Notes: generated by a model from the letters alone, not told the origin. A DNA stretch of 64,000 bases from Hallerella succinigenes (GCF_002797675.1 NZ_PGEX01000001.1:558001-622000); one strand, 5' to 3'; shown: positions 1-64,000, counted from the stretch's first letter. Made by a program: numbers and translations.

Positions 1-536
1 CCCCAGGAGTCGGAACGGGCTACGCGGCTGTGGCGAATGTCGCCGACAATCGCAATCTTTTTACCCTTCAATTTTCCAAGTTTCTGTTCAATGGTGAACA
101 TGTCAAGAAGAGCCTGCGTTGGATGTTCGTGAGCGCCATCGCCCGCATTCAAAACAATCGCATTCGAATGATCCGCGATGAACTGGGGAACACCTGTCCC
201 CTTGTGACGGACCACGACAACATCGATCTTCATCGATTCAATATTGCGAAGCGTGTCGAGAAGAGTTTCGCCCTTCTTCACACTTGAACTGGAACTGGAG
301 AAGTTTACAATGTCTGCAGAGAGACGCTTTTCTGCGAGTTCAAAGCTTGTGCGGGTACGCGTGCTGTTCTCGAAGAACAGGTTTACAATCGTGAGACCGC
401 GGAGGGAAGGGACCTTTTTAACCGGACGTTCCAAGAGCTGACGGAATTCAACCGCCGTATCCAGAATCGTGCGGATGTCGCTTTCGCTAACGCCCTGAAG
501 GCCTACGAGATGACGGATGGACAGAGAAGATGTCAT
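1..536 (-). CDS. pyrB: Aspartate carbamoyltransferase, catalytic chain (N-terminal part; continues past left edge)
   Basis: Catalyses carbamoyl phosphate + L-aspartate to N-carbamoyl-aspartate, the committed step of pyrimidine synthesis, in the cytoplasm. About 178 residues are visible. The carbamoyl-phosphate loop STRTRTSFE lies at residues 58-66 and the HPTQALLD motif at 138-145; both are hallmarks of the ATCase/OTCase fold. The start is the ATG whose bases overlap the pyrR stop (ATGA, 533-536), so the two genes are translationally coupled. The C-terminal aspartate domain lies outside the window. The fragment reads cleanly with no frameshift. Family assignment is secure; whether a regulatory PyrI chain exists cannot be seen. 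Confidence 0.95.
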   Translation of the reverse strand, partial: MTSSLSIRHLVGLQGVSESDIRTILDTAVEFRQLLERPVKKVPSLRGLTIVNLFFENSTRTRTSFELAEKRLSADIVNFSSSSSSVKKGETLLDTLRNIESMKIDVVVVRHKGTGVPQFIADHSNAIVLNAGDGAHEHPTQALLDMFTIEQKLGKLKGKKIAIVGDIRHSRVARSDSW

Positions 537-1096
537 ACATTCTCCACTTGAACAAGATAAACGGCTGTTTCCGGATCGACCGATTCAATCAGCACCCGAA
601 CTTCTTCATTTGCCAAAGTCTTGACCGAAAGGCCCGTGGCATCTGCCGCAATCGGCAGTTCCCGATGGCCGCGGTCCACCAAGACACAAAAACGAATCGC
701 CGCCGGACGTCCCATATCAAGAATCGCTTGGATGGCTGCACGGGCAGAACGTCCCGTGTAAAGGACGTCATCGACAAGAATGACCGTTTTCCCTTCGACG
801 GACGCAGGCATTTCCGTAATGCGCATTTCTGTTGTCGCGAGAGGCTTGCGGTAATGGAAGTCATCACGGTAGAATGTCGCATCGAGGCTTCCGCATGGGA
901 TTTCGACGTGATAGCGGTTCGACAAACGTTCTGCAAGCTTACGAGCAAGCGGAATTCCACGGCTCGCCATGCCGAGAACAAGGACATTTTCTGGAGAAGA
1001 AATCAGCTCCGACACAGCCGACGCCATGTTGTCCAAGGCGGTTTCCATCGCCTTTGCGTCGAGAAGCTGACGGATCCTTTTGCAATTATCCTTCAC
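533..1096 (-). CDS. pyrR: Bifunctional pyrimidine regulator PyrR / uracil phosphoribosyltransferase
   Basis: PyrR family: binds pyr mRNA in response to UMP in Firmicutes and also converts uracil + PRPP to UMP. The PRPP-binding motif VILVDDVLYTGRSAR is at about residues 105-119 of a 187-residue protein, the normal family length. I chose the GTG at 1096 because AAGGAG sits 6 nt upstream; an upstream in-frame TTG (1114) would place that Shine-Dalgarno inside the coding region. It overlaps pyrB by 4 nt. The leader upstream is very short and no attenuator hairpin is visible, so a role as UPRTase or a non-attenuation regulator is possible. Confidence 0.93.
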   Translation of the reverse strand: MKDNCKRIRQLLDAKAMETALDNMASAVSELISSPENVLVLGMASRGIPLARKLAERLSNRYHVEIPCGSLDATFYRDDFHYRKPLATTEMRITEMPASVEGKTVILVDDVLYTGRSARAAIQAILDMGRPAAIRFCVLVDRGHRELPIAADATGLSVKTLANEEVRVLIESVDPETAVYLVQVENV

Positions 1097-1121
1097 TACA
1101 GGCTCCTTTTTCAAGATTTTT

Positions 1122-1150
1122 CCAATAGGAAAATGTAGTTTTTATGTCAA
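1122..1150 (-). promoter_or_regulatory. Candidate promoter of pyrRB
   Basis: On the minus strand a perfect TTGACA (1150-1145) is followed after 17 nt by TATTGG (1127-1122). The -35 match is strong and the -10 weak. If it is used, transcription starts near 1115 and the leader before the pyrR GTG is only about 20 nt. A small inverted repeat, TTTTCC-TATT-GGAAAA, overlaps the -10 region. Confidence 0.45.
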
Positions 1151-1177
1151 AACATAACCAACTTGGAGATTCCATTT

Positions 1178-1726
1178 ATGTTCAATCAGCTTGACCTCCC
1201 AAAAAGCGGAGAAACAATCGCCATCATCAAGACGAACCACGGTGAAATGCGCGCACGCCTCTTCCCGGAAATCGTTGGCGAATGCGCTACGAATTTCATC
1301 GAACTTGCCCAGCAGGGCAAATACGACGGCGCTCCGTTCCACCGCATCATCAAGGGTTTCATGATTCAAGGCGGTGACTTTACCCGCCGGAACGGCACGG
1401 GTGGCCATGCAGCACAGGGTCCAAATTCGACCATCGGCGACAAGTACGACGAACGCCTCACCCACTTGCGCGGTGCTCTCAGCTGGGCAAAGACCATGAT
1501 GCCTCATTCCATCGGAAGCCAGTTCTTCATCGTTCACCCGGCAGAAGGAACGCACTTCCTCGACCATCCGGCTAAAGGCGGTCCGGCAGAAGGCTACTCC
1601 GTTTTCGGCCAGCTCTTTGACGGTTTTGATGTTCTGGACGATATCGCCAGCGTTCGCACCGACGGTCAGGACTATCCGTACGAAGACGTCCTTATCGAAT
1701 CGGTAACGATTGAAACGGTCGCCTAA
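1178..1726 (+). CDS. Cyclophilin-type peptidyl-prolyl cis-trans isomerase
   Basis: A 182-residue single-domain cyclophilin that catalyses proline cis-trans isomerisation. Cyclophilin landmarks are present in order: FHRIIKGFMIQGGDF (catalytic Arg and the QGGD strand), then GSQFFIVH, then a C-terminal YSVFGQLFDGFDVLDDI segment. There is no signal peptide, so a cytoplasmic location is inferred. Start: the ATG at 1178 has GGAG about 9 nt upstream; the in-frame TTG at 1163 overlaps that site and is less likely. It is divergent from pyrR. The assignment is firm, the client proteins are unknown. Confidence 0.92.
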   Translation: MFNQLDLPKSGETIAIIKTNHGEMRARLFPEIVGECATNFIELAQQGKYDGAPFHRIIKGFMIQGGDFTRRNGTGGHAAQGPNSTIGDKYDERLTHLRGALSWAKTMMPHSIGSQFFIVHPAEGTHFLDHPAKGGPAEGYSVFGQLFDGFDVLDDIASVRTDGQDYPYEDVLIESVTIETVA

Positions 1727-1787
1727 GACTTTTTCATCAAAGTTGAGTGCCATTTGAGAAGCGCCGAAAAAAAATGTTCTGCGCCCC

Positions 1788-1818
1788 TTGACAGGGAGAA
1801 TTTTTTTTTCTCAATTTG
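1788..1818 (+). promoter_or_regulatory. Promoter of tRNA-Ala
   Basis: TTGACA at 1788-1793, a 17-nt spacer, then TCAATTTG at 1811-1818, ending 12 nt before the mature tRNA 5' end. The downstream box matches the Bacteroidetes -7 element TAnnTTTG in all but one fixed position. The tRNA-Ser promoter shares the core AATTTGGTG. Confidence 0.6.
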
Positions 1819-1830
1819 GTGCACTCAAAC

Positions 1831-1903
1831 GGGGTTATAGCTCAGTTGGTAGAGCACAACGCTGGCAGCGTTGGGGTCAGGAGTTCGAATCTCCTTAGCT
1901 CCA
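1831..1903 (+). tRNA. tRNA-Ala (GGC)
   Basis: A 73-nt cloverleaf. The acceptor pairs GGGGTTA with TAGCTCC, the D-arm contains AGCTCAGTTGGTAGAGC, and the anticodon stem CAACG/CGTTG holds a CTGGCAG loop giving anticodon GGC. The T-arm has GTTCGAATC. The discriminator is A; CCA is not encoded. A hairpin terminator follows directly. Confidence 0.97.
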
Positions 1904-1906
1904 TAA

Positions 1907-1945
1907 CAGAAAAGGATCCGCATCAAACGGGTCCTTTTCTGTTTT
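1907..1945 (+). terminator. Rho-independent terminator after tRNA-Ala
   Basis: CAGAAAAGGATCCG pairs with CGGGTCCTTTTCTG (one G-T pair) around a short loop and is followed by TTTT. It begins 4 nt after the tRNA. Confidence 0.85.
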
Positions 1946-2007
1946 ATGAACATTCAGATGATGAGAACTCCTGGGGGGCTGGATTTCGATGAACGAAATT
2001 CTATAAC

Positions 2008-2035
2008 CAAAAAATCCCGCATTTCTGCGGGATTC
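2008..2035 (-). terminator. Rho-independent terminator after tRNA-Glu
   Basis: Read on the minus strand: AATCCCGCA, GAAA loop, TGCGGGATT, then a T run. It lies about 10 nt past the tRNA 3' end. The rest of the stretch back to 1946 holds nothing I recognise. Confidence 0.85.
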
Positions 2036-2044
2036 TTTCTGACA

Positions 2045-2117
2045 TAGCATGTAAGGGACTCGAACCCTTGTTACCGGCGTGAGAGGCCAGCGTCCTAGAC
2101 CACTAGACGAACATGCC
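2045..2117 (-). tRNA. tRNA-Glu (CTC)
   Basis: A 73-nt cloverleaf on the minus strand. The acceptor GGCATGT pairs with ACATGCT (first pair G-T). The D-arm starts GTCTAGTGGTCTAGGAC as in bacterial tRNA-Glu. The anticodon loop CTCTCAC gives CTC, and the T-arm is AAGGGTTCGAGTCCCTT. CCA is not encoded. The gene lies immediately downstream of ppiD and could be co-transcribed with it. Confidence 0.95.
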
Positions 2118-2143
2118 AAAATTCAGGACAAATAGTAGAAATA

Positions 2144-4099
2144 TTATTCGCGGTAGTAAAGGTCAAGATTGCTTTCCACGTTAGCAGCCTTTTCCAGGTT
2201 CTGCACGTATTCATTGAAAAGCATCGCATAACCGAAGCGCCAGGTATTGGCCAAGTCTTCCGTAAGAGCGGTCTTTGCAGCGGTGGTATCCGGAACAGAA
2301 CGGTTCAGGATTTTCACCATAGCGGCACCGTCATTCGTCACGACCGGTTCACCCCATTCGCCAACCTTCTGCTGGGAAAGAATGCGGAAGAGAGTCGGGT
2401 TCGAATAGCCGATGCCCGGAACAAAGCCGTCGAAAGAAGCGGTAGCCTTTTCGATTGTCACCTTTTCCACGCTCGTATCAGCCTTGGCAGAACCCGTAGC
2501 GGAATCCGTCACAAGTTCCACAGCCTTCACCTTTTCAGCAACGGAATTCAGGTAGTGAGCAGCGGCGTCCTTCGATTCCTGAAGGAGAAGGTTGCGCTTA
2601 ATTTGTTCGTAATACGGACCGATATTGCGCTTGCCTGCTTCGAGAGTTTCGATACGGTTCACAACAATCACGAAGTCGTTGTTCTTGAGAGCGCCAGAGA
2701 CCTTGCCTTCTGCGAGGTCCGGACGTTCCTTGTTCACGAATGCGAAAGCGGAAAGACCGCCGACAAAACCCACTTCCTGGATTTCATCGTCACGACCGAG
2801 CCAAGCGGTTTCACGGACCGGAACCTTACGAGCGGCAGCGGCATCGATGAAGGAGGAATCACTTTCTTCCACAGCGGACTTGATGCCTGCGAGGATCTTT
2901 TCCAAGCTGTCGATGGTTTCCGGAGAAGCGGTCACGGAGAAGAGAATGTGAGCGGCCTTCACCTTTTCAGTCCCGGTCGAATCCTTCATCTTGCCGAGGC
3001 TCTGAATGATGTGGTAACCAAACTTGGTGCGGACCGGTTCGGAGATAGCGCCGGAATCGAGAGCGAAAGCAACGTCTTCGAATTCCTTGACCCAAGTGCC
3101 ACGAGCCGTGTAATCGCCGAGGAGACCGCCATTTGCAGCCGTACCGACGTCTTCACTTGCAACCTTGGCCATTTCTTCAAAGCTGGAAGTGGAGTTCGAA
3201 TCCTTCACCTGGTAGTAAACGGTCATCGCATACTTGCGGATTTCTTCTTCATCCTTTGCAGTCGGTTGAATCGGAAGGTATGCATAAGCGAGACGAACCT
3301 GATCCTTCGTCACGAAGAAGCTGTCCTGATGAGCGTCGAAGTAAGCGTTCACCTTGAGGCTATCTACGGAAGCCGGATCGACCTGGAAATCATTTGCCGA
3401 CGTAAAGGCGACTTCGACATCCTGGGAGACGAGGCGGTTGTTCACGTTCCACTGGGATTCGAGGCTCGTCGGGTGAGCGTTCGCAGTCACGAAAATCTGC
3501 AACTGGTGCAGAGGAATCGTCATTGTCTTGAGTTCCTGTTCGTAGTTCTGCATGTTGAGCCATTCGTATGCGGCCGGAGTTTCGAGCCAAGCATCAAATG
3601 CAGCCTTGTCGAAAGCGGTGTCGAGAAGGAACTTCGGAAGGGTCTGGATGAACGTCTGAACATTCTGAGCGGCTTCCTGTTCGCTAGCGGAGTTCGCCTG
3701 GATTGCGTAAACGCGCTGCTGGGCTTCTTCACCGACGAGACGGCGAACGACATCTGGATTGTTCTTGAGTTCAGCCTTCATTTCTGCGACAGATGCATAA
3801 AGCGCATTTTCATCGAACTGAGCCTTGAGGAGTTCCTGCTGGACGAAGGACTGGAAAATGTTGTTGCGGAGCTGGGCGCGCTGTTCGTCGCTCAGGTTCT
3901 GCCCCCGGTAGTTGGTCTCGGTGATGCGGTTCACACGGTTGTTGAATTCCGCATACGGAATTTCCACACCGTCCACACGGCCGATCGGATACTGGTGAGA
4001 CTGTTCCGGCGTACGGTCCATCGCAAGGAGACCGAGCGCAATGCCTACTGCAAAAATGGCAATGACCCATTTCGCGTTTTCGTTAATCCATGTCAGCAT
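2144..4099 (-). CDS. ppiD: Membrane-anchored periplasmic peptidyl-prolyl isomerase/chaperone, PpiD/SurA-like
   Basis: A 651-residue protein. A single N-terminal membrane helix (about residues 10-27, VIAIFAVGIALGLLAM) is followed by a SurA-N/PpiD-like helical region. A parvulin (PpiC-type) rotamase module comes next, at roughly 260-380, including GGLLGDYTARGTW and FGYHIIQSL. A second, more divergent parvulin-like stretch and a C-terminal helical tail follow. PpiD proteins assist folding of outer-membrane and periplasmic proteins leaving the Sec translocon. GGAG lies 8 nt before the ATG. Ending just before tRNA-Glu, it is divergent from nadB. Low similarity to E. coli PpiD is likely, so the name is by architecture. 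Confidence 0.85.
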   Translation of the reverse strand: MLTWINENAKWVIAIFAVGIALGLLAMDRTPEQSHQYPIGRVDGVEIPYAEFNNRVNRITETNYRGQNLSDEQRAQLRNNIFQSFVQQELLKAQFDENALYASVAEMKAELKNNPDVVRRLVGEEAQQRVYAIQANSASEQEAAQNVQTFIQTLPKFLLDTAFDKAAFDAWLETPAAYEWLNMQNYEQELKTMTIPLHQLQIFVTANAHPTSLESQWNVNNRLVSQDVEVAFTSANDFQVDPASVDSLKVNAYFDAHQDSFFVTKDQVRLAYAYLPIQPTAKDEEEIRKYAMTVYYQVKDSNSTSSFEEMAKVASEDVGTAANGGLLGDYTARGTWVKEFEDVAFALDSGAISEPVRTKFGYHIIQSLGKMKDSTGTEKVKAAHILFSVTASPETIDSLEKILAGIKSAVEESDSSFIDAAAARKVPVRETAWLGRDDEIQEVGFVGGLSAFAFVNKERPDLAEGKVSGALKNNDFVIVVNRIETLEAGKRNIGPYYEQIKRNLLLQESKDAAAHYLNSVAEKVKAVELVTDSATGSAKADTSVEKVTIEKATASFDGFVPGIGYSNPTLFRILSQQKVGEWGEPVVTNDGAAMVKILNRSVPDTTAAKTALTEDLANTWRFGYAMLFNEYVQNLEKAANVESNLDLYYRE

Positions 4100-4124
4100 A
4101 GAGTAAACTCCATTTATTTTCCGC

Positions 4125-4132
4125 CAAATGTA
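4125..4132 (-). promoter_or_regulatory. TAnnTTTG-type box upstream of ppiD
   Basis: TACATTTG on the minus strand, 25 nt before the ppiD ATG. It is an exact match to the Bacteroidetes -7 consensus. No clear -35/-33 element is visible. Confidence 0.4.
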
Positions 4133-4193
4133 ATAAAAAAATCCACTCTAACGGAGCAAGCCCTTTTATATAGCCGTATTTTAGGATTTTTTC

Positions 4194-4199
4194 TATTAT
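4194..4199 (+). promoter_or_regulatory. Candidate -10 box of nadB
   Basis: TATTAT inside TTCTATTATG. The upstream in-frame ATG at 4198 lies inside this box. If the box is real, the start codon must lie downstream, supporting the GTG at 4237. A near-identical TTCTATTATATG precedes the MATE gene at 18541-18552. Confidence 0.4.
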
Positions 4200-4236
4200 G
4201 GGAAACGCCTTCAAACATCAACACTTAGAGGCTACA

Positions 4237-5826
4237 GTGTACGATATATTGATCCTTGGTGCCGGTATCGCCGGCTTAAGCGCAGCCATCAAGGCGGCAG
4301 AACACGGTCATTCCGTTCTCATTTTAACCAAGGGGGCAAAACCGGATGGTTCATCCAACTACGCCCAGGGCGGCATCTGCTCCGTCACTGACCCCAAAGA
4401 TTCTTTCAAATTGCACCAGGAAGACACCTGCGAAGCGGGTGCAGGACTTTGCAAAAAGAACGCCGTCAAGATTCTCGTCGAAAACGGTCCAAAGACAATC
4501 GATCAGCTGGTGAAATGGGGGGTAAAATTCACCCCGGCAGAATCGAACGATGCGAACATCCGCTTTGACCTTCACCTCGAAGGCGGCCACAGCCATCGCC
4601 GTATTCTCCATGCCGCGGACTTGACCGGCAAGGAAATCATGAGAGCCCTCCTTGTGAAGATCCATGAATTCCCGAACATCACCTTCCTTGAAAACGCGCT
4701 GATCGCCGATTTGATTTTGAACAAGAACAAGACCCGAGCCCTGGGCGCAAAGGTCATCCACCAGAAGACCGGGGAAATCGAAGCGATTTTCGCCAAGGTG
4801 ACCATCATGGCTACAGGCGGTGCTGGACGCCTCTGGTTCCACACGATCGACCCTCCTGATGCTTGTGGTGACGGTATTGCGATTGCAGCACGAGCAGGCA
4901 CCGCGATCCAAGACGTGGAATTTATGCAGTTCCACCCGACATCCCTCTATGCCCCGAGCCTCAAAAAGGCGTTCCTTATTTCGGAAGCGGTTCGCGGATA
5001 CGGTGGAATCCTCAAGAATTCGAAGGGCGAAGAATTTATGAACGGCGTGCATCCGCTCCGTTCCCTTGCCCCGCGCGACATCGTTGCCCGCGCTATTCAC
5101 CGTGAAATGAAGCGCACCGGCGAACCTTGTATGTTCCTCGACGTCACGGCCCATAATCCGAAAGACACAAAGACCCACTTCCCGCACATTTACGCAAAGT
5201 GCCTTTCCGCTGGTGTCGATATGACGAAGGAATGGATTCCGGTCGTTCCGGCAGCGCACTATATGTGTGGCGGCGTTCTCGTAGACACCTGGTCCAAGAC
5301 GCAGATCGAAGGACTTTACGCTTCGGGCGAGGTGGCTGCGACAGGCGTACACGGAGCAAACCGTCTTGCTTCGAACTCGCTTCTCGAAAGCGTTGTCTTT
5401 GCTCTCCGCGCAGTGGAAAACATTGAAAAGACTGGCATTCTCAAAAAGTCCTTCCGCACACCGACCATCAAGTCGGAAAAGGTCAAAATGACCGGCGGCG
5501 AACATTGGAAAAAACGCACCGTCGAAGCCAAGAAGCTCATGTGGGAAAAGTGCGGCATTGTTCGCTCGGTAGCTGGCTTAAACGAAGGACTCGCTAAGCT
5601 TCGCGAATTCAACAGCGAAGTCGAAGCCGAAATGAAGAAGCCAGGAACCAAGACCGTCGCCCTTCTCGAATTCCGCAACGCCGTCGAAAGCAGCATCCTG
5701 ATCGTAAAGAGCGCTCTCGCCCGAAAGGAATCCCGCGGTCTGCAGTCGATTCTCGACTACCCGAAGATGTCCCCGAAGCTTGTACATCACAACATCTATT
5801 TGAAGTACCCGCTCGAGAACAACTAA
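4237..5826 (+). CDS. nadB: L-aspartate oxidase
   Basis: FAD enzyme that oxidises L-aspartate to iminoaspartate, the first step of de novo NAD synthesis (nadE is also in this window). The protein opens with the dinucleotide-binding ILGAGIAGLSAA and carries SSNYAQGG, the active-site region HLEGGHSHRRILHA, EFMQFHPTS, and HGANRLASNSLLES near the FAD-binding C-terminal lobe. At about 529 residues it has the normal length. Start: GTG at 4237 with AGAGG 5 nt upstream gives an N-terminus (MYDILILG) as in homologues. The alternative ATG at 4198 adds 13 residues, lacks a close Shine-Dalgarno and overlaps a -10-like box. No nadA or nadC is adjacent. Confidence 0.93.
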   Translation: MYDILILGAGIAGLSAAIKAAEHGHSVLILTKGAKPDGSSNYAQGGICSVTDPKDSFKLHQEDTCEAGAGLCKKNAVKILVENGPKTIDQLVKWGVKFTPAESNDANIRFDLHLEGGHSHRRILHAADLTGKEIMRALLVKIHEFPNITFLENALIADLILNKNKTRALGAKVIHQKTGEIEAIFAKVTIMATGGAGRLWFHTIDPPDACGDGIAIAARAGTAIQDVEFMQFHPTSLYAPSLKKAFLISEAVRGYGGILKNSKGEEFMNGVHPLRSLAPRDIVARAIHREMKRTGEPCMFLDVTAHNPKDTKTHFPHIYAKCLSAGVDMTKEWIPVVPAAHYMCGGVLVDTWSKTQIEGLYASGEVAATGVHGANRLASNSLLESVVFALRAVENIEKTGILKKSFRTPTIKSEKVKMTGGEHWKKRTVEAKKLMWEKCGIVRSVAGLNEGLAKLREFNSEVEAEMKKPGTKTVALLEFRNAVESSILIVKSALARKESRGLQSILDYPKMSPKLVHHNIYLKYPLENN

Positions 5827-5842
5827 TCTTCCAAGCAAATCA

Positions 5843-5878
5843 CAAAAAAGCTCCGTGGAATTGCGGAGCTTTTTTTGT
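5843..5878. terminator. Bidirectional terminator between nadB and the GH57 gene
   Basis: AAAAAAGCTCCG and CGGAGCTTTTTT form a symmetric stem around an 8-nt loop. An A run lies on one side and a T run on the other, so it can end both convergent transcripts. Confidence 0.88.
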
Positions 5879-5893
5879 TGACCAAAAGACCTT

Positions 5894-7471
5894 TTAGTTT
5901 TTCAGTCCAATCCACGGGAAGATGTTGTCGCGGGATTCAATTTCCGAAAGCAGAGCTTCATCTTCGAATTCCCCGTTGAACATCGCCGAAAGCTTCATGA
6001 AGTCGCGTTCGTGATTTGCCAAGCGTTCGCGGGCATAGCCTTCCGCGGAATTGTTGTGAATCATGAACGCCCAGTCCGAAGCCTGGTACAGCACAAGTTC
6101 GCGTTCCATCTGTGCGAGAATTCTCTTTTGAAGAGCCGTCTGCGAAGGCACCTTTTGGGCCGCCTGAAAGAGCGAGAACATCTTGAAGAATTTCGGATAG
6201 ATGTATTCGACCTGAGGATTGACCCAGACCGAAGCAAAGCCATTTTCTCCCCATGAGGAGAAAATCGGATTGTGAGCCACCGTATCTTCCGGATCCATCT
6301 GCATTTCGTTCACCGAAGCGAGCTGCAAAATTTCGGAAGAGGCGGCACGTTCAAAGACAGCTTCAATAAACTGCGGGCCTTCAAACCACCAGTGGCCAAA
6401 GAGTTCTGCATCATACGGGCAAAGAACGCAGGGACGGTGGGATTCCATCTGCGAACCGAGTTCCGCCATCAAGGCTTCACGGTTTGCCACGAAAAGTCGG
6501 GCGTGCTCGCGGGCCAGGTTCATCGCCTGCCAAGGATGGTAGATAGCCTTCTGTTCCCCACCGGTAATGCGGCAGTACTTGAATCCGGAATCGATCGGAG
6601 AGTTTCCGGCAAAGAAATATTCACCGAGATACTCGCGGTCGAGTTCCTTCGAAATATCTTTGTAGAATTCGCGGTAATCCGGATGACCCGGATAGCCACG
6701 CTGACGACTCCAGACTTCCACCGAACTAGCCTGCTCACGTCCCAGAACGAGAAGTCCGGACGGAGTCTTGATCGGAGCGAACACACCGTACTTCGGGGCC
6801 GGATCGGCAAGCAGCACGCCATGGGTTTCCATGAAGAAATACTGCAAGCCCTGTTCCGCCAGATATTCGTCGAGTCCATCAAAGAATCCGCATTCCGGAA
6901 GCCAAACACCCTTCGGGGCGCGGCCAAAGGCACGTTTAAAAGCTTCGATCGTCAAGCGAATCTGCAAACGGATGCTTTCCGGTTCCGCCTGGTAAGCAGG
7001 AAGGAACGGATGCGTTCCGATACACGTCAAAAGAGAAAGCTTTCCACGGCGTTCGAGAGCTGCGAATTCCGAAAGAATATCGCGCTGCAAGCGATTTTCC
7101 CAAAGTTCGGAAAGTTCCATGATACGAGCCGCATAGAACTTTGCAATCTGCAAACGCTCCGGATCCTTTTCCAAACGGCGCAATTCCTTGTGAGCGAGTT
7201 CCTGCAGCTTTTCCAAGTGGCGAGAATAACGTTCGCAAAGAAGCTTGTCCGAAAGCATCGCAATCAGCGTCGGAGAGATGCTCAAGTTGAGCGTCCCTGG
7301 AACACCCTTTTCCGCTAAATGCGAAAGGGACTGCACAAGCGGCAGATACGATTCGGTCAACGCTTCAAAAAGCCAGTTTTCTTCCAAAAAACGGTCATAT
7401 CTCGGATTGCGCACGAACGGTAAATGCGCGTGTAGCAACAGATAAAGCTGACCATTGCAAGCAGTATTCAA
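5894..7471 (-). CDS. Glycoside hydrolase family 57, probable 1,4-alpha-glucan branching enzyme
   Basis: A 525-residue GH57 protein with a DUF1957-type C-terminal region. Conserved region 1 is HAHLPFVR (residues 14-21). The region with the probable nucleophile is GVWLPECGF (Glu193). The probable acid/base is in CPYDAELFGHWWFEG (Asp354). GH57 enzymes of this layout introduce alpha-1,6 branches into glycogen. It starts at a TTG with AGGG 6 nt upstream; no ATG precedes the first motif. It follows the DUF4912 gene by 22 nt, a pairing also familiar to me from other bacteria, so a role in storage-glycan metabolism is likely. Debranching or amylase activity cannot be ruled out by sequence alone. Confidence 0.88.
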   Translation of the reverse strand: MNTACNGQLYLLLHAHLPFVRNPRYDRFLEENWLFEALTESYLPLVQSLSHLAEKGVPGTLNLSISPTLIAMLSDKLLCERYSRHLEKLQELAHKELRRLEKDPERLQIAKFYAARIMELSELWENRLQRDILSEFAALERRGKLSLLTCIGTHPFLPAYQAEPESIRLQIRLTIEAFKRAFGRAPKGVWLPECGFFDGLDEYLAEQGLQYFFMETHGVLLADPAPKYGVFAPIKTPSGLLVLGREQASSVEVWSRQRGYPGHPDYREFYKDISKELDREYLGEYFFAGNSPIDSGFKYCRITGGEQKAIYHPWQAMNLAREHARLFVANREALMAELGSQMESHRPCVLCPYDAELFGHWWFEGPQFIEAVFERAASSEILQLASVNEMQMDPEDTVAHNPIFSSWGENGFASVWVNPQVEYIYPKFFKMFSLFQAAQKVPSQTALQKRILAQMERELVLYQASDWAFMIHNNSAEGYARERLANHERDFMKLSAMFNGEFEDEALLSEIESRDNIFPWIGLKN

Positions 7472-7493
7472 ACTAGACCCTAAACCTTAAAAA

Positions 7494-8756
7494 TTACTCG
7501 GTACGCTTCACCACAACCGGAACGATCGTCGTCGGGAAGTCGCCATCCTTATCGGTTGCAAAGACCGGTATGATCTGCGTCGAATCCGGAAGATCCTGTT
7601 CAAAAGAAAACGTGCCATCCGGGTTCAGCGGGAACGGTTCGCCACGTACCTGGAGGTGTGCGTCCGGACGGGTTCCGCCGTACACGATCAAGCGTGTCTT
7701 GACCCAGAGGAAGAAATCCTTGCCGTAATTGACGGAACCCGGAGTCGGCTGAAGAACCGAGCCGCTCGAAAGCAGACTGGATTCGCTCGAAAGGGAGCCC
7801 GAGAAAAAGGATTCCGAAGAACTGGCGAGATGTTCGAGCCAAGTCGCCACCGACTGGCTGGAAAGGCCCGAACTTCCGAATCCGCCGATACCGGCTCCAC
7901 CGAGGGAAGCCTTAAAGAAGACGCTTTCGGAATTTGAAACGGACTTCTTGACATTTTCATAACTGAAAACCTGCATCGCCGGAGCTTCGACGATCGGTTC
8001 AAACTTGCCTTCCGGAGTCTTGGTGCCGAGAGATGCGCTGAAAGAAGTTGCAACCCGATTCTGAACATACCAGCTCTTGGCATCGGCAGGGACTTCAATA
8101 TCCTGAAACTTGTGCCTCTTGTTCTTGCGAACGGTCAAGTCCTTGGAAACGTCATACAAGCGGAGAACGAGAGTTCCGTTACCCTGAAGAGCGCCCTTTA
8201 AACGTTCTTCCTTCACATCCCAGAATGCGTGGAGGAAGTTCGGATCGCGCTGCATCAAGACGAGGTATTCCGGAGAGAATTCCGACGGAATCTTCTGGAT
8301 GTTTTCAATCTTTTCGGCCACCTTGGTAGCCGCATTTGCGACAGCCTTCGTAGCCTTTTTCACAGCCGGCTTCACCACGTTTTTGACAGTATTCGTAGCA
8401 GCGTTTTTTGGAGTAGAGTCCTTCGTAGCGGGCTTTTTCGTTACAGCGGTCTTAGCCGGAGCCACCTTTGTCGCAACAGTCTTGGCTGTAGTCGCCTTTG
8501 CCGTTGCAGACTTTGCGGTCTTGCTTGCAGCGGTTTTCTGCGTCACAGTCCGCTTGATTTCTTCGACCTTGGACTTCACAGAAGCCTTAGCCTTGCGCGA
8601 CGCTGTCTTGAGTTCGGCGACCTTGGTTTCCGCCTTCTGCGAAATCGCCTTCAGCTCCTGAACCTTCGCCTTTTCCTTTTTCACTACATCTTTCACAGTC
8701 TTCTTGACCGCGGTAGTGAGACTAGACTTTACTGTAGCCTTCTTTGTCGTGCTCAT
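7494..8756 (-). CDS. DUF4912 protein with Lys/Ala-rich histone-H1-like N-terminal tail
   Basis: 420 residues. The first about 150 are almost entirely Lys, Ala, Thr and Val with AKxAxKK-type repeats, resembling histone H1-like or AlgP-like tails. From about residue 157 a DUF4912 domain follows (EFSPEYLVLMQRDP, FLHAFWDV, then a C-terminal segment with PLNPDGTFSFEQDLPD). A Ser/Gly-rich insert lies between its two halves. DUF4912 has no established biochemical role. Start: the ATG at 8756 has AAGGAG 8 nt upstream; a GTG three codons earlier overlaps the Shine-Dalgarno. The adjacent GH57 gene suggests a glycogen-related function, while the tail suggests nucleic-acid or polyanion binding. Confidence 0.8.
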   Translation of the reverse strand: MSTTKKATVKSSLTTAVKKTVKDVVKKEKAKVQELKAISQKAETKVAELKTASRKAKASVKSKVEEIKRTVTQKTAASKTAKSATAKATTAKTVATKVAPAKTAVTKKPATKDSTPKNAATNTVKNVVKPAVKKATKAVANAATKVAEKIENIQKIPSEFSPEYLVLMQRDPNFLHAFWDVKEERLKGALQGNGTLVLRLYDVSKDLTVRKNKRHKFQDIEVPADAKSWYVQNRVATSFSASLGTKTPEGKFEPIVEAPAMQVFSYENVKKSVSNSESVFFKASLGGAGIGGFGSSGLSSQSVATWLEHLASSSESFFSGSLSSESSLLSSGSVLQPTPGSVNYGKDFFLWVKTRLIVYGGTRPDAHLQVRGEPFPLNPDGTFSFEQDLPDSTQIIPVFATDKDGDFPTTIVPVVVKRTE

Positions 8757-8778
8757 GTTTGACACTCCTTTGGCACAA

Positions 8779-10026
8779 TCAATGCACCTTTTTCGGCTTA
8801 TTACCCCAATTGCCTACGCCTGTAAGACCGATTGCAATTCCAACGAACTTTTCGTCCCAAATGGAAGATTCCTCCGACTTACGAACGCCGCCCTGGATTG
8901 CGATATCCACTTTCGTGCTTCGCCTCCCAAGAGGAAATCCGGAGCCTATACCAACTCCGTACTCCGTGACATCGGAAATGTAATAATTTCTATACCAAGC
9001 TCCGAGTCTAAAGTCCATTCTTTGGACATAATTCTTAAAGTAATCTGTAGAACCGGAACGTTCGTAGCCAATTGCGGCCATAAATTCGCTCTGCGTTTTG
9101 GTCGTATCTTTCAAATTCCAAGATCCGGCGACGTTACGAATGTCGGCGTCCCAGCTTCGAAGCATAAAGTCAAGTAAAATATTGTGCTTTTTGTGGAAGC
9201 GGTAAGCAAACCCAGTAGCCATGGTCGGCGGCACTTCAATTTCACGGTCGAGCTTTGTCGGAACAAGCGTATCCGTTTCGCTGAACTCGATGTTGTATTC
9301 CAGATCGTTCTTGAGCGTGTAGGCAGTCGTATAAGAGAAGTAGAACGAGGAATTGCGTCCCTTGTAATGAACAGCACCCGTGTAATAAGCCGGATGATCC
9401 TTGATTTTCCAAGAACCCTCTGCGGTTTCCGTAATATCGGAGCTGTTAGTCGCCCAAGCATCCGTCTCTGCAACTTCACTGTTATCACCGCCCAAGGTCA
9501 GTTTGCGGGAAACGGAACCCATCACAAAGTGAGCGGTAAATCCCAAAGAAAGGCGACGGAAAAACGGAAGGCGTACCGCATAACTCGGTGTGATTTCATA
9601 AATGTTGCCCTGATACTTGAGACTTGCAAGATTTGTCTGCGTCGAATCACTGACTTCTTCATCAAAATTCGACGAATACTTTTGCGAAAGAGCCACGGCA
9701 ATCGTTCCAAAATCGTGCAAGGCAAAAACAAAGGAAAGCAATGGAATTTCAAGAGTCGAAGACGCGTAAGACTTATCGCTCTTTGAAGCCACGTTTTCTT
9801 CAAAAGTCATAGTCGCATTAAAGGACGTGTACTTTTCAAACGCAAGAGAGGCCGGGTTCCAATCCACAATGCCGCTGCCCACTTTAGCTCCGCCCGCATA
9901 TCCGCGGCCAAGCGTAATCGCGGAAGCGCCTTCGGTCGGCTTACCCAAAGCTTCAAGGCCCATCATCGAAGCGGCACTCGCCGCGATCGTTACAAGGAAA
10001 ACGGAAAGAAGAATTTTGCGGATCAT
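8779..10026 (-). CDS. Outer-membrane beta-barrel protein (PorV/FadL-like)
   Basis: 415 residues with a typical signal peptide (cleavage near ASAASM). The mature N-terminus, LGRGYAGGAKVGSGIVDWNPASL, has the NPA signature seen in FadL/PorV-type barrels. Alternating hydrophobic strands continue to the end. The ATG overlaps the stop of the upstream lipoprotein gene (ATGA, 10023-10026), so the two products are made together. It may be a porin or a partner of the lipoprotein; the substrate is unknown. Confidence 0.7.
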   Translation of the reverse strand: MIRKILLSVFLVTIAASAASMMGLEALGKPTEGASAITLGRGYAGGAKVGSGIVDWNPASLAFEKYTSFNATMTFEENVASKSDKSYASSTLEIPLLSFVFALHDFGTIAVALSQKYSSNFDEEVSDSTQTNLASLKYQGNIYEITPSYAVRLPFFRRLSLGFTAHFVMGSVSRKLTLGGDNSEVAETDAWATNSSDITETAEGSWKIKDHPAYYTGAVHYKGRNSSFYFSYTTAYTLKNDLEYNIEFSETDTLVPTKLDREIEVPPTMATGFAYRFHKKHNILLDFMLRSWDADIRNVAGSWNLKDTTKTQSEFMAAIGYERSGSTDYFKNYVQRMDFRLGAWYRNYYISDVTEYGVGIGSGFPLGRRSTKVDIAIQGGVRKSEESSIWDEKFVGIAIGLTGVGNWGNKPKKVH

Positions 10027-11468
10027 TCGTCATCCCCCCGCTTGGTAGCAAGCCAGAGCTTCAAATTCATCGGCTGACTGATGTAGTCAGTGAAATCGTA
10101 ACGCGAGTAAGTCTGATAATCCATGAAGATGTACACGGAGTCACCGTCGTCAGTAATATGGTCGTAATAGAGCGTATCGTAAGGGGCGAGCATCGAATAG
10201 CCCATGCGCAAAACGACCCGCATCTTCGCCCCCTTGCCTGCGTGGTTGATAAAGGAGCGCATGCCCTGAGTCAGCTGAAGTCCGAGGGTATCGCCTTCCA
10301 TGAAGACGAGGTTCGGATGTCCATACTTTTTGATGTATTCACGGTTTAACTTGTACGTTTCCGAAGATTCCATATCGACGCCGTTCGAATCCACAAACGT
10401 CGCAGCGACAACTTGGACTGGAAACCCTAGTTCGGAGCCTTCCGTCGAAGAACTGCGACCCATCTTGAGCTGGGCAAGGACGACCGCCTGGCGAACATCG
10501 TTGCTATCGCCTTCCGTGTACGGGAACTCATCTCCATAGAATTCATTCAAGGCGGACATGATTCTTTCACTCGGAATTTCCACGAGCAGGGATTCCAGAA
10601 CGCCACCGTGCAAAACGATGCAGTCCGAACATTCATCCTTGTAGGAACTGATGATCGCGGAGCGGAATGCCCAGATGTTTTTGTAAATGTCCCTTGTCGT
10701 CGTATCGCCATCGGAAACCGTCGTCTGCGTGTATCTCTTGACACGAAGGAACGGTACCACGTCGGCGCCCGGTCCGTAGAAGCGATAGAGGCGCTGGGCT
10801 TCCGGAGCAGAAATGCGAAGCTGCACACGGGCGGCTTCCGTGACCTTCGCCAAATCCTCGTAGAACGCATGCGGAAGGTCAATCTTCAAAGCGGAGTCCA
10901 AAGAGGAAATCTTGACTTTATAAGTGGTATCTGCGGAAGTCGCCTTTTTGAATGATTCGCGAAGACCTGCGACCCAAAGGGAATCCTGGATGTTGCCTAG
11001 ACTGTCGACAAAAGCAGAACCTTCACCCGTTTCAATGATCCAGGAGAACGTGAGTTCAAGAGTTTCCTTGAGCGGAAGGGAATCCAATTTGAAGCGAGCC
11101 TTATCGTAGAAGCCGGAGTCCGGATAGAGGGCAAGGAAAGCGGAGCGATATTCTTCCGAGCTGTCTGCCGAATACTGCGCAAAGAAGCTCTTATCGCGGA
11201 AACCGATGTCCAGGACCCAATCGTGTTGCATGCCGTTGACCGCGCCGACGACACCCTGGTAATAATTGATACGCGGTGTACTGTCAAAGCCCACTTCATA
11301 CGAAGAGAGTTCAAGGTCGCTGATTTCGACCGTTTGCACTAAATAGTTCGAAGGAAAGCCCTGATCGTCCAACCAGGTGACCAAAGCGTCTCCATCCGAG
11401 TCAAAAATGCACGATGCAAGCAAGAGCATCGGCAAGATGGCAAATACGAAAAACTTGAATTTCTTCAC
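10023..11468 (-). CDS. Large lipoprotein of unknown function
   Basis: 481 residues. It has a lipoprotein signal with lipobox LLASC (Cys about residue 20), followed by an Asp-rich start. I recognise no domain in the rest; it has mixed alpha/beta character with many Asp/Ser/Tyr residues and ends KLWLATKRGDDE. It starts at GTG with CGGAG 5 nt upstream. TATATTTG on the minus strand at 11506-11499 is a plausible promoter box. It is translationally coupled to the outer-membrane barrel downstream, so a two-component surface complex is a reasonable inference. Confidence 0.75.
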   Translation of the reverse strand: MKKFKFFVFAILPMLLLASCIFDSDGDALVTWLDDQGFPSNYLVQTVEISDLELSSYEVGFDSTPRINYYQGVVGAVNGMQHDWVLDIGFRDKSFFAQYSADSSEEYRSAFLALYPDSGFYDKARFKLDSLPLKETLELTFSWIIETGEGSAFVDSLGNIQDSLWVAGLRESFKKATSADTTYKVKISSLDSALKIDLPHAFYEDLAKVTEAARVQLRISAPEAQRLYRFYGPGADVVPFLRVKRYTQTTVSDGDTTTRDIYKNIWAFRSAIISSYKDECSDCIVLHGGVLESLLVEIPSERIMSALNEFYGDEFPYTEGDSNDVRQAVVLAQLKMGRSSSTEGSELGFPVQVVAATFVDSNGVDMESSETYKLNREYIKKYGHPNLVFMEGDTLGLQLTQGMRSFINHAGKGAKMRVVLRMGYSMLAPYDTLYYDHITDDGDSVYIFMDYQTYSRYDFTDYISQPMNLKLWLATKRGDDE

Positions 11469-11498
11469 GGAAACTCCGAAAAAAGGAAACTACACGTG

Positions 11499-11506
11499 CA
11501 AATATA
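11499..11506 (-). promoter_or_regulatory. TAnnTTTG-type box upstream of lipoprotein gene
   Basis: TATATTTG on the minus strand, 30 nt before the GTG start, followed by a separate Shine-Dalgarno site. An exact consensus match. Confidence 0.45.
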
Positions 11507-11579
11507 CAAAGTCTTCTTTCGCAAGATTTCTAGATTTTGCCCGTTAAAACTTTTTTAGGGACATCTCCCTGAGGCCATT

Positions 11580-12920
11580 ATGAAACCTTTCCACGCATAT
11601 TTCCAGAACATCAATGGAACTGATACCTATCCGCTCGACGAAGTCATTTATCGCAGCAAGGTCGATAACAGCCTTCTCGAAGTCCATCACGACCGTGAAG
11701 CCCTCGCAGAACGCTCCCCAGAAGAATGGAAGAAACTCTTTGCCGAACGTCGCATGAGCTTTAAGCCGGAAGACATGAGCGGTATCTGGAGCAAGCGTGA
11801 AATGGTTCTCCCGGAAATGCCTGTCGAAGACATCGTGACGATGCGCGAAGGCTGGAGCCCGCTTTTTGACGCAGCCCCGCTCGCCAAAGAACTCGGCATC
11901 AAGAGCCTCAAGGTCAAGCTTTGCGGCAATTCCCACACCGGCTCTTTTAAGGACCTCGGCATGACGGTTCTCGTAAGCCAGGTGAACCACATAATTAAAA
12001 AGCAGATCCATGAAATCGACGCGGTCGCTTGCGCATCTACCGGCGACACCTCTGCAGCTCTGAGTGCTTACTGCGCCAAAGCAGGCATTCCGTCGATCGT
12101 ATTCCTCCCGGCAGGCAAGACGAGTACCGCTCAGCTGATTCAGCCGATTTCGAACGGCAGCATCGTGCTTGCCCTCGACACGGACTTTGACGGCTGCATG
12201 AAGATTGTGCAGGAAGTCACAAAGGATAACCGCATTTACCTCGCGAACTCGATGAACAGCCTCCGCGTGGAAGGCCAAAAGACGATTTCTCCGGAAATCT
12301 GCCAGGAACTCGGCTGGAAGGTTCCGGATGTGGTCATTATCCCGGGCGGCAACCTCGGTAACGTAAGCGCTCTCGCCAAGGGCTTTGAAGACTGCAAAGC
12401 GATGGGTCTCATCAATAAGATTCCTCGCATTGTCGTCGCTCAAGCGGAACACGCAAATCCGTTCTACCAGGCTTACGAACGCGGCTTCGACAAGCTCGTT
12501 CCGGTTCAGGCCAAGAAGACCCTCGCAAGCGCAATTCAGATCGGCAACCCGGTCAGCTATCCGAAGGCAGTACGCGCCATTCAGAATACGAACGGCATAG
12601 TCGTGAGCGTGACGGAAGAAGAACTTGCAAACGCCGCTCACCGCGCAGACCGCATCGGTCTTTACGCTTGCCCGCACACGGGCGTCGCACTCGGCGGTCT
12701 TGAAAAGCTCGTTGCCGCAGGCAAGATCGACAAGGAAGAAGCAGTGATTGTCATCAGCACCGCCCACGGTCTGAAGTTCACCGAATTCAAGGTCGGCTAC
12801 CACGAACAGAAGCTCGAAGGCATTCAGAGCAAGTTCGCAAACCCGATTTTCAAGGCTCCGGCCGAAATCGGCGCTGTGATGGATATCCTCAAGAAAGAAA
12901 TGGCGAACCGGAGACGCTAA
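11580..12920 (+). CDS. thrC: Threonine synthase
   Basis: PLP enzyme converting O-phosphohomoserine to threonine. 446 residues. The PLP lysine lies in CGNSHTGSFKDLG (Lys124). The phosphate-binding glycine loop is IIPGGNLGN. CASTGDTSAALSAYC and the C-terminal CPHTGVALGG also fit the family. GAGG lies 5-6 nt before the ATG. The next gene follows after only 3 nt, but their functions are not obviously related. A 553-residue antisense reading frame over this gene is a shadow. Confidence 0.95.
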   Translation: MKPFHAYFQNINGTDTYPLDEVIYRSKVDNSLLEVHHDREALAERSPEEWKKLFAERRMSFKPEDMSGIWSKREMVLPEMPVEDIVTMREGWSPLFDAAPLAKELGIKSLKVKLCGNSHTGSFKDLGMTVLVSQVNHIIKKQIHEIDAVACASTGDTSAALSAYCAKAGIPSIVFLPAGKTSTAQLIQPISNGSIVLALDTDFDGCMKIVQEVTKDNRIYLANSMNSLRVEGQKTISPEICQELGWKVPDVVIIPGGNLGNVSALAKGFEDCKAMGLINKIPRIVVAQAEHANPFYQAYERGFDKLVPVQAKKTLASAIQIGNPVSYPKAVRAIQNTNGIVVSVTEEELANAAHRADRIGLYACPHTGVALGGLEKLVAAGKIDKEEAVIVISTAHGLKFTEFKVGYHEQKLEGIQSKFANPIFKAPAEIGAVMDILKKEMANRRR

Positions 12921-12923
12921 GAA

Positions 12924-14168
12924 ATGGTTTTGAATGCCATCTGGCTCATCTTCTTTTTTGGAGCTTTTATCGCGTGCTTTGTCCAATGGATTGCCTTTGG
13001 AGATTCGGGAATTTTCAACAAGACAATCCTTTCTGCATTCGATATGTCCAAGACGGCGTTTGAAATCTCGATTGGTCTCACAGGCATTCTGAGCCTTTGG
13101 CTCGGCATTATGAAAATCGGGGAAAAAGCGGGAGCCATACAAGTTCTTGCAAAGATTGTTCAGCCGCTCTTTACCCGTCTCTTTCCCGAGATTCCCAAGG
13201 ATCATCCGGTCATCGGCACGATGCTCATGAACATCAGCGCGAATATGCTCGGTTTGGACAATGCGGCAACGCCGATGGGCTTACAGGCCATGAAGCAGTT
13301 GCAGGAGCTGAATCCGAACGAAGACAAGTCCGTTGCAAGCGATTCCCAAATTCTCTTTCTCGTTTTGAACGCAAGCGGTTTGACGCTCATCCCGGTCAGC
13401 ATCATGACCTACCGTGCGCAGATGGGCGCCGCAAACCCGAGCGACGTGTTCCTTCCGATTCTTCTTGCGACTTTCTTCAGCACGATTGCAGGCATTATCG
13501 CGATCAGCTTCTTTCAAAAGATCAAGCTCAAGGATCCGGTGACGCTTCTTTGGCTAGGCGGTCTTTGCGCAGGCGTGATCGCACTTCTCGCCTACTTTAG
13601 CCGTTTGACAGCCGAAGCGCTCGGAACGACAAGCCTTTTTATTAGCGGGATCGTTCTCTTTAGCGTCATCGTTGCCTTTCTGGGCCTTGCGGTCTATAAA
13701 AAGATCCGCCCCTATGAAGCCTTTATTGAAGGAGCGAAAGAAGGTTTCCATACCGCAGTCATGGTCATTCCTTACCTCATTGCCATTCTCGTCGGCGTGG
13801 CGGTTTTCCGCGCGAGCGGTGCAATGGACCTGGTCATGAACGGCATCTCTTATCTGCTCAATCTTTTCGGCATCGGTAACGATGTGGTTCCGGCGCTTCC
13901 GACGGCCATCATGAAGCCGCTCAGCGGTGGCGGTGCCCGTGGCATGATGATCGATGCGATGAAGACTTTTGGCGCAGACAGTTTTGCAGGTCGCTTGAGC
14001 AGTATGTTCCAAGGCGCAACCGACACCACGTTCTACGTGCTCGCGGTTTATTTTGGATCGGTGGGCGTTCGCAAAACGCGCCACGCACTTACCTGCTGCT
14101 TGATTTCGGACTTGGCGGGCATTCTTTCGGCGATTACCATCGCCTATCTGTTCTTCCCGCCGACCTAA
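12924..14168 (+). CDS. SpmA-SpmB fusion, nucleoside-recognition (Gate) domain membrane protein
   Basis: 414 residues, strongly hydrophobic. The first half (about 1-200) resembles spore maturation protein A, with SANMLGLDNAATPMGLQAM. The second half (about 245-414) resembles SpmB, with PTAIMKPLSGGGARGMMID and FQGATDTTFYVLAVYFGSVG. In Bacillus the two are separate genes affecting spore cortex. Here they are one polypeptide in a non-sporulating type of organism, so a transport role is more likely. GGAG within the end of thrC is about 10 nt before the ATG. A terminator follows. Confidence 0.85.
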   Translation: MVLNAIWLIFFFGAFIACFVQWIAFGDSGIFNKTILSAFDMSKTAFEISIGLTGILSLWLGIMKIGEKAGAIQVLAKIVQPLFTRLFPEIPKDHPVIGTMLMNISANMLGLDNAATPMGLQAMKQLQELNPNEDKSVASDSQILFLVLNASGLTLIPVSIMTYRAQMGAANPSDVFLPILLATFFSTIAGIIAISFFQKIKLKDPVTLLWLGGLCAGVIALLAYFSRLTAEALGTTSLFISGIVLFSVIVAFLGLAVYKKIRPYEAFIEGAKEGFHTAVMVIPYLIAILVGVAVFRASGAMDLVMNGISYLLNLFGIGNDVVPALPTAIMKPLSGGGARGMMIDAMKTFGADSFAGRLSSMFQGATDTTFYVLAVYFGSVGVRKTRHALTCCLISDLAGILSAITIAYLFFPPT

Positions 14169-14183
14169 TCCTTTTCACTTGAA

Positions 14184-14221
14184 AGCAAAAAACGCAGTTC
14201 AAACGAGCTGGGTTTTTTGCT
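14184..14221. terminator. Bidirectional terminator
   Basis: AGCAAAAAACGCAG pairs with CTGGGTTTTTTGCT (one mismatch). It sits between the convergent SpmAB-like gene and pepT. Confidence 0.8.
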
Positions 14222-14240
14222 CTAATTTTTGATTGGAAAG

Positions 14241-15479
14241 CTATTCTGCAGTTGCGATGTTCAAAATGATTCGCGAAACAGTTTCAATGCCTTCCACCGT
14301 TACATGTTCAAACGGACCGTGGTACGCATAGCCGCCCGTGCCGAGGTTCGGACAGGGCAATCCCATCAAGGAGAGCCTTGCACCGTCCGTACCACCGCGA
14401 ACAGGATTGCTCACCGGTTCAAGACCTTCCTTTTGAATCGCCCTGCGGGCACGTTCAAGCACCTGCGGATACTGTTCAATCACCTGCATCATGTTGCTGT
14501 AGGAAGGCTCGATCTCTAGCGAAAGAATTGCATCTTCCGAATTACCGCCGAACTTAGAATTGAAGATAACGGCAAGGTTTTCCAGATACTTCAAACGCTT
14601 TTCAAACATCTGACGATCGTGATCGCGGACGATGTAGGTAAGCGTTGCACTGGAAACATCTCCCCGCATATCGATCAAATGATAGAAGCCTTCCCTGCCT
14701 TCGGTCATCGCCGGAGTTTCATTCTTCGGGAGCGCCGTTATGATTTCTGCAGCCATGAGGCTTGCGTTCTTCATAATGCCCTTGGCATTACCCGGGTGAA
14801 CACTCTTGCCGCGCACTTTAAAAATCGCAGTCGCCGCATTGAAGTTTTCATACGCGACTTCACCTTCATAGCTGCCATCCACCGTATAAGCGAACTTCGC
14901 CTTGAAATACTGCAAATCAAAGAGGTCCGCACCGCGACCGATTTCTTCGTCGGGCGTAAAGCCTACCCAGATATCGCCATGCGGAATTCCTTCCCCGTTA
15001 CGATCGCTTTCGGCAAGGAGTTCCATCGCCGTCACAATCGCCGTAATTCCCGACTTGTCATCCGAGCCGAGGAGCGTTGTGCCATCCGTCGTGATTAGCG
15101 TTCTGCCTTTTAACGTAACGAGGTCCGGAAATTCCGAAACCTTCAATACATCGCCCGTTCCTTGGAGAACGATATCGCTTCCATCATAGTTTTCAAAAAT
15201 CTGCGGTTTGGGATTCACACCGGAAAAATCCGGAGCCGTATCCATGTGGCTGATAAAGCCTATCGCGTCGTCCGATTCATGTCCAGCCGTTGCCGGGAGC
15301 ATCCCGTAAACGTAGCCGTGTTCGTCGATCTTGACCCGTAAGAGTCCTATTTCTTTTAATTCTTCGGCAAGATATTTGCCGAATTCGAGTTGTTGCGCTG
15401 TACTCGGGCAAGTGTTAGAAGCTTCGTCCGAGGTCGTCGTAAAGCTTACATACTTGAGAAAACGATCTAGAATCTTCAT
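14241..15479 (-). CDS. pepT: Peptidase T (tripeptide aminopeptidase)
   Basis: M20-family zinc peptidase removing N-terminal residues from tripeptides in the cytoplasm. 412 residues, the normal length. Metal and catalytic motifs: FISHMDTAPDFSG (His78, Asp80), LLGSDDKSG (bridging Asp140/141), TPDEEIGRG (Glu178, Glu179), and the dimerisation/substrate segment NPVRGGTDGARLS. The start ATG is preceded on the minus strand by TAAATTTA and only four further bases, with no properly spaced Shine-Dalgarno, suggesting a near-leaderless mRNA. It runs convergent with the SpmAB-like gene. Confidence 0.94.
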   Translation of the reverse strand: MKILDRFLKYVSFTTTSDEASNTCPSTAQQLEFGKYLAEELKEIGLLRVKIDEHGYVYGMLPATAGHESDDAIGFISHMDTAPDFSGVNPKPQIFENYDGSDIVLQGTGDVLKVSEFPDLVTLKGRTLITTDGTTLLGSDDKSGITAIVTAMELLAESDRNGEGIPHGDIWVGFTPDEEIGRGADLFDLQYFKAKFAYTVDGSYEGEVAYENFNAATAIFKVRGKSVHPGNAKGIMKNASLMAAEIITALPKNETPAMTEGREGFYHLIDMRGDVSSATLTYIVRDHDRQMFEKRLKYLENLAVIFNSKFGGNSEDAILSLEIEPSYSNMMQVIEQYPQVLERARRAIQKEGLEPVSNPVRGGTDGARLSLMGLPCPNLGTGGYAYHGPFEHVTVEGIETVSRIILNIATAE

Positions 15480-15497
15480 GCCCTAAATTTATAAATG

Positions 15498-15530
15498 AAA
15501 AAGCCTCCCCTACTGGGGAAGCTTTTATTT
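15498..15530 (-). terminator. Terminator after thioredoxin lipoprotein gene
   Basis: On the minus strand AAGCTTCCCC, AGTA, GGGGAGGCTT and then TTT. It lies just past the stop at 15546. Confidence 0.85.
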
Positions 15531-15545
15531 TACGCTTTTCAGAAA

Positions 15546-16694
15546 TTACTTGGCGAGCTTAGCGAGTTCAGCCTTGATCGAATCCTTTTGGGCTTCGAAG
15601 CTCTTGAACGTGCTGAGAGAGCCGTCTTCCTTGACAATGTAAGCCTTTGGAACGTAGCCGTCGCTGTAGAGTTCACCGAATTCACGGGCTTCATCAAAGA
15701 ACACATCCATGCCCGCTTCTTCGAGCTTGAATTCTTCCATGTAGCTGCGGATGTCGCGTTTGTTATTTCCTCCGCTTGCCACAGCGATCGACTTGATGCC
15801 CTTGTCCTTGAATTCATTGGCGATAGCCTTGATTTCCGGCGTTGCGTGACGGCAGTGGCCGCAGGTCGTCGAGAAGTAAAACACAAAAAGCGGCTTACCG
15901 GCATACGCTTCGAGGTTTTCTGCAGACACGGAAATACCCGTCGCTTTCACCTTGAAGTTGAGCTTTGCCTGAGTGCCGTCAGAGAGCGTATCGCCACGGA
16001 GCGGAGCGACAGATTCCTTGAGCTTCTTTTCTTCTTCCTTCTGCTTTTCGATCGCAGCCTTGCGCTGTTCCATGATCTTTTCACGCAGACGTGTGCCCAG
16101 AGCATTCAACGTATCCTGCGGAAGCTGGAGCTTCTTCGAAGAGTCGGCCGCATTTGCACGGACATCGTTCATCGACTGCTTGAACGCAGCGACGTCGAGG
16201 TCCAAAGCGGACTGTTCGGAAAGCGAAGCGATCTGCGCACCGAACTGAACACCAAGAAGGTAGGAAGCGTCGCTCGCCTGTTCGGCGGTCAGCGGAGCCG
16301 GCTTTTCCGGAGCCTTCGGAGCGGCTGCGGTATCCGTCGAGTCCTTCTTCGGCGGGAGCGGCATCTTGAGAGCCTGGAAGGCGCGAGCACGGCTATTCAT
16401 CATCATGGCGATACCCGTCATCACGGAGTCAGAATACTTGATCTTAAACGCAGTGTCCTTGACCATTTTGTAGCCATCATCCACGGCAGCGGAGAAGGTC
16501 GCTTCATCCAGCGGGAATTCGAGCTGGTTCTTGGTAATGTTCTGCACCTGCATACCGAACTGGGTGCCGAGCATGTAAGCAATCTTTACTTCGTCCTTGT
16601 CGTTGAGACCCACTTTTACATTTTCAGTTTTCTGCGTATTGCAAGCAACAAGAGCGGTCGTCGCAGCAACAAGCGCGATAGAGCGTAACTTCAT
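15546..16694 (-). CDS. Thioredoxin-fold lipoprotein with duplicated FKBP-type N-terminal region
   Basis: 382 residues. The lipobox ALVAC puts the lipidated Cys at residue 18. Two related segments follow: YMLGTQFGMQV (about 40-50) and YLLGVQFGAQI (about 145-155). Both resemble the dimerisation domain found in front of FKBP-type isomerases (FKBP_N). A charged coiled-coil linker (about 205-230) leads to a C-terminal thioredoxin/TlpA-like domain with active site CGHC (Cys278, Cys281) and the cis-Pro region GYVPKAYIV. It probably reduces or shuffles disulfides in the periplasm. Start: the ATG at 16694 has GGAGG 7 nt upstream; an ORF extension 8 codons upstream is rejected. Confidence 0.85.
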   Translation of the reverse strand: MKLRSIALVAATTALVACNTQKTENVKVGLNDKDEVKIAYMLGTQFGMQVQNITKNQLEFPLDEATFSAAVDDGYKMVKDTAFKIKYSDSVMTGIAMMMNSRARAFQALKMPLPPKKDSTDTAAAPKAPEKPAPLTAEQASDASYLLGVQFGAQIASLSEQSALDLDVAAFKQSMNDVRANAADSSKKLQLPQDTLNALGTRLREKIMEQRKAAIEKQKEEEKKLKESVAPLRGDTLSDGTQAKLNFKVKATGISVSAENLEAYAGKPLFVFYFSTTCGHCRHATPEIKAIANEFKDKGIKSIAVASGGNNKRDIRSYMEEFKLEEAGMDVFFDEAREFGELYSDGYVPKAYIVKEDGSLSTFKSFEAQKDSIKAELAKLAK

Positions 16695-16759
16695 TCTAAT
16701 GCCTCCTTGGCATATCAATTTGGCAAATAAACTAGTAAATTTTCTAATTTTCGGTTACT

Positions 16760-18445
16760 ATGAAGCTCTCTAAGTTCTTTTATACCACGCTCCGCGAAAC
16801 GCCGAGCGACGCCACCATGCCGAGCCACATCTTCCTCATGCGCGGCGGTTATATTAAACCTCTGTCCACCGGTATCTATAGTTACCTCCCGATGGGCTTC
16901 CGTGTCCTCAAGAAAATTGAAAACTTGATCCGTGAGGAAATGAATTCCATCGACGGTATCGAAGTCGATCTTCCGGTTGTGCAGACAGCAGAACTTTGGG
17001 GAGAATCGGGTCGTTACACGGCGATTGGCGAAGAACTCCTCCGCTTCAAAGATCGCAACAACCACAACATGGTTCTTGCGATGACCCACGAAGAAGCGAT
17101 GACGGACCTTGTGCGCTATGTGGTTTCGAGCTACAAGCAGCTCCCGTTCATGCTCTACCAGTTTAAGACCAAGTACCGCGATGAAGCACGCGCCCGTGGC
17201 GGACTTATCCGCGTCCGCGAATTCTTGATGAAGGACGCTTACAGTTTCCACACTTCCCAGGAAGATTTGGACAAGCATTACGAACTGGAATACAAGGCTT
17301 ATCAGAACATTTTCCGCAAGGTCGGCATTGAACCGGTGATCGTCCAGTCGGATACGGGCATTATGGGCGGTAAAGTCGCTCATGAATTCATGCTCGACAC
17401 ACCGAACGGCGAAGACTACCTGATTCTCTGCAAACACTGCGGCTACCAGGCAAACCGTGAAATCGCAACCTTCGAACGCAAACCGTTCCAGGGCGACGCC
17501 AACGCCGCTCTCGAAAAAGTTGCAACACCGAACGCTTCGACGATTGAAGACCTTTGCAAGTTCTTAAATGTGAAGGGCGAACAGACCGCCAAGTGCGTGT
17601 TCTTCGACTTCAACGGAAAGCTTGTGACCTGCGTAATCCCTGGCGACTTGGACGTTTCGGAAATCAAGCTTCACAACCTTCTCAAGGCGAAGGAACTTTA
17701 CCCAGCAGAAGAGGCTCTCATTGAAAAGTGCGGCATGGTTCCGGGATTTGCAAGCCCGATCGGCGCACACGACACGATTGTCATCGTCGATCAGGCTCTC
17801 GAAAACGCATACGACCTCGTCTGCGGCGCAAACGAAAAGGGTTTCCACTACGTTCACTTCAACCCGAAGCGCGACATGAGCGGCTATCAAATCGCCGACA
17901 TCGCCGAAGCGGAAGAAGGTTGCAAGTGCCCGAAGTGCGGAAAACCGCTCTCCGAAACCCGTGGCATCGAACTTGGAAACATCTTCAAGCTCGGTACCAA
18001 ATTCTCGGAAAGCATGGGCGCCACTTACCTCACCCCGGACGGCAAGAGCGAACCGATCATCATGGGCTGTTACGGCATTGGCGTGGGGCGACTCATGGCA
18101 TCTGTCGTGGAAAATTCCCACGATGACTTTGGACCGATCTGGCCGAAGGCAATCGCACCGTTCCAGGTGGAAATTGTAAACATCACGAAGGACAACGAAA
18201 TTGCGGACAAACTCGAAAAGGAACTGACCGATGCAGGTTTCGAAGTCCTCGTGGACGACCGCGACGAACGCGCTGGCGTGAAGTTCAAGGACGCAGACCT
18301 CTGGGGCATTCCGCTCCGCATCGCTCTCGGCAAGAAGGGTCTTGCTAACGGCGAAGTGGAATGGAAGCCGCGTGCCGAAAAGGAAATGACGATGGTGAAA
18401 CTCGAAGACGTCATCGCCAAGGTCAAGGAATTCTACAAAGACTGA
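16760..18445 (+). CDS. proS: Prolyl-tRNA synthetase
   Basis: Class II aminoacyl-tRNA synthetase charging tRNA-Pro. 561 residues, bacterial type with an editing insertion between motifs 2 and 3. Motif 1 region is near the N-terminus (GFRVLKKIENLIREEM). Motif 2 is KYRDEARARGGLIRVREFLM. Motif 3 is MGCYGIGVGRLMASV. An anticodon-binding domain is at the C-terminus. A small Cys pair (CKCPKCGK) lies in the insert/linker region. There is no Shine-Dalgarno before the ATG; TAATTTTC ends 7 nt upstream, consistent with a near-leaderless transcript. A terminator follows. Confidence 0.95.
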   Translation: MKLSKFFYTTLRETPSDATMPSHIFLMRGGYIKPLSTGIYSYLPMGFRVLKKIENLIREEMNSIDGIEVDLPVVQTAELWGESGRYTAIGEELLRFKDRNNHNMVLAMTHEEAMTDLVRYVVSSYKQLPFMLYQFKTKYRDEARARGGLIRVREFLMKDAYSFHTSQEDLDKHYELEYKAYQNIFRKVGIEPVIVQSDTGIMGGKVAHEFMLDTPNGEDYLILCKHCGYQANREIATFERKPFQGDANAALEKVATPNASTIEDLCKFLNVKGEQTAKCVFFDFNGKLVTCVIPGDLDVSEIKLHNLLKAKELYPAEEALIEKCGMVPGFASPIGAHDTIVIVDQALENAYDLVCGANEKGFHYVHFNPKRDMSGYQIADIAEAEEGCKCPKCGKPLSETRGIELGNIFKLGTKFSESMGATYLTPDGKSEPIIMGCYGIGVGRLMASVVENSHDDFGPIWPKAIAPFQVEIVNITKDNEIADKLEKELTDAGFEVLVDDRDERAGVKFKDADLWGIPLRIALGKKGLANGEVEWKPRAEKEMTMVKLEDVIAKVKEFYKD

Positions 18446-18465
18446 TTTCTTTGTTTGAACACTTG

Positions 18466-18494
18466 AAACGCTCCGCCCATGTGGAGCGTTTTTT
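18466..18494 (+). terminator. Terminator after proS
   Basis: AAACGCTCC, 8-nt loop, GGAGCGTTT followed by a T run. Confidence 0.9.
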
Positions 18495-18569
18495 GTTTAC
18501 AAAAGGAACCAATACCCCTCTACAAAGCGAAGTCTCCAATTTCTATTATATGCGATGAGGAATTTCTCT

Positions 18570-19901
18570 ATGGCAGACAACGTCAAAGACCGTGGCATTT
18601 TAAGTCTCTCCTGGCCTCTGATCATCACCTTCGGAATTGGAGTTTTCCAGCCGATGATGGACAGTTGGTTCCTTTCGCGAACAAGCGAAAGCGCAGCGGC
18701 GGGCGTCGGCGCCTTAATGCCGATTCTCGGCACGATCTTCATGGCGATTCAAGCCTTTTCACAAGCAGGCGCCAGTATTGCTTCGCAGTTCATGGGAGCA
18801 AGTGCCAACAGCCATGCGCGAACAACCATTTCCATGGTGATCATCGGAAGCGCCTTGCTCGGCATAGCAATGACAATGCTCGTATTCCCATCTTCCGGTT
18901 GGATCGTAAGCGCCATGGGTCTTTCGGGCAATACAGCAAAATTCGGAATGCAGTTCATGCAGGTTGTCTGCTTTGGATTTGTTTTCCGCGCTCTGCAAAC
19001 GACCTTGACTGCGATGATCGCGACACACGGCCTCACGATCTGGAACCTGATCGGAAATTCCATCACCATCGCATTCAACATTCTTTTGAACATCATCTTT
19101 TTGAACGGCATGTTTGGACTTCCCAAAATGCACGTGGAAGGCGTCGCCCTGGCAACGGCTCTCTCCTGGGCATTTTCCAGCGCTGTTCTTTGGGCAGTTT
19201 TAAAATACAAGATTCACCACAAAACAAAACGCCTCGACATAAAGCGTTCCCGCGTATTGATCGGAGACTGGATTCGAATCGGGCTCCCGGCTGCCGCAGA
19301 ACCGGTGAGCTTTCAATTGTTCCAAGTGTTTATTACCGCAATGGTCGTGCACCTTGGAACCATGGCTGTTACAGCAAGAGTCTTTAGCGCAAACTTTGCG
19401 ATGTTCGCCATTATTTTGGGAGTGGGCCTTGGCAATGGAAACCAGATTCTTGTCGCCCATCTTGTTGGCGCACACGATTACAAAAAAGCGAACCGTCGAA
19501 CTTACCAATCATTGATCGCAAGCTGTTCCGCAGGTTTTGTCATCGCTTTGATCGTCGCCCTTTTAGGATCGCATTTGCTGAGCCTTTACACCGATAATCC
19601 CGACGTCATCGCCCTCGGCTCTGCATGCCTTTGGTGCGATGTCGTACTGCAACCGTTCAAATCGGCAAACGTGATTTTAACAGGCTCTCTCCGTGCCGCA
19701 GGCGATTCCAAATTCCCAGCGATTTTTGGAAGCTTGATGATGTGGACGCTCGGAGCGGGAACCGCCCTCTTCCTCGCATTCGTTCTGGACCTTGGATTGA
19801 TCGGTCTTTGGCTCGGCATGGCGAGCGATGAATTCTACCGTTCCTGCGCAAATCTGTGGCGCTGGAAGAGCGGACGTTGGAAAGCGGCGACGGTCGTTTA
19901 A
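18570..19901 (+). CDS. MATE-family multidrug/toxin exporter
   Basis: 443 residues with about twelve hydrophobic segments and the duplicated MATE layout. The N-terminus reads GILSLSWPLIITFGIGVFQP. It is likely an Na+- or H+-coupled exporter in the inner membrane; the substrate is unknown. Start: the ATG at 18570 has GAGGA 8 nt upstream; the ATG at 18555 overlaps that site. TATTAT (18544-18549) is a likely -10 box. The last 4 nt overlap the end of the convergent radical SAM gene. Confidence 0.88.
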   Translation: MADNVKDRGILSLSWPLIITFGIGVFQPMMDSWFLSRTSESAAAGVGALMPILGTIFMAIQAFSQAGASIASQFMGASANSHARTTISMVIIGSALLGIAMTMLVFPSSGWIVSAMGLSGNTAKFGMQFMQVVCFGFVFRALQTTLTAMIATHGLTIWNLIGNSITIAFNILLNIIFLNGMFGLPKMHVEGVALATALSWAFSSAVLWAVLKYKIHHKTKRLDIKRSRVLIGDWIRIGLPAAAEPVSFQLFQVFITAMVVHLGTMAVTARVFSANFAMFAIILGVGLGNGNQILVAHLVGAHDYKKANRRTYQSLIASCSAGFVIALIVALLGSHLLSLYTDNPDVIALGSACLWCDVVLQPFKSANVILTGSLRAAGDSKFPAIFGSLMMWTLGAGTALFLAFVLDLGLIGLWLGMASDEFYRSCANLWRWKSGRWKAATVV

Positions 19902-20794
19902 CCGGGCTGATTGGACTGTAATAGTTCTTCGACGCGAGCGACGATCTTGCTGCGGTTTCCGCTCCAATCCGGAGCGATGAGAGTTTCGTTCTGCGCTTCG
20001 CCACTAAAGCGTTCAATGGCGATTTGCATTCCCACGATTTGAATGAACCGCGCCACGGCATTGCAGTAACCTTCGAACGAAAGCAGTTCAAATTCCCCAC
20101 GTGCAAATTCTTCCGCCATGCGCGTTCCGCGGACAATGTGCAACGGGTGAATTTTGACAGCGCTCACGCCCGAACTTTTAATCGTCTCTGCTGTCCGTTC
20201 AAAGTCTTCCATCGTTTCGCCGGGGAGTCCAAGAATCACGTGCGACGTCACAATCAATCCCGACGCATGGGCCCGTTTGACAGCATCCAAAAAATCCGCA
20301 ACCGTATGACCGCGACCGACACGTTCTAACGTGACATCGCTCGCCGTCTGAAGCCCTAGTTCAAGAATCACTTTTTTTCGCGTATTTTCATAAGCGAGAA
20401 GTTCCATCACATCAAACGGAACACAGTCCGGACGCGTCCCGATCGCTACACCGATGACTTCTTCTGAAGCAAAAGCCGGCTCGTAAATTTCACGCAACCG
20501 ATCGATAGGCGCATAGGTATTCGTGTACGGCTGAAAATAGGCGAGGATTCCCGCATCTTTATACTTGCAACGAATCCGCGGCAAGAATTCCGCAATCTGC
20601 TCCTGCACATCCACACCCGCCTTATCCCAGACCGGGCTAAAAGACTTATTGTTGCAGTAACTGCAACCGCCCTTTCCTCGAGAACCGTCCAAATTTGGAC
20701 AGCTCATTCCCCCGTTCAACGGCAATTTGCGTACGCGCTTCCATTCGGGAAAAGTCTTGGCGAGAAATTCTTTATATGTCGTGTAGAAGGGCAT
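19898..20794 (-). CDS. Radical SAM protein, TIGR01212/YhcC family
   Basis: 298 residues. The radical SAM cluster is CSYCNNKSF, preceded by a Cys in GGMSCPNLDGSRGKGGC. This variant spacing is typical of the YhcC/TIGR01212 family, related to Elp3-type enzymes. Further conserved segments are AYFQPYTNTYAP, IGTRPDCVP, ELGLQTASD and HVILGLPGETMEDF. No precise function is established. Start: the ATG at 20794 begins the conserved MPFYTTYKEFLAKTFP; upstream in-frame codons are hydrophobic filler without conservation. The upstream gap to 21062 contains AT-rich DNA with one weak inverted repeat (about 20900-20940) and the leader of the next gene. Confidence 0.86.
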   Translation of the reverse strand: MPFYTTYKEFLAKTFPEWKRVRKLPLNGGMSCPNLDGSRGKGGCSYCNNKSFSPVWDKAGVDVQEQIAEFLPRIRCKYKDAGILAYFQPYTNTYAPIDRLREIYEPAFASEEVIGVAIGTRPDCVPFDVMELLAYENTRKKVILELGLQTASDVTLERVGRGHTVADFLDAVKRAHASGLIVTSHVILGLPGETMEDFERTAETIKSSGVSAVKIHPLHIVRGTRMAEEFARGEFELLSFEGYCNAVARFIQIVGMQIAIERFSGEAQNETLIAPDWSGNRSKIVARVEELLQSNQPG

Positions 20795-21062
20795 AGCTTT
20801 AAGCGTTCTGTTGTGAAGGATAAGATAATTAAAAAAACTCCGCATAACAAAAAATACATTCACAAAAACCTTTATTACACTCAAAGACAACAGCACCCTT
20901 AATTCGGAACTCGATGATGTTCTAACCCATCACCGAACTTCCTTTTTGCATCTCACAATTTCGGGGTGTTTTTTGCTGTTTAATATTTAACAACAGAATC
21001 TTTTTGACAAACCTCTCTTTTGAATTTTGCCGATATAATTTGTGAGCAAAAGGAGAGATTGG

Positions 21063-22130
21063 ATGAATAAAATTTTATTTGGAGCAGCTCTCGCTGTTTC
21101 CGTCATCAGCGCCTTTGCAGAGCCTGATCCCAACTTTCACATTTACATCGCCTTTGGACAGTCGAATATGGAAGGCCAAGCGACCGTAATCGAATCCAAT
21201 AAAATTCCGAATGAAAACTTTCAGGTTCTCGCCTCCATGACTTGTCAAAACATGGGAAGAACACTCGGCGAATGGGCTGTCGCAATTCCACCGCTTTTTC
21301 ACTGCTACACGGGCCTCTCTCCCGCAGACTACTTCGGCAAGACAATGGCAGACAGCCTTCCTGGCATTAAAATCGGCGTAATTCCCGTTGCTGTCGCCGG
21401 AACAAGCATCCAACTATTTGATAAAGACCAATACGCCTCTTACCTTCCCACGACCGAAAGTTGGCTTCAAAGCAAAGCGGCCGACTACGGCGGTAATCCC
21501 TACGGTCGCATAATCGACCTCGCCAAGGAAGCTCAAAAAGTCGGCATCATCAAGGGCATTCTCTTTCACCAGGGTGAAACCGACGGCTACAACGACAGCT
21601 GGGGCAATACGGTCAAAAAAGTCTATGAAGATATGCTAACGGATCTCGGACTTTCCGCAGATACGGTGCCGTTCATCGCAGGCGAAGTTCTGCAGGGAGG
21701 TCAATGCGCAGGCGCCAACAGCCAAATCAACGCTCTGCCGAATAAAATTGCAACGGCGCACGTCGTCAGCTCCGCAGGCTGCGCTGGAGGCTCCGACAAC
21801 TTGCACTTTAGCAACGAAGGTTACCAACTTTTAGGCAAGCGCTATGCGGAAAAAATGCTTACCCTTTTGCCGAGCCGTGCCCCCGTTCTGTCATCTAGCT
21901 CTGCCGAATCCTCGAGTTCTGCGGAATCCAGTTCTTCAGAAGAAACACAAGCCATCCAGCCAAGATATTCCATTCCAAAAACAGAAGAAGTTCCATTCAA
22001 TATCTATGATTTAAGCGGAAAAAAGATCGGGACCTTTACAGCACAAAGCAACGATTGGAAAGCCACCTGGAACTCCATCCGCGGTAAATATCCTGAAGGT
22101 CATTACTGTATTCAAAAATTTTCTCGTTAG
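21063..22130 (+). CDS. Secreted SGNH esterase, CE6-type (probable acetylxylan esterase)
   Basis: 355 residues. A signal peptide (about 1-19, ending FAE) is followed by a sialate-O-acetylesterase/CE6-like SGNH domain. Ser is in AFGQSNMEG, the second block is GILFHQGETDGYND, and the Asp-His pair is in DNLHFSNEG. The family deacetylates xylan and related polymers. A poly-Ser/Glu linker (about 282-300, SSSSAESSSSAE) leads to a small C-terminal domain, FNIYDLSGKKIGTF, resembling the sorting or adhesion tails of FCB-group secreted proteins. AGGAGAG lies 6 nt before the ATG. It fits hemicellulose degradation by a fibre-associated organism. Confidence is higher for the SGNH fold than for xylan specificity. 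Confidence 0.85.
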   Translation: MNKILFGAALAVSVISAFAEPDPNFHIYIAFGQSNMEGQATVIESNKIPNENFQVLASMTCQNMGRTLGEWAVAIPPLFHCYTGLSPADYFGKTMADSLPGIKIGVIPVAVAGTSIQLFDKDQYASYLPTTESWLQSKAADYGGNPYGRIIDLAKEAQKVGIIKGILFHQGETDGYNDSWGNTVKKVYEDMLTDLGLSADTVPFIAGEVLQGGQCAGANSQINALPNKIATAHVVSSAGCAGGSDNLHFSNEGYQLLGKRYAEKMLTLLPSRAPVLSSSSAESSSSAESSSSEETQAIQPRYSIPKTEEVPFNIYDLSGKKIGTFTAQSNDWKATWNSIRGKYPEGHYCIQKFSR

Positions 22131-22164
22131 ATTTCTCTCTTCTTAAACACTCTCACATCACCTA

Positions 22165-22195
22165 AAAGCTCTCGCCCTTCGGGGCGGGAGTTTTT
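22165..22195 (+). terminator. Terminator after the CE6-type gene
   Basis: CTCTCGCCC-TTCG-GGGCGGGAG followed by TTTTT; the stable UUCG-type tetraloop makes it strong. Confidence 0.92.
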
Positions 22196-22332
22196 GATAA
22201 GTCGAATTCTTGGCCTGTACATTTCCGTGGCAAAGGCAAAGGGGCTCGGATTTCACGGTTCGGCCAAATTCCCCGCTGTTTCCACCGCGATGACAAACTT
22301 ACGAAAACCTGATTCTTTTGTACCACAGCTTA

Positions 22333-22365
22333 CAAAAAAGCCCTCGATTTCTCGAGGACTTTTCT
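22333..22365 (-). terminator. Terminator after the sugar porter gene
   Basis: On the minus strand GTCCTCGA-GAAA-TCGAGGGC followed by TTTTTT. The stretch between the two terminators (22196-22332) shows nothing I recognise. Confidence 0.88.
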
Positions 22366-22388
22366 TTTGAATAGGAATTCGAAACGAT

Positions 22389-23789
22389 TTACATTTCTTC
22401 CAAGTGCTTACCATTCGTTTCACGCACAAACTTCGCAACGAAGAAGATACTGATCGCCGCAAAGAAGGTGTAAAGCAGGTAAGTCGGTCCGACGCCGATA
22501 CCGTTATCGCCGGTAAGAATCGGGAACGACCAGGAAACGAGGAAGTTCGCAAACCACTGTGCAAGACCGCAAATCGAGATGGCGACAGCGCGAATACGGT
22601 TATTGAACATTTCGCCGAGCATCACCCACATCACCGGCCCCCATGTGACAGCAAAGAATGCCACATAGAAGTTTGCCGCAACGAAAGCGACCACAGCGCC
22701 ACCGCCCAAGGAACCATCCGGGTTCGCATTCAGGAAGCAGAGTGCCAAGGTTCCCAATGTAATCATCATCCCAATACTACCGACCAACAGAAGCGGCTTA
22801 CGGCCAACCTTATCGATCAAGAGGATCGCCACCACGGTCATCACCATGTTGATGCTACTGTTGATCAAGCTCGAAAGGAAGGCGTCGCTTTCACCAAAGC
22901 CAACGCTCTGCCAGAGCATCGAGCCGTAGTAAAAAATCACGTTGATACCGACGAGCTGCTGCAACACGGCAAGGCCAAGGCCCACCCAAACAATCGGAGC
23001 GACACGCTTCTTTCCGTTCGAGAGAGTTTCAAGAAGATCCGAAAGAGTGTGGCGCTTTTCATTGTTGAAGGACTTCTGAATCGCTTCCACGTGTTCATCC
23101 AAACGATCCAGCTTGATCTTGGCAAAGACAGCCTTTGCTTCTTCGATATTTCCCTGGGAAATCAAATATCTCGGCGATTCCGGAAGTCGGAGAGCCGCAA
23201 TGCCGTACATGAGTGCCGGGATGATTTCAATCCAGAACATTAACTGCCAGGCCTTAAATCTTCCGAAAATCGGATTGTTCGCAGAGCCGGCCACCTGAAC
23301 GATCAAGTAGTTCGAGAGCAGCGCTATGAAGATACCCACCACAATCGCCATCTGCTGCATAGAGCCTAGACGTCCACGGAGATGCGCCGGAGCGGTCTCC
23401 GCAATGTAGATCGGAGCGATAATACTCGCCATACCGACACCCACACCACCGATCACGCGCCACATGATAAAGTCCGTAACTCCAAACGGAATTCCCGAAC
23501 CGATTGCGCTCACAAGGAAGAGGATTGCTGCGGCGAGCATACATTTGATACGTCCGAAAGCATCCGCCAAACGACCCGCGAAGTAGGCACCGATAGCCGC
23601 ACCGATTAAAGACAATGCAACGGCAAGCCCCAACTGATGATCCGTCATAGCGAAATGGACTTTGAGAGCTCCGTTCGCACCGTTAATCACGGAGGAATCG
23701 AAGCCAAAAAGGAAACCGCCGAGTGCAGCGGCTAAGGTAATTTTGATGACATGGCCGAGGTCTAGTTTTTCTGTTGATAACTTATCCAT
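22389..23789 (-). CDS. Sugar porter family MFS transporter
   Basis: 466 residues, 12 predicted helices. Sugar-porter signatures are present: GFLFGFDSSVINGA in TM1, RLADAFGR (loop 2-3), APIYIAETAPAHLRGRLGS after TM4, PESPRYL before the central loop, LQQLVGINVIFYYG in TM7, and a C-terminal EMFNNRIRA. Members are H+-symporters or facilitators for hexoses or pentoses (XylE, GalP, GLUT-like); the substrate cannot be told. AAGGAG lies 5 nt before the ATG. It is monocistronic with its own terminator. Confidence 0.92.
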   Translation of the reverse strand: MDKLSTEKLDLGHVIKITLAAALGGFLFGFDSSVINGANGALKVHFAMTDHQLGLAVALSLIGAAIGAYFAGRLADAFGRIKCMLAAAILFLVSAIGSGIPFGVTDFIMWRVIGGVGVGMASIIAPIYIAETAPAHLRGRLGSMQQMAIVVGIFIALLSNYLIVQVAGSANNPIFGRFKAWQLMFWIEIIPALMYGIAALRLPESPRYLISQGNIEEAKAVFAKIKLDRLDEHVEAIQKSFNNEKRHTLSDLLETLSNGKKRVAPIVWVGLGLAVLQQLVGINVIFYYGSMLWQSVGFGESDAFLSSLINSSINMVMTVVAILLIDKVGRKPLLLVGSIGMMITLGTLALCFLNANPDGSLGGGAVVAFVAANFYVAFFAVTWGPVMWVMLGEMFNNRIRAVAISICGLAQWFANFLVSWSFPILTGDNGIGVGPTYLLYTFFAAISIFFVAKFVRETNGKHLEEM

Positions 23790-23911
23790 GCAATCTCCTT
23801 GGTAATTGTGGATGGTTCCTTTTTTAACACTTCAATGAAATAGCTTCCAATTTTTGCAATTGCAATAATTTTTTTTATAAAATAAAGTTTTTTTTAGACT
23901 ACTTAAGAAAT

Positions 23912-23940
23912 AAAAAAAGACCTCGTCAAAGCGAGGCCTT
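23912..23940 (-). terminator. Terminator after argG
   Basis: On the minus strand a CCTCG stem (with one mismatch further out) closes a 6-nt loop and is followed by a T run. It lies 26 nt past the argG stop. Confidence 0.8.
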
Positions 23941-23966
23941 TCATATTCCAAATTGGAAGGGTCCGA

Positions 23967-25244
23967 TCACTTCTTTTTCTTCACGTTGACCGTGCCGAAT
24001 TCGACATTCGTCTTCTTGCCGAGCAAGAGAGCACGCGTCTTGAGCGGGAGGCCGAAGCAGTGAATGAAACCGATAGCGTCCTTCTGGTCATACATTTCGA
24101 CGTTGGAGAAGCTGCCGAGGCCAAGATCATACAAGCTGTACGGGCTCTTCATGCCAGCCGGGATCACATTGCCCTTGTAGAGCTTGAGACGCACGTCACC
24201 GGTAACCACCTTCTGGGTTTCGGCGATGAAGGCATCCATAGCCTGGCGGAGCGGAGTGAACCACTGACCATTGTAAACGAGGTTTGCATAGGTCATAGCC
24301 ATCTTCTGCTTTTCGAACATCGTTTCCTTATCGAGAACAAGCTGTTCCAAGCATTCGTGTGCCTTGTAAAGGAGCGTGCCACCCGGAGTTTCGTACACGC
24401 CGCGGCTCTTGAGGCCGACGAGACGGTCTTCGACGATGTCGATCAGGCCGCAAGCGTTTTCGCCTGCGATCTTGTTCAACTTTTCGAGGAGTTCCACTGC
24501 ACCCATCTTTTTACCATCGAGAGCGACCGGAGTGCCCTTGTCGAAGGAAATCGTGACGTAGGAAGCCTTGTTCGGAGCCTTTTCATAGGTCTTCGTGTGC
24601 TTCAACATGTCATACTTGTGTTCCTTATCCGGTTCTTCGAGAATGCCACCTTCGTGAGAGAGGTGCCAGAGGTTACCGTCTTCGGAATAGATCTTTGTCT
24701 TAGAAATGCCGGTGTGCGGAATCTTGTGAGCGTCGAGGTAGTCGATCATGCCTTCGCGGTCGTTGAATTCCCACTTCGGGTCCTTCCACGGAGCAATCAC
24801 TTCGAGGGACGGGTCGAGAGCGGCATAGGTGAGTTCGAAACGAACCTGGTCGTTGCCCTTACCGGTTGCACCGTGAGCCACAGCATAAGCGCCTTCCATC
24901 TGAGCAATCTTCACCTGATACTTGGCGATGAGCGGACGGGCAAAGGACGTGCCGAGGAGATACGTGCCTTCGTACTTCGCACCAGCGCGAACAGTCGGCC
25001 AAACGTAATCTTCGAGGAATTCCTTGCGGAGGTCGAGCACGTAGCACTTGGAAGCGCCCGTTGCAAGAGCCTTCTTTTCAAGAGCGGCTTCGCTCGGGAA
25101 GTCACCCTGGCCGAGGTCTGCAGCGAAAGCAATCACTTCGCAGTCGTAGTTATCCTTGAGCCAAGGAATAATAACGGAAGTATCAAGTCCACCGCTGTAA
25201 GCGAGGACGACCTTTTTCTTGGAATTTTTAGCAGCTTTTGCCAT
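23967..25244 (-). CDS. argG: Argininosuccinate synthase
   Basis: ATP-dependent ligation of citrulline and aspartate to argininosuccinate in arginine synthesis. 425 residues. The N-terminal PP-loop AYSGGLDTS is at 15-23. AVAHGATGKGNDQVRFE holds the citrulline/aspartate-binding region, and SREG-type residues follow in FNDREGMIDYL. The C-terminus is extended by a short Lys tail. AAGGAC lies before the ATG, and TATATTTA on the minus strand (25287-25280) is a likely promoter box. No other arg gene is adjacent. Confidence 0.96.
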   Translation of the reverse strand: MAKAAKNSKKKVVLAYSGGLDTSVIIPWLKDNYDCEVIAFAADLGQGDFPSEAALEKKALATGASKCYVLDLRKEFLEDYVWPTVRAGAKYEGTYLLGTSFARPLIAKYQVKIAQMEGAYAVAHGATGKGNDQVRFELTYAALDPSLEVIAPWKDPKWEFNDREGMIDYLDAHKIPHTGISKTKIYSEDGNLWHLSHEGGILEEPDKEHKYDMLKHTKTYEKAPNKASYVTISFDKGTPVALDGKKMGAVELLEKLNKIAGENACGLIDIVEDRLVGLKSRGVYETPGGTLLYKAHECLEQLVLDKETMFEKQKMAMTYANLVYNGQWFTPLRQAMDAFIAETQKVVTGDVRLKLYKGNVIPAGMKSPYSLYDLGLGSFSNVEMYDQKDAIGFIHCFGLPLKTRALLLGKKTNVEFGTVNVKKKK

Positions 25245-25454
25245 TTTAGTGTCCTTTTGAAGAGGAAGTTAGTCGCTCATAAATATAGAACAATTTATCC
25301 CCACCTTGTTCTATAAATCCTTTCAATTTTTTCTTCTTTTTGCATAAAATCACTCCATACGCCAAACGACTTTCCGCACTTCTTGCCGAAGCAGCACGGC
25401 GTTTCCCCCGAAGCGGCGCTCCGCGAGACGCTTACCTTTCCAATTTCTACCGAA

Positions 25455-27278
25455 TTAACCGAGCTGAGCTTCTCGATAATCAAAGCCAAAAGCTCGGCGG
25501 GAAACGGAAAGGATCGGCGGCATCTGAATACGCTTGGCCAAGGCAATCCCCTTGTAACGGCTCCACCAACGTTTCATATCGCTCAGAATTTCTTCCTTCG
25601 ACTGGAACTTGCTACGGAAGAAAGCCTCATCCACGCCGAGTTCCTTACAGTATTCCGAGATACCCTTTTCAAGAAGAGCTTCCGAATCCGCAATGGAATT
25701 GCGTTGCCAGCGTTCCATCCAGAAAGCAAAAAGACGATCGTGATACGGATAGATGATCGGATCCCCCTTGCCCTCATCCACGTTCTGCGCATCGGAAAGT
25801 TCCGCACTTGCAGGAATGTCGATCGAAGCCTGTGGAATAACCACCTTCTGGGAATTGATTTCACGGGCAAGCTCATACACTTGCGTTTTCCAAAGATCGC
25901 CCAAGGCGCACATCACGCCCGACGTATCGCCGTAAAGCGTGCAGTAGCCGACCGTGACTTCACTCTTGTTGCCGTTGCAGGTAAAGCCCGCTCCCACGAC
26001 ACTTGCAACCGTCGCGAGGAAGGCGGCACTGCGCAAACGCGCCTGCAAATTTTCGTAATGGATTCCTTCCACAATCATCTGCGTGTCATTACGGACAAAA
26101 GAATCCTTCGCAAGGCTTGCTCGAAGAGCATCAGCCACTTCTTCAATCGGAGCGACCATGTACGGGCAGCCGAGATTATCGGCAAGGTCCTTCGCCGCAT
26201 TCCGCGTCGTGTTCGAATTGAAGCGCGTCGGCATGTTCACCAAGAACACGTTTTCGCTGCCGATCGCTTCCGCATACAAAACCGCGCTTACCGCGCTATC
26301 AATACCGCCCGAAGCGCCAATCACAATCTTACGAATGCTAAAGCGCGTAAGGTTTTTACGAATCATATAAACGAGCGCCTGATGAACTTCAGCGATTCCC
26401 GTTTTACGCGGAGCTTCCTCTTCCGAAACCGAAAGTTTTCCATTTTCAAAGTTCACCAAAGTACCGTGTTCTTCAAAAATCGGAAGCGAGAAAATGCTCT
26501 CGCCCATCGCATTATAAACGCTCGAATCGCCTTCAAACGCATAAATATTCTTGCCGTTGTTCTGCGTACCGACTGCGTTCACATAAAGGAGTGGCACGTT
26601 CGCATTCTTCGCATGTGCGCCAAAGACGCGGTCACGCGCCTTGTCCTTGCCCTGCGTATACGGCGAACAAGAAATATTGATCATCAAATCGCCCGAAGAA
26701 ATCTTCTTCTGCAAAATTTCAAACGGCTTGATCTTGTAAAGAGAATCCCAACCGTCTTCGCAAACCGTAATGGCAAGCTTTACACCGTTCACTTCGACCG
26801 GGCAGAGAATTTCCGAAACCGGTATTCCGTTCGTCTGAGCGAGCTTTCTCAAATCAGAGAAATAACGCGGTTCTTCAAATTCACGGTAACTCGGAAGCAG
26901 CGTCTTCGGCAAGAATTTCTTTTGTATGCCCTGGCAGTCGACGAGAGTCTTGAAATTTCCCTTCGAAGCGTAATAAGCCGCATTATAAAGAAGGGAACGG
27001 CCATTTTCACCGTTCTCTTCTTCCTTCGCCACGCTGCCAAAAAGAATGTCCACATTCTTCGAAAGTTCGCGGACAGATTCATTCACTTGAATGCAACGTT
27101 CGACAAAGGAATTTTCTTCCCAAAGGTCCGAAAGCAAATATCCCGGAACACACATTTCCGGGAATACAATTAAATCGGCAGAGGCTTGAACGCCTTCGCC
27201 AATGAATTTTTGCATCGTGGAAAAGTTCTTCTCCGGATTTCCGGGAACCACTTCCATCTGCGCCACATAAATTCTCAT
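25455..27278 (-). CDS. nadE: Glutamine-dependent NAD+ synthetase
   Basis: Converts deamido-NAD to NAD using ammonia released from glutamine. 607 residues in two parts. The N-terminal nitrilase/CN-hydrolase glutaminase has Glu41 in VFPEMCVPGY, Lys120/121 in IQKKFLPK and nucleophile Cys173 in TVCEDGW. The C-terminal synthetase has the ATP PP-loop GASGGIDSA (321-329) and FNSNTTRNAA. Only one base separates it from the pilT stop, so it is the last gene of the long minus-strand train. The 210 bp between it and argG is AT-rich leader of argG plus unassigned sequence; I see no clear terminator for nadE. Confidence 0.95.
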   Translation of the reverse strand: MRIYVAQMEVVPGNPEKNFSTMQKFIGEGVQASADLIVFPEMCVPGYLLSDLWEENSFVERCIQVNESVRELSKNVDILFGSVAKEEENGENGRSLLYNAAYYASKGNFKTLVDCQGIQKKFLPKTLLPSYREFEEPRYFSDLRKLAQTNGIPVSEILCPVEVNGVKLAITVCEDGWDSLYKIKPFEILQKKISSGDLMINISCSPYTQGKDKARDRVFGAHAKNANVPLLYVNAVGTQNNGKNIYAFEGDSSVYNAMGESIFSLPIFEEHGTLVNFENGKLSVSEEEAPRKTGIAEVHQALVYMIRKNLTRFSIRKIVIGASGGIDSAVSAVLYAEAIGSENVFLVNMPTRFNSNTTRNAAKDLADNLGCPYMVAPIEEVADALRASLAKDSFVRNDTQMIVEGIHYENLQARLRSAAFLATVASVVGAGFTCNGNKSEVTVGYCTLYGDTSGVMCALGDLWKTQVYELAREINSQKVVIPQASIDIPASAELSDAQNVDEGKGDPIIYPYHDRLFAFWMERWQRNSIADSEALLEKGISEYCKELGVDEAFFRSKFQSKEEILSDMKRWWSRYKGIALAKRIQMPPILSVSRRAFGFDYREAQLG

Positions 27279-27279
27279 A

Positions 27280-28380
27280 TTACATCCATCCGCGGTCCGA
27301 TGTTCCCGAAATACCGCGCACCTTCAGGTCAAAGTCATCCGGGTTTGTCGCAGCCGCCAGTGCTACTTCATAAGTAATCTTATTGTTGCTGTACAGATCC
27401 AAGAGGGACTGGTCAAAGGTCTGGCTGTGATATTGCATGTGACCTTCGGCGATGGCCGTTTCGATCATGCTCGTCTTATCCTTATCAATCATGTATTCGC
27501 GGATTGCGGCCGTATTGATCATGATTTCTGCAGCAGGCACTCGACTTGTTCCGTCTGCGGTCGGCAAAAGGCGAAGGCTGATGATACCCGCCAAGCATTC
27601 ACCCAAAAGCAAACGTACTTCATCGTGCTGATGCGGCGGATACATGGAAAGCACACGGGCGATTGTTTCGGTTGCGTTCGTCGTATGGATCGTAGCGAAC
27701 ACCATGTGACCGGTATCGGCAGCCGTCAAAGCGATTTGCATCGTTTCCAAGTCACGAATTTCACCGACCAGGAGAACATCCGGGTCCTGACGCAGAGCGG
27801 AACGCAATGCATTCGCATAAGAATTCGTATCCACACCAATTTCACGCTGGGAAATGATCGACTTGCGATCTTTATGCAAGTATTCGACAGGGTCTTCCAC
27901 CGTAATGATGTTATCGGCCACCGTGTCGTTCAAATGGTCAATCATCGAAGCAAGGCAAGTCGACTTACCAGAACCAGTCGTACCCGTCACGAGTACAAGT
28001 CCACGCTTGCGTTCGGCGAGTTCCAAAATCACCGGCGGAAGTTGCAATTCTTCAAACTTCGGAATCGTAGCCTTAATGTGACGGATCACCATAGCGGAAG
28101 TTCCACGTTGACGGAAAACGTTCACACGGAAACGGCCCATGTCGCGGGCGCCCACGGCAAAGTCGCATTCCTTGTTGTTTTCAAATCGCGTCATCTGATC
28201 GCGATTCATCATGTCCATTAAAAAACTATCCATCGTCATCGCATCGATCGGCGTATCGACGAGTTTGACAAGTTCACCATTAATACGGTAAATCGGAGGT
28301 ACTCCAACGCGAATATGCAAGTCGGAAGCCTTCTTCTGCGCCATCAAGCGCAAAAGCTGTTCAATTTTCAATGCACCCAT
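27280..28380 (-). CDS. pilT: Type IV pilus retraction ATPase PilT
   Basis: Secretion ATPase of the PilT/PilU group that powers pilus depolymerisation and twitching motility. 366 residues. KKASDLHIRVG is the conserved N-terminal block, Walker A is GTTGSGKST (133-141), the Asp box is IITVEDPVEYLH, Walker B is DPDVLLVGEIRD, and the His box is GHMVFATIHTT. A C-terminal AAIREYMIDK resembles the AIRNLI motif that distinguishes PilT from assembly ATPases. GGAG lies 6 nt before the ATG. No other pil gene is in the window; the upstream neighbour is the repeat-containing TPR protein. Confidence 0.93.
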   Translation of the reverse strand: MGALKIEQLLRLMAQKKASDLHIRVGVPPIYRINGELVKLVDTPIDAMTMDSFLMDMMNRDQMTRFENNKECDFAVGARDMGRFRVNVFRQRGTSAMVIRHIKATIPKFEELQLPPVILELAERKRGLVLVTGTTGSGKSTCLASMIDHLNDTVADNIITVEDPVEYLHKDRKSIISQREIGVDTNSYANALRSALRQDPDVLLVGEIRDLETMQIALTAADTGHMVFATIHTTNATETIARVLSMYPPHQHDEVRLLLGECLAGIISLRLLPTADGTSRVPAAEIMINTAAIREYMIDKDKTSMIETAIAEGHMQYHSQTFDQSLLDLYSNNKITYEVALAAATNPDDFDLKVRGISGTSDRGWM

Positions 28381-28402
28381 GAAACACTCCGTGGTAACGG
28401 AA

Positions 28403-30814
28403 TTAATTCAAATTTTTGTTGTCACGAATCTTTTCGATTTCAGCAAGACGCTGTTTCAATTCAGCGTTGTCCGAATCCTTACGGAGCAAATCCTTGTAGA
28501 TCTTGATCGCTTCGTCGTAAACGCCCTGGCCAAAATAAATTTCAGCGAGCGTACGCGTACTAGTCGTCGGATCTTCCAAGAGAGCGTCGTCCGAATCCTT
28601 ACCGAAAATGCTGTCGAAGGAAGAATTCACCGAGCCTTCCACAGCCGGAACGTCCTCGTCAAGCTTCAATTCGTCCAAAGAGAGTTCGTCATCCGAATCC
28701 TTGCCGAACAAATTATCGAACGAACTTTCGACTGAAGTTTCGAGAGTCTCTTCTGCTACAGGTTCTGCGGTCGGAGCTTCTGCATCAGCCGGAGATGCTG
28801 CCTTCGGAAGTTCCTCGTCTGCTGTGGAAGACTTTTCAAAGCCTCCTTCCAGCGGAAGATCGTCGTCATCCTTGCCGAACAAAGTATCGAACGAACTTTC
28901 GACTGAGGTTTCGAGGCTCTCTTCCGTCTTGGTTGCTGAAGCGGCTTCGAGAGTCGGAAGCGCTTCGTCCAAATTCAGAACGTCGCCTGTGGCCGGATTC
29001 TCTTCTGCAGCAGGTTCTGCGGTCGGAGCTTCTGCAACAGCCGGAGATTCTGCCTTCGGAAGTTCCACGTCTGCAGAGGAAGACTTTTCAAAGCCTCCTT
29101 CCAGCGGAAGATCGTCGTCATCCTTGCCGAACAAAGTATCGAACGAACTTTCGACTGAGGTTTCGAGGCTCTCTTCCGTCTTGGTTGCTGAAGCGGCTTC
29201 GAGAGTCGGAAGCGCTTCGTCTAAATTCAGAACGTCGCCTGTGGCCGGATTCTCTTCTGCTACAGGTTCTGCGGTCGGTGCTTCTGCATCAGCCGGAGAT
29301 GCTGCCTTCGAAAGTTCCACGTCTGCTGAGGAAGACTTTTCAAAGCCTCCTTCCAGCGGAAGATCGTCGTCATCCTTGCCGAACAAAGTATCGAACGAAC
29401 TTTCGACTGAGGTTTCGAGGCTCTCTTCCGTCTTGGTTGCTGGAGCCGCTTCGAGAGTCGGAAGCGCTTCGTCTAAATTCAGAACGTCGTCTGTTGCCGG
29501 ATTCTCTTCTGCTACAGGTTCTGCGGTCGGAGCTGCTGCAACAGCCGGAGATGCTGCCTTCGAAAGTTCCACGTCTGCTGAGGAAGACTTTTCAAAGCCT
29601 CCTTCCAGCGGAAGATCGTCGTCATCCTTGCCGAACAAAGTATCGAACGAACTTTCGACTGAGGTTTCGAGGCTCTCTTCCGTCTTGGTTGCTGAAGCGG
29701 CTTCGAGAGTCGGAAGCGCTTCGTCCAAATTCAGAACGTCGCTTGTTGTCGGATTCTCTTCTGCAGCAGGTTCTGCGGTCGGAGCTGCTGCAACAGCCGG
29801 AGATGCTTCTGCAACAGGAGCAGCTGGCTTCGATGGCACAAATTCTTCCGGAAGTTCGTCTTCCCCGAAGATATCATCAAAGGCATCGGACAAAGACTGA
29901 GCCTTTTCTTCCACCGCCGGAGCTTCTTTCACAGCAGGTGCTGTAGGAGCCGATTCTTCCATTTCAGAAGCACCAAAAATACCGGTCAAAGCAGAATTGA
30001 CATCGTTGCCGTCAATTTCGTCCATCGGGAACTGATCCTTGGTCGTATCGGTCGGGGCAAAGCCCGCTATCGCATCGTCCAAGCTGTGTTCCAAATCGTC
30101 AAAGGAAACTTCTGCATCCTTTTCTTCATCTGCAGGTATCAGGCTTGCGAGAGCGGAGAACGGATCATCTTCCGAAGTTTGCGATCCTTCTGCAGCGGTT
30201 TCATCGGCAGGAGCTTCTGCAACCGGAGATTCTTCCACGGCAACTGAGACTTCATCTTCAGCCTTCGGTGCAATCGTTTCCGAAGCCTTTTCAAACAAGG
30301 ATTCACCGCCCAAATCCAGGGGTTCATCCTTCAAAATTTCATCCAAAGACGGTTGTTCTGCGGTAGCGGCCGTTGCAACGCCCGCAGCACCCAGAGTCAT
30401 ATCCTGCGCCATCGATGCCATATCGATCTGCGGAGCATATTCTTCCTTCCAGAATGGATCCAGCGGATCTAAATCATGCAACAACTGATAATAGTAGTTT
30501 CGGTTGCCTTTATCACCTTTTGTGGCAAAGACATCGCCCAAGCGACGCAACGCAGAAAGGCAATACGGATTACGCGACAACACAGCTTCGCAAGCTTCGA
30601 CTACACCATCGAGATCCTGTTTTTCTTCCAAAATCTTCGAGAGGACCAAGTGGCCTTCAACGCTTTCCGGAAAATCCTGAAGACCGGACCTTACGCACTG
30701 CAAGGCACCGTCCAAGTCACCGCTCAAGCGCATCAAATCGGCAAGCCAGGCAAAAGCCTGAGACTGCTTCTTTTTGCCAATGGCCTTGCGAAGAGAATCT
30801 ACTGTTGTTGCCAT
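28403..30814 (-). CDS. Acidic TPR protein with four 84-residue tandem repeats
   Basis: 803 residues, very acidic and Ala/Ser/Pro-rich. Residues about 1-110 form tetratricopeptide-like helices. The central part is low complexity and holds four near-identical 84-residue repeats (354-689), each with DVLNLDEALPTLEA, ESSFDTLFGKDDDDLPLEGG and a spacer of AEAPTAEP type. Degenerate SSFD.xFGKDSDD copies follow. A final TPR (AEIYFGQGVYDEAIKIYKDL) ends the protein. It has no signal peptide or membrane helix. GAGG lies before the ATG, and the gene is 22 nt from pilT. I do not recognise the protein; the layout suggests a flexible scaffold, perhaps for the pilus or envelope machinery. Confidence 0.8.
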   Translation of the reverse strand: MATTVDSLRKAIGKKKQSQAFAWLADLMRLSGDLDGALQCVRSGLQDFPESVEGHLVLSKILEEKQDLDGVVEACEAVLSRNPYCLSALRRLGDVFATKGDKGNRNYYYQLLHDLDPLDPFWKEEYAPQIDMASMAQDMTLGAAGVATAATAEQPSLDEILKDEPLDLGGESLFEKASETIAPKAEDEVSVAVEESPVAEAPADETAAEGSQTSEDDPFSALASLIPADEEKDAEVSFDDLEHSLDDAIAGFAPTDTTKDQFPMDEIDGNDVNSALTGIFGASEMEESAPTAPAVKEAPAVEEKAQSLSDAFDDIFGEDELPEEFVPSKPAAPVAEASPAVAAAPTAEPAAEENPTTSDVLNLDEALPTLEAASATKTEESLETSVESSFDTLFGKDDDDLPLEGGFEKSSSADVELSKAASPAVAAAPTAEPVAEENPATDDVLNLDEALPTLEAAPATKTEESLETSVESSFDTLFGKDDDDLPLEGGFEKSSSADVELSKAASPADAEAPTAEPVAEENPATGDVLNLDEALPTLEAASATKTEESLETSVESSFDTLFGKDDDDLPLEGGFEKSSSADVELPKAESPAVAEAPTAEPAAEENPATGDVLNLDEALPTLEAASATKTEESLETSVESSFDTLFGKDDDDLPLEGGFEKSSTADEELPKAASPADAEAPTAEPVAEETLETSVESSFDNLFGKDSDDELSLDELKLDEDVPAVEGSVNSSFDSIFGKDSDDALLEDPTTSTRTLAEIYFGQGVYDEAIKIYKDLLRKDSDNAELKQRLAEIEKIRDNKNLN
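28748..29755 (-). repeat. Four tandem 252-bp coding repeats
   Basis: A segment including CCGAACAAAGTATCGAACG recurs at intervals of exactly 252 bp (starting 28875, 29127, 29379 and 29631). Copies are nearly identical even at synonymous positions, which points to recent duplication or ongoing recombination. The period is a multiple of 3, so copy number can change without a frameshift. Confidence 0.93.
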
Positions 30815-30829
30815 ATTTACCTCAATTCT

Positions 30830-31072
30830 TTACAGTGCGATGGCTTCATCCATCAAAAGAACCGGAATGCCATTCTTGACCGGGTAAAGCTTTTTGCCAT
30901 CTTGAGAAACGAGGGCTTCTTCCAAAGCTTCAGAAACAGCAGCTCCGCCCACATTCTTGAGAGTTCCCAAAGCGATTTCCGCATTCACCTTTGAAAGGAT
31001 TTCTTCGGACGCTTCCACGAGGGGTTCACGTGTATCTGGAGTGCACAAAAGAGACAGCATTTCAGAATCCAT
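30830..31072 (-). CDS. Trm112-family small protein
   Basis: 80 residues resembling the Trm112/YcaR (UPF0434) family: MLSLLCTPDTREPL at the N-terminus and LYPVKNGIPVLLMDEA at the C-terminus. The four zinc cysteines of eukaryotic Trm112 are mostly absent, as in many bacterial members. In other organisms Trm112 activates methyltransferases; bacterial roles are unclear. AAGGTGA lies before the ATG. It stands between the glycosyltransferase genes and the TPR repeat gene in the same orientation. Confidence 0.8.
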   Translation of the reverse strand: MDSEMLSLLCTPDTREPLVEASEEILSKVNAEIALGTLKNVGGAAVSEALEEALVSQDGKKLYPVKNGIPVLLMDEAIAL

Positions 31073-31132
31073 AATTCACCTTTTTATTTTTTATCAAAAT
31101 AAAAATAATTTCTTTTTTTTACGCAGAACGAC

Positions 31133-32671
31133 TCAATAGAAGTAATTCAAGTCCACAACGGCATAATCGGAGTTGTTTTCGGTGCCAATCAAGAGCTTTG
31201 GACAGACTCCCAACGATTTGACCCATTCCTGGTCAAAGGATTCCCGGAAACCGTTCGAATCCGAAAGGACGAGCAATTCCTTGCAACCGGTCCGCTTGCA
31301 AATCGACGGCAAATCCCGCAATCCGCCAAGCAAATGTTCGCGATTTTCTTCCGTCACCTTTTCCGGAGCGTTCGAAACACAGCCGAGCAGGTTCAAACCC
31401 GGTTTCAAATGGTAGCGGTCAAACCAGCAGTCGATTGCATCGGTCGATCCGCCGAGCAAAATGGAACGTTTTGCCTTTCCCGAAAAGATCTGATAAAAAT
31501 AATCCAGCCAAAAAAGCAGACGTCGCCAAAAAATACAGCCAAATACCACACCGATTGCAGGCGCCACAATCGATGCCTCGGTGCCTAAAAGTAAAACGGA
31601 AACGGCACTTCCCGCCGCAGCAGAAGGGAGCAAGAATTTGAGCAAACGAAACCCGTCGAGTTTCGAAGAAACGTAATCCCCCGCAAGCGCAAGCGGAAGC
31701 CAAGTAAACAGAGCAAGTACGCCAGCTACTTTACACGAGATCGGGGCTGCAAGCGAATACAGCAGGACACAAAGCCCAACGATTGCCACATCCACAAGCA
31801 TCTTCCACCACTGCGGAACGAGTCTCGAGAACACGCCGATCAGCGCCGCAAAGAAAATGCCGAGCGCAATGATAAAAGTCGGCATGTGATAATTGTGATG
31901 CTTCTTGGCGAAAATGAGCATAGCCATGTAGAAGTCCACAAACGTACGGAAGCGACGCGTTTTACTGCTCTGTCCCTTAAAATGAAGAATGCTCGTCCCT
32001 GGATAATAGTAGTTACGGTATCCAGACTTTTTAATGCGCAAGCAAATGTCCAAGTCTTCGCCGTACATGAAATAATCTTCATCGAAACCGTTCAGCTGGT
32101 TAAAGATTTCTCGCTTCACGCCAAGGAAAGATCCACTGACAGCATCCACTTCCGTCTCGACATTCGGATCCAGATAGGTCATGTTGTACGAAGCAAAAAT
32201 CTTACTCTTGGGGAAAAGAGCCGAAAGGCCGATTGTTTTACAGATTGCGGCAAAAGGCGAAGGGAACGACCTGCGACAAGCCCATTGCAACGTGCCGTCC
32301 CCATTCAAAATTTTACAGCCAACGGCACCTGCGTCCGCTTTAGAAGCCATGTAAGCAAGAGTTCTCTGAAAAGTTCCCTTCGAAACCACCGTATCCGGAT
32401 TGATGAAGAAAAGGATTTCCTTTGTCGCCTGCTTGGCCGCTAAATTGCAGCCTTTGCCAAAGCCCAGATTTTCCTGACTGACAATCCAATGGACATTCGG
32501 GAACGCCTTTTTTTGTTCTTCGAGAATCGGAACAAACGAACCATTGTCCACGACAAAAATTTCGGAATCGATATTTTCGAGAGCATCTGAAACCGAAGCG
32601 ACACAAGCCGGAATATAATCGCGGGAATTGTACGCTACAATGATGACAGAACAAGAAAACGGAGAACTCAT
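31133..32671 (-). CDS. Family 2 glycosyltransferase fused to membrane and C-terminal nucleotide-binding-like region
   Basis: 512 residues. The N-terminal GT-A domain of rhamnosyltransferase type (about 1-245) has VIIVAYNSRDYI, ENLGFGKGCNLAA, FINPDTVV and GFDEDYFMYGEDLDICLR. About four to five membrane helices follow (about 260-395). The last about 110 residues (SILLGGSTDAIDCWFDRY onward) resemble the nucleotide-sugar/CoA-binding-like domain found in polyprenyl-phosphate sugar transferases, but no catalytic transferase segment follows. It probably adds a sugar to a lipid-linked or surface glycan. It begins 15 nt after the DPM1-like gene. The fusion architecture is unusual. Confidence 0.8.
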   Translation of the reverse strand: MSSPFSCSVIIVAYNSRDYIPACVASVSDALENIDSEIFVVDNGSFVPILEEQKKAFPNVHWIVSQENLGFGKGCNLAAKQATKEILFFINPDTVVSKGTFQRTLAYMASKADAGAVGCKILNGDGTLQWACRRSFPSPFAAICKTIGLSALFPKSKIFASYNMTYLDPNVETEVDAVSGSFLGVKREIFNQLNGFDEDYFMYGEDLDICLRIKKSGYRNYYYPGTSILHFKGQSSKTRRFRTFVDFYMAMLIFAKKHHNYHMPTFIIALGIFFAALIGVFSRLVPQWWKMLVDVAIVGLCVLLYSLAAPISCKVAGVLALFTWLPLALAGDYVSSKLDGFRLLKFLLPSAAAGSAVSVLLLGTEASIVAPAIGVVFGCIFWRRLLFWLDYFYQIFSGKAKRSILLGGSTDAIDCWFDRYHLKPGLNLLGCVSNAPEKVTEENREHLLGGLRDLPSICKRTGCKELLVLSDSNGFRESFDQEWVKSLGVCPKLLIGTENNSDYAVVDLNYFY

Positions 32672-32686
32672 CGACTTCCCCTAAAA

Positions 32687-33400
32687 TCAGGAGCGCTTAA
32701 AACGCAGTTTCAAAACCAAGAAGAATGCTTCAGAAATAATGCCACCGCTCATCTTCGAAACGCCGCGAACACGGTCGGTAAAGACAATCGGAATTTCCTT
32801 GACGCGAAGGCCCTTTTTCCAAATCTTAAAAGTCGTTTCGATCTGGAAACAGTAGCCGTCACTCTTCATGCCCGAAAGATCCAAAGCTTCGAGAGCCGAA
32901 CGTCTAAAGCACTTAAAACCGCCCGTCGCATCCTTTACCGGAATGCCCGTGACGATGCGGGTATAAACGTTTGCAAAGTAACTCAGCAAAAGACGTTTCC
33001 AGTCCCAGTTGACAACGCCGATCTTTTTTCCGTTGTAACGGCTGCCCAGCACAAGGTCCGCATCTTCAGCGGCATCGAGAAAACGCGGAAGGTCATTCGG
33101 ATTGTGGCTAAAGTCCGCATCCATTTCAAAGACACGTTCAAAGCCGTTTTCCAAAGCCCACTTAAAACCGGTGACGTAAGCCGTACCAAGGCCCATCTTT
33201 CCCGGACGACGCAAAAGATGAATCTTTGCATTTTCCTTGGAAAGTCCTTCCACAATGTCACCTGTTCCATCGGGCGAGCCGTCGTCCACCACCAAAACTT
33301 CCAGGCAGGGATCCTGCCTCAAGACTTCGGGAATGATGAGCGTGATATTTTCTTTCTCGTTATACGTCGGAATGATGACAAGACTCTTCGGATAACTCAT
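32687..33400 (-). CDS. Polyprenol-phosphate mannose synthase (DPM1-like glycosyltransferase)
   Basis: 237 residues, a soluble GT2 enzyme of the dolichol-phosphate mannosyltransferase group, without membrane helices. Motifs: VIIPTYNEKENI, VVDDGSPDGTG, MGLGTAYVTGF, FEMDADFSHNP (metal-binding DAD), LGSRY, and VKDATGGFKCFRR. It would transfer mannose (or a similar sugar) from GDP-mannose to a polyprenyl phosphate on the cytoplasmic face, making a donor for GT-C enzymes in the periplasm. The overlap of 4 nt with the preceding GT2 gene and the nearby DUF2723 gene support that role. Sugar identity is inferred. Confidence 0.88.
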   Translation of the reverse strand: MSYPKSLVIIPTYNEKENITLIIPEVLRQDPCLEVLVVDDGSPDGTGDIVEGLSKENAKIHLLRRPGKMGLGTAYVTGFKWALENGFERVFEMDADFSHNPNDLPRFLDAAEDADLVLGSRYNGKKIGVVNWDWKRLLLSYFANVYTRIVTGIPVKDATGGFKCFRRSALEALDLSGMKSDGYCFQIETTFKIWKKGLRVKEIPIVFTDRVRGVSKMSGGIISEAFFLVLKLRFKRS

Positions 33401-34347
33401 ACGCGCTCCTCCAAATCCGTTTCAACGGCATCACGAACAGTTTCTGCTATCGGATAACGTTGCTCCTTGTTACGGCTCATGAGTTCCGCCAAGAAACCGA
33501 TCGAGAACAGCTGAATTCCCATGAGCAGCGAGAAGCCACCCACCACGATCAGCGGACGCAAATGCAGCGCTCCTGTCTTCAACCATTCAAAACCGAAGTA
33601 TCCAAAGACCGCACCACCGAACAGAAAAAAGAGCAGTCCAAAAAGGCCGAAAAAGTGAAGCGGCTTTGTCGCAAACTTGTTGAGGAAAAGAAGGGTCAAC
33701 AAATCCAAGAAGCCCGACACCAAGCGAGAAACGCCATACTTAGAAGATCCATGCACACGGGCGCGATGCGTCACCGGCATTTCCGTCACACGGGCGCCCT
33801 GCCACTTTGCCATCACCGGAATAAAGCGATGGAAATCCCCGTAAAGATTGATGAAGCGGACGACCGAGGCGCGGTACAGTTTAATGCCGCAGTTGAAGTC
33901 GTGCAAACGCTTGCCGCATACCGCAGAAACCGTCAAATTGAAAAGCTTGGAAGGCCAAGTCTTGTGCCACGGATCGTGGCGACGCACCTTCCAACCCGAC
34001 ACCAGGTCATAGCCTTCGTCGAGAATCTTCATCATCTTCGGAATTTCACGCGGATCGTCTTGCAAATCTCCATCAAGCGTAGCGATCAATTCGCCACGAG
34101 CCTTGGAGAAACCGAGCGAAAGGGCATCTGCCTTTCCACAGTTGAACTGGAAACGGAACAGTCGAAGGAAATCATACTGTTTTGCAAGTTCCAGCAAAAC
34201 ATTCCAAGAACGATCTCGACTTCCATCATCGATGACAATCACTTCAAACGACTTGCCCGTCGGAGTGATGGCATCCACAATTTCTTTCATCAGTTCCGGA
34301 AGATTTTCTTCTTCTTCCTTGACTGGAATTACAAGACTCAAATCCAT
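33397..34347 (-). CDS. Polyprenyl-phosphate glycosyltransferase (ArnC/GtrB-like GT2)
   Basis: 316 residues. The GT-A domain has VIPVKEEEENLPEL, VIDDGSRDRSW, ATLDGDLQDDP and RVHGSSKYG, followed by two C-terminal membrane helices (about 230-255 and 265-290). This is the architecture of enzymes that make undecaprenyl-phosphate-linked hexoses for envelope glycosylation. AGGA lies before the ATG. It sits between the DUF2723 gene (20 nt) and the DPM1-like gene (4-nt overlap), so the operon could make two different lipid-linked sugars. Confidence 0.88.
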   Translation of the reverse strand: MDLSLVIPVKEEEENLPELMKEIVDAITPTGKSFEVIVIDDGSRDRSWNVLLELAKQYDFLRLFRFQFNCGKADALSLGFSKARGELIATLDGDLQDDPREIPKMMKILDEGYDLVSGWKVRRHDPWHKTWPSKLFNLTVSAVCGKRLHDFNCGIKLYRASVVRFINLYGDFHRFIPVMAKWQGARVTEMPVTHRARVHGSSKYGVSRLVSGFLDLLTLLFLNKFATKPLHFFGLFGLLFFLFGGAVFGYFGFEWLKTGALHLRPLIVVGGFSLLMGIQLFSIGFLAELMSRNKEQRYPIAETVRDAVETDLEERV

Positions 34348-34367
34348 ACGTGTTTCCTAAAACCAGA

Positions 34368-37300
34368 TTAGTTAGCCACAGCGACCGTATCGTTTGCGGA
34401 AGAGTCCGACGAAGCCGAATCCGGGACAACCGTGAGGGTTTCCCGCATCAATTCCACAGAGCGACGGTTCCCTTCGAGGCGAGCCCTGCCCTGTTCGTCG
34501 TATGCCGGCACATTTTCGAGGCCCTTGTCGAGGTATTCCGCAGCACGTTGCTTGTCACGAACAAGTTCCAGGATATAAGCCGCGGCCCAGTAGCAGCGCC
34601 ATTCTTCCGGGAACTGATAAATACCCCTGTCGAGGAATCGAAGAGCGAAGTTGACCTTTTCATCGATCGTCTTTTTCTTTGAAAGCGTGAGAGGTGTACC
34701 ATCGCGGAGGAGAGCTTCCACTTCTTCACGGATCTGGAAAGCGATCTGCAAATAGAGAGATGTGTAGCTCGAAAGGAGACGGGACGTTTCGCCATTGATG
34801 TAAGCCGTACCATCCCCGAGACCGCGGAACTTGTAAACGCTGTCAACGAGCTTTGCCGTACGATCCAAGTCAAAGTCCCGATTGTTAGAACGACGGTCCG
34901 TCGTATCGCCCTGCATGAAGTTGTAGATCATGCCTTCCTGAACCATGTACTTTTCAAGGCCCATAAAGTTGGACATGCCGACAGTCGTCGAGAAGTGGAG
35001 CGGACGGTCGATATTGTTCATCGCAAGGTCCATCACGAGCTTGTACTGCGTGAGCATAATGCCCGCACGAGACTTCGACTGCCATTCCTTAAAGGCGCTG
35101 TAAACCTGGTACATGACCATGTACTGTTTGAGTTTCGCCGTATCGGCATCCGCCTTGAAGTTACCTGTCGAATCCTTCATGCTTTCGATACGCGCCTGAA
35201 GTGCCGGAATCACGCGATCAGCCTTAGCGACCCAAGTCTGCACATAATGATCCGGATTGCGTTCGTTCAAATCACCGATTGCCATCGACTTTTCGATGCC
35301 TTCCTTATCATAGCTGAGCTTCATGATCGGTTCATGATCGAGCATCTGCTTGATGTACCAATCCGTGTTACCAAGAGAAAGGTTCACAACGCGCACGTCC
35401 TTACGGATACCGGCGACTTCCTGCGCAAACCAGAGCGGGAAGGTGTCATTATCGCCATTCGTAAAGAGAATTGCATTCGGACGGCAGCTCATAAGAAGGT
35501 TGTAAGCGTAATCCCACGGCACCCAAAGACCAGAACGGTCGTGTTCGTGATAGTTCGAAACGCCCGGAATCACGGAGCAAATGAGCACAAACGCCACAGC
35601 GACCGGAGCTGCAAAAGCAGCCGCATTCGCCGCGAGCATATACACGAGAATGCCGACACCGACACCGAAGATAAGGCTCATAAAAATGTAAGCCGGCGTG
35701 TAGAAGTAGTCACGTTCGCGGACTTCAATGTGAACCGCTTCCGGGAACGGAGCACGACGGCCCATCTTCGCATAGGCGGCTTCGATTTTTTTCCAGGAAA
35801 TCCAAATGTTCGAATTTTCGAGATTGTTCAGCTTCTGTTCTGCCTTGGAAATTTCCGAAGCATTTGCATTACGGTAGCGGAGCGTGTTCAGTGCGAGTTT
35901 TGCATGTTCCACTTTCTGACGCATATCGATCAGATCGTTCGGATCCGGAACGCTAGGAACAAGGATGCCCGCCTGAGCAAGATCCCGCACATTCGATTCC
36001 ATCGCGGACTTCCAGTACTTGTAATCGCGGGAAGAATCCATACGCATACCGTCTGCAAAGTTGATGTAGAAGAGAAGACCGATCGAGCATATTCCGTAGA
36101 GCAGCGACATGTATATGCCGAGCTTCTTATTTCTGCGGTAAGAGAACACGCAGACGGCGACAATCGCACCGTTAAAGATCAAGAACCAGATGAGCTGAGC
36201 CGGGACATTATCGCCCATCGACGCCATCTGAGTCGGGAAGAAAAAGCCGAAGCGTTCGAGCGGAACGTTTTCAGACGGATCGAACGCATACGTTCCATTT
36301 CCAAAGGAAACTCCACCGACCTTAAACGGCAAATACTGGGCAATCTGATATCCTCCGTAACCCATGTTCGGGAACGAAAGAAGCTGGTGAGCAGCCTGAC
36401 CGCGACGGTGGAAAGCGCGGGAAAGCATGCCTTCGGAACCATACTGTTTACGAGCGAGGAAGTCGTTAAAAGCTGTCCAGTTTTCGGATTCAAAAAGCTT
36501 GCCGAGCTGAAGGTTACCCTGATCATCCTTAAAGTTCAATTCCGGATCGTTTTCATCAATCACCGGATTCAATTCCGAACGGATCGGAATGTAAAGATGA
36601 GAGCTGTAACCGAGCATGGCGACCACCGCAAAAGCGAGGGAAAGACGCACGCTCTTGTTGAATTCGAGATGGCTCGTCTTCACAAAAGACAAAACAGCAA
36701 GGACGATCGCCGTCACCAAGGAGATGGCGATAAAGCCCGCCACATAGTAGATCACCGAGCAAAGCAGAACACCCGTCACCCAAACCGGGATACGCGGCAA
36801 AATCTTTTTCGGTTCCACGATTAGCATCAAAACGAACACAGCCGGAATCGTGAGGAGCGTGTAAAGGTGCGCACCCACGCCGAGGAATGCGATGTAGCAG
36901 ATAAAGACGAGTATGCGATTTCCCCAGGCATCATCCCTGTGGTCCACCCACTTGAGAGCGAGGTAAGAAATGAGCATCACGATGAACATCGCAAAGCCGT
37001 AAACTTCCGCTTCGACAGCGCTGAACCAGAAGGTATCGCTGAAGGTCAAAAGCAAGCCGGCGCAGAGGCCAGCGGAAGCCAGCGAAAGTTTGCGAAGACC
37101 TGCAGAGACCTTGCTTGCAAGCTTGTCCGCAGAGAGAATCTTCGCCAAAAAGTCCCAAGCGAAAAGCGACGTGATGAAAACAGCAAGAGCGGAACTTACC
37201 ACCGAGATGTAGTTCAAGCGCTTTGCGATTTCTTCCACAAATGGAAGAAGGACTATCATCACGCGGGAAAGCATCACAAAGAACGGAGTTCCAGGAGGAT

Positions 37301-37454
37301 GCGGAATACCGAGGATGTTTGCACAGGCGACGAATTCACCGCAGTCCCAGAAGCTCACCGTTGGAGCCATCGTCGAAACGTAGACGATAAGCGCCACAAT
37401 AAAAGCAACACCTGCGGTCAAGTACTTCAACAGATTTTCAGAGATATTCTTCAC
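34368..37454 (-). CDS. DUF2723 membrane protein (GT-C-like, candidate O-glycosyltransferase)
   Basis: 1028 residues. About twelve membrane helices lie in the first 480 residues, with more near 600-650, then a large soluble C-terminal region ending in TPR-like helices. The family signature is near the N-terminus: TVSFWDCGEFVACANILGI, followed by PHPPGTPFF, with a candidate catalytic acidic residue in WDCGEF. DUF2723 proteins have a GT-C fold; the human member TMEM260 is reported as a protein O-mannosyltransferase. The ATG overlaps the nusB stop region by 4 nt. With the DPM1-like and ArnC-like genes downstream, this is the likely acceptor-side transferase of an envelope glycosylation system. 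Confidence 0.85.
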   Translation of the reverse strand: MKNISENLLKYLTAGVAFIVALIVYVSTMAPTVSFWDCGEFVACANILGIPHPPGTPFFVMLSRVMIVLLPFVEEIAKRLNYISVVSSALAVFITSLFAWDFLAKILSADKLASKVSAGLRKLSLASAGLCAGLLLTFSDTFWFSAVEAEVYGFAMFIVMLISYLALKWVDHRDDAWGNRILVFICYIAFLGVGAHLYTLLTIPAVFVLMLIVEPKKILPRIPVWVTGVLLCSVIYYVAGFIAISLVTAIVLAVLSFVKTSHLEFNKSVRLSLAFAVVAMLGYSSHLYIPIRSELNPVIDENDPELNFKDDQGNLQLGKLFESENWTAFNDFLARKQYGSEGMLSRAFHRRGQAAHQLLSFPNMGYGGYQIAQYLPFKVGGVSFGNGTYAFDPSENVPLERFGFFFPTQMASMGDNVPAQLIWFLIFNGAIVAVCVFSYRRNKKLGIYMSLLYGICSIGLLFYINFADGMRMDSSRDYKYWKSAMESNVRDLAQAGILVPSVPDPNDLIDMRQKVEHAKLALNTLRYRNANASEISKAEQKLNNLENSNIWISWKKIEAAYAKMGRRAPFPEAVHIEVRERDYFYTPAYIFMSLIFGVGVGILVYMLAANAAAFAAPVAVAFVLICSVIPGVSNYHEHDRSGLWVPWDYAYNLLMSCRPNAILFTNGDNDTFPLWFAQEVAGIRKDVRVVNLSLGNTDWYIKQMLDHEPIMKLSYDKEGIEKSMAIGDLNERNPDHYVQTWVAKADRVIPALQARIESMKDSTGNFKADADTAKLKQYMVMYQVYSAFKEWQSKSRAGIMLTQYKLVMDLAMNNIDRPLHFSTTVGMSNFMGLEKYMVQEGMIYNFMQGDTTDRRSNNRDFDLDRTAKLVDSVYKFRGLGDGTAYINGETSRLLSSYTSLYLQIAFQIREEVEALLRDGTPLTLSKKKTIDEKVNFALRFLDRGIYQFPEEWRCYWAAAYILELVRDKQRAAEYLDKGLENVPAYDEQGRARLEGNRRSVELMRETLTVVPDSASSDSSANDTVAVAN

Positions 37455-37915
37455 TGGTTCTCCTCCGCACGTTCGTTCTTGGCAAGCATACCCTTGTCAC
37501 GTGCATACTGGTTCAATATACCGTTGATGAAACGAGACGAATCTTCCGTGCTAAACTTATTCGCAATCTGCACAGCTTCTTCGAAGACCACCTTCACCGG
37601 AACGTCCGGCTGGTACTGAAGTTCCGTGAGTGCGATGCTCAGAATAATCTTGTCGATAGTCGCCATGCGGTCGAGATCCCAACCTTGAGCCTTTCCCGCG
37701 ATAATCGTGTCGAGTTCTGCACGGTGTTCCTGGATCAAGTCCACAAGAGACATTCCATAGCATTTCATTTCTGCCGGAAGTTCCTTCTTCAGAGCTTCCT
37801 TCATGCTCATCAAAACGCCTTCAACGCAATTGCCAACCGGCTGTTTCGTGATTTCCATGGAATAAAGAAGTTCCATGGCGAACACACGAGCCGATCTTCT
37901 ATTTATAGACTTCAT
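37451..37915 (-). CDS. nusB: Transcription antitermination factor NusB
   Basis: 154 residues, all-helical. It binds boxA RNA with NusE (S10) in rRNA antitermination. Family landmarks: RRSARVFAMELLYSME at the N-terminus, IDKIILSIALTEL in the middle, and VVFEEAVQIANKFSTEDSSRFINGIL at the C-terminus. It overlaps ribH by 4 nt, the common ribH-nusB arrangement in bacteria. Confidence 0.95.
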   Translation of the reverse strand: MKSINRRSARVFAMELLYSMEITKQPVGNCVEGVLMSMKEALKKELPAEMKCYGMSLVDLIQEHRAELDTIIAGKAQGWDLDRMATIDKIILSIALTELQYQPDVPVKVVFEEAVQIANKFSTEDSSRFINGILNQYARDKGMLAKNERAEENQ

Positions 37916-38388
37916 GCGAGTTCCTTGTAAAGATTCACCATTTCCACAGCACTTTCGGCACAGTCAGCGCCCTTGTTACCGCCCTTGAGACCGGAGCGGG
38001 ACATCGCCTGATCGACCGTATCCGTCGTCAGAACGCCAAAGATCACCGGAATCTGTCCGTTCGCAGCGAGAGCCGCCGTTCCATTCGTCGCCGCATTCAC
38101 CACACAGTCGAAATGCGGAGTTTCGCCACGGATCACGGCTCCAAGCACGATCACCGCGTCAAACTTCTTCGAATCCACAAAGCGCTTTGCTACGCCCGTG
38201 AGTTCAAAAGCTCCCGGCACATGAGCAACGGAAATATCCTTCGCATTCACACCCAGAGCTTCGAGCTTCGAAACAGCTCCGGAAAGAAGACCTGCGGTCA
38301 CCGTCGTATTGAAATCGGCAACTGCGATTGCGATGCGCATGCCCTCACCGTTCAGGCTTGTCTTGTAAGTATGGACTTCTGTCATCAT
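37912..38388 (-). CDS. ribH: 6,7-dimethyl-8-ribityllumazine synthase
   Basis: Condenses 5-amino-6-ribitylaminouracil with 3,4-dihydroxybutanone 4-phosphate, the penultimate step of riboflavin synthesis. 158 residues. Active-site segments: ADFNTTVTAGLLSGA, HVPGAFELTGVAKR, and GAVIRGETPHFD (with the catalytic His), and SRSGLKGGNKG near the C-terminus. It lies 11 nt after ribBA and overlaps nusB. Confidence 0.96.
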   Translation of the reverse strand: MMTEVHTYKTSLNGEGMRIAIAVADFNTTVTAGLLSGAVSKLEALGVNAKDISVAHVPGAFELTGVAKRFVDSKKFDAVIVLGAVIRGETPHFDCVVNAATNGTAALAANGQIPVIFGVLTTDTVDQAMSRSGLKGGNKGADCAESAVEMVNLYKELA

Positions 38389-38399
38389 GGAATCGTTCC

Positions 38400-39605
38400 T
38401 TATTTATCCAAATTGTTCAAGATGTGACCCATCTTCTTTTTCTTCGTCTGCAAGTAAAAACGATCTTCCGGGGTCGGAGGAATTTCGATAGGGACGCGTT
38501 CCACGATTTCGAGGCCGTAGCCTTCGATACCCGTCACCTTGGCAGGATTGTTCGTAAGAAGACGCATCTGGCGAACGCCGAGATCTTTCAAGATCTGAGC
38601 GCCAATGCCGTATTCGCGCAAATCCGGTTTAAACCCAAGGCGCTGGTTCGCTTCGACCGTGTCGAGGCCCTGTTCCTGGAGTTCATAAGCACGGAGCTTA
38701 TTACAAAGACCTATACCGCGGCCTTCCTGATTTCTCATGTAAAGGAAGACACCGCCGTGTTCACCGATAAAACGCATTGCGCTTTCGAGCTGAGCCCCGC
38801 AATCACAACGACGGGAGCCAAAGATATCGCCGGTCAAGCATTCGCTGTGTACACGCACATAGACCGGCTTCGAGAAGTCGAGTTCACCAGTCACCCAGGC
38901 GATATGTTCCGAGCCATCTGTCTTGCTACGGAAACCGATCGCGTGGAAATCGCCAAACTTGGTCGGCACATGCGGAGCGGCAACGCGTTGCACAAAGGAT
39001 TCGGTGCGAAGGCGGTAAGCGATCAAGTCTCGGATCGAAATGATTTTCAGGTTGAACTTCTTCGCGACTTCCTGCAGTTGCGGCATGCGCGCCATGGTAC
39101 CGTCTTCATTCATGATTTCGATGAGAGCGGCGGCGGGGCGAAGACCTGCAAGCTTTGCAAGGTCCACGGCAGCTTCCGTGTGACCGGCGCGGCGGAGAAC
39201 GCCTTCTTCCTGCGCATACAGCGGAGAGATGTGACCCGGACGGCCAAAGTCACCCGGTTTCGAATTCGGATCGGAAAGAGCGAGGATTGTCGCAGCACGA
39301 TCGTGAGCCGAGACGCCCGTGGTGCAGCCTTCAATCTTATCCACCATAATCGTGAACGGTGTGCCCAGAACGGAAGTGTTTTCCACAGTCTGACGGGAAA
39401 GTCCGAGTTCCTTGCAACGGGCCATCGGCAGCGGGCAACAGAGAACTCCGCGCCCTTCATGCAACATAAAGTTCACCTTTTCCGGGGTGATCTTTTCTGC
39501 CGCAATAATGAAATCGCCTTCGTTTTCACGATCTTCATCGTCCACGACAACGAGAAACTTGCCATTCTTAAAATCTTCGATGGCTTCTTCAATCGTGTTA
39601 AGCAC
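38400..39605 (-). CDS. ribBA: Bifunctional 3,4-dihydroxybutanone-4-phosphate synthase / GTP cyclohydrolase II
   Basis: 401 residues. The N-terminal RibB half has [14 protein letters not shown] and [16 protein letters not shown]. The C-terminal RibA half has the zinc site [19 protein letters not shown] (three Cys) and [10 protein letters not shown]. Both entry branches of the riboflavin pathway are thus supplied by one polypeptide. It overlaps the end of ribE by 8 nt and ribH follows. I saw no broken active-site residue in either half. Confidence 0.96.
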
Positions 39606-40197
39606 GGTCTCTTTCCTCTAAATAATTTTCAATGTACTTGCCGAGCATATCCACTTCCACGTTCACCACGGTACCGACTTCCCATGTACGCAGATTCGTA
39701 CGGGAAAGCGTATCCGGAATGATTGCCACGCGAAGCGACTTCTCATTCTTTTCTGCAACCGTCAAGCTGATTCCATTCAACGCAATCGAACCGCGGCGAA
39801 TTACATAGCGTCTTAAATTCTCCGGCAATTCAAGTTCCACTTCTCCACCCGTTTCACGCGGGATTATCGAAAGGACTTTGACCGCTGTATCCACATGGCC
39901 CATCACAAAATGGCCTCCCATGTAAGAATCCGCACGGCAAGCGAGTTCCAGATTTACCAAATCTCCAGTTTTTGCACTCGAAAAAGAAGTGTTCGCCAAA
40001 GTTTGGTGCATCATGCAAAAAGTCGCCTCATCATCCGTACGGCTTTCGATTGAAAGACATACGCCGTTATTGGCAACGCTATCACCCAGTTTACACGCCT
40101 TAAAGAATCCCGGCGAGCGAATACGCATCGTAAGCGCATCACCACGATTCTCTAAAGAAACGATTTCACCAGTTGCTTGAACAATTCCCGTAAACAT
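39598..40197 (-). CDS. ribE: Riboflavin synthase, alpha subunit
   Basis: Dismutates two 6,7-dimethyl-8-ribityllumazines to riboflavin. 199 residues with two lumazine-binding repeats: [12 protein letters not shown] at the N-terminus, and [12 protein letters not shown] opening the second. [11 protein letters not shown] is also typical. The ATG at 40197 begins the invariant MFTGIV; a TTG three codons upstream is not used by homologues. The leader (40198-40280) shows no FMN riboswitch. ribD is not in the window. Confidence 0.95.
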
Positions 40198-40279
40198 ACG
40201 GCGCAAAAAATAGAAAAAACGCTTTTGAACAACCTAGTAGACCGCTCGTATTCCCCCATAAACCCGTTCAAACGGCAAC

Positions 40280-40311
40280 AAAAAAGCCTCGCTCGAACGA
40301 GCGAGACCTTG
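40280..40311 (-). terminator. Terminator between the small secreted gene and ribE
   Basis: On the minus strand GTCTCGCTCG pairs with CGAGCGAGGC almost without a loop, followed by TTTTTT. It would end transcripts from the 40375-40692 gene and separate the rib operon from it. Confidence 0.82.
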
Positions 40312-40374
40312 GGTTTGGTTTGGGGTACAATCAAAATATGTTTTTCAAAAAAAATGTTCAAGCGATTCCAAGCC

Positions 40375-40692
40375 TCATTTTTGAGAATCTTTATCGAAAA
40401 TTTTCACTTGTTCCCTGGGTCGGAACTTGTCTTCCCGAATTTTCATCATTTTATTTTCACACATGAATTCCAAGCGTCCTTCCATGCGTTCCATCCGATT
40501 CGTCTGATGGTTCATACGCATTTCCACCAAAGACGAACGGGATTCCGAAGAGAGCTCGCGGACGCGATCCACAATTTCATCCTCGGAGACAGAACGATTA
40601 GCAAGTTTGTAGTCTAAAGAAGAAACCCCTTCATCCTCGCTAGCAAATACTGCCGCACACATTACAAGGATATAAAGGAGCATCTTCTTCAT
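40375..40692 (-). CDS. Small secreted hypothetical protein
   Basis: 105 residues with a signal peptide (KKMLLYILVMCAAVFA, cleavage before SEDEG). The mature part is charged and helical, rich in Glu, Arg and Met (RMNHQTNRMERMEGRLEF). I recognise no family. The start is uncertain between ATG 40692 and ATG 40701; GATATTTG ends only 4 nt before the latter, which favours 40692. It lies downstream of two other envelope-protein genes on the same strand. Confidence 0.6.
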   Translation of the reverse strand: MKKMLLYILVMCAAVFASEDEGVSSLDYKLANRSVSEDEIVDRVRELSSESRSSLVEMRMNHQTNRMERMEGRLEFMCENKMMKIREDKFRPREQVKIFDKDSQK

Positions 40693-40740
40693 GCCCAACA
40701 TATTGCAAATATCGTGCCAAATGTCAAAAAATATGGTTTT

Positions 40741-42006
40741 TTAAAAGCGGAAAGTCGCTCCAAGCCTTATTTCGCCGAGGATATACGCATAGGCGTAGAT
40801 TTCTGGATGGCCGCTCGGCAAATCCAAATATCGGAGAAAATATGTCCAAACGGAAAGATAGGTTCCAAAATGTTCACCATGCCAGTTCAAGCGCAAACGT
40901 GCCGATCCCTGCAAAATTTCACGGTTCCACGTCAAATTTACCCAACCTGCCTGCCCTTCGACTTCATCGACAAAAGTCATCCACTCATCTTCAAACGGAT
41001 TGTACGACCAGAAAAAGTAACCCAAAAAATCCAAAGAGAACATCTTGTTGAAACGGAAACCCATCTGCATGCGGACTTCTGGACCGATTTTTACATTCCG
41101 TCCCAAGTAATAACGTTCCTGCACCGAATCGAGAACCGGTATCGAAGAATCTGCCCCATACTCCCAGAAACCGCCGAATCCCGTATCCGTAGAATGCCAA
41201 AAGTAGGCGCTGACCGAAGTATCGCGTTCAAAACGTCCCGAAAGCGAAAGGTTTGTCCAGAATCCATACTGCGGACGGTATTCCCAATAACCACCGATCT
41301 TCGCATGCGTCCGAATACGATCATTCAAATAGCCAAAAGCACTCACACCAGCCCGGTAATCCTCCAAAACGTAAAAATCCTTTTCCACAGCCAGGTTGAC
41401 TCCGAACACAGCGCCATCCCTCTCGGAAATATTCACATCACCGCCCAGGCTCGCCACAAATCGATCCCCTTGGACCGTATATTCAAGACTCGGCGTAAAG
41501 GCCCAACGGCTCGTATCAAAAACGGTACCGTCTTCCCGCATAAACTGGACCGTGGAAAAACTCGCCATGAAAAAATGGGATAAGGTTCCTCTTCGAATTT
41601 CATATTCCGCACCGATTTGCAAATAAGCTTCGCCCGAATATTCATTCGCCCCGAGCGAATCCCCATATTCATCGTACTTAATTCCGATAAATTCTACACG
41701 CGAAAGGAAATTCAACCGATTCTTCGCCGAGTCTTCCGATGCAAAAGAAACCGCAGAATCCCTTGTGGAAGAATCCTTCATCTGCAGGGCTTCATAATAA
41801 GAATCCAAAATTTCGCGGATTTCGGCATTGTACTTTCCCTGGTAGCTATTCGCCTGTTCCAAAAGGGCGATCGTCTGCACGACATCGCCTGCGCTTTCCG
41901 CGTCCAAGGCCTTTTCAAAAAGGGAATCCTGCACCGCATGCGCAAACGCCCCGTTTGTAAAAAACAGGACGCACCCCAACAGGAGAAACCACCCCCCGCG
42001 CCGCAT
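40741..42006 (-). CDS. Outer-membrane protein with N-terminal helical domain and C-terminal beta-barrel
   Basis: 421 residues. A signal peptide (ending GAFAHA) is followed by a short TPR-like helical part (about 25-75, LDAESAGDVVQTIALLEQA). From about 100 to the end there are alternating amphipathic strands rich in Tyr, Trp and Gly, ending GEIRLGATFRF. A terminal Phe is typical of Bam-inserted barrels. I cannot name a family. It starts 6 nt after the stop of the gene before it, so the two are probably co-transcribed. The ATG at 42006 is preferred to the TTG one codon upstream. Confidence 0.7.
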   Translation of the reverse strand: MRRGGWFLLLGCVLFFTNGAFAHAVQDSLFEKALDAESAGDVVQTIALLEQANSYQGKYNAEIREILDSYYEALQMKDSSTRDSAVSFASEDSAKNRLNFLSRVEFIGIKYDEYGDSLGANEYSGEAYLQIGAEYEIRRGTLSHFFMASFSTVQFMREDGTVFDTSRWAFTPSLEYTVQGDRFVASLGGDVNISERDGAVFGVNLAVEKDFYVLEDYRAGVSAFGYLNDRIRTHAKIGGYWEYRPQYGFWTNLSLSGRFERDTSVSAYFWHSTDTGFGGFWEYGADSSIPVLDSVQERYYLGRNVKIGPEVRMQMGFRFNKMFSLDFLGYFFWSYNPFEDEWMTFVDEVEGQAGWVNLTWNREILQGSARLRLNWHGEHFGTYLSVWTYFLRYLDLPSGHPEIYAYAYILGEIRLGATFRF

Positions 42007-42012
42007 CAATAA

Positions 42013-42441
42013 TTAATCAGGATCGCCATACTCAGGAAGAGGCGGCGGTGGCATCTCCCGCCCCGGGCCCATCATCCGGCGGTCGTCACGCATAGGACGT
42101 TTTTCTGGACCACCTTCAAAATTGCGGGGAGACTTCATTTCATTTTTCGGGAATTCAACCCTCATTCGAGGCGTTTCACCCCGATTTTTCGAGAGCGATT
42201 CCCGTACGAAAGCCTTCTCCCGAGAGGAACTTTCACGCAGTTTGGCGAGAATTTTTTCTCGCGCAGCACGGCGTTCTGCACGTTTCTGCTCCCAAGAGGC
42301 GTTTTTCGCATCCAAAGAGGATCGGTCCGAGGATACCGACTCTTCGACAGGGCTAGAAACCTGCGATTCGGGCATGGACTGGGCATACGCAGCGACTCCT
42401 AACGCTGTGACGAGCAGAACGGATATGCAGAAATTCTTCAT
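42013..42441 (-). CDS. Small secreted Arg/Pro-rich hypothetical protein
   Basis: 142 residues. Signal peptide (SVLLVTALGVAAYAQ). The mature protein has a charged helix (WEQKRAERRAAREKILAKL) and a disordered C-terminal tail rich in Arg, Met and Pro (REMPPPPLPEYGDPD). No family is recognised. AAGG lies 7 nt before the ATG at 42441; a second ATG two codons upstream is too close to that site. It comes downstream of the sigma-54 activator gene. Confidence 0.65.
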   Translation of the reverse strand: MKNFCISVLLVTALGVAAYAQSMPESQVSSPVEESVSSDRSSLDAKNASWEQKRAERRAAREKILAKLRESSSREKAFVRESLSKNRGETPRMRVEFPKNEMKSPRNFEGGPEKRPMRDDRRMMGPGREMPPPPLPEYGDPD

Positions 42442-42521
42442 GACCATACCTTACATCTCGCAATAATTATGCCAATTCAAATTGCCCTCAACCAGGTTCG
42501 TCCTAAAAAATAATCAAAAAA

Positions 42522-44018
42522 TCAGTCTTCGGATTTATTTTTCCCCGAAGGCTTCTTGTAATCTTCTTTTTTGATATCGAGACGTTCCATGATTTCACGG
42601 AGCACCTTACGGTCAATGCCCAAGATGGTCGCGGCCAAAGTCAGGTTTCCGTTCGAATCACGCAGAGCTGCGTCGATCACGGCACGGTCCGAAATTTCAC
42701 GGGCTTCCTTGAGCGTTCTCGGAGATTCCTTCACGCGTTCACGAAGCACATCGAGTTCAAGATCCTTCGGCTGAATGATACGACGATCCGCCTGAGCGAG
42801 CGCCTTTTGCACCTTGTTTTCAAGTTCACGGACGTTACCCGGCCAAGAATAGGCGAGCAAAACCTTTTCCGCCGCACGGGAGAAGTGGAACTTTCCAAGT
42901 CCGTATTCCGCAGCATAGCGCTTGGCAAAATCTTCGGCGAGCAAAAGAACGTCCTGACCGCGTTCACGCAGAGGAGGAATGTCGATCGACATCACCTGAA
43001 TGCGGTAATAAAGATCTTCACGGAAACGATGTTCCTTCATCGCTTCTTCGAGGTTCACATGCGTGGCCGAAATAATGCGCACATTCACCGGAATTTCACG
43101 GTTATCGCCGACGCGTGTAATGTGATGTTCCTGCAGCACTCGCAAAAGCTTTACCTGCATGTTCAACGGAAGTTCACCGATTTCATCGAGGAAAAGCGTA
43201 CCGCCTTCGGCTTCCTCAAAAACGCCCTTGCGCGTGTCGATTGCACCGGTAAAAGACCCCTTCACATGACCGAACAAAATGGATTCGATCAGGTTCTCTG
43301 GAATCGCTCCGCAGTTGATCGCCACAAAAGGTTTTTCCGCGCGCGGACTCTGGCTGTGCAGCCAGCGGGCAAGAACTTCTTTACCCGTACCCGTTTCACC
43401 GCGAATAATCACAGGCGCCGGGAGCGCCACAAACTTTTCTGCCTTGGAAATAATATCCGCCATCGCCTGGGACGCAAAAACGATCGAACCTTTACGGGTT
43501 ACACCGCGAAGCACGTCCAAAGATTCCTTGTCGGTCTGGCGGTTGTATGCGGAGAAAGCAATCTTTTCGGAAACCGAGACGAACTTATCAAAGAGCTTCT
43601 TTTCGAAATCTCCGAACGGATCCTTGCGCGATTCGCGCTGCAAGTACAAAAAGCCCGAAACGATATCGGTCGTCGGAGTCTGGAAAGGAGCGACCATGAT
43701 ACTCGTGAGCTTGTTCTTCACAATCGACTTCGAAATATCGGCTATGTCGCCATCGGCCTGGTTCCAAAGAACCGCACGTTTTTCTTCACGTGCTCGGCGC
43801 ACGGCGCTCGAAGAAATTGCAACCGACGTAGGATAGGCAAAACGGAATGGTTCATCTGCGAGCTCCGCCGGAATTTCAAGCACAGCTGCGTCCGCATCCA
43901 AAACCTGGCATGCGACTTTTGCAATCATCGGCAAAAGTTCTTGCGGAGTCGATTCGTCGAGTAATTGCGAAAGGGTATCCAGCAGCTCCGAGGATGCCTG
44001 CATCAATTCTTGGTTCAT
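42522..44018 (-). CDS. Sigma-54-dependent transcriptional activator with GAF sensor
   Basis: 498 residues. An N-terminal GAF domain (about 20-155) replaces a receiver domain, so this is not a classical two-component regulator. The AAA+ domain has Walker A GETGTGKE (about 207-214), the sigma-54 contact loop GSFTGA (254-259) and GGTLFLDEIGELP (Walker B). A Fis-type helix-turn-helix is at the C-terminus (NGNLTLAATILGIDRKVLREIM). It would open RpoN promoters in response to a ligand or modification. AAGGAG lies 5 nt before the ATG. It follows the kinase gene by 18 nt. Confidence 0.92.
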   Translation of the reverse strand: MNQELMQASSELLDTLSQLLDESTPQELLPMIAKVACQVLDADAAVLEIPAELADEPFRFAYPTSVAISSSAVRRAREEKRAVLWNQADGDIADISKSIVKNKLTSIMVAPFQTPTTDIVSGFLYLQRESRKDPFGDFEKKLFDKFVSVSEKIAFSAYNRQTDKESLDVLRGVTRKGSIVFASQAMADIISKAEKFVALPAPVIIRGETGTGKEVLARWLHSQSPRAEKPFVAINCGAIPENLIESILFGHVKGSFTGAIDTRKGVFEEAEGGTLFLDEIGELPLNMQVKLLRVLQEHHITRVGDNREIPVNVRIISATHVNLEEAMKEHRFREDLYYRIQVMSIDIPPLRERGQDVLLLAEDFAKRYAAEYGLGKFHFSRAAEKVLLAYSWPGNVRELENKVQKALAQADRRIIQPKDLELDVLRERVKESPRTLKEAREISDRAVIDAALRDSNGNLTLAATILGIDRKVLREIMERLDIKKEDYKKPSGKNKSED

Positions 44019-44036
44019 GCTTTCTCCTTTGACCGG

Positions 44037-45203
44037 TTATTGCGCATCCGTGGAAAGGCTCTCCATTTCCGTCATAATTCCCCGAACAGTGGCAACAGAA
44101 TCCGGTTGCAAAGATTCTGCGTCATTTCCCAATTGATGGGCGCGAGAATTTTCAAGCATTAACTTTCCGACGTTTTCCACATCCGGGGAATAGGTCCTAA
44201 AAAAGAATATAAAAACGAGTAAAATGGTAACGAACAGGAAAACTGCACCACCGAGTAAAAACTTCCCAGCGGGATTTTTTGTTTCGGTACTTTTGGTTAC
44301 AGTTTTTTCGAATTTTAAAGGTACAGAGAAGAATGCTTCTTCCGGAGACCGGTCAATTTCAGCCTCCCGTTCTCGAATGGAAAGGCGAATACCATCCTTC
44401 CAAAGCGCTTCCTTTTCTCGTTCCCCTGCAAAATAGTTCTGGGACAGCTCATTTTCGGCAATTTCAAGGCATTCGTCAAATTCTTCAAAATCTTCAAAAC
44501 GTTGATCCGGGTTCCGACGAAGCATTCCGTGCCACAGATTTTGGAAGGCGCGGAGTTCTTCCGCAGCCAGTTTCCCGCGACCGTACAAGAGCATGGATGC
44601 GTCATAAGAATCCACATGGAAGACCGCCTGTTCAATGGAACTGAAAGTATCTCCTGCGAACAAAGGCTCCCCGGCAATCCAATAATACAGGAGCGCTCCG
44701 AGACTAAATATCTCGCTCTTGACCGTTGGCGCAGAGCCTTCAAAACGTTCCGGAGCGGAAAATTTCGGAGTGCCTAAGCCCTGAATTCCAAAGTCGATCA
44801 GCACCGGATTTCCATCGGCATCGACCATCACATTATCCGGTCCTAAATCCCCGTGCAAGACTCCCGCTTCCGACATCGTCGAAAGGGTCGCGCAGAGAGT
44901 CCGAATCATGTGAATCGCTCTTTTCGGAGGAATCGGGGCGAGCTCCGCACTGGACGTTCCACGGATATATTCCGAAACAAAATAAGGCTTCCCCTGCCAT
45001 TTCCCGGCACCATAAAGGCGGGAAGTTCCTTCAAAAGCGTGAGAAATATAAAGCTCGACTTTTTCGGGATCGACCTTTCGTTCTTCCAAATACCACTTAA
45101 AGGCAACCGGCGTTTGCCCGTCTAGCAAAGCGCGATAGACAGTCGCTTCCCCACCGGTTCGAACCTTTCGAAAACCGGTCAAACGCCTTTCCATTTCGAT
45201 CAT
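44037..45203 (-). CDS. Membrane-anchored Ser/Thr protein kinase
   Basis: 388 residues. A Hanks-type kinase domain occupies about 8-255: a Gly-rich start TGGEATVYRA, Lys36 in VAFKWYL, catalytic loop LHGDLGPDNVMV (Asp119, Asn124) and DFG at 137-139. The activation segment is very short (about 10 residues to APE), so autophosphorylation control may differ from PknB. One membrane helix (about 314-335) leads to a roughly 50-residue extracytoplasmic tail without a known sensor domain. The ATG overlaps the TPR lipoprotein stop (ATGA). The adjacent sigma-54 activator is a plausible substrate. Confidence 0.87.
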   Translation of the reverse strand: MIEMERRLTGFRKVRTGGEATVYRALLDGQTPVAFKWYLEERKVDPEKVELYISHAFEGTSRLYGAGKWQGKPYFVSEYIRGTSSAELAPIPPKRAIHMIRTLCATLSTMSEAGVLHGDLGPDNVMVDADGNPVLIDFGIQGLGTPKFSAPERFEGSAPTVKSEIFSLGALLYYWIAGEPLFAGDTFSSIEQAVFHVDSYDASMLLYGRGKLAAEELRAFQNLWHGMLRRNPDQRFEDFEEFDECLEIAENELSQNYFAGEREKEALWKDGIRLSIREREAEIDRSPEEAFFSVPLKFEKTVTKSTETKNPAGKFLLGGAVFLFVTILLVFIFFFRTYSPDVENVGKLMLENSRAHQLGNDAESLQPDSVATVRGIMTEMESLSTDAQ

Positions 45204-45910
45204 GGATTTTTCCCTTCTGCCTCAAGGACATTCGACTTCAAGCTGTCTTCCGCAATCTTTGTCCAACGCTTTAAATGACTGTTTTTAGGAAACTGAATCG
45301 ACCCCATGGACCAAATATCCCAGGCCTCTTCGATTTTTCCCTGTTCCCAATAAAGGTTTCCCAAATTGGAATAGGCCGGGGCAAAATTCGGATTTTTCGA
45401 AAGGATATCGGTAAATATTTTTTGTGCGGCTTCTTCGTCGCCCATCCCTTGCAGTACAAGCCCTTTTAGGTTCAAGCTAAAGTCGTTCGTGCTGTCGAGT
45501 TCAATCGATTCGTCCAGCATACCGAGAACTTTCGCCTGCGAATTTTCCATCACTTTGGCACGCGCCAAATAGAAGAGTGCCGTGGAATGCATCGCGCGGG
45601 CGACGGTGCTGTCTATCTTTTGCAGAATGCGGAATTCGGTCTGGGTCTTGATCCACAGATCGATTGACGGTTGGCCGATTTTTTCGGAGGCTTCCGCTTT
45701 TCCAAAGTAGGCGAGAGCGATTCCGTAGCGGGCATCCCTGTCGGCGGGATCTGCGTCGAGAACCTGGGAAAACTTTTGAATGGCCCGGTCGTAATCACCC
45801 ATGCGCAGTGCTTCATTACCCTGTTTCTGTTCGGAATTACACGACACGCATAAAAACATGCAGAGTGTAAACCAAACCCAAGAAACTTTTTTAAAGCAAC
45901 GAAACATCAT
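45200..45910 (-). CDS. TPR-repeat lipoprotein
   Basis: 236 residues. Lipobox CVSC gives a lipidated Cys near residue 24. At least four tetratricopeptide repeats follow (for example GNEALRMGDYDRAIQKFSQVL and NLGNLYWEQGKIEEAWDIW). TPR lipoproteins usually scaffold protein complexes at the inner face of the outer membrane. It is the first gene of a three-gene unit with the kinase and sigma-54 activator (4-nt overlap with the kinase), so it may act as an envelope sensor or adaptor. The ATG at 45907 is an equally good start. Confidence 0.82.
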   Translation of the reverse strand: MMFRCFKKVSWVWFTLCMFLCVSCNSEQKQGNEALRMGDYDRAIQKFSQVLDADPADRDARYGIALAYFGKAEASEKIGQPSIDLWIKTQTEFRILQKIDSTVARAMHSTALFYLARAKVMENSQAKVLGMLDESIELDSTNDFSLNLKGLVLQGMGDEEAAQKIFTDILSKNPNFAPAYSNLGNLYWEQGKIEEAWDIWSMGSIQFPKNSHLKRWTKIAEDSLKSNVLEAEGKNP

Positions 45911-45941
45911 AGCTCTTATATAATCCCATTTTTTAAAATAG

Positions 45942-45949
45942 TATATTTG
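45942..45949 (+). promoter_or_regulatory. TAnnTTTG-type box upstream of the carboxynorspermidine dehydrogenase gene
   Basis: TATATTTG, an exact consensus match, 30 nt before the ATG at 45980, with a separate GGAG Shine-Dalgarno downstream. It lies in the 69-bp divergent gap with the TPR lipoprotein gene. Confidence 0.45.
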
Positions 45950-45979
45950 TTTTCAAAACTTTTTCCAATGGAGTGAAAA

Positions 45980-47167
45980 ATGTCCAAGGTTTTGATTATC
46001 GGCGCCGGTGGCGTTTCCAATGTAGTGGTCCGCAAGTGCGCCCAGAACTCGGAAGTCTATTCTGAAATTCTCCTCGCCAGCCGTACCAAGTCGAAGTGCG
46101 ACGCCATCGCACAGGATATCAAGAACATTCCGGTCCATACCGCTTCCGTTGACGCAGACAAGCCAGCCGAAGTCGCCGCTTTGATTCGCGATTTCAAACC
46201 GGAACTCGTTATCAACGTGGCCCTTCCATACCAGGATCTCGCCATTATGGATGCTTGCCTCGCCGAAGGCGTGAACTACCTCGATGCGGCGAACTACGAA
46301 CCGAAGGACAAGGCTCACTTCGAATACTCTTGGCAGTGGGCATACCACGACCGCTTCAAGAAGGCTGGCATTATGGCTCTCCTCGGATCGGGTTTTGATC
46401 CGGGCGTCACGAACGTCTATACCGCCTACGCCAAGAAACACTACTTTGACACAATCGACACCCTCGACATCGTCGACTGCAACGCGGGCAACCACGGCCA
46501 GGCCTTTGCAACGAACTTCAACCCGGAAATCAACATCCGCGAAGTCACGCAGAAGGGCAAATTCTACAAGGACGGCGAATACTTCGAAATTCCGCCGATG
46601 TCCGAGCACAAAAGCGTTGACTATCCGCAGGTCGGTCCGCGCGAAAGCTACCTCCTTTGGCACGAAGAAATCGAATCTCTCGTCAAGAACATTCCAATCA
46701 AGCAGGCTCGTTTCTGGATGACCTTCGGTCAGGAATACTTGACTCACCTCCGCGTTCTCGAAGACGTCGGCATGACCCGCATTGACCCAGTGGACTTCAA
46801 GGGTCAAAAGATCATCCCGCTCGAATTCCTCAAAGCTCTTCTTCCGGAACCAGGACAGCTCGGGCAGAATTACACCGGCAAGACCTGCATCGGTTGCCAG
46901 CTCACCGGAACCAAAGACGGCAAGCCGCAGACTTACTTCGTTTACAACGTCTGCGATCACGCCGAATGCTTCAAGGAAGTCAAGGCTCAGGCTGTGAGCT
47001 ACACCACGGGCGTGCCAGTGATGCTCGGCGGCGCCATGATGCTCACCGGCAAGTGGAAGGGCGAAGGCGTCTTCAACATGGAACAGTTCGACCCGGATCC
47101 GTTTATGGCGGAAATCGGAAAGTGGGGCCTTCCGTGGAACGAAGTCTTTGGACAGAAGCTCGTCTAA
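45980..47167 (+). CDS. Carboxynorspermidine/carboxyspermidine dehydrogenase (saccharopine dehydrogenase family)
   Basis: 395 residues. The NAD(P) Rossmann motif is VLIIGAGGVSNVV at the N-terminus. The family-specific segments GSGFDPGVTNVY, DCNAGNHGQAFATNFNPEIN and YTTGVPVMLGGAMML follow. These match the branch that condenses aspartate semialdehyde with a diamine in the alternative polyamine pathway, rather than lysine-forming saccharopine reductase. GGAG is 6 nt before the ATG. The decarboxylase partner (nspC) is not in the window. A terminator follows. Confidence 0.86.
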   Translation: MSKVLIIGAGGVSNVVVRKCAQNSEVYSEILLASRTKSKCDAIAQDIKNIPVHTASVDADKPAEVAALIRDFKPELVINVALPYQDLAIMDACLAEGVNYLDAANYEPKDKAHFEYSWQWAYHDRFKKAGIMALLGSGFDPGVTNVYTAYAKKHYFDTIDTLDIVDCNAGNHGQAFATNFNPEINIREVTQKGKFYKDGEYFEIPPMSEHKSVDYPQVGPRESYLLWHEEIESLVKNIPIKQARFWMTFGQEYLTHLRVLEDVGMTRIDPVDFKGQKIIPLEFLKALLPEPGQLGQNYTGKTCIGCQLTGTKDGKPQTYFVYNVCDHAECFKEVKAQAVSYTTGVPVMLGGAMMLTGKWKGEGVFNMEQFDPDPFMAEIGKWGLPWNEVFGQKLV

Positions 47168-47181
47168 TCCACCCAATATTC

Positions 47182-47222
47182 AAACAGAAAACGATTGCGA
47201 AATGCGGTCGCTTTCTGTTTTC
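47182..47222 (+). terminator. Terminator after the carboxynorspermidine dehydrogenase gene
   Basis: AAACAGAAA...TTTCTGTTT outer stem with an inner CGATTGC/GCGGTCG stem, ending in TTT. Confidence 0.75.
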
Positions 47223-47357
47223 TGCGCAAAAAAACTTTTATTCCAACTTGGAAGATTCCATTTGTTTTCACAATCTTTCCCAAGACTTCTTTTTCAAACC
47301 TTTCCCTTTTTAAAAATTTGCATCATATATTATCTATGAGGAAAGTCTAGGATTGGT

Positions 47358-49016
47358 ATGGTCCATATTTTTGAAGACAATGAAAAGCACTTGTTCGAAG
47401 CGTTATCCAACAGCTCCGACTCGGCATATTTTTTTGCAAGCGACATGAAGGCAAATATTGCCGTATGGTCAAAATCTGCGCAAAAATATTTGGGGCTTGA
47501 AAAAGAGTGCATCGAAAACATTCGTGAATTTTGGGAAAACCGCATTCACCCTGATGATAAGGAATTGTTCCACGGCTATTTCGATTCTGTTTTGTCCAGT
47601 CATGGGAATCATCACGATATTGAATACCGGATTCTCACTGCGACAGGCAAATACGAATGGTTACATTGCAGCAGCTACATCTACTACGATGAAAAGGGGA
47701 ATCCGGATCACGCCGCGGGCTTTATACGCCCTCTCGGTTACCGAAACAAGATCGACCCCGTGTCGAATTTGAGAACCGTCCACGAGTTCCGCGATAATTT
47801 ACAGAATCGTTTGCAGAAAAACGACCGTGGCGCGATCCTGATGTTCGACTTGATCAACTTCAAAAGGATCATCGACGATTACAGCTATTCTTTTGGCGAC
47901 CGTTTTCTTTACACGATGGGAACGCTTCTCAAGCAAGCCCTCACCAAGGAAGATTCCATTTTCCGAATGCAGGGTTCAAACTTTGCCGTCATCATCAAGT
48001 CGTGCAAAAAGTCCGACATCCAAGCGGCGTTTGAAGCGATCCGTCAAGTTTTGAGCCATGTCACAGTAGACAACATCGAAATCAATCAGGATTTTGTCTG
48101 CTCAGCGACCATCTTCCCTTCCAACGGTGTCGATGTGGACCGCTTGCAGCAAAACCTTTTCTACGGCGTCGAATACGCCAAGGAGAACAACAGCCGAGAA
48201 CTCGTCTATTACACGGACGACCTTTACCTGCAAAACATTCGCCAGGCACAGTTGCGCGAAGCAATCAAAAAGAGCATCCGCAACCACTTTGAAGGTTTTG
48301 AACTTTTCTACCAGCCCATCGTCCACTCGGAAGAAAAAATCTGCGAGTCCGCCGAAGCGCTTCTCCGTTTCCACACGCCGGAACTCGGCATGGTCAGTCC
48401 CATGGATTTTATTCCTATCTTGGAAACCTCAAAAGACATCATCTCCGTGGGAGCGTGGGTCATTGAAAAGGCGATGGAAACCGTTAAAGAATGGCAAACG
48501 ATCAATCCGGATTTCAAACAAATTCACGTCAATGTTTCCACGATTCAATTCCACGTCCCCGGATTCAAGAAATTCGTTTTTGACACGCTCAAAAAATACA
48601 GTCTGCCCGGTTCCGCGCTTGTCCTTGAACTCACGGAATCCTGCCGTGTGAAATCGACGGAGGAATTCGCTGAGCTTTTTGAAGAATTCAAGCGCCACGG
48701 CGTGATGACAGCCTTAGATGATTTCGGAACAGGCTACGCTTCGCTGATCGTTCTTTGCGATATTCCTGTGGACATCCTAAAACTGGACCTTCAGCTGACA
48801 CAGAACTTTGTGAAGCATCCACAGCACCGCGCCATTTTAAAACTCGTCGCAGACCTTTGCAAGAACGGAAAAATTCGTTTGTGCGCAGAAGGCGTCGAAA
48901 CCGAAGAATCGCTTTCCTTGATGAAGAACGCCGGGGCGGATCTCATCCAAGGCTATTTCTTTTCGAAGCCTCTCCCCGAAGCGGAATTCCGAAAGAAATA
49001 CATCGAAATGACTTAA
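47358..49016 (+). CDS. PAS-GGDEF-EAL protein, probable c-di-GMP phosphodiesterase
   Basis: 552 residues, cytoplasmic (no membrane helix). A PAS_3-type sensor is at about 15-125 (FWENRIHPDDKELF). A GGDEF domain follows at about 135-290, whose active site is degenerate: QGSNF at 205-209 in place of GGDEF. A full EAL domain is at about 300-545, with EALLR (333-337), NVS, LELTES, DDFGTG (454-459), LKLD and AEGVE. So c-di-GMP hydrolysis is likely and synthesis is not; the GGDEF part may be regulatory. AGGA lies 5 nt before the ATG. The 190-bp gap upstream contains a terminator and an AT-rich promoter region (ATATTATCTATG). Confidence 0.92.
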   Translation: MVHIFEDNEKHLFEALSNSSDSAYFFASDMKANIAVWSKSAQKYLGLEKECIENIREFWENRIHPDDKELFHGYFDSVLSSHGNHHDIEYRILTATGKYEWLHCSSYIYYDEKGNPDHAAGFIRPLGYRNKIDPVSNLRTVHEFRDNLQNRLQKNDRGAILMFDLINFKRIIDDYSYSFGDRFLYTMGTLLKQALTKEDSIFRMQGSNFAVIIKSCKKSDIQAAFEAIRQVLSHVTVDNIEINQDFVCSATIFPSNGVDVDRLQQNLFYGVEYAKENNSRELVYYTDDLYLQNIRQAQLREAIKKSIRNHFEGFELFYQPIVHSEEKICESAEALLRFHTPELGMVSPMDFIPILETSKDIISVGAWVIEKAMETVKEWQTINPDFKQIHVNVSTIQFHVPGFKKFVFDTLKKYSLPGSALVLELTESCRVKSTEEFAELFEEFKRHGVMTALDDFGTGYASLIVLCDIPVDILKLDLQLTQNFVKHPQHRAILKLVADLCKNGKIRLCAEGVETEESLSLMKNAGADLIQGYFFSKPLPEAEFRKKYIEMT

Positions 49017-49018
49017 AA

Positions 49019-49052
49019 CACAAAACGCCACCCGAATGGGTGGCGTTTTGTG
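49019..49052. terminator. Bidirectional terminator
   Basis: A perfect 15-bp inverted repeat, CACAAAACGCCACCC/GGGTGGCGTTTTGTG, with a GAAT loop. It can end both the PAS-GGDEF-EAL transcript and the convergent tRNA-Ser transcript. Confidence 0.85.
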
Positions 49053-49054
49053 CG

Positions 49055-49143
49055 AGGAGAGAGAGGGATTCGAACCCTCGGACCCCTAGAAGGAGTCTAC
49101 GGTTTTCGAGACCGTCTCGATCGACCAACTCCGACATCTCTCC
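49055..49143 (-). tRNA. tRNA-Ser (CGA)
   Basis: An 89-nt class II tRNA on the minus strand. Acceptor GGAGAGA/TCTCTCC, anticodon stem ACGGT/ACCGT with loop CTCGAAA (anticodon CGA), a long variable arm (GACTCCTTCTAGGGGTC), and T-arm GAGGGTTCGAATCCCTC. CCA is not encoded. The discriminator base reads T where G is usual for bacterial serine tRNAs. Confidence 0.95.
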
Positions 49144-49154
49144 GTTGGTGTCAC

Positions 49155-49162
49155 CAAATTTA
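49155..49162 (-). promoter_or_regulatory. Promoter box of tRNA-Ser
   Basis: TAAATTTG on the minus strand, an exact TAnnTTTG match, ending 11 nt before the mature tRNA. It continues as AATTTGGTG, identical to the element before tRNA-Ala. No convincing -35 is seen. Confidence 0.55.
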
Positions 49163-49212
49163 TAAAAAAATTTCAAAAAACCGAGGGGCTTTCAAAAAAA
49201 GGTTCGAATTTC

Positions 49213-49218
49213 TATATT
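49213..49218 (+). promoter_or_regulatory. Candidate -10 box of the DEAD-box helicase gene
   Basis: TATATT within TTTCTATATTGC, 11 nt before the ATG, with no Shine-Dalgarno between; this implies a near-leaderless mRNA. Confidence 0.45.
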
Positions 49219-49229
49219 GCATCCCTAAT

Positions 49230-51146
49230 ATGCAAGATGAAAACAATTCTGAACTGACTATCGCTGAAAATGGTGTAACCGAAACATCCGATTTCGCAGA
49301 AAAAGCGTTAAAATTCAGCGATTTGGGACTTTCTCCTGAAGTTCTCGAAGGAGTCAAAAATGCCGGCTACGAAACTCCCTCGCCCATCCAGGAAAAGGCT
49401 ATCCCCATTTTTCTTTCGGGGAAAAATCTCCTCGGCACAGCTCAAACGGGTACAGGTAAGACTGCAGCCTTTACGCTGCCGCTTCTCTCCCACCTGCAAT
49501 TCAAGAAGGGCGAAACCTCCATGCTCGTCCTTTCCCCGACCCGCGAACTGGCAGTCCAGGTTGCCGAAGCGGTTCAGCATTTTGCAGTCGCCCTGCCGTA
49601 TGTCCATGTTGTTCCGGTTTACGGCGGACAAGATATCGGCATTCAATTTCGCGCCTTGAAGCGTACCCCGCAGATCGTGGTGGCAACGCCGGGTCGATTG
49701 ATCGACCATCTGAAGCGTGGAACGATCAGCCTTGAAAATGTCCAGGCGGTCGTCTTGGACGAAGCCGATGAAATGCTCGACATGGGCTTCATGGACGAAG
49801 TCGAAGAGATTCTTTCCAAAATTCCGCAAAGTGCACAGCGCGGTCTCTTCAGCGCCACGATGCCGTCGAACGTTCGAAAGATCATCGACCGTTACCTCGG
49901 CGAATACGAAGAAGCTTGCATCGAAGCGAAAACCGCTACGGTCGATAAGGTCCGTCAGCGTTACCTGACCGTTCGCTCCGAACAGAAGATGGAAGCCCTC
50001 ACCCGCGTTCTCGAAGGGGAAACCTATGACGGTGTGATTATCTTCGTGCGCACAAAACAGCTCGCCTCCGACGTTTCCGAACGTTTGGAAGCCCGGGGCT
50101 TTAACGCAGCTCCTTTAAGCGGCGACCTCGCCCAGACTCTCCGTGAACGCACCGTGAACCGCTTGAAGGAAGGCAAGATCGACATTCTCGTCGCCACGGA
50201 CGTCGCAGCCCGCGGACTCGATGTGGACCGCATATCTCACGTCATCAACTACGACGTGCCTTACGACACCGAATCTTACGTGCACCGCATTGGCCGTACT
50301 GCTCGTGCAGGCCGCGAAGGGAACGCCATCCTCTTCATCACTCCGCGCGAACGTCGCATGCTGAAGATGATCGAAAAGGCAACCCGCAAAAAGATCGACC
50401 CGATGGAAATTCCGACGGGCGAACAGATCAGCGAACGCCGCGTTTCCATGTTCAAGCAAAAGGTTCTCGACACCCTCGCCGAAGGCGCTCTCGAAGAATT
50501 CCGCAACCTGGTGGAAGCCCTTGTCGAAGAAAAGGGGATTCCGGCTCTTGAAATCGCAGCCGCTGTAACAAAGCTCGCCCAGGCTGGTCAGCCGCTCTTC
50601 CCCACGGATCTTCCGGACATCAAATCGGTTCCACTCCGCGAAGAACGTCGCAAAGCAAGCGAAGACAAGTTCGGCAACGGTCCTAAGGACCACGCTCCAC
50701 GCGTCGAAAAGGACAACGGTGTCGAAGAAGGTTACGAACGTTACTACTTGGGCGTCGGACGTCGTGATCACGTTTCCCCGCGAGACATCGTCGGCGCCAT
50801 CGCCGGCGAATCCGGAATTTCTTCGGGTGAAATCGGACGCATTAAACTTTTCGACCGTTTCAGTACCGTGGAACTGCCGGAAGGTCTCGCCCCGGAACTC
50901 AGGATGATCCTCGAAGAAATGACCATCCGCGGCAATCCTTCGAAGTTCCGTCTCATGACCGACGACAAGCCTTTGCCGACCGAACGCGAATCCTTTGGAG
51001 ACAGAAAGCGCAACCGCGATTTCGTGAGCCGCAGAGACCGCAACCGCGGTGACCGCCGCAAGGGCAAAAAGGACTTCCGCGAACGTCCATTCCGCGAACG
51101 CGACGACAAGCCTTTCCGTAAGACGCGTCGTTTTGGTCGACACTAA
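49230..51146 (+). CDS. deaD: DEAD-box ATP-dependent RNA helicase, DeaD/CsdA-like
   Basis: 638 residues. Q motif at about 29-53, Walker A AQTGTGKT (71-78), PTRELA, DEAD (177-180), SAT (208-210), and HRIGRTARAGREG in the second RecA domain. A DbpA-type RNA-binding domain follows (GAIAGESGISSGEIGRIKLFD), then a basic Arg/Asp-rich tail (RRDRNRGDRRKGKKDFRERPF). It probably acts in ribosome assembly and mRNA turnover, especially in the cold. Start: the ATG at 49230 leaves a short acidic leader before the Q motif; the reading frame stays open upstream through the tRNA-Ser gene, which cannot be coding. Confidence 0.94.
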   Translation: MQDENNSELTIAENGVTETSDFAEKALKFSDLGLSPEVLEGVKNAGYETPSPIQEKAIPIFLSGKNLLGTAQTGTGKTAAFTLPLLSHLQFKKGETSMLVLSPTRELAVQVAEAVQHFAVALPYVHVVPVYGGQDIGIQFRALKRTPQIVVATPGRLIDHLKRGTISLENVQAVVLDEADEMLDMGFMDEVEEILSKIPQSAQRGLFSATMPSNVRKIIDRYLGEYEEACIEAKTATVDKVRQRYLTVRSEQKMEALTRVLEGETYDGVIIFVRTKQLASDVSERLEARGFNAAPLSGDLAQTLRERTVNRLKEGKIDILVATDVAARGLDVDRISHVINYDVPYDTESYVHRIGRTARAGREGNAILFITPRERRMLKMIEKATRKKIDPMEIPTGEQISERRVSMFKQKVLDTLAEGALEEFRNLVEALVEEKGIPALEIAAAVTKLAQAGQPLFPTDLPDIKSVPLREERRKASEDKFGNGPKDHAPRVEKDNGVEEGYERYYLGVGRRDHVSPRDIVGAIAGESGISSGEIGRIKLFDRFSTVELPEGLAPELRMILEEMTIRGNPSKFRLMTDDKPLPTERESFGDRKRNRDFVSRRDRNRGDRRKGKKDFRERPFRERDDKPFRKTRRFGRH

Positions 51147-51159
51147 AAAATTCAAATAG

Positions 51160-51190
51160 AAAAGCGGTCTGCATTTTAGACCGCTTTTTT
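51160..51190. terminator. Bidirectional terminator between helicase gene and aroC
   Basis: AAAAGCGGTCT and AGACCGCTTTT form an 11-bp stem with a 7-nt loop; a T run follows on the plus strand and an A-rich flank serves the other direction. Confidence 0.88.
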
Positions 51191-51217
51191 ATACCTTCAA
51201 GACTGAAAAGCGTTTCT

Positions 51218-52300
51218 TTAGAACAGCTTTCGTGCGCGCTGTTCGAGGAACAGATTCACAAGCGCGATAGCCGCCATGCTTTCCACAATCACCGGAGCGC
51301 GCAAAGCGACGCAAGGATCGTGACGTCCACGGGCAGCAAGCGTCCCGTTTTGATGATCGCGGCCAGCCGTCTCCTGTTCCTGGGCAATCGTCGCGGTCGG
51401 CTTAAAAGCAATACGGCAATGGATTGTTTCGCCGTTCGTGATACCGCCGAGAATACCGCCCGCGTGATTCGTCAGGGTGCGGTACTTGCCGTCTTCAAAA
51501 CGGATAACGTCGTTGTTTTCCGAGCCGTGCAATTCTGCGGCATGGAAACCTTCACCAATTTCAAAGCCCTTCACGGCAGAAATGCTAAGAAGCGCCCCGC
51601 CGAGAACCGCCTGAGCCTTATCAAACACAGGTTCCCCGACTGCAACCGGAGGTTTGCGAATATCCAAAGCCAAAACCGCTCCGATCGAATCCTTCGCAAA
51701 CTTTGCTTCTGCCACGGCCTTCGCCATTTTTTCGCTCGCTTCCGGATCTGGGCAGCGAACCGGGGACGCCTCCACGGCTTCGAGGGTCACCTTCGACGCA
51801 TCCACGTTCGAGGTCACGGTTCCCACCGATTCGACCCAACTCAAAATTTCCGTTCCACAGGCGAGTTTCAAAATTTTACTTGCCACAGCACCGGCAGCTA
51901 CACGGGCAAGCGTTTCACGCGCTGAAGCACGACCGCCGCCACGGTAATCGCGGAATCCGTACTTCAAATCGTAAGTCAGGTCCGCATGTCCCGGTCTGTA
52001 CCAGTTCATCATCTCGGTATAATCCTTGGAATGCTGATTTTCATTCCAAACAGCGAGGCAAATCGGTGTTCCTGTCGTCTTTCCTTCGAAAACACCTGAA
52101 AGAATGTGCACTTTGTCCGCTTCTTTTCGCGGCGTCACCAGGGTATTTTGCCCCGGACGGCGACGATCCATCGCCTGCTGGATGTCTTCTTCCGAAAGGG
52201 GAAGTCCTGCAGGGCAACCGTCAATGACGGCGCCAACCGCTTCACCATGGGATTCGCCCCAGGTGGAAACCGAAAATAATTTACCGTAAATGCTAGACAT
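51218..52300 (-). CDS. aroC: Chorismate synthase
   Basis: Converts EPSP to chorismate with reduced FMN, the last shikimate step. 360 residues. Signatures: FSVSTWGESHG at the N-terminus, RRPGQN, YRGGGRASARETLARVAAGA and GGILGGITNG. No other aro gene is adjacent. The ATG has no Shine-Dalgarno; TATATTTC on the minus strand ends 7 nt upstream, again suggesting a very short leader. It is divergent from the secreted-protein gene. Confidence 0.96.
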   Translation of the reverse strand: MSSIYGKLFSVSTWGESHGEAVGAVIDGCPAGLPLSEEDIQQAMDRRRPGQNTLVTPRKEADKVHILSGVFEGKTTGTPICLAVWNENQHSKDYTEMMNWYRPGHADLTYDLKYGFRDYRGGGRASARETLARVAAGAVASKILKLACGTEILSWVESVGTVTSNVDASKVTLEAVEASPVRCPDPEASEKMAKAVAEAKFAKDSIGAVLALDIRKPPVAVGEPVFDKAQAVLGGALLSISAVKGFEIGEGFHAAELHGSENNDVIRFEDGKYRTLTNHAGGILGGITNGETIHCRIAFKPTATIAQEQETAGRDHQNGTLAARGRHDPCVALRAPVIVESMAAIALVNLFLEQRARKLF

Positions 52301-52434
52301 ATATGGCGAAATATAACAATATAAGGCCCTTCAACGTTTTTTTCTCTATTTTCATCCCTTTTTGTTCTTTACCCTTTCAAATTTTTCCATTTGTTTACTA
52401 TGTTTTACTCAGTGTGGTTACTTATAGAGACACG

Positions 52435-53004
52435 ATGAAAAAAGTAATTCTCATTGTTTGCGCCTTGTTGGCTATCCAGGTTTGGGCACAGTCTTCGACT
52501 GGCTTTGCTGGCATTAACTTTGGACTCAACAGAGAAAGCGTTATCGAAGAAATCATGAAGCTGGGATACGACCCGCTGGGTTCCGCTGATGGAGCAGACC
52601 GCGTTGTAATCCCTGTGTACATGATGGACGAACTGCCGGTGCAGGTCGATTTCCTCTTCAACAAGAACGATCACTTCTACGCCTTTGAAGTTCGCACTGG
52701 CCGTATGGAAGTCGACCGTCTCCCCAAAGTTTTCGAAGCTCTCGAATACATGTCCGACCGGTTTGTCGATCGTTACGGCAAAAAGGTTCGTACGACGGAA
52801 CTTCAGGAAGCCGACATCAAGCCCAGCGTTCATAACCTGTACAAGCAGTGGACAAACCACAAGAGCTTGAATATTTACACGGCGATTATCTATAAAGACG
52901 GTCGCTATTATACGGTCGGTTCGGTCACCAACCGCAAGCTCGCCAAGGAACAGTCCAAAAGCAAGTCGAAGAAACACGATTTCTCGGACATGATGCCGAA
53001 CTAA
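52435..53004 (+). CDS. Secreted hypothetical protein
   Basis: 189 residues with a signal peptide (KKVILIVCALLAIQVWAQ). The mature protein is mixed alpha/beta (FAGINFGLNRESVIEEIMKLGYDP) and ends in a Lys/Ser-rich tail. A region starting GINFGLNRESVIEEI recalls small periplasmic proteins with a conserved N-terminal helix, but I do not recognise the family. The ATG at 52435 is chosen because the signal peptide begins there; the upstream open frame (from 52303) is hydrophobic AT-rich leader. A terminator overlaps the end of the convergent cytochrome gene. Confidence 0.7.
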   Translation: MKKVILIVCALLAIQVWAQSSTGFAGINFGLNRESVIEEIMKLGYDPLGSADGADRVVIPVYMMDELPVQVDFLFNKNDHFYAFEVRTGRMEVDRLPKVFEALEYMSDRFVDRYGKKVRTTELQEADIKPSVHNLYKQWTNHKSLNIYTAIIYKDGRYYTVGSVTNRKLAKEQSKSKSKKHDFSDMMPN

Positions 53005-53026
53005 AATTTTCACAGTTTTGAATTCA

Positions 53027-53056
53027 AGGCGAATCACTGAAGATTCGCCTTTTTTC
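53027..53056 (+). terminator. Terminator after the secreted-protein gene
   Basis: AAGGCGAATC-ACTGAA-GATTCGCCTT followed by TTTT. Its stem covers the stop and last codons of the convergent cytochrome c gene (ends 53034). Confidence 0.88.
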
Positions 53057-53573
53057 GTCTTTCTTCCAGAATGGAATCTTCCTTCATCGCCGCGGCAGCT
53101 TCTTCCGCAGTCCACGGATGCCGTGGCAAAGTCTGCGAAAAACCCGCGATATCAACCATTTCATCCAAAGGGATTTCGTCGTAATACGGTAACATGCCTC
53201 GAACGGAATCTCCAAAATTCATCATGTACCAGAACGTCGGAGCCTCGTCATGGGCCGTCGTTCCAATGTACCGCGGATGCCACATATCGCCCGAAAGGTT
53301 CATACGCCTTCCGTCATCACCGTGACACGGGCGGCAATTCCGCATAAAAAGCTTTTCACCCCGGACAAGATCTGCCCCTCTAATCATTCCGTTCGAATCG
53401 AGCAGATTGTAAACCAGGTGCGCCATTCGTTTATCTACAATCGTCAGCGTATCCGCCGCCGATCCCGGTTCCGGAACCTCGGGTGCGCCACCCAGACACA
53501 AGTCCACGCCTAGCGCGACTCCATAAAGGATCGGGGCCGTATAAAGGAACTTCTTCCAGGTTTTTCTTTTCAT
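53034..53573 (-). CDS. Monoheme c-type cytochrome, membrane anchored
   Basis: 179 residues. An N-terminal membrane helix (about 8-25) is followed by a cytochrome c domain with one heme site, CRPCH (Cys80-His84). A probable axial Met is in RGMLPYYDE. The layout resembles class I cytochromes fused to an anchor. The ATG at 53573 is chosen; the upstream extension lacks conservation and would cover the neighbouring promoter. No oxidase or cytochrome-maturation gene is in the window, so the electron partner is unknown. Confidence 0.82.
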   Translation of the reverse strand: MKRKTWKKFLYTAPILYGVALGVDLCLGGAPEVPEPGSAADTLTIVDKRMAHLVYNLLDSNGMIRGADLVRGEKLFMRNCRPCHGDDGRRMNLSGDMWHPRYIGTTAHDEAPTFWYMMNFGDSVRGMLPYYDEIPLDEMVDIAGFSQTLPRHPWTAEEAAAAMKEDSILEERRKKANLQ

Positions 53574-53590
53574 ATTCCCAAAATAGATTT

Positions 53591-53596
53591 TATATT
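53591..53596 (+). promoter_or_regulatory. Candidate -10 box of the CE2-type esterase gene
   Basis: TATATT followed by GC, 9 nt before the ATG at 53606, with no Shine-Dalgarno; the same TATATTGC arrangement as before the helicase gene. Confidence 0.4.
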
Positions 53597-53605
53597 GCTC
53601 TCCGC

Positions 53606-54616
53606 ATGATGGATTTTCAAAACATAATATGGGAAGGGCGCTGGGCTCTCGATTCCGAAAAGGCAAGGACCTGTGCCCCCGCCGCCAATTTTTCTTTTTC
53701 TTTTGAAGGCCAATCTCTCGATCTCGAAATGGAGGGAGAAGCCCGTTTCAAAGTCGAAATTGACGGAAACGAACTTCCGGAGCTTTTGACGCGCGAACGC
53801 AAGCTCTACCACGTCGCCGAAGGTCTCTCTTCAGGCGTTCATACAGCTCGCATTTGGAAGAAGACCGAATCGGAATACGGAAGTGTTGCGCTTTACAGCA
53901 CATCCCCGGCGCCGACCGTTTCCCAATCCCAAAGCACGAGCGCTCACTCCCAAAGCGGCATTTCGCAAATCGAATTCATCGGAGATTCTTACACGGTAGG
54001 CTTTGGAAATGCAGCTCGCGATCCGATTACGGGAACCCCTTTTACGACGACGGACGCTTCCCAGAGCTACGGCGTTTTGACCGCCCAAAAACTCGGAGCG
54101 TCCTTTGCAATCAATGCTTACAGCGGACGCGGCCTTGTACAAAACTACATGCGCATGGCGCCGAACTGGACGATTCCCAAACTGTACGCATACACACTCG
54201 GTGGCGAAGCGCCCTTGGGAAGTTCTCCCTTATGGAACTTTAAACAGTTCGATCCACAGGTCGTTTGTCTGTTCGTCGGCATCAACGATTGGCAGGGAGA
54301 AGGCCCGCATCCCGAGGCAAAAGCCTTTGATAGCGCCTATGCGGATTTTTTGGACAAGCTTCGCGAGCACTATACGCGACCGCAGTTCGTGCTGATTTCG
54401 ACCGAAGTCTACCCGGTGAACTATTTGCCGGAAAGGGTGGAAACCGTTCTTACCCAAGAACTTAGCCGTGGAAACCGGGACGTTTCACACCTATTTTTAG
54501 AGACTCCGCACAATGCCGGGCTCGATTTTCATCCAAACTTACAGCGTCATCAGCAGATGGCAGAATCTTTGTATCTAAAAATTAAGGATATTTCGATTCA
54601 GAAAAAATCTATTTAA
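53606..54616 (+). CDS. SGNH esterase, CE2-type (acetylxylan esterase-like)
   Basis: 336 residues. An N-terminal beta-sandwich (about 1-105, IIWEGRWALDS and SGVHTARIWKKTES) is typical of carbohydrate esterase family 2. The catalytic SGNH domain has Ser in FIGDSYTVGFG, the Asn block VGINDWQGEG, and the C-terminal His in DFHPNLQRHQQMA. CE2 enzymes remove acetyl groups from xylan and glucomannan. No signal peptide is visible from either start (53606 or 53609), so the product appears cytoplasmic, unusual for the family. A short linker with repeated Ser/Gln separates the domains. It is 19 nt from the diguanylate cyclase gene downstream. Confidence 0.82.
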   Translation: MMDFQNIIWEGRWALDSEKARTCAPAANFSFSFEGQSLDLEMEGEARFKVEIDGNELPELLTRERKLYHVAEGLSSGVHTARIWKKTESEYGSVALYSTSPAPTVSQSQSTSAHSQSGISQIEFIGDSYTVGFGNAARDPITGTPFTTTDASQSYGVLTAQKLGASFAINAYSGRGLVQNYMRMAPNWTIPKLYAYTLGGEAPLGSSPLWNFKQFDPQVVCLFVGINDWQGEGPHPEAKAFDSAYADFLDKLREHYTRPQFVLISTEVYPVNYLPERVETVLTQELSRGNRDVSHLFLETPHNAGLDFHPNLQRHQQMAESLYLKIKDISIQKKSI

Positions 54617-54635
54617 TGTATTTTAAATATAACTT

Positions 54636-55958
54636 ATGAAAGTTATTTGGCTAAAATTAATGTCCATTTTCCGCTTGAACTTGATGATTGCATTCTTGCT
54701 TTCCGTCACAGTGATTGCACTTTTTTGGAATAAATATGGGATGGACGACATTTACACCATCCAGCCAGCCACCTATCCATACATTGTAGGCCAGACAGAC
54801 TCGGTAGACGGCGGAGCTTCCGTTTTGGAACTCACCCGCACGGACTCTTCCATCGTCATGGATTACGAACTGCGAGAAGGTTATCCCTACCCTTACGTCA
54901 ACATGCAGATTTATCTGGGTGACGGCAAGAGCCACGGCAAGGACCTTTCCCATTACGACAGCATTTACATTTGGGTGAAACCGCGTGGCGAAGGCTCAGT
55001 GCGTCTTTACCTGCGCGCCTGGGACGATTCCATTTCGAAACCCGGAGACCAGTCGACTCTGAAATTCAATGAGCTCGAATTCTTCCCGCTCGAAGAAACC
55101 TACCCCGCTGTTTTCGTTCCGATTGAATTCCGCGTTGCCGGTTGGTGGGTTTCTCAGCACAACGTGAACGCTCACCACGCCCGCGTCGATCTTTCGAATA
55201 TCCCGTTAATTGAAATCCAGACGGGAACCGCCGCGCCTCTCGGTTACGGCACTCTCGAAATCATGGGCATCACATTTAAGGGGAAACTCATTTCTGCCGA
55301 AAAGTTGATGTTCGTTCTTATCGCTCTCTGGTTCTTCTCCTTCCTCTTCTACCTGATTCTTCGCCTGCGTGATTACAGCATTCAGCGCAACACGGAACGA
55401 AAACGTCGCGAAGAACTGGAACACAACCTGGTCGTCCTTGAAGTCGAAAAGTCCGACTACGAAAAAGCTTCGAAGGAAGACGCCCTTACAGGTTGCTTGA
55501 ACCGCGCCGGTTTCACGAGCGTTCTGACTCGCGAACAGGAACGTTTGAACAACGGCGGAGGCGCCCTCTCGTTCATCATGCTCGACATTGACTTCTTCAA
55601 GAAGATCAACGACACTTGGGGCCACAGCGTTGGCGATGAAGTGCTCGTGAACCTTTCTAAGCTCATCCGTAGCCGCATCCGTACAACCGATGCCCTTGTG
55701 CGTTGGGGTGGTGAAGAATTCGTGATTCTCTGCAGCGACACGCCACTGCAGAACGCCCAGTTCCTCGCCGAAAAGCTCCGTGTGAACGTGGAAAATACTC
55801 AGCTGATTTCCCAACAGCAGATCACCTGCTCGTTCGGCGTTGCCGAAATGCTCCCGCATGAAGATCCGAAGATCGTTTTCGAACATTTGGACAAGGCTCT
55901 CTACAGTTCGAAGCGCGGAGGTAGAAACAGCGTAACGGCCGCAATCAAAAAGATTTGA
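54636..55958 (+). CDS. Membrane diguanylate cyclase with carbohydrate-binding-like periplasmic domain
   Basis: 440 residues. Membrane helix 1 at about 12-32, periplasmic domain about 35-218, helix 2 about 222-243, a coiled coil about 250-280, then a GGDEF domain. The active site GGEEF (358-362) and the product-inhibition site RTTD (349-352) are intact, so c-di-GMP synthesis under feedback control is likely. The periplasmic part has YDSIYIWVKPRGEGSVRLYL, resembling a CBM11/galactose-binding-like fold. A TAAATATA element lies just before the ATG. The lipoprotein gene follows after 2 nt. Confidence 0.92.
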   Translation: MKVIWLKLMSIFRLNLMIAFLLSVTVIALFWNKYGMDDIYTIQPATYPYIVGQTDSVDGGASVLELTRTDSSIVMDYELREGYPYPYVNMQIYLGDGKSHGKDLSHYDSIYIWVKPRGEGSVRLYLRAWDDSISKPGDQSTLKFNELEFFPLEETYPAVFVPIEFRVAGWWVSQHNVNAHHARVDLSNIPLIEIQTGTAAPLGYGTLEIMGITFKGKLISAEKLMFVLIALWFFSFLFYLILRLRDYSIQRNTERKRREELEHNLVVLEVEKSDYEKASKEDALTGCLNRAGFTSVLTREQERLNNGGGALSFIMLDIDFFKKINDTWGHSVGDEVLVNLSKLIRSRIRTTDALVRWGGEEFVILCSDTPLQNAQFLAEKLRVNVENTQLISQQQITCSFGVAEMLPHEDPKIVFEHLDKALYSSKRGGRNSVTAAIKKI

Positions 55959-55960
55959 CT

Positions 55961-56389
55961 ATGAAAAAATTTCTACTTCTCTTGACATTGGCATTCCTTT
56001 TCGGCTGCGCCAAGAAGATTCCCGAATTCATTCCGCTGTCCGTGAACTGGTACGGCTTTGAAGGCGATGTCCAGGCGGTCAATCCGTCTTACAAGCCAGC
56101 CGAAATCGATTCGACTTTGGAAGAAGCCTGCCTGATTTCGATGACCCGTACCCTAATGGAAGACAAGGTTATCCAGGAAAAGTCCAAGAACGGAAAGGAA
56201 TTCAACGTTCAATATCTAGGCGTCGCTGCAAAAGAAGGTTCCGCTCTTGAATTCCGCGGGCAGTGCGCCAATCCCGAAGACAACACGGATTTCGAAAAGG
56301 CGATTCTTTTCTTTGTGCCGGAAAAGAACTGCAATTTGACAGCCCGTTGCGAAAAGGGCGGCAAGATTCAAAATCTCAAAATCTTCTAG
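55961..56389 (+). CDS. Small lipoprotein of unknown function
   Basis: 142 residues. Lipobox LFGC (Cys about residue 16) is followed by AKKIPEFIPLSVNWYGFEGD. It has three further Cys (EEAC, GQC, KNC and ARC region) that may form disulfides. No family is recognised. It begins 2 nt after the diguanylate cyclase stop, so the two are co-transcribed and it may be a partner of the sensor. Start is the ATG at 55961; the TTG at 55955 overlaps the stop of the previous gene. Confidence 0.72.
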   Translation: MKKFLLLLTLAFLFGCAKKIPEFIPLSVNWYGFEGDVQAVNPSYKPAEIDSTLEEACLISMTRTLMEDKVIQEKSKNGKEFNVQYLGVAAKEGSALEFRGQCANPEDNTDFEKAILFFVPEKNCNLTARCEKGGKIQNLKIF

Positions 56390-56410
56390 TAAAAAAACAA
56401 TTCTGCATTC

Positions 56411-56438
56411 TCCCGTGCGTTCTGCTCGGGATTTTTTT
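56411..56438 (+). terminator. Terminator after the small lipoprotein gene
   Basis: TCCCG...CGGGA stem around an 11-nt loop followed by TTTTTTT. Confidence 0.72.
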
Positions 56439-56453
56439 GTTTAGATTGAAACT

Positions 56454-57077
56454 ATGCAGTTGAGGTCTATTTTCCACTTTAATTCGGAGCGTATTCTCCT
56501 GTTGCTCGGAGACGCGCTTCTGATTGCTCTTGCCGTAGCGCTTTCGTACGCGGTGGCGTTTATTGGCGAATCATCCCTGCTGCTTTCCATCGAAGGTTTT
56601 TACAGCGTTCTCTTGTACTGGCTTGGGACGCTTCTCGTCTTTGCTTACGGAGGCCTTTACGCCAAGCCGACGACGGATTTTTCCCGGAAAAAATTCAAAT
56701 GGCTCGCCATGATGAACACGTATGTCGTCGGAGCCGTTTTTTTGACGGAATACGTCCTCGATCCTGAAATTTGGCTCTTCGCCCTCGTCTTTATGCTCGC
56801 CTCTTTCATTGTGCGCACGATCACATCCACCTGTTGTGTTCTCCAAGGGAACAAGACGGATTTGACAATGATCGCCGTAATCCCGTTCGTCATCGGGGCA
56901 ATCGTCACTTTGACCCTGACCCCAAAAATTTTGCCATTTGCACCGCTTCCGGACTCCGCTTTGACGATTTCCGGGCTTGCCACCTTCCTTTACTTCCTCT
57001 ACAGCACAGCTCTGCTCTCCTTGGGACGCTTTATTCTTGCTAAGTTATCTGCCCTAAAAGAAACGGTTCCGTTGTAA
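56454..57077 (+). CDS. Polytopic membrane protein of unknown function
   Basis: 207 residues with about six hydrophobic segments, for example ILLLLGDALLIALAVALSYAVAF and WLGTLLVFAYGGLY. The N-terminal part resembles the membrane region that precedes polyprenyl-glycosylphosphotransferase domains, but that domain is absent. No enzyme motif is visible. There is no clear Shine-Dalgarno before the ATG. It lies alone between a terminator and the TIGR02147 gene. Confidence 0.65.
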   Translation: MQLRSIFHFNSERILLLLGDALLIALAVALSYAVAFIGESSLLLSIEGFYSVLLYWLGTLLVFAYGGLYAKPTTDFSRKKFKWLAMMNTYVVGAVFLTEYVLDPEIWLFALVFMLASFIVRTITSTCCVLQGNKTDLTMIAVIPFVIGAIVTLTLTPKILPFAPLPDSALTISGLATFLYFLYSTALLSLGRFILAKLSALKETVPL

Positions 57078-57142
57078 ATCTTTACAACGTTCATCCAACT
57101 CCAAAGCCTTGAATCGTCCGTTTTTCCAATTATTTTGAGAGC

Positions 57143-57985
57143 ATGAACCCAATTTTTGATTACACAGATTACCGAGCCTGGTTACGCGACGCTTTCGAAA
57201 ATTACAAGAAGGAGCGATGCGCTGTATCCTGGCGGTATATGGCTTCAAAAATCGGGGGCGATCCGGGTAACCTTTTACGCGTTGCCCAGGGAAAAATCCA
57301 ACTTTCCATCAAATATATTCAGCCGACCGCCGAATTCTTCGGATTGAACGAAAAGGAATCCGCCTACTGGACCGAACTCGTTCTTTTCGGAAGAGCGAAA
57401 AGCGACAAGGAAGCTCTCGACCATTACGAAAAAATGCTCTCCATCAAAGGCGTTTCCATTAAGCGCCTCGATGCGAAAGAACTCGAATTTTACAGACATT
57501 GGTATTCGAATGCAATCCGTTCGCTTCTCGGCATAGACGCTTTCCGCGACACCGAGGAAAGTTACAAGCGCCTCGCAGAATCCTGCACCCCAGCGATTTC
57601 TGTACGCGAAGCGAAGGATGCCGTTAAACTGTTAAAAGACCTGAAGATGATCAAGCTCGATGCTGAAGGATTCTGGTATGTCACCGAAACCTTCGTAAGC
57701 ACCGGTGGGAACTGGCGTTCCGAAGCGGTCCGTCGTTTTCAGGAAGATACCATCGCACTCGCAGGCCAGTCTCTTTCGAGACACAAGCCTCCCCTGCGTG
57801 ATATCAGCACGGCAACGATGACGTTCAACCGCAATATGATTGGACTTGTCCGCGAACGCATTCAAGAATTTCGCAGAGAACTTTTACGTCTGTCCAACGA
57901 AGGGACGGACGACGATGCAGTGTACCAGCTGAACGTTCAGCTGTTCCCCATTGCATTGCTCGATAAAAAGGGTGGTGAAGGATGA
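57143..57985 (+). CDS. TIGR02147/DUF4423 family protein, probable transcriptional regulator
   Basis: 280 residues. The N-terminus begins FDYTDYRAWLRDAFENYK, typical of TIGR02147, and contains a helix-turn-helix-like block (WRYMASKIGGDPGNLLRVAQGK). The middle and C-terminal parts (DUF4423) include YWTELVLFGRAK, HWYSNAIRSLLG and MTFNRNMIGLVRERIQEFR. The family was defined as a Fibrobacter paralogous group; its function is not established, and a regulatory role is inferred from the helix-turn-helix. ATTTTG ends 5 nt before the ATG. Its last 4 nt overlap the poly-Ser lipoprotein gene (ATGA). Confidence 0.87.
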   Translation: MNPIFDYTDYRAWLRDAFENYKKERCAVSWRYMASKIGGDPGNLLRVAQGKIQLSIKYIQPTAEFFGLNEKESAYWTELVLFGRAKSDKEALDHYEKMLSIKGVSIKRLDAKELEFYRHWYSNAIRSLLGIDAFRDTEESYKRLAESCTPAISVREAKDAVKLLKDLKMIKLDAEGFWYVTETFVSTGGNWRSEAVRRFQEDTIALAGQSLSRHKPPLRDISTATMTFNRNMIGLVRERIQEFRRELLRLSNEGTDDDAVYQLNVQLFPIALLDKKGGEG

Positions 57986-59244
57986 GAGCGAGTAAGTGGT
58001 TTTTAACAGCAGCGATTCCACTGCTCGGGCTTTGGGGCTGCGACAGTTCGCAAGCCAAAGGTCCCGGTAGCGAAACGACAAACGGTATCGTTGCCACGGT
58101 GATTTCCGATGGCATGGTTGCCTCCTATGCAGGCGTTACCCTGCACAAAGCGGACTTTATTTCGAACGATACCACGGGAACGGTCGTTGTTCCGAATTAT
58201 GAAACGGATAGCCTCGGCGGCTTTACCCTCGAAGATTTGGATACGGGCAAATACCGTCTATCCATTGCGTTAGGCGGAAAACTCCATTCCGAAGAAATTT
58301 CCTATAGCGGGAACACGTTGGACCTGGGAGAAATTACCCTCGAAGCTCCGGGAACCGTTTCGGGAACCTTTGCCGATGGAAACGGTGAAACTCTTACCTC
58401 TTGGATCGGCGTCTACGGTCTTGATATTCTCGTGCGCACCGATTCCGAGGGCAACTTTACACTGTCGGGACTTCCTGCCGGCGAACTCAAGATTTTTGCC
58501 CTTTCCGAAGACCGGAAATCCGTTGTCGCCGATACGAACCTGACCGTGAAAACGTCCAAGACATGCTCCTGGATTCACACGGACCTTGCGGACAGAAGCT
58601 CTTCCAGTGCCGAAGATCCCGGAAGCTCTTCCAGCCCAGAAGAGTCCAAGTCTTCTAGCTCCGCTGAATCGTCCAGTTCAAGCGAACTTTCCAGTTCCTC
58701 TTCGAAGGAATTCGTTTCGATGGTTTTCGAAGATTTCGAGGACTCCGTCTCCTTCGCGGCTAAAAACTGGTACTTCTCGGCGGACACCGCAGCCCAGATC
58801 AATTACCCGACCCTATTGAGCAATTACTGGGATGCCGTCGTCGATAATTCCGACCGAAATGGTCATGTTTTCAGCGGATACTTTTCGACAGAGCCCGGCG
58901 GCTACGTGATCTTTGGAACCCGGATTTCCACGGAAGGCATCGATATGAGCGACTTGGATTCCGTAACCTTTTACGCCAAAGGTTCGGGAAACCTCCGTTT
59001 TGCCTTGGAGCGATGGGAAAGCACTTCCTCCGACAATCTCAAAGCCTGGACCAAAGACCTGCCTTTAACGAGTTCTTGGACGCGTTTTAGCGTGTCTCCG
59101 ACCGACTTCCAGCTCCCAGAAGACGATACCCTTTCCACAGGTTGGGAAAGCGTCAAAAAGACCGTTACGCGTGTCCATTTCTTCGCGACAAGCGGCCAAG
59201 AAATTTCCCTTGACGATATCACCGTTTACGGGCTCACATTTTGA
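57982..59244 (+). CDS. Poly-Ser lipoprotein with carboxypeptidase-regulatory-like and CBM-like domains
   Basis: 420 residues. Lipobox LGLWGC (Cys20). Two carboxypeptidase-regulatory-like beta modules lie at about 35-115 and 120-190 (GGFTLEDLDTGKYRLSI and EGNFTLSGLPAGELKIFAL). A Ser/Glu-rich linker (about 208-245) leads to a C-terminal domain (about 246-420) with LDSVTFYAKGSGNLRFALE, resembling a CBM11/galactose-binding fold. It is likely an outer-surface glycan-binding lipoprotein. It is translationally coupled to the TIGR02147 gene, which suggests shared regulation. It has no catalytic motif. Confidence 0.82.
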   Translation: MRASKWFLTAAIPLLGLWGCDSSQAKGPGSETTNGIVATVISDGMVASYAGVTLHKADFISNDTTGTVVVPNYETDSLGGFTLEDLDTGKYRLSIALGGKLHSEEISYSGNTLDLGEITLEAPGTVSGTFADGNGETLTSWIGVYGLDILVRTDSEGNFTLSGLPAGELKIFALSEDRKSVVADTNLTVKTSKTCSWIHTDLADRSSSSAEDPGSSSSPEESKSSSSAESSSSSELSSSSSKEFVSMVFEDFEDSVSFAAKNWYFSADTAAQINYPTLLSNYWDAVVDNSDRNGHVFSGYFSTEPGGYVIFGTRISTEGIDMSDLDSVTFYAKGSGNLRFALERWESTSSDNLKAWTKDLPLTSSWTRFSVSPTDFQLPEDDTLSTGWESVKKTVTRVHFFATSGQEISLDDITVYGLTF

Positions 59245-59276
59245 TTACACTCCCTTTTCCCGAAGCCAATAATTAA

Positions 59277-59284
59277 TATCTTTG
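59277..59284 (+). promoter_or_regulatory. TAnnTTTG-type box of the ispA operon
   Basis: TATCTTTG, an exact consensus match, ending 5 nt before the ispA ATG; a purine-rich GGAG overlaps it but is too close to act as a normal Shine-Dalgarno. Confidence 0.5.
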
Positions 59285-59289
59285 GGAGT

Positions 59290-60177
59290 ATGCAAAATCT
59301 TCAAAAAGAAGCGGATCTCGCCCGCGATTATCTCGAGAAAATCGCTACGCTCGCCGAAAAGAAATTCGACGAGCATCTCCCCCCTGAAACCGATATTCCT
59401 TGCAACTTGCACAAGGCAATGCGCTATTCCGTATTCGCCGGTGGCAAGCGTCTGCGTCCAGGCCTTGCCTGCGCCGCATTCGAACTTTTCGGCGGCAAGG
59501 GAGATAGCATTTGGTATGCAACCAGCGCTCTTGAATTTTTGCACACCTTCTCGCTGATTCACGACGATCTGCCGTGTATCGACAACGACGATTTGCGCCG
59601 AGGCAAGCCGACCGCCCACAAGCAGTTCGGTGAAGCGACTGCCGTCATGAGCGGCGATGCCCTTTGCGTCCTCGCCTTTGAACTGATTGCAAAGACCGGC
59701 AACCCGCAAGCCATGGAAAGCCTAGCCCACAAGCTCGGCACCTATGGCATGATCGGAGGAGAAATGACGGACATCGACAGCGAAGGAAAAGACGTTTCTC
59801 TCGAAGTCGTGGACTACATCCACTATCACAAGACCGCAGCTCTGATTGAAGCGTCCCTTGTGATTGGCGCTCAGCTCGCCGGGGCATCCGAATCCGACAT
59901 TCAAAAGGTTGAAGCCTATGGCCGTTCAATCGGTCTCGCCTTCCAGATCGTTGACGATATCCTCGACATCGTTTCCACTACGGAAGAACTCGGCAAGGAC
60001 GCCGGTTCCGACATCGCAAGCGGAAAGGCAACCTATCCGGCTCTTGTGGGCCTCGACAATTCCCGCAAGAAGGCTCAGGAACTTTACGAAGAATCCTTGA
60101 AGCAGCTCGAAGGTCTCCATGGAGATACTTCCGTTCTCAAGGCTATTGCCGCATTCATTATCACACGAGTTAAGTAA
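59290..60177 (+). CDS. ispA: Polyprenyl diphosphate synthase, farnesyl/geranyl type
   Basis: Condenses IPP with DMAPP/GPP to make farnesyl diphosphate. 295 residues. First Asp-rich motif DDLPCIDNDD (92-101) with the two-residue insertion typical of bacterial enzymes, preceded by FSLIH; GGKRLRP is the IPP-binding block. The second Asp-rich motif is FQIVDDILD. The aromatic residue five positions before the first motif suggests short-chain (C15) products. It overlaps dxs by one base (TAATG), forming an isoprenoid operon. Confidence 0.93.
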   Translation: MQNLQKEADLARDYLEKIATLAEKKFDEHLPPETDIPCNLHKAMRYSVFAGGKRLRPGLACAAFELFGGKGDSIWYATSALEFLHTFSLIHDDLPCIDNDDLRRGKPTAHKQFGEATAVMSGDALCVLAFELIAKTGNPQAMESLAHKLGTYGMIGGEMTDIDSEGKDVSLEVVDYIHYHKTAALIEASLVIGAQLAGASESDIQKVEAYGRSIGLAFQIVDDILDIVSTTEELGKDAGSDIASGKATYPALVGLDNSRKKAQELYEESLKQLEGLHGDTSVLKAIAAFIITRVK

Positions 60178-62045
60178 TGCAACTGAAGGACGTTAAATCG
60201 CCAAAAGACATCAAAGGCTGCTCGATTACCGAACTGAATGATCTGGCGACGCAAATTCGCGAAAAGATCATCACTCAGGTCGCTACCCACGGTGGACATT
60301 TGGCATCGAGTCTCGGTGTCGTCGAATTGACGCTCGCCTTGCACTACGTATTCAACGCCCCAGAAGACATTCTGGTTTGGGATGTCGGCCATCAGGCTTA
60401 CGTGCACAAGTTGCTCACGGGCCGTTTTGATCGCTTTGAAACTCTCCGTCAGCAGGGCGGACTTTCGGGCTTCCCGAAACGTTCCGAAAGCCCTTATGAC
60501 GCGTTTGGCGTTGGACACGCATCCACATCGATTTCTGCCGCACTTGGCTTTGCCGTCGCCCGCGATAAACAGCACCAGCATAACAGCGTGGTCGCCGTGA
60601 TAGGCGATGGCTCCATGACCGGCGGTATGGCTTTCGAAGCCCTGAACAACGCAGGACTTTCCAAGCAGAACATGACAATCATCTTGAACGACAACAAGAT
60701 GAGTATCGCTCCGAACGTCGGCGGTTTCCCGAAGTACTTGAATCGCATCATTTCCGATCCGATGTACAACAAGGTCCGTTCCGATATCGACCGCGTCATG
60801 GCAAAGATTCCGGGCATCATCGGTCGTCACTTCCGCACTCTTATCCAAAGCGTGGAAAAGGCTGTGAAGAATGCGATCCGCCCGGGCCAGTTCTTTGAAG
60901 ACTTGGGCATTCGCTACTTCGGACCGATTGACGGTCACGATTTGGGCGAACTCATTTCGATTCTCGAACGCGTAAAATCCATTCCGGGTCCATGCCTCAT
61001 TCAGGTGATGACGGAAAAGGGCCGCGGCATGTCGTTCGCCGAAACGAACCCGAGCCAATGGCACGCTTCCGTTCCGTTTGATCCGAAGAGCGGCAAGCCT
61101 CTTTCTCCAAAGAGCCCGACCCCTTCTCTGACAAGCATCTTCGGCAAGACAATTCTTGAACTTGCAAAGAAGAACGAAAAGATCGTGGGTATTACAGGCG
61201 CCATGCCGAGTGGCTGCGGTCTCGATATTATGCAAAAGGAACTTCCTGATCGCGTGATCGACGTAGGCATTGCCGAAGAACACGCGGTGACCTTCGCTGC
61301 CGGCCTTGCCTGCGGCGGACTCGTCCCGGTTGTCGCCATCTATTCTTCTTTCCTCCAACGCGCCTACGACCAGATCATCCACGACGTCGCTCTGCAGAAC
61401 TTGCATGTCGTCTTTGTCCTTGACCGCGCTGGCCTCGTCGGTGCCGACGGTCCTACCCACCACGGCTCCCTCGACCTTACCTATTTGCGTTCGATCCCGG
61501 GCCTTACCATTATGGCTCCGTCGGACGAAAATGAACTTCGCAATATGGTGACCGCTGCAATCGATATGCAGGGTCCGGTTGCGATCCGCTTCCCCCGCGG
61601 TTCGGCGCTTGCGTCTGAACTCAAGGCAGAAGTAGAACCCGTCGAATACGGGAAATTCCAAATCAAGCAACAAGGTAAAGACATTCTGCTTTTGGGCGTT
61701 GGCTTTATGCTGCATGAGCTTGAAAAGACGGCGAAGATTCTTGCCGAACACGGTTTCAACCCCACGCTCGTGGACGCAAAATTTGTGAAACCGCTCGACA
61801 AGGAAGGCTACCGCAACCTGTTCCAATCGCACCACACAATTGTCACGTTGGAAAACAACTCCATCGTCGGCGGATTCGGTTCTGAAATCGCAGAACTTCT
61901 CGCCGATATGGATTTCCACGACAAGAAACTGATTCGCTTCGGTTTACCGGATGCATTTGTGGAACACGGTAAAATTCCGGACTTGTATCGTATGCTTGGC
62001 ATTGACGGCACGTCCATTGCAAACAAACTACTGAAAGACCTATGA
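60177..62045 (+). CDS. dxs: 1-deoxy-D-xylulose-5-phosphate synthase
   Basis: TPP enzyme joining pyruvate and glyceraldehyde 3-phosphate, first step of the MEP isoprenoid pathway. 622 residues. Motifs: DVGHQAYVHKLLTGR, TPP/Mg site IGDGSMTGGMAFEALNN, and the catalytic Glu in VGIAEEHAVTFAAGLA; DRAGLVGADGPTHHG follows. The stop overlaps the next gene's ATG (ATGA). Together with ispA it would supply farnesyl diphosphate for undecaprenyl carriers. There is no TPP riboswitch before it. Confidence 0.96.
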   Translation: MQLKDVKSPKDIKGCSITELNDLATQIREKIITQVATHGGHLASSLGVVELTLALHYVFNAPEDILVWDVGHQAYVHKLLTGRFDRFETLRQQGGLSGFPKRSESPYDAFGVGHASTSISAALGFAVARDKQHQHNSVVAVIGDGSMTGGMAFEALNNAGLSKQNMTIILNDNKMSIAPNVGGFPKYLNRIISDPMYNKVRSDIDRVMAKIPGIIGRHFRTLIQSVEKAVKNAIRPGQFFEDLGIRYFGPIDGHDLGELISILERVKSIPGPCLIQVMTEKGRGMSFAETNPSQWHASVPFDPKSGKPLSPKSPTPSLTSIFGKTILELAKKNEKIVGITGAMPSGCGLDIMQKELPDRVIDVGIAEEHAVTFAAGLACGGLVPVVAIYSSFLQRAYDQIIHDVALQNLHVVFVLDRAGLVGADGPTHHGSLDLTYLRSIPGLTIMAPSDENELRNMVTAAIDMQGPVAIRFPRGSALASELKAEVEPVEYGKFQIKQQGKDILLLGVGFMLHELEKTAKILAEHGFNPTLVDAKFVKPLDKEGYRNLFQSHHTIVTLENNSIVGGFGSEIAELLADMDFHDKKLIRFGLPDAFVEHGKIPDLYRMLGIDGTSIANKLLKDL

Positions 62046-63505
62046 CAGAAGAAAACAACAAATTCCCCAAGCGCGTAGTCAAACAGACCTTCGAAGGCAA
62101 GTTCGGCATGAGCGATAATCCAGCCGACCACGGTTTTGGCCGCCGTCCGGAAACTCCGGATCCAGATGCACAGGAAACCCGCAGTGAACGCCGCGAATAC
62201 GGTCGTTTTCAGGATCGCAAATCTTTTGGCGACCGAGAACGCAGACCGTTTAGCGACCGCGGACGTACCCGAAAGCCGTTTAACGGTGAACGCAACGAAC
62301 GACGCTCTTTCGATGACCGCGACGACCGCAGATCCTTCAGCCGCGACGGCGAACGCCGTTCCTACGGGGATCGTGGCGAACGTCGTTCCTTCGGCGACCG
62401 CGACGACCGCAGATCCTTCAGCCGCGACGGCGAACGCCGTTCCTACGGGGATCGTGGTGAACGTCGTTCCTTCGGCGACCGCAACAGCCGCAGATCCTTC
62501 AGCCGCGACGGCGAACGCCGTCCGTTCGACGATAAAGCCAACCGTCCAATTTTCCGTCAGAAGCCGGAACGCAAGCTCTATGACGACGATGAAGTCGTCC
62601 GCGACGAAGAAGCCGTTCTTTCTTTTGCCGATGCTCCGGACATCACTCCGGAATCCGCAGGCACAAACCCGGCATGGTTCCGCCGCCTTCTCGCCCTCAC
62701 CACAGAAAAAGGTCGTGAACGCGAAGGAAAGTTCCTCGCTGAAGGTGTCCGCGTCGTGGAAGAAATTCTCACGAACCACATTGACGTCATCATCGGAGTT
62801 TATGTCGCCGGCACAAAGAATCTCGACGAAAACGGAGCTCCGGTTTTGAACTCCCTCGGTGAAGAGACCTTCACCCCGCTCGAAAATCTCCAGCCGTCTG
62901 TCGACAAGGCTCGCGAACTCAAGGTGGACATTCACGTCATCAGCGAAGATCAGATCAAGCGTCTTTCTTCGACCACGACGACGCAGGGCATTCTCGCCGT
63001 TTGCCGTTCCGCAAGTACAAAGCCGAATTATGAAAAGAGCCGCAGCATCGTCACTCTCGTCGATGCCGTGCAGGATCCGGGGAACCTCGGTGCAATTTTC
63101 CGCACGAGCCTCGGTTTCAATTCCTCGGGCGTAATCGTCGGTAAGGGTTCCGTGAACCCGTTCAACCCGAAGGTCGTCCGCGGCTCCTCGGGCACGTTCC
63201 TCCGCGTTCCATTTGAAAAGGACCGCGACTTGATCGACGCTATCAACGAACTGCACAAGTTCGGCTACACGATCATCGCTACGGATTTACACGGTCGTCA
63301 GAGCCTCTCTGAAATCGAACCGCGCAAGCTCCGCAAGGTCGCATTCCTCGTCGGCAACGAAGGCGCAGGTACGGACCAGCATTTGATCGACATTTCCGAT
63401 GAAACCGTGAAGATCCCGATGTCCAGCGATCTCGAATCCCTGAACGTCTCCGTCGCACACGGCATTCTCTCTTACGAAATGGCAAAGATTCAGAAGGACC
63501 TCTAA
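62042..63505 (+). CDS. SpoU/TrmH-family RNA 2'-O-ribose methyltransferase with long Arg-rich repeat tail
   Basis: 487 residues. The C-terminal half (about 215-487) is a SPOUT methyltransferase: substrate-binding N-terminal part with FLAEGVRVVEE, motif 1 DAVQDPGNLGAIFRT (341-355), motif 2 LVGNEGAGTD, and motif 3 with NVSVAHGILSYE. It methylates rRNA or tRNA; the exact target is not evident. The N-terminal 165 residues are a low-complexity Arg/Asp/Ser/Phe/Gly region with 27-residue repeats (DRDDRRSFSRDGERRSYG). It is coupled to dxs by an ATGA overlap and to pyrF by a TAATG overlap. Confidence 0.9.
   Translation: MTEENNKFPKRVVKQTFEGKFGMSDNPADHGFGRRPETPDPDAQETRSERREYGRFQDRKSFGDRERRPFSDRGRTRKPFNGERNERRSFDDRDDRRSFSRDGERRSYGDRGERRSFGDRDDRRSFSRDGERRSYGDRGERRSFGDRNSRRSFSRDGERRPFDDKANRPIFRQKPERKLYDDDEVVRDEEAVLSFADAPDITPESAGTNPAWFRRLLALTTEKGREREGKFLAEGVRVVEEILTNHIDVIIGVYVAGTKNLDENGAPVLNSLGEETFTPLENLQPSVDKARELKVDIHVISEDQIKRLSSTTTTQGILAVCRSASTKPNYEKSRSIVTLVDAVQDPGNLGAIFRTSLGFNSSGVIVGKGSVNPFNPKVVRGSSGTFLRVPFEKDRDLIDAINELHKFGYTIIATDLHGRQSLSEIEPRKLRKVAFLVGNEGAGTDQHLIDISDETVKIPMSSDLESLNVSVAHGILSYEMAKIQKDL
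62315..62530 (+). repeat. Tandem 81-bp coding repeats in the methyltransferase gene
   Basis: The stretch GACCGCGACGACCGCAG starts at 62315 and 62396, and a variant starts at 62477, giving an 81-bp period and about 2.7 copies. It encodes the 27-residue Arg/Asp/Ser repeat in frame. Confidence 0.88.
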
Positions 63506-64000
63506 TGAAATTCTCCGATTGTCTTGAAGCTCGAATCCAGGAATGCGGCAACCCGATTTGCCTCGGTATGGATCCTAAGCTTTCCTTGATGCCTGTGGAA
63601 CGCAAGCATGGTGAAGTCCAGTCCGAAGAAGAAAAAATCAAATTCTTCTACATGGACATTTTGGAAGAATGCTCCAAGCGTAACGTGAAACCGGCCGTGG
63701 TAAAGCCGAACAGTGCCTATTACGAACGTATCAGCATTCAGGGCATGCAGATTCTGCACGATCTGATCGCCGCTTACAAGGGCGAAGGCATTCCTGTAGT
63801 GCTGGACGCCAAACGCGGCGACATTGGAAAAACCAGTGCCGCTTATGCGGACGCCGCCTTCAACGTTTACGGTGCAGACGCCGTGACTGTTAGCCCTTGG
63901 ATGGGTAAGGATTCCGTCGGTCCCTTCCTTGAACACCCGGCAAACGGCGGCGTTTACGCCCTTCTCCGCACAAGCAACAAGGGTGCAGCGGACTTTCAGG
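63505..64000 (+). CDS. pyrF: Orotidine 5'-phosphate decarboxylase (N-terminal part; continues past right edge)
   Basis: Decarboxylates OMP to UMP. About 165 residues are visible. The catalytic Lys-Asp region is VLDAKRGDIGKTSAAYA, the longer type-2 variant of PyrF; GNPICLGMDPKLSLMP is at the N-terminus and TVSPWMGKDS follows the active site. The ATG overlaps the stop of the methyltransferase gene (TAATG at 63503-63507), so it belongs to the ispA-dxs-methyltransferase transcript. The C-terminal part lies beyond the window. Confidence 0.94.
   Translation, partial: MKFSDCLEARIQECGNPICLGMDPKLSLMPVERKHGEVQSEEEKIKFFYMDILEECSKRNVKPAVVKPNSAYYERISIQGMQILHDLIAAYKGEGIPVVLDAKRGDIGKTSAAYADAAFNVYGADAVTVSPWMGKDSVGPFLEHPANGGVYALLRTSNKGAADFQ

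Follow-up and report, generated by a model that had tools for sequence, protein, structure and literature searches.

A TMEM260-like protein encoded with lipid-sugar synthases in Hallerella succinigenes as a candidate initiating enzyme of Bacteroidota-type protein O-glycosylation

Organization of the locus

The sequence considered here (the window) is a stretch of 64,000 nt from Hallerella succinigenes (GCF_002797675.1 NZ_PGEX01000001.1:558001-622000), and all positions are counted from its start. The genome that contains it is complete (3.13 Mb) and carries one PF11028 gene. This gene, located on the minus strand at 34368-37454 and starting with GTG, codes for a DUF2723/TMEM260-like membrane protein of 1028 aa with a predicted GT-C fold, for which we propose a role as O-mannosyltransferase. 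Three further genes follow it head-to-tail on the same strand. They code for an ArnC/GtrB-like GT2 whose C-terminal part has two membrane helices (33397-34347, 316 aa), a putative polyprenyl-P-sugar synthase; a soluble DPM1-like GT2 (32687-33400, 237 aa), a putative polyprenyl-P-mannose synthase; and a GT2 fusion protein (31133-32671, 512 aa), weakly rhamnosyltransferase-like, in which membrane helices are combined with a C-terminal domain and whose gene is part of a conserved order. The PF11028 gene is separated by 20 nt from the gene of the ArnC/GtrB-like enzyme, which overlaps the DPM1-like gene by 4 nt, and another 15 nt precede the GT2 fusion.

The gene calls, on the minus strand, confirm the four reading frames of an earlier note on this DNA, with the 20-nt gap and the 4-nt overlap. 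The genes it described as adjacent are indeed so, but it had missed that the start of the PF11028 gene overlaps nusB (37451-37915) by 4 nt. The four glycosylation genes therefore continue a string composed of ribE (39598-40206), ribBA (38400-39605), ribH (37912-38388) and nusB, all on the minus strand. Of these, nusB, ribH and ribBA are upstream neighbours kept in relatives; nusB and ribH were assigned by domain search and gene order, while ribBA and ribE are named from their sequence, with conserved order. A strong terminator-like hairpin of 12 pairs on the same strand upstream of ribE (40310-40283), recognized by its pattern, probably bounds the transcription unit on its 5' side. Since the gene order is kept in distant relatives, a chance arrangement is excluded.

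Elsewhere in the window, the region 28403-30814 codes for an 803-aa protein with a C-terminal TPR part and four near-identical tandem repeats of 84 aa (252 bp; 28747-29807, 96% match), of the acidic SSFDxLFGKDDDDLPLEGGF type. Its gene has a Trm112-like ORF of 80 aa (30830-31072) on one side and a pilT-like gene on the other, and other Fibrobacteraceae have the same order.

Sequence family and predicted fold of the PF11028 protein

The sole Pfam match of the 1028-aa protein is PF11028 (160.5 bits, E = 4.8e-47, curated cut-off 24.2). The same search gave no match to PF02366 (PMT), PMT_2, PF02516 (STT3) or PF04932 (Wzy_C), which sets the protein apart from the PMT, ArnT and OST enzymes whose GT-C fold it is predicted to share. 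A single-sequence phmmer search against the PDB matches human TMEM260 (9rql) at E = 2e-11, and a profile built on 46 bacterial PF11028 members matches it at E = 2.4e-57. The profile alignment is colinear over three stretches, namely the N-terminal domain (E = 1e-36), a middle part which is weak when taken alone, and a soluble “GD...L.Y...EG.R.D.....WY” block (E = 3e-17), which contains the bacterial GDNDTFPLW...EG.R.D...NTDWY motif (GDNDTFPLW at 667-675). The homology to TMEM260 thus extends beyond the Pfam domain. The first external loop carries Asp37, Glu40 and HPPGxP (52-57). Asp37 is aligned by the profile to the Asp of human PGGDSGEL, and Asp37, HPPG and Asn81 do not vary across the 46 sequences, which come from several phyla. 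The C-terminal part is matched by profile to TPR chains and contains paired helices (888-1009) in the AlphaFold model. In TMEM260, an O-mannosyltransferase of family GT117, the TPR part is luminal and has been proposed to recruit substrates (PMC11292533). While the two proteins have in common the N-terminal GT-C domain, the soluble “GD...EG.R.D” block and the first-loop Asp with HPPG, the bacterial one is longer and has lipid-sugar synthases as operon partners. The acceptors differ as well, being IPT domains for the human enzyme and, in our proposal, a short D(S/T) motif for the bacterial one.

The AlphaFold model, of good quality (pLDDT 79.8, pTM 0.82), predicts a GT-C fold, with an acidic residue (Asp37) in the first external loop. 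Structural alignment places it close to yeast OST (Z 23.1), Pmt1-Pmt2 (Z 22.4), Pmt4 (Z 22.4, rmsd 3.8 Å over 380 residues) and ArnT (Z 22.3), the fold being common to all of them at Z 20-23. The catalytic DE motif of PMTs, which is invariant, lies between TM1 and TM2 (PMC12705809). The corresponding loop of the model contains Asp37 and Glu40, of which Asp37 is a candidate catalytic residue. A Foldseek search of the PDB with the model returned nothing at E ≤ 0.001 and did not list the TMEM260 entries; the family link to TMEM260 rests on the sequence profiles. The fold alone is compatible with either a protein or a lipid/glycan acceptor; the sequence kinship with TMEM260 points to a protein.

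Glycosyltransferase partners

The 237-aa GT2 aligns to the DPM synthase of Pyrococcus furiosus (5mlz, E = 1e-26), including its conserved DAD and GSRY...NW...R segments. Both belong to the same GT2 family, although the bacterial protein is shorter and has no membrane helices. It probably makes the lipid-mannose donor, as judged from its sequence for both sugar and activity; close GT2 relatives of DPM1 use other sugars. The 316-aa GT2 matches ArnC (9hwj, E = 6e-46) and GtrB (sll0501, E = 2e-28), and like them combines a GT2 domain with membrane helices. It is however far below the NCBIfam equivalog cut-off for ArnC (163.7 vs 529 bits), and can be called ArnC/GtrB-like only, its sugar not being readable from the sequence. 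The GT2 fusion is a candidate extending or assembly enzyme.

Distribution and gene neighbourhood in relatives

PF11028 is present in all 61 Fibrobacterota genomes and in 217 of 218 Bacteroidota genomes, while among 14 control genomes it was found in Bacteroides only. The one Bacteroidota genome without a match (G269), whose assembly is fragmented and yields few secreted proteins, has kept its DPM1 ortholog. The distribution of the latter is similarly wide: 56 of the 61 Fibrobacterota have one, as do all 31 sampled Bacteroidota (one each, with 49-61% identity, far above other GT2s). For other phyla, it was found in 13 sampled genomes with PF11028, and was missing in two with only divergent PF11028 and in three without PF11028 (Fisher p 0.012, for a small sample of genomes that are not independent). 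Several genomes carry PF11028 paralogs, with 16 copies in a groundwater bacterium (G087) and 3-6 copies, including short forms of about 620 aa, in three genomes of family f2 (G023, G025 and G029).

The gene neighbourhood was surveyed in 20 regions around PF11028 genes from other Fibrobacterota. The rib-nusB cluster is widely conserved in this phylum, and nusB adjoins PF11028 in families f1 (5/5 loci), f2, f3, f4, f5 and f8; the f6 and f7 loci surveyed have PF11028 without an adjoining nusB. The ArnC-like, DPM1-like and GT2-fusion genes lie downstream of PF11028 in f1 and its sister family f2, and no DPM1 gene was found beside PF11028 outside these two families in the 20 regions. The survey had been suggested in the earlier note as a check on the conservation of the DUF2723-DPM1 adjacency, which holds, within a single cluster, for the class to which the Fibrobacteraceae belong but not for the deeper families examined, where DUF2723 stands with nusB or alone and DPM1 is not beside it.

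At two f2 loci, genes coding for a GT4, a flippase-like membrane protein (PF03706) and RmlD (dTDP-rhamnose) are inserted between PF11028 and DPM1. The PF03706 protein is a candidate polyprenyl-P-sugar flippase, and RmlD gives a mere hint of a deoxyhexose or a core of the Man-Rha-GlcA type. Genes of the YfhO family (PF09586, another GT-C type) adjoin or lie near PF11028 or the DPM1 ortholog at four loci (L081, L084, G002:C15 and G005:C73), and a weak YfhO-like protein is encoded at G000:C1:447741. In Bacteroidota, the contexts of PF11028 differ, often with a polysaccharide deacetylase-like gene following it and, in Bacteroidales, queG (six loci for the two patterns together). Neither PMT (PF02366) nor STT3 was found in the H. 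succinigenes genome or in any sampled Fibrobacteraceae.

Acceptor motif in secreted proteins

In Bacteroidota, non-cytoplasmic proteins are glycosylated on the Ser/Thr of the motif D(S/T)(L/I/V/T/A/S...), with mannose as the first hexose, and the core flippase, transferase and ligase of this system are “undiscovered” according to a 2025 review, which also reports a similar motif enrichment for Fibrobacterota and suggests looking in this phylum (PMC12871550). The O-oligosaccharyltransferase of P. gingivalis is likewise called unknown (PMC8729774). Motif statistics for H. succinigenes were obtained from 864 kb (40 stretches and the window), with expectations from within-protein shuffles. Since secretion was called by simple signal-peptide rules on home-made gene calls, the class assignment is approximate, and errors should dilute the signal.

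The 124 predicted secreted proteins contain 383 occurrences of D(S/T)(L/I/V/T/A/M), where 156 are expected (z 20). D(S/T) followed by a hydrophobic residue ranks first among 208 motif classes, with a 2.46-fold enrichment in secreted proteins compared to 1.30 in cytosolic ones. A single repeat protein does not account for the enrichment, which is still 2.27-fold once the five most motif-rich proteins are removed. It disappears when Asp is replaced by Glu or Asn. At the +1 position, the enrichment is highest for L (3.4), followed by V (2.8), T and I (2.3 each), A (1.9) and S (1.6), and is low for G, F, Q and E. Ser is favoured over Thr, and this pattern, together with the +1 order, is close to the rule derived from glycoproteomics (PMC12871550). 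The genome has the enrichment of D(S/T)(A/I/L/V/M/T) in non-cytoplasmic proteins which is characteristic of Bacteroidota-type O-glycosylation.

For the comparison between groups, enrichment ratios were taken from pooled tests with cytosolic controls, per-genome ratios being unstable in small samples. Fibrobacterota outside the family reach 2.34-fold, while the pooled values are modest for Bacteroidota (1.36) and similar for Gemmatimonadota (1.39, with 0.75 for cytosolic proteins). The small samples from E. coli (0.87), an actinobacterium without PF11028 (0.60) and the Bacteroidota genome without PF11028 (G269, 0.80) all fall below 1. The ratio is 1.32 (p 0.18) for Prevotella nigrescens, which is related to a species with proven O-glycosylation, and one Gemmatimonadota genome with PF11028 (G071) has no enrichment. 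The link between PF11028 and motif enrichment across phyla is suggestive but loose and underpowered.

Proposed function and alternatives

From the genes, their homology and linkage, the predicted fold, the conservation and distribution, and the motif, we infer the donor, sugar, activity, acceptor, direction and order of steps as follows. The PF11028 protein would be a bacterial GT-C protein O-mannosyltransferase of the TMEM260 type (GT117-like), located in the inner membrane. Polyprenyl-P-mannose would be made on the cytoplasmic side by the DPM1-like GT2 and then flipped, possibly by the PF03706 proteins encoded in the f2 cluster; in the case of Pmt4, it has been suggested that the transferase flips Dol-P-Man itself (PMC12705809). 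After export of the acceptor protein, the PF11028 protein would move the mannose to the Ser/Thr of D(S/T)(L/V/I/T/A) motifs. Asp37 is the candidate for catalysis, and the TPR helices at the C-terminus would help to keep the substrate in place. That this protein transfers mannose from the lipid made by the DPM1-like enzyme to D(S/T) sites of exported proteins is the reading we favour, with moderate confidence. The O-glycan core of Bacteroidota is of the Man-Rha(-GlcA) type, in line with which the ArnC/GtrB-like GT2, the GT2 fusion and, in f2, RmlD could each contribute to the supply or addition of later sugars.

The core of what the earlier note had proposed, a GT-C protein working with lipid-P-sugar synthases on exported proteins, is borne out by the colinear TMEM260 alignment, the GT-C model, the conservation of DPM1 with PF11028 and the D(S/T)-hydrophobic signature; the surface glycans it had named as another acceptor are possible but less likely.

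PF11028 would in this way start the O-glycosylation known from Bacteroidota, in a system that includes Fibrobacterota. The general system of Bacteroidota (LFG) resembles the one described here in the statistics of its acceptor motif, in the +1 preference in secreted proteins, and in the near universality of PF11028 and DPM1 orthologs in that phylum. It differs in that its known genes are those of the outer glycan (the metG-wzx-GTs locus), while the Fibrobacterota side consists of genes and motif only. The PF11028 protein is a good candidate for the initiating enzyme. The wider claim, that PF11028 and DPM1 initiate general D(S/T) glycosylation not only in Bacteroidota and Fibrobacterota but probably also in Gemmatimonadota and further groups, by O-mannosylation with a monosaccharide and not by an oligosaccharyltransferase step, has in our view an even chance of being correct.

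Several observations weigh against the favoured reading: the loose motif link across phyla, the modest enrichment in Bacteroidota, the folded IPT domains that TMEM260 accepts, the model of a disaccharide transferred as a unit, and the Wzy_C, PMT_2 and YfhO-like proteins as other candidates. Human TMEM260 acts on Ig-like IPT domains, probably via its TPR module (PMC11292533), and PF11028 proteins could similarly glycosylate a few folded (e.g. Ig-like) domains, while the D(S/T) glycan would be attached by another enzyme, e.g. a ligase of the Wzy_C/PglL type or a GT-C resembling YfhO. The H. succinigenes genome does code for two Wzy_C proteins of the ligase/polymerase type, as well as for two proteins with weak similarity to PMT_2 and to YfhO, respectively, and YfhO-family genes adjoin PF11028 or DPM1 in some Fibrobacterota. 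We nevertheless find this unlikely: Wzy_C is missing in some relatives (among them the congeneric G031, as well as G023 and G016), a waaL ligase mutant of P. gingivalis had no change in the O-glycoprotein tested (PMC8729774), and PF11028 is the candidate found in every sampled Fibrobacterota genome.

It is about equally improbable that PF11028 is the D(S/T) enzyme with a different donor, either a disaccharide carried on a lipid or what the ArnC/GtrB-like GT2 makes, the DPM1-like enzyme then serving another GT-C such as a YfhO-like one. A lipid-linked model has been proposed for Bacteroidota, with transfer of the core disaccharide in one piece (PMC12871550), YfhO-like genes adjoin DPM1 in G002 and G005, and the RmlD of the f2 cluster suggests a deoxyhexose; against this stand the lipid-P-mannose donor of TMEM260 and its PMT relatives, and the very wide conservation of the PF11028-DPM1 pair. 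Least probable of all, an ArnT-like activity by which PF11028 adds the sugar made by its ArnC/GtrB-like neighbour to lipid A, to LPS or to some other glycan of the envelope would suit the type of that GT2 and a predicted fold resembling ArnT as well as PMT, but the sequence profile matches TMEM260 and not ArnT, the neighbour falls far short of the ArnC equivalog score, DPM1 is the steadier partner of PF11028 across phyla, and the D(S/T) signature would be left unexplained.

Significance

Pfam already labels PF11028 as TMEM260-like and, TMEM260 being a GT117 enzyme, the family is known. What appears to be new is the proposal that it carries out the initiating step still lacking an enzyme in Bacteroidota-type O-glycosylation, together with the naming of a donor synthase and of a Fibrobacterota operon; the literature searched, without preprints and subscription papers, contains no prior claim tying DUF2723 or a bacterial TMEM260 to Bacteroidota O-glycosylation. 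The locus names a candidate enzyme and a donor synthase for an abundant system of Bacteroidota, and since both are nearly universal in the two phyla, the question of the initiating transferase is made testable. TMEM260 is linked to human congenital heart disease. If the assignment is true, the human protein would have a common origin with an enzyme of protein glycosylation that is widespread in bacteria, which could provide bacterial models for TMEM260 and possibly a tool for site-directed O-mannosylation.
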